A stretch of 20,126 bases of DNA. It comes from a virus. Shown piece after piece: positions 1 to 20,126 of this stretch. Under the pieces are notes generated by a model. It searched no databases. It was given only the letters and a program-made list of their open reading frames with translations, and was not told where the DNA came from. Position 1 is the stretch's first letter, and each line of letters opens with the position of its first letter. The DNA is taken from positions 1 to 20,126 of IMG/VR virus record IMGVR_UViG_3300008469_000026; one strand, 5' to 3'. The translations under genes were made by a program, and so were the position numbers.

Positions 1-2
1 CT

Positions 3-713
3 ATTACTAAGTTTTCAGCAGATTATACTAACAGTGAAATTGATTTAATAATAGCAGAAAACTTTGAAGCTAAAGAGTTGTATGCTTGGTATGATTATAT
101 ACTAACTACAGAAGAGGGTATTAGAACTTTCTTTGGCTTACTCAAAGCAATAGATACAGCGAATATAATGGCAAATACAGATACTTTAGATTTAATGTTT
201 GACAATGCTACTAATACAAATGTTCACCAAACAGATAATATAAGAATATATAGAAAAGATGGAGCATACCCAGTTAAAGAACCAACAAGTGGTGGCGGTG
301 GTATAGATGTTGTTTGGAGAGATAAAATATTTATAGCTAGTAGTGGCGGTGGTTCATTGAATGAAGATGCACTACACACAGCATTAGACAGCTATGCTAA
401 TAAAGATGGGTATAAAGCTGATGTTAGTAATTTAGGTGCTGATGTAAATGTAGTTGAAGTAAATGGTACAGCAGTAACAAGTGTTGATGACTTTAAAGCT
501 GATGTATCTACACTAGACTTAATTAAATCTTATCACGACAATACAACTAAATTCTTTGCACAAGATGGTATAACAGAAACAACACAAAATGAAGCTTATA
601 TGTTTAAAACCTATGCAGATGATGGCACAACAGTAATCAAGGCAGTAGAGTTTAGAGATGCTAATAATGAAAATGTAAGCGTAGCTAATGCAACTAAGTT
701 TGTAAAGGTTTAA
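3..713 (+). CDS. Phage virion structural protein, 5' truncated by window edge
   Basis: The frame is open from base 3, so the true start lies outside the window; the ATG/TTG codons near base 78 are internal. 236 residues are visible. The N-terminal part (ITKFSADYTNSEIDLIIAEN, then AKELYAWYDYILTTEEGIR) and the following DNIRIYRKDGAYPVKEP and IDVVWRDKIF segments match a style I recognise from uncharacterised virion proteins of other tailed phages; this is recall, not a search. A GGGG and a SGGG linker separate it from a C-terminal part containing LHTALDSYANKDGYKADVSN, which recurs in the next gene. The C-terminus looks beta-rich. The downstream gene starts 1 nt after this stop. The likely role is a connector, neck or tail component encoded before the portal; exact function unknown. 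Confidence 0.8.
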   Translation: MTKFSADYTNSEIDLIIAENFEAKELYAWYDYILTTEEGIRTFFGLLKAIDTANIMANTDTLDLMFDNATNTNVHQTDNIRIYRKDGAYPVKEPTSGGGGIDVVWRDKIFIASSGGGSLNEDALHTALDSYANKDGYKADVSNLGADVNVVEVNGTAVTSVDDFKADVSTLDLIKSYHDNTTKFFAQDGITETTQNEAYMFKTYADDGTTVIKAVEFRDANNENVSVANATKFVKV

Positions 714-1290
714 AATGATACTAACAACAGCATTAAATAACATAGGTAGCGGAGTCTCATATGGCTCTGTTACACTATCAGAAGCAACTGCACAGCATAT
801 TGCAGATAAAGTTTGGGCTAATCAGACTAGAGAGCTAACAACAAGCGTAGGATTAGATGAAAGCCAACTTCATACAGCACTAGATAATTATACTAATAAA
901 GATGAATATAAGGCTGATGTAAGTAATTTAAGTGCTGATGTAAATGTAGTCCAAGTTGCTGGCTCAAATGTGTCTAGCGTTGATGATTTCAAAGCAACAG
1001 ATGTTAATCTTACGCCTACTATAGATGCAATAAATAACTTAAACAACTTCAATCCAGCTACTGATGATGTTGCAAAAGTAACATTGGTTCAAACAACGGT
1101 CAATAATAACGATATGGCAAAAATGACAGAAAATGAGCTACATGAAGCTCTAGACAGCTATGCAAATAAATTTAATTGGAAAGCAGACATTTCAAATATT
1201 AATGCCAAAAATACAGAAAATGAGCTACATGAATGGTTGGATAGTTATGCTAACAAAAATAATTGGAAAGGTAATGTAAATATCTTAAAC
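361..1290 (+). repeat. Shared LHxxLDSYxNK repeat across two adjacent genes
   Basis: Four coding repeats are visible. Copy 1 (about 361-500) lies in the first gene. Copy 2 (about 859-993) lies in the second gene and stays similar through KADVSN, ADVNVV and SVDDFKA. Copies 3 and 4 (starting about 1129 and 1216) are shorter, with ENELHE followed by LDSYANK and then NWK. Between copies 3 and 4 the DNA at 1126-1146 is repeated exactly at 1213-1233 (21 bases, offset 87 nt = 29 codons). This points to tandem duplication within gene 2 and an older exchange between genes 1 and 2. Confidence 0.75.
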
Positions 1291-1431
1291 ATAGCAGAAG
1301 CAGTTTGGAATTACGTTACAAGAGACCTTACTGTTGTTTCTGATGGATTTACACAAGCAGACAGAGACAGGTTAAATGATGTTCCAACGGCAGATGAGAA
1401 TGCACAAACACTTATAGACAAGGAGCTATAA
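715..1431 (+). CDS. Phage structural protein with internal repeats (238 aa)
   Basis: ATG at 715 follows AAAGG at 704-708 with 6-nt spacing. Two VW segments frame the protein: KVWANQTRELTT near residue 37 and AVWNYVTRDLT near residue 194. These resemble linker or fibre segments of many phage tail proteins. The FNPATDDVAKVTLVQTTVNN stretch is the familiar NPATDTVANVT-type motif of phage virion proteins. Three copies of an LHxxLDxYxNK unit occur: near residue 53 (similar to the upstream gene), then two near residues 142 and 171, separated by 29 codons. It ends in a 1-nt overlap with the next start (TAATG). It is probably a virion component paired with its upstream neighbour; the precise role is not known. 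Confidence 0.82.
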   Translation: MILTTALNNIGSGVSYGSVTLSEATAQHIADKVWANQTRELTTSVGLDESQLHTALDNYTNKDEYKADVSNLSADVNVVQVAGSNVSSVDDFKATDVNLTPTIDAINNLNNFNPATDDVAKVTLVQTTVNNNDMAKMTENELHEALDSYANKFNWKADISNINAKNTENELHEWLDSYANKNNWKGNVNILNIAEAVWNYVTRDLTVVSDGFTQADRDRLNDVPTADENAQTLIDKEL

Positions 1432-1649
1432 TGACATTTGGTGAACTAATACTAGCAAACAGCTCTATTGCTAACGGAACTGTTTTCACATTATTAAAAA
1501 ACAACACTGATAGAGTATTTATCTGTGAAGAAGATGTAATAATTGTTAAAGAAGAAAAAGGTATAATAGTCTGTGAAAGAGAAGATGACTACATAGAGAA
1601 AGAAAATAAAATAACCATAGAAGAGGTAATTGAAAATGGGATACGTTAA
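1431..1649 (+). CDS. Small hypothetical phage protein (72 aa)
   Basis: ATG overlaps the upstream TAA by one base; AAGGAG at 1420-1425 is a strong ribosome binding site with 5-nt spacing. The protein has a short beta-prone N-terminal part (VFTLLKNNTDRVFICEEDVI) and a charged Glu/Lys-rich C-terminus. No family is recognised. Its tight coupling to both neighbours (overlapping the next start by 14 nt) suggests it is a minor virion or assembly component expressed with the structural operon. Confidence 0.7.
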   Translation: MTFGELILANSSIANGTVFTLLKNNTDRVFICEEDVIIVKEEKGIIVCEREDDYIEKENKITIEEVIENGIR

Positions 1650-1986
1650 ACATAAGGCAGAACAAATAGAATATACTGGTGAAAGTTTTTCAAAAACTCT
1701 TTATAAAAAAAGCGGAGAAGAATGGAGCAATGAAGATACAGCTACATATTCTTTATATGATACAGATGGTGTTGAAAAATCTACTGGTTCGCTAATAAAG
1801 AGTAATGACAATATGTCAATGTCTTTTTTGGTTCCAAGTGCAGACACACAAAATCTACTTGGGAAATACAAGTTATTAGTCACATTAGGAAATAGTTCTG
1901 ATGCAAGAATAAATGATGTAATAGCTGAATATAACATTCTATACAATAAAAGAACGGCAAATACAAAAAATCTAGTAACAACATAG
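1636..1986 (+). CDS. Small beta-rich phage protein (116 aa)
   Basis: I place the start at ATG 1636, which has GAGG at 1623-1626 about 9 nt upstream; an in-frame TTG at 1630 has worse spacing. It overlaps the preceding gene by 14 nt in another frame. The sequence alternates hydrophobic and polar residues (TATYSLYDTDGVEKSTGSL, then SMSFLVPSADT and GKYKLLVTLG), typical of a beta-sandwich. This layout, a strand describing a modifiable quantity followed by GKYKL, recalls small Ig-like or baseplate-type domains in phages, but the family is not identified. A connector or decoration role is possible. Confidence 0.75.
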   Translation: MGYVKHKAEQIEYTGESFSKTLYKKSGEEWSNEDTATYSLYDTDGVEKSTGSLIKSNDNMSMSFLVPSADTQNLLGKYKLLVTLGNSSDARINDVIAEYNILYNKRTANTKNLVTT

Positions 1987-1994
1987 AGATAAAC

Positions 1995-2453
1995 ATGAAA
2001 AATAAAGATAGAATCCCAGTATTTACTTTAAAAGATTTAATGGATATTTCTAAATCTGGACTTAATGGCGATCCTGTAGCAGAATATCAATTTCAAGAAG
2101 CATCAAAAGGTGGTTATCTCTTAAGTAAAGACCAAGCAAAAAATAGATTAAACGGAGAAAGCAGGGAACACCACTTACTAGATAGTGGTGATGGACTTCC
2201 AACTGGACTTGGAATACCTTCAGGCAAACTTCCAAATCATACTACTGCAAGTGAAGAAAGTCCATATAGTATTGGATTATCGACAACAAGCCCTGGACGT
2301 TGGGTAAATTATGAAAACAATAAATGGCAATATGAGCCAAGTGAAAGACAACTGAAAGAACCAGGCTATATAGACAGATTATATAATTATTTTTCAAGAA
2401 ATAAGGGAAATGGAATAGATTCTGTAAAGTTTCCTAATGGAAAAATGTGGTAA
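1995..2453 (+). CDS. Hypothetical phage protein upstream of portal (152 aa)
   Basis: ATG at 1995 follows the previous stop by 8 nt with a weak AGAG at 1985-1988. The middle of the protein has a Gly/Pro-rich stretch (GLPTGLGIPSGKLPNHTTAS) followed by ESPYS and a W-rich region (GRWVNYENNKWQYEPS). I have a loose memory of similar stretches in phage structural-region proteins, but no function. No signal peptide or membrane segment is seen. Position directly before the portal suggests a head-tail or packaging role; this is inference from context only. Confidence 0.72.
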   Translation: MKNKDRIPVFTLKDLMDISKSGLNGDPVAEYQFQEASKGGYLLSKDQAKNRLNGESREHHLLDSGDGLPTGLGIPSGKLPNHTTASEESPYSIGLSTTSPGRWVNYENNKWQYEPSERQLKEPGYIDRLYNYFSRNKGNGIDSVKFPNGKMW

Positions 2454-2485
2454 AATTATGAATAAATATTTAAGGGGAAATAAAA

Positions 2486-4708
2486 ATGGTTGAAAATATG
2501 GAAATGGTTGATGTGAACTCAAGAGTAAAGCTTCAGCCAACATGGAAAAATGAACCAACATACTCTGATCTATCTGGAGACAAAATAGAAGCACAATCGG
2601 CACAAGATGTGGTTCGAAGTAATGTGCTAAGATGGAGAGAAATAAGAGATGGTGGTCCAAAAGTTGAAACAAGAGCAGGAAGAAGTACCACAAGGCCAAA
2701 AGTTGTTAGAAAGCAATATGAATGGAAATATCCTGCATATGAAGATCCATTTCTGAATACTCCTGATATGTTTACAGCTCTTCCAAGGACAGGCGAAGAC
2801 AATGAGACAGCCAAAAAAAATGGATTATTATTAAATTATCAGTGGGAAGAAGAAGTCGGAAAAACAAGGCTAATAAAAGCCATAGTTAGAAAGATTGTCG
2901 ATGATGGAACTGTTATTACTAAAACTGGATGGGACGCAGAATACGGTACAAAAATAGTTGAAAAAGAAGAACCAATATATGCAGAACCAGAAGAAAGTAT
3001 GGCAATAATACAAGAATCTGTACAGAATGGTCAGATGTCTCAAGAAGAAGCAAAAGCTATGATTGAGATGGGACAACCTGTACAAAAAGGAACAAAAAAA
3101 ATATGTGTTGAGGAAGAGGTGTTAGTTAAAAACAGGCCAACATATTCAGTAAGAAATATAATGAATGTTTTTATTGACCCTACATGTAATGGTGTAATAG
3201 AGGATGCAAAATTCTTAATAGAAGAATATGACACATCATATGCAGAACTAAAAAAAGATGAATACACAAAAACAATAAACATACTTGAAGATGGTACAAA
3301 AGAAATAATTGAAAAAGGTATGTATCATAATATAGATAAAATAAATCTAGAAAATGCAGAAGAAATTGTTGATGAATATGAAACAGATTCAAGAAATAGT
3401 TTTCAGTATAGCGACAAAGCTAGAAAAAAAATAAGAGCAAATGAATATTGGGGATATTGGGATATACAAGGAGATGGCATATTGGTTCCAATTGTTGCTA
3501 CATGGATAAATGGTGTAATTATAAGGATGGAAGAAAATCCATTTCCTCATAAAAGAATACCATATAGCGTTGCATCATATCTTACTGTTGTTGACAGTAC
3601 TTATGGTGAACCAGATGCAGAAGTGCTGGAAGAAAATCAAAATTCTATAGGTAAAATGATTAGAGCTGCAGAAGATATAACTGGAACTCAAGCTGTTGGA
3701 CAAGAATTCATTGATGAAAACTTTTTTGGAATAACACAAAGAAATGCATATGAAAAAGGAAATGATGTATATTATAGAAGTGGATTCGATCCAAGAACTG
3801 CAATATACAGAAGAAAAGTGGAGCCAGTAGATAGCACTGTGTTTAAAATGATAGACATGCAACAAAAAGAAGCAGAAAGTATGTCTGGAACAATAGCGTT
3901 TAATGGCGGTAATGGCGGTTCTATTATGAGTGGTTCAGCTACTGGCATAAGAAGTGCTATGGATGCAACAAGTAAAAGAGAGTTATCTATTCTAAGAAAT
4001 ATAAGTGAATTGCTTAAAGATATGGCAAGAATGACAATAACAATGAACCAGTCATATATGCCTGAAGAGCAAATAGTAAGAATAACAAATGATAAACATA
4101 TTTTTATTCGCAAAGATGATTTGTCTGGAAAAATAGATATAAAATTAGAAATAAGTACTCCTGAAAAAGATAATGAAACTGCAGATAAGCTTATGACTCT
4201 TATGCAGACTAATGCAGCAAATATGGATCCAAAAATAGCTGCTATGCATTATGAAAAAATAGCAAGGCTGTGGAAGATGCCAGATCTTGCTGATAAAGTT
4301 GCGAACTTTAAACCTGAACCTAATCCTGTTCAAGAGCAGATACAACAATTACAATTAGAAAATGCTAGATTAGAGAATGAAAAACTCAAAGTTGAAATGA
4401 CTGAAGCATATAGCAGAATGGAAGAAAGAGTATCAAGAACGACAGAGAATGAAGCTGACATAAGAAAGAAAAATGCTGAAGCAGCATTGAAAGAAGCAGC
4501 AGCCGGAAAATTAACTTCTGAAACTGATGAACTTGATAGAAAATTTATGAAAGAAATGACTGGACAAGGAAGAAGAGAACATATAGAAGACCAAGAATTC
4601 AATGACAGAGCAAAGCAAGAAGACAGGATGGATAAACATTCTATTGAAATGGATAAGCTTGATAAAATGCATATGATGCAACTATACAACAATAAAAAGG
4701 ATAAATAA
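2486..4708 (+). CDS. Portal protein (740 aa), N4/P22-like podovirus type
   Basis: The portal forms the dodecameric ring at the capsid vertex through which DNA is packaged and ejected. ATG 2486 follows AAGGGGA at 2472-2478. Length fits large podovirus-type portals (N4 gp59 is of similar size). Family-typical features: a WEEEVGKTRLIKAIVRKIVD segment, FIDPTCNGVIEDAKFLIEEY (a Dxxxx-type clip region), EYWGYWDIQGDG, and ENPFPHKRIPYSVASYL then YGEPDAEVLEENQNSIGKMI, a strong portal hallmark. A Gly-rich loop (GGNGGSIMSGSATGIRSA) follows near residues 475-490. From about residue 611 the protein becomes a Gln/Glu/Lys-rich coiled coil, like the internal barrel helices of P22-type portals. It overlaps the next gene by 1 nt, so translation is probably coupled. 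Identity is from motif recall, not from a search. Confidence 0.92.
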   Translation: MVENMEMVDVNSRVKLQPTWKNEPTYSDLSGDKIEAQSAQDVVRSNVLRWREIRDGGPKVETRAGRSTTRPKVVRKQYEWKYPAYEDPFLNTPDMFTALPRTGEDNETAKKNGLLLNYQWEEEVGKTRLIKAIVRKIVDDGTVITKTGWDAEYGTKIVEKEEPIYAEPEESMAIIQESVQNGQMSQEEAKAMIEMGQPVQKGTKKICVEEEVLVKNRPTYSVRNIMNVFIDPTCNGVIEDAKFLIEEYDTSYAELKKDEYTKTINILEDGTKEIIEKGMYHNIDKINLENAEEIVDEYETDSRNSFQYSDKARKKIRANEYWGYWDIQGDGILVPIVATWINGVIIRMEENPFPHKRIPYSVASYLTVVDSTYGEPDAEVLEENQNSIGKMIRAAEDITGTQAVGQEFIDENFFGITQRNAYEKGNDVYYRSGFDPRTAIYRRKVEPVDSTVFKMIDMQQKEAESMSGTIAFNGGNGGSIMSGSATGIRSAMDATSKRELSILRNISELLKDMARMTITMNQSYMPEEQIVRITNDKHIFIRKDDLSGKIDIKLEISTPEKDNETADKLMTLMQTNAANMDPKIAAMHYEKIARLWKMPDLADKVANFKPEPNPVQEQIQQLQLENARLENEKLKVEMTEAYSRMEERVSRTTENEADIRKKNAEAALKEAAAGKLTSETDELDRKFMKEMTGQGRREHIEDQEFNDRAKQEDRMDKHSIEMDKLDKMHMMQLYNNKKDK

Positions 4709-5268
4709 TGAATGATATGAGAAATGGTTTAAACCAAATGCCTGGGCAAGTTCAACGAGGAGAGCCTCCTTTTGACAGAAATGCTGCCGCAATGGCTTCA
4801 AAAAACATAACTGATAGTGCAGCAATAAATGATCCAAGAAGACAAGCTGAAGATAACCCTGCAAACAGTGAACAACCTCCTGTGGCTCAACAAGATAATC
4901 AGATACCATCAATGGAAAGGATAACTCAAAAACTTCCTGAAATAATTGATGAAGCATCTAAATATCTTAAGCCAAAAGATATGGAAAAAGTTAATCAAAT
5001 GTTGAATAAAGCTGTTGCTTCTGGAAATCCTGCAAATGTAATGCAAGTATTAGACACAATAACACCAGCAGTAGTTGAAGGAAGGAAGGCTGTTGAAGCT
5101 AAAATGCAGGCTCAGGTAGGACAAGCTCCTAGTGTGCAACCTACAGGAGAAGATATGCAAAATGGTCTTGGGGTTCCTAATGATGTTGGACCAAATGGAG
5201 GATATACAAGAAGTCAAGATGCAGATGGACTAATGCAAGCAACATTAAGAGCAAATATGCCAAGATAG
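4708..5268 (+). CDS. Hypothetical portal-linked protein (186 aa)
   Basis: ATG overlaps the portal stop (TAATG), with AAAAGGA at 4695-4701 about 6 nt upstream. Three zones are visible: a disordered Pro/Gln/Asn-rich N-terminus (about residues 1-70), a helical centre (MERITQKLPEIIDEASKYLK and the following helices, about residues 71-140), and a Gly/Pro/Asn-rich C-terminus with TGEDMQNGLGVPNDVGPNGG. It contains no Cys or Trp. Coupling to the portal suggests a partner of the portal or an internal head protein. No family is recognised. Confidence 0.75.
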   Translation: MNDMRNGLNQMPGQVQRGEPPFDRNAAAMASKNITDSAAINDPRRQAEDNPANSEQPPVAQQDNQIPSMERITQKLPEIIDEASKYLKPKDMEKVNQMLNKAVASGNPANVMQVLDTITPAVVEGRKAVEAKMQAQVGQAPSVQPTGEDMQNGLGVPNDVGPNGGYTRSQDADGLMQATLRANMPR

Positions 5269-5290
5269 GCGTCATTACTGGTTCTTCAGT

Positions 5291-5318
5291 GCTATCATTA
5301 AGGATAGCTTAAGAGCTA
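5291..5318 (+). promoter_or_regulatory. Two mutually exclusive hairpins
   Basis: GCTATC (5291-5296) can pair with GATAGC (5303-5308) over a 6-nt loop. Alternatively TAGCT (5305-5309) can pair with AGCTA (5314-5318) over TAAG. Both need bases 5305-5308, so they exclude each other. Stems are short, so this may be chance. Confidence 0.3.
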
Positions 5319-5324
5319 AATGAT

Positions 5325-5330
5325 TATAAT
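5325..5330 (+). promoter_or_regulatory. Possible -10 box (TATAAT)
   Basis: A perfect TATAAT lies in the intergenic region about 95 nt before the small head gene. No good -35 hexamer is seen 16-18 nt upstream, and perfect TATAAT is expected by chance in AT-rich DNA. If real, transcription would start near 5337, just before the 5343-5365 hairpin. Confidence 0.25.
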
Positions 5331-5342
5331 TCAATAAAGGTT

Positions 5343-5379
5343 AACTTCTGCTGTTACAGAAAGTTTTAATATTTTTTTT
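5343..5379 (+). terminator. Candidate intrinsic terminator after portal module
   Basis: AACTTCTG (5343-5350) pairs with CAGAAAGTT (5357-5365), giving eight base pairs with one bulged A and loop CTGTTA. A mixed T-rich stretch and then T8 (5372-5379) follow. The stem has only three G-C pairs and the T8 lies 6 nt beyond it, so termination would be partial at best. Confidence 0.4.
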
Positions 5380-5424
5380 GGCAATTCCTAAAAAGGGTAT
5401 CCAATACAAGAAGAAAGGCATATT

Positions 5425-5817
5425 ATGCAAAACGAAGCAATGGGTTCTCAAGAAGAACTTACTCTTAATCAACAATTAGAAGAGATAGATCAAGAAATAG
5501 AAATGTTCAAAAGAACAAAAGAATTTCATGAGAGTCTTTTAGCCCTCAAAGAGAATGAGGATTTTAACAGAGTTATCACCGAAGGTTACTTTGGTGAGGA
5601 AAAAGAAAGATTGGTTTCTTTAATGGTTGAACCATTAAGCCCAGCAAGTCCAGAAGATTTCAAAGAATATGTTAGCAGAATAGATGGAATTAGACATCTT
5701 GCTAGTTGGATAGAGTTTGCATATAGACGCTCAAGAGACATGGATGCGAAAATTGATGCCGCACAAGAGTTCAGAAAGAGTGTAACCGCAGAACATGCAG
5801 AAAAAGTAGCGGAGTAG
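5425..5817 (+). CDS. Small conserved helical head-region protein (130 aa)
   Basis: ATG 5425 follows AAAGG at 5414-5418 with 6-nt spacing. The protein is almost entirely helical: a coiled N-terminal helix (QLEEIDQEIEMFKRTKEFHE), then LLALKENEDFNRVITEGYFG and KERLVSLMVEPLSP, then IDGIRHLASWIEF. The NEDFNRVITEGYF...LVSLM...P pattern is one I recognise from small proteins encoded next to capsid or portal genes in many tailed phages, where the function is not established. It ends 4 nt before the scaffold-like gene. It may be an assembly cofactor; this is inference. Confidence 0.78.
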   Translation: MQNEAMGSQEELTLNQQLEEIDQEIEMFKRTKEFHESLLALKENEDFNRVITEGYFGEEKERLVSLMVEPLSPASPEDFKEYVSRIDGIRHLASWIEFAYRRSRDMDAKIDAAQEFRKSVTAEHAEKVAE

Positions 5818-5821
5818 AATT

Positions 5822-7117
5822 ATGGCAAATGAAGAAGAAATAGATTATGAAAATATGACTGATGAAGAATTAGATTCATATCTGGACAATATGGAAGAAG
5901 AAGAAAACCTTGATGACAACTCAGGAGAAGAAGCTGAAGAAGATTCTCATGAGGACCAAGATGGTGAAAGTCAAGATGAAGGTGAGGCTGATGCAGAATC
6001 AGAAGATCCAGAGGCTGACAATGAGGACACAGATACTGGTTCTGAAGAGCTAGATGAAGAGCAAACAGAAAATGACTCTGGCGAGGGTGATCAGGAAAGC
6101 TCTGAAGAAGGCAATGAAGAACAGGATGAAAACACTCAAGATGAAGACTTTACAAATAATTCCGCTGACGAAGAAGAATCCGATAGCACTGCAGACGATG
6201 CATCTAAAGGAACAACTTTAAGTCAAGAAGATTTTGATAAATATAAAAACTTCTACGAAATAGTAACCAGTGATTTTAAAGCTAATGGAAAAACTGTCAA
6301 AGGAATAACAGATCCTAAGAAAGTTGTGATGAATAACCAAAAAGCATATGGAGTCGAAGAAAAATTTAAAGCATTAAAACAAGTAAGACCAAAAACTTCA
6401 GCAATGGATAAAAGAGGACTTCTTGACGATGAAAACTTTAATTTAATGATGAGCATATGGGATGGTGATCCTGAAGCCATAAAGGCACATTTAAAATCAA
6501 AAGAATTGGATCCTTTTGAATTAGAAATGGATGAAATTAAATACTCCAACCAAAATCAGATGGCTACTCAAAGAGAGCTTGGTATCGAAGATACACTGAT
6601 GATGGCTAAAAATTATGGAGTAGAAGATAAGGTAAGTAAAGTATTTGGTGAAGAATGGGATGATGTAGGATTTGACAAGATAATCAAAAATCCTGGTGCA
6701 AGAGCTATAATTATGGAACACATGACTGATGGAAGATATGCCGAAGTAACAGATAAAATATCTGAGCTATCAAGAATTGACGTCAATGGTTCATTCGATG
6801 CTATGGATTCATATGATAAATATGATTATGCTATGAAAGCAATAGCTGAAGAAAGAAGAAACGCTCAAGAACCAGTTTCTCAAAATAGACTTAACGAAGA
6901 AAAAGTCAATGAAGAGAAAAGAAAGATTGCTGAGAAACAAGAACAATCCGAATATCAAAACAAACTTGAGATAAAAAAGAGAAAAGCAGATGAAGAGAGA
7001 AAAAAGGCTACATCTTTAAGCGGGAAAAAAACATCAAGAACTCCTAAGAAAAAAGAGATTGATGTTTTGAAGCTATCAGATGAAGACCTTGATAATATGC
7101 TTAACTCTTGGGGATAA
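5822..7117 (+). CDS. Scaffold-like protein with highly acidic N-terminus (431 aa)
   Basis: ATG 5822 follows GGAG at 5811-5814. Residues 1-128 contain no Lys or Arg and are dominated by Glu, Asp, Ser and Asn, so this part should be disordered and very acidic. The rest is helical: TLSQEDFDKYKNFYEIV and DFKANGKTVKGITDPKKVV (about 132-170), then GDPEAIKAHLKSKELDPFEL (about 215-234), motifs I associate with the scaffold-type protein encoded just before N4-gp56 family capsids. The C-terminal 90 residues are a Lys/Glu/Arg-rich helix ending in a basic stretch. DEELDSYLDN near residue 15 is echoed by DEDLDNMLNS at the C-terminus. Directly upstream of the capsid gene (15 nt), it probably guides procapsid assembly. 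A tape-measure label is sometimes given to relatives, but 431 aa and the position favour scaffold. Confidence 0.82.
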   Translation: MANEEEIDYENMTDEELDSYLDNMEEEENLDDNSGEEAEEDSHEDQDGESQDEGEADAESEDPEADNEDTDTGSEELDEEQTENDSGEGDQESSEEGNEEQDENTQDEDFTNNSADEEESDSTADDASKGTTLSQEDFDKYKNFYEIVTSDFKANGKTVKGITDPKKVVMNNQKAYGVEEKFKALKQVRPKTSAMDKRGLLDDENFNLMMSIWDGDPEAIKAHLKSKELDPFELEMDEIKYSNQNQMATQRELGIEDTLMMAKNYGVEDKVSKVFGEEWDDVGFDKIIKNPGARAIIMEHMTDGRYAEVTDKISELSRIDVNGSFDAMDSYDKYDYAMKAIAEERRNAQEPVSQNRLNEEKVNEEKRKIAEKQEQSEYQNKLEIKKRKADEERKKATSLSGKKTSRTPKKKEIDVLKLSDEDLDNMLNSWG

Positions 7118-7132
7118 TAAAAGGAAAATATT

Positions 7133-8407
7133 ATGGCAATAGGATTTAATAACCCTACTGGGGTTCAGTTTAATGATAAGTTTTGGTCGAAAGTAGCTGT
7201 TAGAGAAGCAAAGAAAAATATCGTTTTTTCACAAATTGGTGACAAAAGCGTTCAACCTAAGCATTATGGTGATACAATGCGTAAATATCATAATCTACCT
7301 ATTTTGCATAAATTAAATGTTAATGATCAAGGTATTGACGCTAACGGTGTATCTTTAGTTAGTGGAAAATGGTACGCATATGATGCTGCTGGAGCAATGA
7401 CAGGTGATGCTGCTGGATATGCAACATCTGATTTAGCAAAAGCTGCTGCAGGAGCAACAGGAACAATTAAATCTGGTGATGGTAACTTGTTCGGTGGTGA
7501 TACTGATTATGCAGTTGTTAAAGGTGCTTTCCCATCATTAAGAGAAGTTGGTGGAAATGTAAACAGAGTTGGTATGACTCGTAAAGAAATAACTGCAACA
7601 GTTAAAGAGTTTGGTTTCTACCTTGAGTATACTAAGAAGATGATTGATATGGATACTGAGAAAAATGTTCTCAGAGATATATCAAGAGAAGCTGGTAGAG
7701 CTCAAGCAGAATTAAGAGAAGCACAGATCCAAAGCGATTTGCTTGCTGCATCTGCAGTAAACAGAGTTTTTGCTGGTGACGCATCAACAATGGCTGAAAT
7801 TGGTTCTGATGATCTACCTACATTTGAAGGTATTAGAGCGATGGAGCTTTCATTGAAAGTTGCTAGAACTCCTAAACAAAGTAAAATGTTAACTGGTTCT
7901 ACAAAAGTTGGAACTCAACCTATTTCTGCTGCATATACTGCATATGTAGGATATGAGTTGAACCCAACATTACAAGACATTAAAGATGCTGATGGTAAAA
8001 AACAGTTCATAAAAAAAGCTGAGTATGCTGCTGCTGGTCAAACTATGCAGGGTGAAACAGGTATGATTTCTGAAACTAGATTTATCGAAGTTGAAGATAT
8101 GCAAGTTTATAAAGGTATGGGTGCTGATAGTACTGATGCTACAGATGATGTTGAAGTAGCTAACAGACATGTTGGTTCTAATGGAAACTATGATGTATTC
8201 CCAATTCTTTATGTTGGTGAAGATTCATTTGGTACTATTGGATTTGAAGGTGATGTTATGAGACTTCAAAATGCTAAACCAACTCCAATTCCTGGTGTTG
8301 ATCCTTATGGTAAAACAGGTACAGTTGCTGCCTCATACTTCTACGGAATGATGATCACAAGACCTGAGAGAATCAGACAAATTGCTTGTGCTGCTAAGAA
8401 ATCTTAG
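7133..8407 (+). CDS. Major capsid protein, N4-gp56 family (424 aa)
   Basis: The HK97-fold shell protein. ATG 7133 follows AAAAGGA at 7119-7125. The N-terminus carries the family signature: KFWSKVAVREAKKN (residues 17-30), then QPKHYGDTMRKYHNLPIL and LNVNDQGIDANG (41-72). Further matches are FGFYLEYTKKMIDMD (160-174), REAQIQSDLLAASAVNRVFAG (196-215), QPISAAYTAYVGYEL (262-276), and the C-terminal DPYGKTGTVAASYFYGMMITRPERI (390-414). Length agrees with N4 gp56 (about 400 aa). An Ala/Gly/Asp-rich insert at about 75-128 probably forms a surface loop. GCT and GGT codons seem more frequent than in neighbours, as expected for the most expressed virion gene. A strong hairpin follows at 8434-8460. Confidence 0.94.
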   Translation: MAIGFNNPTGVQFNDKFWSKVAVREAKKNIVFSQIGDKSVQPKHYGDTMRKYHNLPILHKLNVNDQGIDANGVSLVSGKWYAYDAAGAMTGDAAGYATSDLAKAAAGATGTIKSGDGNLFGGDTDYAVVKGAFPSLREVGGNVNRVGMTRKEITATVKEFGFYLEYTKKMIDMDTEKNVLRDISREAGRAQAELREAQIQSDLLAASAVNRVFAGDASTMAEIGSDDLPTFEGIRAMELSLKVARTPKQSKMLTGSTKVGTQPISAAYTAYVGYELNPTLQDIKDADGKKQFIKKAEYAAAGQTMQGETGMISETRFIEVEDMQVYKGMGADSTDATDDVEVANRHVGSNGNYDVFPILYVGEDSFGTIGFEGDVMRLQNAKPTPIPGVDPYGKTGTVAASYFYGMMITRPERIRQIACAAKKS

Positions 8408-8433
8408 TAAGTACCTGTAGTTTAAATGCGTTT

Positions 8434-8460
8434 GAACCAGTCTGATTGATAGACTGGTTC
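8434..8460. promoter_or_regulatory. Perfect 10-bp hairpin after capsid gene
   Basis: GAACCAGTCT (8434-8443) and AGACTGGTTC (8451-8460) are perfect inverted repeats around a 7-nt loop GATTGAT, 27 nt after the capsid stop. No T-run follows on either strand, so it is not a classic intrinsic terminator. A role in mRNA 3'-end protection or processing of the abundant capsid message is plausible. Confidence 0.7.
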
Positions 8461-8522
8461 TACAAAATTAAAGGCAATCTATTTTGAATGATAAAATAGA
8501 ACCCAATCAAGAAAGGCTTATT

Positions 8523-9182
8523 ATGAATGAAGTTATAAAAAATGAAGAAAATTTTAAAATAGAATTTAGTGTTCTAAAAGAATTAGAAAAAAAAGAACTG
8601 TTAGAATTAGTAGACAAATATGGAATTACAATTATTGCTAAAAACAAAAGCAAACCAAGCAATGCAGAACTAATTGATTCAATATCTGCATACAAAAAAG
8701 AACAAGATATTATAAATGGTACAGACAAATTAAGTGATGCGGATATTGAAGCTGAATTGCTTAGAGAGGAAAAGAAAAAAGACTCAGGAACTGCTATACC
8801 AAATAAAAAATTGCCTAGACAGCAAAGAGCAAGATTACAAAGAGCAGATTTAATGAGAAAAGAACTTGTAATGATTCATGACAATAGAACATCTCAAACA
8901 AAACCAAATGTAGAGTTTGTAACATGGGGAAATGGATTAATTGGAATGACTACTGATGTTATTGGGTTCAATTTGCCAAAAGGACAATATGTTCACAGAG
9001 GTGCATTGCAAAATTTACGAAATGCTCCTGCGATATTACATGAGCAAGAAGATAGGAACAGAAATCCAGAAATGATAGAAGTTCCAGCATTTACTATTAT
9101 TGATTTAGCTGGACTTACAGATGAAGAGATAGCAGCAAAAGCTAGACAACAAAAAATGAGAGATGCTGGAGTTGCAATATAA
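8523..9182 (+). CDS. Capsid-adjacent hypothetical protein (219 aa)
   Basis: I choose ATG 8523, with AAAGG at 8512-8516 six nt upstream; an in-frame TTG at 8484 would add 13 residues but lacks such a site. The N-terminal third (LKELEKKELLELVDKYGITI then SKPSNAELIDSISAYKKEQD) looks like a small helical SAP/LEM- or Rho-N-like fold. The middle is Lys/Arg-rich. The C-terminal part has VEFVTWGNGLIGMTTDVIGF and LPKGQYVHRGALQNLRNA, beta-strand-rich and reminiscent of proteins encoded after N4-gp56 capsids. Possible roles are a head decoration or completion protein. No enzyme motif is seen. Confidence 0.78.
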   Translation: MNEVIKNEENFKIEFSVLKELEKKELLELVDKYGITIIAKNKSKPSNAELIDSISAYKKEQDIINGTDKLSDADIEAELLREEKKKDSGTAIPNKKLPRQQRARLQRADLMRKELVMIHDNRTSQTKPNVEFVTWGNGLIGMTTDVIGFNLPKGQYVHRGALQNLRNAPAILHEQEDRNRNPEMIEVPAFTIIDLAGLTDEEIAAKARQQKMRDAGVAI

Positions 9183-9204
9183 AAATTAAATAGCATAGAT
9201 ATAT

Positions 9205-9230
9205 AGAGCCAATGTATATATGTTGGTTCT
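9205..9230. promoter_or_regulatory. Hairpin between capsid-adjacent and fibrous-protein genes
   Basis: AGAGCCAA (9205-9212) pairs with TTGGTTCT (9223-9230), including one G-U pair, around a 10-nt AT loop. As after the capsid gene, the right arm contains GGTTC and no T-run follows. It lies in the 81-nt gap 9183-9263, which otherwise holds only the ribosome binding site of the next gene. Confidence 0.5.
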
Positions 9231-9263
9231 GTTATAGACTATCTCTAACGATAAGGAAAAAAT

Positions 9264-11363
9264 ATGGTAACAATGGATGATGTGACAAGTGGATTAATAG
9301 ATGGAGATGGACATTTCGATAAGATGATGAATGCATTAAACATTCATCTTAAAAATGCACATGAATCACAACTAATAACTAACGAACAAGTTGGTACAGC
9401 ATATTCTTCAGCTATTCCGGCACTTATTCATGAGGCTGTAAATTTTGAACTACAAAAAGATTTAATAGCAGCACAAATAGACAAAGCTGTTGCAGATGCA
9501 AAAACAGCAGAAGAACAATTTGAGATATCAAAATCACAAAATGCATTAGAAAGAGCCAAAGCTATAGCTGAAATAAATAAAGAATATGGTTATGAATATA
9601 CAATTGTTAATGGACAAATAGTAATTGGTAATGATACTGGTCTTGGTAAAATTGATGAAGAACGTAAGCTTGTAAAACAACAAGTTTTAACAGAAACAAA
9701 TAATACTGAATTGGTCAGGGAAAAAACAGAATCAGAAGAAATACAAAACAAAACAGATGGAATGTTGAACAATCAGATAGAAAAAATAAAGGCAGACATC
9801 GTAATTGCACAAGAGCAAGCTGAAATAGCTAAATCTCAAGCAGACAGAGAATATGCACAAATGATTGCGAGCTTGGGAAAAGAACTTGGATATACATACG
9901 ATTTCGATCTTGAAGGAAATATTGATAGAACATCATTATCTTCATCGGGAAATGGCAAGCTTGATTCTGAAATTAATTTACTGAAACAGCAAGTTTTGAC
10001 AGAAGTTAACAATACTGAATTAGTTAAAGAAAAAACAGAATCTGAGTCTATGCAGAACAAAACAGATGGAATAATAGATAATCAAATAGCTAAACTTGTT
10101 AAAGATGTAGAAATAGCAGAAGAACAACTTTTGCTATCTAAATCAGAATTAGCTTTAGCAAGAAGTAAAGCTATTGCAGATATAGATAAAAACTATGGAT
10201 ATAATTATTCGCTTGATGCAGAAGGAAACATAAGTGTAATTGATTCTTCAAATGATGGTAAGCTAGATGCAGAGATTGATTTATTAAGACAGCAAGCTCT
10301 TACTGAAATCAAAAATACTGAACTTGTTAGAGAGAAAACAGAATCAGAAGCTATGCAAAATCAAACAGATGGTGTTATTGACAATCAAATAGAAAAAATG
10401 GTCAAAGATATAGAAATAGCGTCTCAACAAGTAGAAATAGCAAAAACAAATAATTCACTTGAAAGAGCTAAAGCATTAGCAGAAATAAGCAAACAGTATG
10501 GATTTGAATATACAATAAATGAAACAACTGGAGAAATAAATGTAACAAATTCTACTGAAAATGGTAAATTAGATAAAGAATTGTCACTACTAACTCAACA
10601 AATTCTTACAGAAACAAATAATACTTCACTTGTTCAGAATAAAAGTAATTCTGAAGCCAAAAATAATGCAGATGATGGAGTAATAGATAATCAAATAGAA
10701 AAAATAAAAGCAGACATTAATCTATCATCTCAACAACTAGAAATAGCAAAATCTCAATCCAATAAAGAATATGCTCAAATGCTTGCAACTTTAGATAAAG
10801 AACTTGGATACACATATGAGTTCGACTTGGATGGCAAGATAGATAAAACATCATTATCTTCATCTGGAGATGGAAAAATAGATGAAGAGATTAAATTGTT
10901 AAAACAACAGACTCTTACAGAAACAAACAATACTGAATTAGTTAAAGAAAAAGCTGATTTGTCCAAACAACAAGTTGATACAGCAAAACTACAAACATCT
11001 CAAGAAAAAGCAAAAACTATAGTTTCTATAGAAAAAGAATATGGGTATAACCACACAGAAACAGATGGAGTTATCGACATTGGTTCAACAACTGGTTTAG
11101 GAAGAATAGACAAAGAGCTCTTGAAAATTCAAGCAGAAATAAATATTCTTACAGAACAACTTGAAACAGAAAAACTACAAAATGATGAAAATGATGGTGT
11201 TCTTGTAAACCAAATAAAAAAATTGAAAGAAGAAGAAAGACTATTATATGTTGAAAGAGTAGAAAAAGATAAAGAAGCTGCAGCACTAGGAATGGATGAT
11301 GTTGTAAAAAATAACAATATTGTTAGCGAATCAATATATACACCTAAATACATAAAGGATTAA
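9264..11363 (+). CDS. Fibrous virion protein with about 102-aa repeats (699 aa)
   Basis: ATG 9264 follows AAGG at 9253-9256. Residues 1-70 form a non-repetitive N-terminal domain (GTAYSSAIPALIHEAVNFELQ). The rest is a series of repeats, each a helix (ERAKAIAEINKEYGYEYT), a short beta hairpin around G/D residues, GKIDEEI and LLKQQ, then LTETNNTELV, QNKTDG, NQIEK and a second helix. Anchors at residues 143, 246, 347, 449 and 552 give periods of 101-103 aa, with a degenerate sixth copy. There is no Cys, no membrane helix and no signal peptide. Related helical-repeat proteins with KQxxLTE segments occur in other phages as uncharacterised virion proteins. Position between capsid and tail-tip genes suggests a tail or neck fibre, or an internal core protein. 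The function is not known. Confidence 0.82.
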   Translation: MVTMDDVTSGLIDGDGHFDKMMNALNIHLKNAHESQLITNEQVGTAYSSAIPALIHEAVNFELQKDLIAAQIDKAVADAKTAEEQFEISKSQNALERAKAIAEINKEYGYEYTIVNGQIVIGNDTGLGKIDEERKLVKQQVLTETNNTELVREKTESEEIQNKTDGMLNNQIEKIKADIVIAQEQAEIAKSQADREYAQMIASLGKELGYTYDFDLEGNIDRTSLSSSGNGKLDSEINLLKQQVLTEVNNTELVKEKTESESMQNKTDGIIDNQIAKLVKDVEIAEEQLLLSKSELALARSKAIADIDKNYGYNYSLDAEGNISVIDSSNDGKLDAEIDLLRQQALTEIKNTELVREKTESEAMQNQTDGVIDNQIEKMVKDIEIASQQVEIAKTNNSLERAKALAEISKQYGFEYTINETTGEINVTNSTENGKLDKELSLLTQQILTETNNTSLVQNKSNSEAKNNADDGVIDNQIEKIKADINLSSQQLEIAKSQSNKEYAQMLATLDKELGYTYEFDLDGKIDKTSLSSSGDGKIDEEIKLLKQQTLTETNNTELVKEKADLSKQQVDTAKLQTSQEKAKTIVSIEKEYGYNHTETDGVIDIGSTTGLGRIDKELLKIQAEINILTEQLETEKLQNDENDGVLVNQIKKLKEEERLLYVERVEKDKEAAALGMDDVVKNNNIVSESIYTPKYIKD
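9540..11240 (+). repeat. Five to six tandem coding repeats of 303-309 nt
   Basis: The segment encoding LTE(T/V/I)(N/K)NT starts at 9690, 9999, 10302, 10608 and 10917, giving intervals of 309, 303, 306 and 309 nt. All are multiples of 3, so the frame is kept. Copies 2 and 5 are far more alike (YAQM, KELGYTY, TSLSSSG in both) than adjacent copies are, and copies 1 and 6 share a TGLG(K/R)ID segment. This implies block duplication rather than only single-unit gain. Confidence 0.85.
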
Positions 11364-11368
11364 AAAAA

Positions 11369-11734
11369 ATGAATTGTCCATCTGATAAATTTATTATAAA
11401 TAAAGGAATGAATAACGAATTCATTATCACAATAAAAGTTGACAATGGAATGTTGCCTATGACAATTTCTAACACCGATACATTTAAAGCTACATTTACA
11501 CAATTAGATAATGAGTCCATTTCTCATTCTGTGATTCCAACTGTATATGATGCGGCAAATGGACAAATAAAAATAATTGTTGAACAACCTATTGTTGATA
11601 GCATGATAAGTGAGCGTGGTTCAAAAGCAGACAAATACTATATGAAACCTACATATCGTTTAACTGTTGAATGCAATACTTCTGCTAACGGAAACTTTGT
11701 CACAAAAGTTTCTTCAGTATATGTTGTGAACTAA
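11369..11734 (+). CDS. Small beta-rich virion protein (121 aa)
   Basis: ATG 11369 starts 5 nt after the fibrous-protein stop, with AAGGA at 11355-11359. The pattern FIINKGMNNEFIITIKVDNG, MTISNTDTFKATF, DAANGQIKI and DKYYMKPTYRLTVECNT, ending in VTKVSSVYVV, is an all-beta domain of the type I recall from small phage virion proteins (NKG near the start; DTFK; RYY/KYY-KPTY; C-terminal KVxxVYV). It is encoded 1 nt before the giant adhesion gene, so it may be an adaptor linking fibre to tail. The exact function is unknown. Confidence 0.78.
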   Translation: MNCPSDKFIINKGMNNEFIITIKVDNGMLPMTISNTDTFKATFTQLDNESISHSVIPTVYDAANGQIKIIVEQPIVDSMISERGSKADKYYMKPTYRLTVECNTSANGNFVTKVSSVYVVN

Positions 11735-11735
11735 T

Positions 11736-14700
11736 ATGTCAGAAAATATATTAGAACCACAAGAGACAGAAGTTGTAGAATCAAAAGATATTGAATCTAC
11801 TGTTGTGGTTCCTGAAATGGAGTTAGAAGCAGAAGAAACAGGAATAGAAACATATGTTACGCCAAAAGAATACACTCTTGTCGGAGATGATATATATATT
11901 CCAAAGCTATATGATGATGCTCCTGCGTGGCTAAAAGATCTCGTAAATGTTGTTACAAATGCATCAATTGATATAAGAGATGAATCTATTATGCAGAATA
12001 TAAGTGATTTAATAGAACAAATTAAAAATATAACTGTTCCACTGAATCAATATACTGAAGAGATAATATCAAGAAATACTGCTAGAAGTAAACTAAATGC
12101 AAAAGTCACTACATTAGACAGCAATCTGAATACAAAGACAGGAGAAATAGATTCAAGAATAGTCAAAATAGAAGAAACATATGTCGATGAATCAAGAGCA
12201 AGTGCTATATCTGCAGATGTAATTGCAACACAAATAAATGATGGTGATACTCTTCTTGGTTCCACTGTTGCAGATATAAAAAAGTCATATACTGATTTAA
12301 ATACATCAAGAGCTGGAGACTATAAATCTCTTGAAAGTATGATAACTGGAGGATTAGATTCTGAGGCTTTGGCAAGAGCTTCTGCAGTAGAAACTCTTGA
12401 TACATATGTAGGTATAGATGGTAGTGGTAATGCTAGTGGCACAGGAATGCTGGCTGATATACAAATATTGCAAAAGCAAAACGATGGAGTTATAGAAACT
12501 ATGACTGGTATCTATGATGTTATGTCAGGAATAGAAAGTCCGAATACTGATACTGATAATGATGAACTTTTGACAAATGCGTATCCATATGGATTATGGG
12601 TTCCTTTAGAAGGAAATGAAGACCCTAGTGCAACCAACATAAGTCTAATAGATGATTTAAAAAGAGACAATAATGGAAATGTAGTTACTGATAACAATGG
12701 CAATACGACCCCTATATCTCATTTTCATGATTTATTGCCAGGTACTCTTTACCATAATACTAGTGCAGATACCTACTGGGAATATAATTACGACAGCGAT
12801 CAAGCACTAGTATGGGCTGAAATATCACAAGCAGTGTTTGCAATTGGTAATATAGAAACAAGGGCTATGCACACAGGTGATGTGTACATAAAGTATAGTA
12901 CTTCTGATACTGGTTATAAGTCGTATGAAAGGGCTTATAAGTTTATAAAGACTACTTCTGACGTTACAGATCAGCACCACAGTACAGATAGTGAAGGATT
13001 CACATGGGCACTTGTAACAGATACTGATGCACAAAATGCTTATATAGTTGCACTAAATGCTTTCGATTTGGCAGATGGCAAAAGAAGAATATTTGTAAAT
13101 TTAGGAGAGCACGGTACGCCTAGTGCACCTTATGATATTGGAGATTTGTGGTTAATTGATACTGAGAGAACAATATATGGAAGAGTTGCTAAAAAAGGCG
13201 ATATTCTTAGATGTACAGAAACCAAAGGTAAAAATGCCTTATATGAAGAAAATGACTGGGTTCTGGCTTCAAGTTACTTTGACGAAATAAAAAAAGAACA
13301 TGATGCTCTTGAAGAATGGAAAACAGAAGAGTATAGTAAACTCGTGACACAAGTAGATAAAAAGGCTGGTAGTTACTATCAAGACACACAACCATGGCCA
13401 GAATACACCGAAATTTCTGATAATGCTGATTATAATGAGAATGTAGGTGACTTGTGGAAAAGTACTTATACTGATAACAATAAAAATATAGACTCGAATG
13501 GGCACTTAGGAAAAAACACAGAATATATATATTCAAAAGAACCAAATGGAGATAAGTTTGATTACAAGTGGGTTGAAACAGAAGTACCAGATATAGTATT
13601 TGACACTATTGATACTAAAAAATCTATATACGTAGGTAATTACGAACCAAATCCAAAAAAACCTGATAAAGTTGAAGTTAGAGATATGTGGATAACGGGA
13701 GACAAACCTAAGGATCCAAAGTATGATGCTAAAGAAGTGTACACTTATACAAAAACAGGAACTAATCCTGATGTTTATGGATGGGTAAAATCTTTAGATT
13801 ATGCAAATAGTGGAGAAGTTGCAGAAATCAAAACCGGTTTAACAGATGGAACTATAGCATTTAACCTGAGTGCAGCTCATATAGGTGATGCAAATAGTGC
13901 TCTATTATCTAATTATGTTAGTGACCAAGCAGACAAAAAAGTTAATATATACAGTGGTGAAGATAGTCCAGAAGTGCACAGCTTTCCTGTATTGACTGAT
14001 GGTAGCAATGCTGTACAAAATGGGGATATATATATATGGAATACAACAGAAAAGGCTAATGGTGAAGGAAGTGAATATGATGTAGTAAAAACTTATAAGT
14101 ATGACAAGAAGAACAGTACTTGGGGATCGCCAATACAAAATAACAAAAATATAACTGCATTAGCTGATTTAGCAGATGGTAAAAGGACTGTGTACAGTGG
14201 TTCAATATTGCCTGAAGATGAAGTTGATGGACAAGGAAACAAATACGTACCACAACCGAGAGACTTATGGATACCAGAGAAGGCTGATGCTTGGGTAAGT
14301 GGTACTGATTATATTAGTGGTTCTATAGTATATGATAAAACAAATTACAAAACCAGTAAGAATATTGTAGGGTCTGTTAATGAACCATCCTCTACAGAGG
14401 GTATTGCTGATGGTTGGGTAAGGTACTATGAGCCAGGAGAAGTGTACCAATATTTGAAGCACAAATGGGAATTAGCTACTAAATATAGTGAAGATATTGC
14501 TAAATTCACAAATACATTTAATGACAGAGTAGCTACATTACAGAACCAAGTGGATGGACAGGTGAACTACTATTTCTTTAAAAAAGAATCTGGCGAATCT
14601 ACGAATGATGCTATTAATAGAGTTACTGATTATTATCATTGGACTGACACACAAAAAATTAATAACAGAGGCGATATAGCTTATAATGACGATAACGAAA

Positions 14701-17036
14701 ATGCTTATTGTTACGATAATAAAATGGAAGAAGATCATGCATGGAAAAGCATAAATTTAACTGAAAATGCTGGATTACTAAATGCACTTAAAATAGCTAA
14801 AAAAGCTAAGAACTTAGCAGATAAAAAGGTTTCTGTATTTTTTGCATTGGAGTCTGTTGGTTTACCAGGAAAGAAGCCAGGGGAAGTATATAAATCAAAA
14901 ATTGATAATAACGGAGATGACACTGGCTTAGATGCAGACCTAAAAATGCCATATTATTGGTATTGCACTGATGTCACAAACAAAGGACTTCGTTATCATG
15001 ATGGCACAGAATGGGTTTCTGTTGCTCTTAATGGAGAAAATGACAAAGATGTTCTGCAAACTATGCGAGTTAAAACAATAAACAAAAAAATCGCTATTGA
15101 TTATTACATACGAGAATACCGATGGGATGAATCTGAACATAAAGGACAGTGGCTCACTAGAACAGATGGTGGGTTAATGGCCAGAAGTCAATGGGCTGTT
15201 GACTTAGACGCACAAGTAAAAGGTGACGATGGTAAGGTGTTTGGAGCAAACAGTAAACTTAAAAGCGTAGTTGAGACTAATACTAATGGTAAAGTTAAAG
15301 CTGGTCTAGAGTATGATAATCATATTACTATAGATGATAAGACATACACATCTGGTTTTGGAATGACAAATTGGTCTGCCGATGGAGATCCAGCTACAAG
15401 TGAGTTTTGGGTAAATGCTGATATGTTTAGAGTAAGTAATGGTAATGGTACAATAAAACCATTTTCTATTATATCAGGTAGCCCTTCTAAACTTATAATG
15501 AATGGAAGTGTAAGCATTAACTCTATAGTGGATAATCCTACTGATGCCAATGAAGTTTATGTAGGGCGTTATCTAGGAGAACATGATAATAATAATATAC
15601 CTGCAGGAACTAAAGGAGATACATACTATAATATTGATACAAAAGTAGTAATGTACTACAACGACTCAGCTTGGGTAAGTACAAAAGGGTTTACACCTGC
15701 TATACTAAAAATAACAAACACTAGTCCTGTATTTCGTATGGACGATGTAGGTAACATAACTCCTACAGCAGGTATAACGCTAAATACGACAAAATCAGGA
15801 ATTGACGACACTGTATCTTATAAGTGGTATAAAGATGGTGCTGAAATTAGCGGAAAAACTAGTGGTAGTTTGTTGGTTCCAATAACTGAGTACAGTAATA
15901 GTACGACACACACATTTAAATGTATAGCTACTGGCACTATTTATGGTGTTACTGGACAAACAAGAGAAGATGAAATAACTATTCCTAGGCTTGATTCGGC
16001 TACGAATAACCCTAGAGTTGTGCTTAGCAATGAGAACATGACATTTCCAGCACCTGTGTCTGGGTACTCAAATATTGGTTTTACAGGCGGTAGTTGTGCT
16101 GTTTCTGCTTATATAGGAAGTACTGCACTAACCTACGGAACAAGTGGTGCAAATACTTTTAACATTGCAATAACTGCTTCAAATGTGACTGTTGATAGTA
16201 GCAATAATGTAATAAATGCTCCTACAGCAATGAGTGCAGATGCAGGTTATGTAGATATAGATGTTACGCTACGGAATAGTGACGGTTCAGCACTAGACAC
16301 TATAACTAAAAGAATAACTTATAGTTTATCTAGAGAAGGTTTAGCAGCTCCTATATTTTATATAACTAATACAGATTCTAAGTTTATTAAAGGTAAAGAT
16401 GGTTCAATAAATCCACCAAATATACCGTTAGATACATCTACAAATTTAGACGCTATAACTTCATACGCTTGGTATAGTAGTACAGATGGTGGTTCTACCT
16501 GGAGTAATGATGCGATAAGTACTGAGGATCATTTAACCGTCGCTAATACCAACTATACTACAAAAATGTATAAATGTACATTAAAGGGTACTTTAAACGG
16601 AGAATCCGTTACTTTAAACGATATAGTTACAATACCGTTGCTTGTAGATGCTAGTGAAGCAATTACTGTTATAAATGGTAATGCTGCAGTACCATTGGCC
16701 ACTACGGCATTAAGTGGTGATTTTACACTACCAAGTGATGGTGTAGACTCAGAAATAACCGTGTATCAAGGTAGCACAAAACTTGCATATGTAAATGGGA
16801 CACCTGCAGCTAATCAATGGACGGCTTCTATAAGCTCTTCTGGATTTAGTGCTGCACCTTCAGCAAGTGGTTCTGCAGATACATACACTGTTATAGCAGC
16901 TTCAAAAGTTATGTTAACTGATAATGCACAAGTTACAGCTACTATTACTGTTAAAGATGCTGCAGGAGTTAGCACTACCAAAACAAGTGTAATTAACTAT
17001 GCATTAACTAGAAAAGGAGATCATAACAAGATGTAA
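11736..17036 (+). CDS. Giant tail-tip/receptor-binding protein, N-terminal frame (1766 aa)
   Basis: ATG 11736 follows the previous stop at once. Modules in order: an acidic leader (about 1-40); a DDAPAWLKDLV segment and long helices (about 60-190) like the C-terminal half of lambda J-type host specificity proteins; an array of GDLW/GEVY modules (about 447-1100); a J-like segment with EFWVNADMFRVSNGNG, IKPFSIISG and LIMNGSVSINSI (about 1222-1255); a GDTYYN/W module (about 1277-1315); and two tandem Ig-like blocks (about 1320-1536 and 1537-1762) with WYKDG/KC and WYSS/KC core residues. The protein should sit at the tail tip or as a fibre and bind the host surface. It stops right after YALTRKGD, a place where such proteins normally run on into another domain, and the -1 frame continues at once (see 17014-17036). 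It is therefore probably the first part of a larger protein of about 2480 residues. Confidence 0.85.
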   Translation: MSENILEPQETEVVESKDIESTVVVPEMELEAEETGIETYVTPKEYTLVGDDIYIPKLYDDAPAWLKDLVNVVTNASIDIRDESIMQNISDLIEQIKNITVPLNQYTEEIISRNTARSKLNAKVTTLDSNLNTKTGEIDSRIVKIEETYVDESRASAISADVIATQINDGDTLLGSTVADIKKSYTDLNTSRAGDYKSLESMITGGLDSEALARASAVETLDTYVGIDGSGNASGTGMLADIQILQKQNDGVIETMTGIYDVMSGIESPNTDTDNDELLTNAYPYGLWVPLEGNEDPSATNISLIDDLKRDNNGNVVTDNNGNTTPISHFHDLLPGTLYHNTSADTYWEYNYDSDQALVWAEISQAVFAIGNIETRAMHTGDVYIKYSTSDTGYKSYERAYKFIKTTSDVTDQHHSTDSEGFTWALVTDTDAQNAYIVALNAFDLADGKRRIFVNLGEHGTPSAPYDIGDLWLIDTERTIYGRVAKKGDILRCTETKGKNALYEENDWVLASSYFDEIKKEHDALEEWKTEEYSKLVTQVDKKAGSYYQDTQPWPEYTEISDNADYNENVGDLWKSTYTDNNKNIDSNGHLGKNTEYIYSKEPNGDKFDYKWVETEVPDIVFDTIDTKKSIYVGNYEPNPKKPDKVEVRDMWITGDKPKDPKYDAKEVYTYTKTGTNPDVYGWVKSLDYANSGEVAEIKTGLTDGTIAFNLSAAHIGDANSALLSNYVSDQADKKVNIYSGEDSPEVHSFPVLTDGSNAVQNGDIYIWNTTEKANGEGSEYDVVKTYKYDKKNSTWGSPIQNNKNITALADLADGKRTVYSGSILPEDEVDGQGNKYVPQPRDLWIPEKADAWVSGTDYISGSIVYDKTNYKTSKNIVGSVNEPSSTEGIADGWVRYYEPGEVYQYLKHKWELATKYSEDIAKFTNTFNDRVATLQNQVDGQVNYYFFKKESGESTNDAINRVTDYYHWTDTQKINNRGDIAYNDDNENAYCYDNKMEEDHAWKSINLTENAGLLNALKIAKKAKNLADKKVSVFFALESVGLPGKKPGEVYKSKIDNNGDDTGLDADLKMPYYWYCTDVTNKGLRYHDGTEWVSVALNGENDKDVLQTMRVKTINKKIAIDYYIREYRWDESEHKGQWLTRTDGGLMARSQWAVDLDAQVKGDDGKVFGANSKLKSVVETNTNGKVKAGLEYDNHITIDDKTYTSGFGMTNWSADGDPATSEFWVNADMFRVSNGNGTIKPFSIISGSPSKLIMNGSVSINSIVDNPTDANEVYVGRYLGEHDNNNIPAGTKGDTYYNIDTKVVMYYNDSAWVSTKGFTPAILKITNTSPVFRMDDVGNITPTAGITLNTTKSGIDDTVSYKWYKDGAEISGKTSGSLLVPITEYSNSTTHTFKCIATGTIYGVTGQTREDEITIPRLDSATNNPRVVLSNENMTFPAPVSGYSNIGFTGGSCAVSAYIGSTALTYGTSGANTFNIAITASNVTVDSSNNVINAPTAMSADAGYVDIDVTLRNSDGSALDTITKRITYSLSREGLAAPIFYITNTDSKFIKGKDGSINPPNIPLDTSTNLDAITSYAWYSSTDGGSTWSNDAISTEDHLTVANTNYTTKMYKCTLKGTLNGESVTLNDIVTIPLLVDASEAITVINGNAAVPLATTALSGDFTLPSDGVDSEITVYQGSTKLAYVNGTPAANQWTASISSSGFSAAPSASGSADTYTVIAASKVMLTDNAQVTATITVKDAAGVSTTKTSVINYALTRKGDHNKM
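13074..15030 (+). repeat. Array of degenerate GDLW/GEVY tail-fibre modules
   Basis: At least six diverged protein-level units follow the pattern (D)(G/K)(K)x(I/V)Y-G-x-x-P, then (G/R)D(L/M)W, then (E/D)(V/I)YxY, then W. They begin near 13074 (KRRIFVNLG, GDLWLI), 13357 (GDLWKS, TEYIYS), 13612 (KSIYVGNYEP, RDMWI, EVYTY), 13930 (KVNIYSGEDS, GDIYIW), 14175 (KRTVYSGSILP, RDLWIP, GEVYQY) and 14818 (KVSVFFA, GEVYKS, YHDGTEWVS). Nucleotide identity between units is low, so the array is old. Such Trp-rich modules occur repeatedly in phage tail fibres. Confidence 0.7.
15693..17021 (+). repeat. Two tandem Ig-like blocks of about 220 aa
   Basis: Block 1 (about 15693-16344) and block 2 (about 16345-17021) share the same order of landmarks: ITNT with F downstream, an S-Y-x-WY strand, T-x-K-C, DE/ND followed by ITIP/VTIP, a second beta domain, and a closing ITYSLSREG or INYALTRKG. 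The paired W and C of the first subdomain are placed as in phage Ig-like domains. Such domains usually decorate virions and help weak binding to cell or mucus glycans. Confidence 0.75.
17014..17036 (+). other. -1 frame junction in the giant adhesion gene
   Basis: The 1766-aa frame ends CAT AAC AAG ATG TAA (stop 17034-17036). The -1 frame has its last stop at 17024-17026 and is open from 17027 (CAA GAT GTA, reading QDVNYIFQI) to 19174. The overlap is only 17027-17033. AAAGGAGAT at 17014-17021 is a strong Shine-Dalgarno-like string, though it also encodes KGD. Re-adding one base after 17026 joins the frames. No X-XXY-YYZ slippery heptamer lies in the overlap. Confidence 0.8.
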
Positions 17037-19174
17037 ATTATATATTTCAAATAAATAACGATAAAGATACTGGGCCTCATATATCAGGAAATGATTCTAA
17101 GCCGAATAATTGGTCTGATGACGTAATAGCGACTACAACTGCAAACCCTTATTTGTGGTATGCCAAAGGTACTAGTACTGATGGTGGTACTACTTGGAGC
17201 TGGGGTTCACCTGTTTTAGATACAGCTACACAAATAGCAGAGTTAAAACTGTATAAGTTAAATGATAATACTATGGGTACGGCAGGTACTTACTCGTTTG
17301 CTACTGGTACACTATCTGGTCAAGAAGCTGGATGGACAACTGATGTGCCAAGTTTAGGTACTGACGCTGGAAGCAATGGCGACAAAGTTTATATGGTATC
17401 TACAGTAGTTACAGGGGCTAAAGACAGCGAAGTTACCCCTAATTGGGGAACTCCTGTAGTGTATGCATATAGACAAGACGGAAGTCCTGGACTTGACGCA
17501 TCTATTTACCACTGGAACACTACTAATACTACAGTATCAGAACAAGGGAGAACCATTACAAAAACTAGTGGAGGTAATGGTAATTGGAGTGGGAGTGCAT
17601 ATACTACAGAAAGTTATAAAGATGGATGTAAAGTTACTTTTAAATCAGGAATTTCAGGCGAAATAATGGTTGGCCTAACAGAAAGTCCATCACATTTTAC
17701 AGAAAATGCTGAAAATTATAAGTTTAAAGTAAACCACGACCATTATCTTGGTATATACATTATGCCTGATTGGTATGACTTTGATATACAAGTAGACGAT
17801 TCAATGACACTTGAAATTGAATATAAAGATAATACTATTACTTTTATACTTGATGGAGAAACTATTTTAGATACTACGCTCTCTAAATCTTTTGATTTTC
17901 ATTTAGCTACTGCGTTAAATGTTAATGGATGTTACATTGAAGACATCTCATTCGTATCTTTAGCTAAACAAGGACAAGACGGTAATAGAGGGCCAGGTTG
18001 GTATAGTAATACTACAACTACTAACCCTGTAACAGGAAGCTGGGAGGTTGGTACAAATCTAGATACGGATGCAAAGAATGCTTGTCCTGATAGTATTCCT
18101 GTAGATGGAGATATCGTTACACTTACACATACATACGGTAGTGCTACATACAGTCAAGCTAAAAAGTGGGAAACCAGTAGTGGTTGGGTAGCACCAGGGC
18201 TATATCTAAACGGTGATATGATTATTGATGGCAGTATTGCTGCACATAAAATAAATACAACTGGGCTTATTGCAGAAAATATATCAGCAACAGAAATTGT
18301 AGGTAAAAACATAATAGGTGCTAGAATTACTGGTGCTAATATTAATGGTTCTGTTATAAAAGCTTCCTATTTAGATCTAGATGGAGACTTAGAGGTGCTT
18401 ACTAACTACCATATAAGCACTGCCACTTATAATAGTAACCCATCACTATACACTGATGCTGTATACATTGATTCTGATGATGAGTATCGAATTCCTACTT
18501 TAAGTTCACTATCTGTTGAAGCCGTTAACTACAGAATTGCTCCTTCAGACTATGAAACACAGTTGAAAAATGCAAGCTCTTCCGCAGCTTGGATTGCTGC
18601 TAACGCTATTAATAAGACATATAATGTACCGATTTATAGTTATGACCAAGCTAATGTTAACTCTAATATAAAATTAAGACATCTTGTTCCTTATTTCAAT
18701 ATTGATGAGACTATACTTTATGAAGGAAATTTTACTTTTTGTTACTGTCAAGGTCAAGAAATGTCAGACGATCAGATAGTAACAGCGTATCATGATATGT
18801 ATTTTTATATAGGCAATATACAAGTCTTTCATCTATTTGGAGGCACTAAAGGAGAGGTTATAGGTCCGGTGGGCGATATATACGCTAGTGGTTCAGACGG
18901 AATTGCTACAGTATATTCTCCAGGTGCAAATATGCCATCTATTGTTACTTTAACATCTTATGGATTATCATTCACCGTGACTGTAGATTATCAGACATTG
19001 TTCTATACTCCTACAGTGTCTACTGTGTCTGTTGTTCTTAATGCTACTGGAACTAACCAAAAATTTGGAGCTAATGTTACAGGCAACAATATTAGAATAA
19101 TTATAGGACCTAATTCCTTTACTCCGATAATTAATGTAACTACACCACATATAGTAGTTAATAACTTACTTTAA
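17027..19174 (+). CDS. Tail-tip/receptor-binding protein, C-terminal frame (about 715 aa)
   Basis: The open frame runs from 17027; the first conventional start is TTG 17153 (673 aa), which has no ribosome binding site and sits inside a coding-like stretch (NPYLWYAKGTSTDGGTTWSW), so it is unlikely to be the real N-terminus. Modules: a WYAKGTSTDGGTTW domain; a beta-sandwich (17512-17966) from YHWNTTNTT through SGGNGNWSGSAYTTESY, YLGIYIMPDW, LEIEYKDNTITFILDGE to CYIEDISFVSL, resembling concanavalin-like lectin folds; a GQDGNRGPGWYSN linker and W-rich domain; GDMIIDGSIAAHKI with a beta-helix-like run to about 18400, typical of the end of J-like proteins; and a C-terminal beta region from about 18700 (FYIGNIQVFHL to the end). 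This should be the receptor-contacting part. It lies in the -1 frame relative to the 1766-aa ORF and probably belongs to the same protein, or is a remnant of it. Confidence 0.78.
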   Translation, partial: QDVNYIFQINNDKDTGPHISGNDSKPNNWSDDVIATTTANPYLWYAKGTSTDGGTTWSWGSPVLDTATQIAELKLYKLNDNTMGTAGTYSFATGTLSGQEAGWTTDVPSLGTDAGSNGDKVYMVSTVVTGAKDSEVTPNWGTPVVYAYRQDGSPGLDASIYHWNTTNTTVSEQGRTITKTSGGNGNWSGSAYTTESYKDGCKVTFKSGISGEIMVGLTESPSHFTENAENYKFKVNHDHYLGIYIMPDWYDFDIQVDDSMTLEIEYKDNTITFILDGETILDTTLSKSFDFHLATALNVNGCYIEDISFVSLAKQGQDGNRGPGWYSNTTTTNPVTGSWEVGTNLDTDAKNACPDSIPVDGDIVTLTHTYGSATYSQAKKWETSSGWVAPGLYLNGDMIIDGSIAAHKINTTGLIAENISATEIVGKNIIGARITGANINGSVIKASYLDLDGDLEVLTNYHISTATYNSNPSLYTDAVYIDSDDEYRIPTLSSLSVEAVNYRIAPSDYETQLKNASSSAAWIAANAINKTYNVPIYSYDQANVNSNIKLRHLVPYFNIDETILYEGNFTFCYCQGQEMSDDQIVTAYHDMYFYIGNIQVFHLFGGTKGEVIGPVGDIYASGSDGIATVYSPGANMPSIVTLTSYGLSFTVTVDYQTLFYTPTVSTVSVVLNATGTNQKFGANVTGNNIRIIIGPNSFTPIINVTTPHIVVNNLL

Positions 19175-19182
19175 GGACTAAA

Positions 19183-19728
19183 ATGAACAAAGAAAAATTA
19201 GTAAAATACTGCACGAAAAAGGATATTGCAGATACTTATGGTATTGATGGGATAGAATGCGTATTTGATCCTGTCAACGGTAAAAGTATATGTCTATATT
19301 TTTCTAACATTACTAAAGTTTTAGACATATTAAACGATGTTGAATATGTCTATGTTGATAAAATAAAAGAGCTTCTTAAATTGTATCCTGACACTGATAC
19401 AGTGCATGTAAACCTTACTAGTAAAGCTGTAAAATTTTATTATGCTTTTAACTCTAAAATATATGGCATTACTATAGTTGACGGTATTACTAAATATAAA
19501 AGTTATAAAGTTAACTCTTATAAAAAAACTATCCACAAAATAGTAGATTCTAAAATAGCTACCACTTACGTACCAATAAACTCATTAAAAGAATTTTCTG
19601 TCAAAACAGGCATAAGCGGATGTCACTACTATAAATCTACTCTAAATAGATATTACGCTATACTTTTAAGAAACTCTTTTGAAGAGCTAGCATACAACAT
19701 AATAGAATTTATATATAGTTGTGAATAA
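19183..19728 (+). CDS. Hypothetical protein following tail-tip gene (181 aa)
   Basis: ATG 19183; the site AAGGA (19173-19177) overlaps the preceding stop, suggesting coupled translation. It is Lys/Tyr/Ile-rich with alternating strands (SICLYFSNITKVLDILNDVE, YVYVDKIKELLKLYPDTDT, KAVKFYYAFNSKIYGITI) and a C-terminal part rich in aromatic residues (GCHYYKSTLNRYYAILLRN, NIIEFIYSCE). It has three Cys in its ends plus one near residue 37. No family is recognised. The place directly after a receptor-binding gene is often used by fibre assembly chaperones, but no motif supports that here. Confidence 0.72.
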   Translation: MNKEKLVKYCTKKDIADTYGIDGIECVFDPVNGKSICLYFSNITKVLDILNDVEYVYVDKIKELLKLYPDTDTVHVNLTSKAVKFYYAFNSKIYGITIVDGITKYKSYKVNSYKKTIHKIVDSKIATTYVPINSLKEFSVKTGISGCHYYKSTLNRYYAILLRNSFEELAYNIIEFIYSCE

Positions 19729-19762
19729 TGTAAATCAAATCAGTAGGATAAAGGAAAAACAA

Positions 19763-19819
19763 ATGGCAACAATAAGTTTAAGTACAGATTTAGATGTACA
19801 AAGTAAATATATAGTATAA
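19763..19819 (+). CDS. Possible 18-aa micro-ORF
   Basis: ATG 19763 has AAAGGA at 19751-19755 and AAAC spacing, and the ORF reads MATISLSTDLDVQSKYIV before TAA at 19817. It lies in the 133-nt gap between the 181-aa gene and the last gene. The good ribosome binding site makes translation possible, but it could equally be a gene remnant or chance. No function is proposed. Confidence 0.35.
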   Translation: MATISLSTDLDVQSKYIV

Positions 19820-19861
19820 TGTTTTGGTTCTTCAATAAAAATATAAAACAAAGGAAAAAAG

Positions 19862-20126
19862 ATGTCACAGATAGTACTACCTCTACAAGAAACATCGTTA
19901 GATATAGTTTCTAGACAAAAAATACTCATAAATGAAGCATTGGGTGCAGATGGAGTATACATTAGGATGAAAGAAACTCTTAGTGAGTTGCTTGAAAAAG
20001 GAGATATGAGTGAAGTAGTTTCTGCAAAGACAATTGCTGATACGGTATCAAAAATGGCAGAAAGCATAACTGCTAACTCAATGAATATTGCTCTTTCTTG
20101 GGCTACAAAAGAAAGAGAATTAGAAA
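19862..20126 (+). CDS. Virion-like helical protein, 3' truncated by window edge
   Basis: ATG 19862 follows AAAGGA (19850-19855) with 6-nt spacing. The visible 88 residues start MSQIVLPLQETSLDIVSRQK and run through INEALGADGVYIRM, SELLEKGDMSEVVSAKTIADT and ITANSMNIALSWATKERELE with no stop. It is helical and without membrane segments. The closing heptad-like run suggests a coiled coil continuing past the window, similar in style to the start of the 699-aa fibrous protein. It is probably another structural protein of the same operon. Confidence 0.75.
   Translation, partial: MSQIVLPLQETSLDIVSRQKILINEALGADGVYIRMKETLSELLEKGDMSEVVSAKTIADTVSKMAESITANSMNIALSWATKERELE

What the first reader, a model, noticed from the sequence alone, without database searches (positions are those of the whole stretch)
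17014..17036. Clean -1 frame break inside a giant adhesion gene, without a canonical slippery site
Protein-level continuity is strong: the upstream frame ends at a YALTRKGD linker, exactly where a new domain is expected, and the -1 frame starts QDVNYIFQI with no usable start for 126 nt. The overlap window is only 7 nt (17027-17033) and contains no X-XXY-YYZ motif (codons are CAT AAC AAG ATG TAA). A Shine-Dalgarno-like AAAGGAGAT sits 5-17 nt upstream, as it does at some recoding sites, and an ATGTAA start-stop lies in the overlap. Options: a real 1-nt deletion (phase-variable or decaying receptor gene), an assembly or sequencing indel, unusual recoding, or termination-reinitiation making two chains.
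Basis: partly seen in the sequence, partly recalled or inferred. Interest (0 to 1): 0.6.

Follow-up and report, generated by a model that had tools for sequence, protein, structure and literature searches.

The report
Single frame lesion in phage fibre gene
A long tail-fibre gene of an N4-like phage, known only from environmental DNA, is broken by a one-base shift of reading frame; relatives carry the gene unbroken and the site has no sign of programmed recoding, so it is most likely an ordinary mutation or an assembly error.

Summary
Window 11736-17036 (1766 codons) ends in TAA at 17034-17036. The -1 frame is open from 17027 to 19174, has no ATG, GTG or TTG until 17153, and takes over the coding signal at the same point. 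The contig is a 20.1-kb IMG/VR fragment of an N4-like (Schitoviridae-type) phage. The gene is a modular Pb4-like straight-fibre protein. Alteromonas phage AD45-P1 and several distinct IMG/VR relatives carry modules homologous to both halves, in the same order, in ONE open frame. Another relative (L014) runs in one frame through the module junction homologous to the break. No IMG/VR relative has a break there. The site has no slippery heptamer, no good tRNA re-pairing and no downstream RNA structure (z +1.2 to +1.6). The SD-like AAAGGAGAT is the codons for Lys-Gly-Asp, and AAAGGAG is no commoner than chance. The downstream frame has no start or SD that could make a second chain. Best reading: a one-base (mod 3) frame lesion in the 17024-17036 interdomain linker, absent from relatives. 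It is either a real recent mutation or an assembly error; reads would be needed to tell which. Recoding is unlikely (about 3%). Interest is low.

The parts
11736..17036 (+). Upstream part of the Pb4-like straight-fibre gene (N-terminal core about aa 1-1265, then Ig-like modules), 1766 aa, ending in TAA
   Evidence: phrog_23593 tail protein E 7e-60; matches AD45 tail protein Pb4 and 18 IMG/VR loci
16671..17023 (+). Last Ig-like module and YALTRKGD linker upstream of the break, homologous to L014 12957-13364, where the frame continues
   Evidence: 30% identity; E 1.4e-6 for the longer query
17024..17036 (+). Interval in which a single-indel frame lesion must lie: -1-frame TAA at 17024-17026, frame-0 TAA at 17034-17036
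17013..17021 (+). SD-like AAAGGAGAT, explained as codons AAA GGA GAT (Lys-Gly-Asp)
17027..19174 (+). Downstream part of the same fibre gene in the -1 frame; starts directly with a module homologous to AD45/L019/L020/L024 modules, ends with a PB4_spike domain and C-terminus
   Evidence: (PF24168 PB4_spike, 4.1e-10, residues 312-417 of P0002)
2486..8407 (+). N4-like head module (SU10/N4 gp59 portal 2486-4708, gp57-like 5822-7117, major capsid protein 7133-8407), all frames intact, identifying the phage type

Best explanation
The two open frames are one tail-fibre gene of an N4-like phage: a Pb4-like straight fibre, with an N-terminal core, Ig-like and other adhesion modules, and a C-terminal spike domain. 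In this one record the gene is interrupted by a frame lesion of one nucleotide (mod 3) in the linker between two modules. As written, translation would stop at 17036 and give a 1766-residue fibre lacking its last modules and the spike; the downstream part would not be made. The lesion is not programmed. It is either a recent spontaneous frameshift in the sampled phage population or a consensus/assembly error. Shown: both frames coding, homologous order, unbroken relatives, no recoding signals. Inferred: that the truncated product is what this sequence makes, and that the lesion is recent or artefactual.
For: Modules homologous to both halves lie in order in a single ORF in AD45-P1 (L002 5863-12468, 2201 aa: P0001 44-1276, P0002 1-430; PB4_spike in the same ORF) and, for the core plus the first downstream module, in L019, L020, L023 and L024/L026. 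L014 (1949 aa, one ORF) carries the same Ig-like module as the one just upstream of the break and reads on through its linker into the next module. The downstream frame aligns with other fibres' modules from its very first codons (QDVNYIF against GGTTDFLF/GGFTDFLF), and the linker length matches relatives to within about one residue, so little more than frame is lost. The coding signal switches frame at the site. All 18 IMG/VR loci with matches (L010-L027, not all independent or complete) keep one frame. No second lesion occurs in 7.4 kb of the gene, as expected for a recent mutation or an error. No slippery heptamer and no structure.
Against: No relative with more than about 55% identity (best segment, N-terminal core) was found for the fibre, and none has exactly this pair of modules side by side, so the comparison is by module, not base by base at the site. 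Typical sequencing indels fall in homopolymers and there is none in the interval. Reads are not available, so mutation and error cannot be separated.
Confidence: 0.93

Rival explanations
1. Sub-case A of the best explanation: assembly or sequencing consensus error in the metagenomic contig; the phage itself carries an intact gene.
For: The rest of the gene and the other recognised window genes are intact; several lineages have intact genes; the fibre C-terminus would be expected to be needed for infection, so a fixed break is costly. Another family member in a metagenomic record, L003 (MT836842, marked UNVERIFIED), also shows a frame break at a repeated module that looks like assembly trouble.
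Against: No homopolymer or long repeat at the site that would explain an error.
Confidence: 0.5
2. Sub-case B of the best explanation: genuine recent frameshift mutation present in the sampled phage (truncated fibre, host-range variant or decaying copy).
For: Clean, single, non-homopolymer lesion in a linker; C-terminal modules of these fibres are highly variable between relatives, so loss may sometimes be tolerated.
Against: Loses the spike domain; no further decay; not seen in any relative.
Confidence: 0.43
3. Programmed or unusual ribosomal recoding (-1/+2 shift or short bypass) that joins the two frames.
For: Continuity of protein modules; very short overlap; SD-like AAAGGAG ending 7 nt upstream of the overlap.
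Against: No X XXY YYZ heptamer. Re-pairing of the tRNAs on AAC, AAG or ATG is poor in either the -1 or +2 direction (at best 2 of 3 pairs, AAG to CAA; reasoned). The downstream RNA is less structured than shuffles (z +1.2 to +1.6). The SD-like motif is the codons for KGD and at chance frequency. No break in relatives.
Confidence: 0.03
4. Two chains: termination at 17036 and independent initiation of a downstream fibre protein.
For: Some relatives (L010, L013) have a short fibre gene that ends after the core and separate genes downstream, and L010's next gene has its own SD and ATG.
Against: Here the downstream frame has no start until TTG 17153 and no SD there; the first ATG (17273) also lacks an SD. 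Either start would cut into a module that is homologous from codon 17027 on. The ATG in ATGTAA is in the terminating frame.
Confidence: 0.03

Closest known systems
'Tail protein Pb4' of Alteromonas phages AD45-P1 to P4 (N4-like; annotated as similar to T5 Pb4)
   Same: Same gene position after the N4-like head module, homologous N-terminal core (26-35% identity), homologous modules and C-terminal PB4_spike in the same order
   Different: Single uninterrupted ORF of 2201 aa; the window's copy is broken into two frames; module content in the middle differs
IMG/VR fibres L014, L019, L020, L023/L024/L026
   Same: Same family core; modules of one or both window halves in one protein
   Different: No frame break; different module sets, only distant protein similarity
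Programmed -1 frameshift of phage tail-assembly chaperone genes (lambda G/GT type, from general knowledge)
   Same: A -1 shift in a phage tail gene
   Different: Those have a conserved slippery heptamer and conserved placement; neither is present here

Membership tests
Pb4-like straight fibre of N4-like phages | Homologous N-terminal core and tail-protein family match | tested here: met
   phrog_23593 E 7e-60; AD45 Pb4 E 3e-40; A1 alignment 35% identity
Pb4-like straight fibre of N4-like phages | C-terminal PB4 spike domain (PF24168) | tested here: met
   39.6 bits against a cutoff of 27, but located in the downstream frame
Pb4-like straight fibre of N4-like phages | One continuous reading frame (usual, but a broken copy is still a copy of the gene) | tested here: not met
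   Stop at 17036, continuation only in the -1 frame
Programmed -1 ribosomal frameshift site | X XXY YYZ slippery heptamer in the overlap | tested here: not met
   None in the last 200 nt of the upstream frame
Programmed -1 ribosomal frameshift site | Downstream stimulatory stem-loop or pseudoknot | tested here: not met
   z-scores +1.18, +1.31, +1.60, weaker than shuffles; pseudoknots not modelled
Programmed -1 ribosomal frameshift site | Conservation of the break in homologues | tested here: not met
   Relatives reach both halves in one frame
Translational coupling or reinitiation gene pair | Start codon of the downstream gene at the stop, with SD | tested here: not met
   First start codon in frame at 17153 (TTG), no SD
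Homopolymer phase-variable gene | Slippage-prone repeat at the lesion | tested here: not met
   No run of 4 or more within 17024-17036; A4 at 17012-17015 lies before the -1-frame TAA
Sequencing or assembly indel | Reads disagree with the contig | not testable with these tools
   No reads held; the record is a 20.1-kb IMG/VR fragment

The most novel reading that the evidence does not exclude
A new, non-slippery recoding signal (single-tRNA -1/+2 shift or very short bypass next to an internal SD-like sequence) that makes a full-length and a truncated fibre from one gene in this phage lineage only.
Probability: 0.03. Interest if true: 0.7.

Novelty: already known. Interest (0 to 1): 0.12.

Why it matters
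Mostly as a caution. In a metagenomic phage record, a frame break at a domain boundary of a giant fibre gene can look like recoding, yet comparison with relatives and the lack of signals point to a plain lesion or error. The gene should be annotated as one interrupted Pb4-like fibre gene, not as two genes. If the break were real in the phage, it would be a natural truncation that removes the spike and so presumably alters adsorption.

Tried and rejected
DNA-level relatives of the site in phage records: none. Close protein relatives of either half in viral contigs: none. Profile search with the last Ig-like module: none confirmed. Bacterial and archaeal genomes with the fibre core: none. The phages nearest by capsid (L004-L009) hold no such fibre in their records (no positive control in those searches). 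Repeats at the junction that could explain a chimeric assembly: none found. AlphaFold of the module after the break was of too low confidence to use (pLDDT 42), although a strand is predicted from its third residue on. No solved structure matches by sequence. Literature searches gave nothing specific to a frameshift in this fibre family. Considered and rejected: reading TAA as sense (frame 0 has further stops straight after), T4 gene 60-like bypass (the downstream frame is homologous from its first codons, so nothing needs skipping), and phase variation.

Full report
Observation. The open frame 11736-17036 encodes 1766 residues and ends ...INYALTRKGDHNKM-stop. The -1 frame has a TAA at 17024-17026 and is open from 17027 to 19174. 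Its first ATG/GTG/TTG is TTG 17153 and its first ATG is 17273, neither with an SD-like sequence in the 20 nt before it. Codon-usage log-odds trained on the contig's genes are positive in frame 0 up to the site and positive in frame -1 after it, with the other frames negative and mostly holding stops. So both sides are real coding sequence and the frame switch is located at about 17012-17036.

Context. The window is a complete IMG/VR record, a fragment of 20,126 bases. It carries an SU10/N4 gp59-type portal (PF23899, 1.3e-93), an N4 gp57-like protein and an N4-like major capsid protein, so it comes from an N4-like phage. The broken gene follows the head module, as does 'tail protein Pb4' in Alteromonas phage AD45-P1. 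The upstream half matches phrog_23593, a tail protein (7e-60). The downstream half carries PF24168, the spike domain of straight fibre protein PB4 (39.6 bits against a cutoff of 27).

Relatives. A profile of the N-terminal core found 18 IMG/VR loci. Several hold a complete fibre gene as one ORF (lengths stop to stop): L014 (1949 aa), L019 (1492), L020 (2051), L023/L024/L026 (1936), L022 = AD45-P1 (2207), L013 (1240) and L010 (1109). In AD45-P1, L019, L020, L023 and L024/L026, modules homologous to the upstream core and to the window's downstream half lie in one frame. AD45-P1 also carries the PB4_spike in that frame. The last module before the break is homologous to an Ig-like module of L014, where the frame runs on through the linker. 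The module after the break aligns with modules of L019, L020, L024 and AD45 from its first codons: QDVNYIF against GGTTDFLF and similar. Linker lengths agree to about one residue. The ancestral gene was therefore most likely one frame, and in this record little more than the frame has been lost.

Tests of recoding. There is no X XXY YYZ heptamer in the last 200 nt. The codons AAC, AAG and ATG give at best two of three pairs after a -1 or +2 move (reasoned). The RNA downstream folds worse than its shuffles (z +1.2 to +1.6; pseudoknots were not modelled). The SD-like AAAGGAGAT is the codons for K-G-D; AAAGGAG occurs five times in the window against 3.8 expected, two of the others in the same K-G-D/E coding context. 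No IMG/VR relative shows a break at this junction. Termination-reinitiation is unlikely because there is no start with SD, and the ATG of ATGTAA is in the frame that ends. Some relatives do have short fibres followed by separate genes, and in L010 the next gene has its own SD and ATG, which shows what a real two-gene arrangement looks like here.

Cause. A single indel must lie between the two bounding stops, about 17024-17036. That interval has no homopolymer of four or more, so slippage at the A4 run at 17012-17015 cannot by itself explain the break, and homopolymer phase variation is not supported. No repeat was found at the junction. There is no second lesion in the 7.4-kb gene and the other recognised genes of the window are intact, which fits a recent mutation or a consensus error. 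I cannot separate these without reads and put them near even, with artefact slightly ahead because the break removes the spike domain of a structural protein.

Verdict. This is an ordinary frame lesion in a Pb4-like fibre gene of an N4-like phage, and the gene should be annotated as one interrupted gene. Novel recoding is not excluded but is improbable (about 3%).

Noticed in passing
L003 (MT836842.1) 4069-4178: A faecal phage scaffold marked UNVERIFIED has a related fibre gene split between two frames inside repeated IFVxQPxxPYxxGDLW modules; it looks like a repeat-related assembly break.
   Followed up: partly
window 11736-19174 and loci L010-L027: The fibre family has a conserved core of about 1265 residues and highly variable C-terminal modules; in L010 and L013 the fibre ends soon after the core and separate genes follow, while in others it runs to about 2000 residues.
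   Followed up: partly
window 9264-11363: A 699-aa coiled-coil-like protein built of several imperfect repeats (each with a 'YGY/LGY...G(K/R)(I/L)D' turn and 'VxEKTESExxQNxxDGxxxNQI'-like stretch) upstream of the fibre; no function assigned.
   Followed up: no
window 11736: The fibre gene's ATG has no recognisable SD within 20 nt, unlike most neighbours; it starts 1 nt after the preceding gene's stop (11734), so it may be translated by coupling.
   Followed up: no
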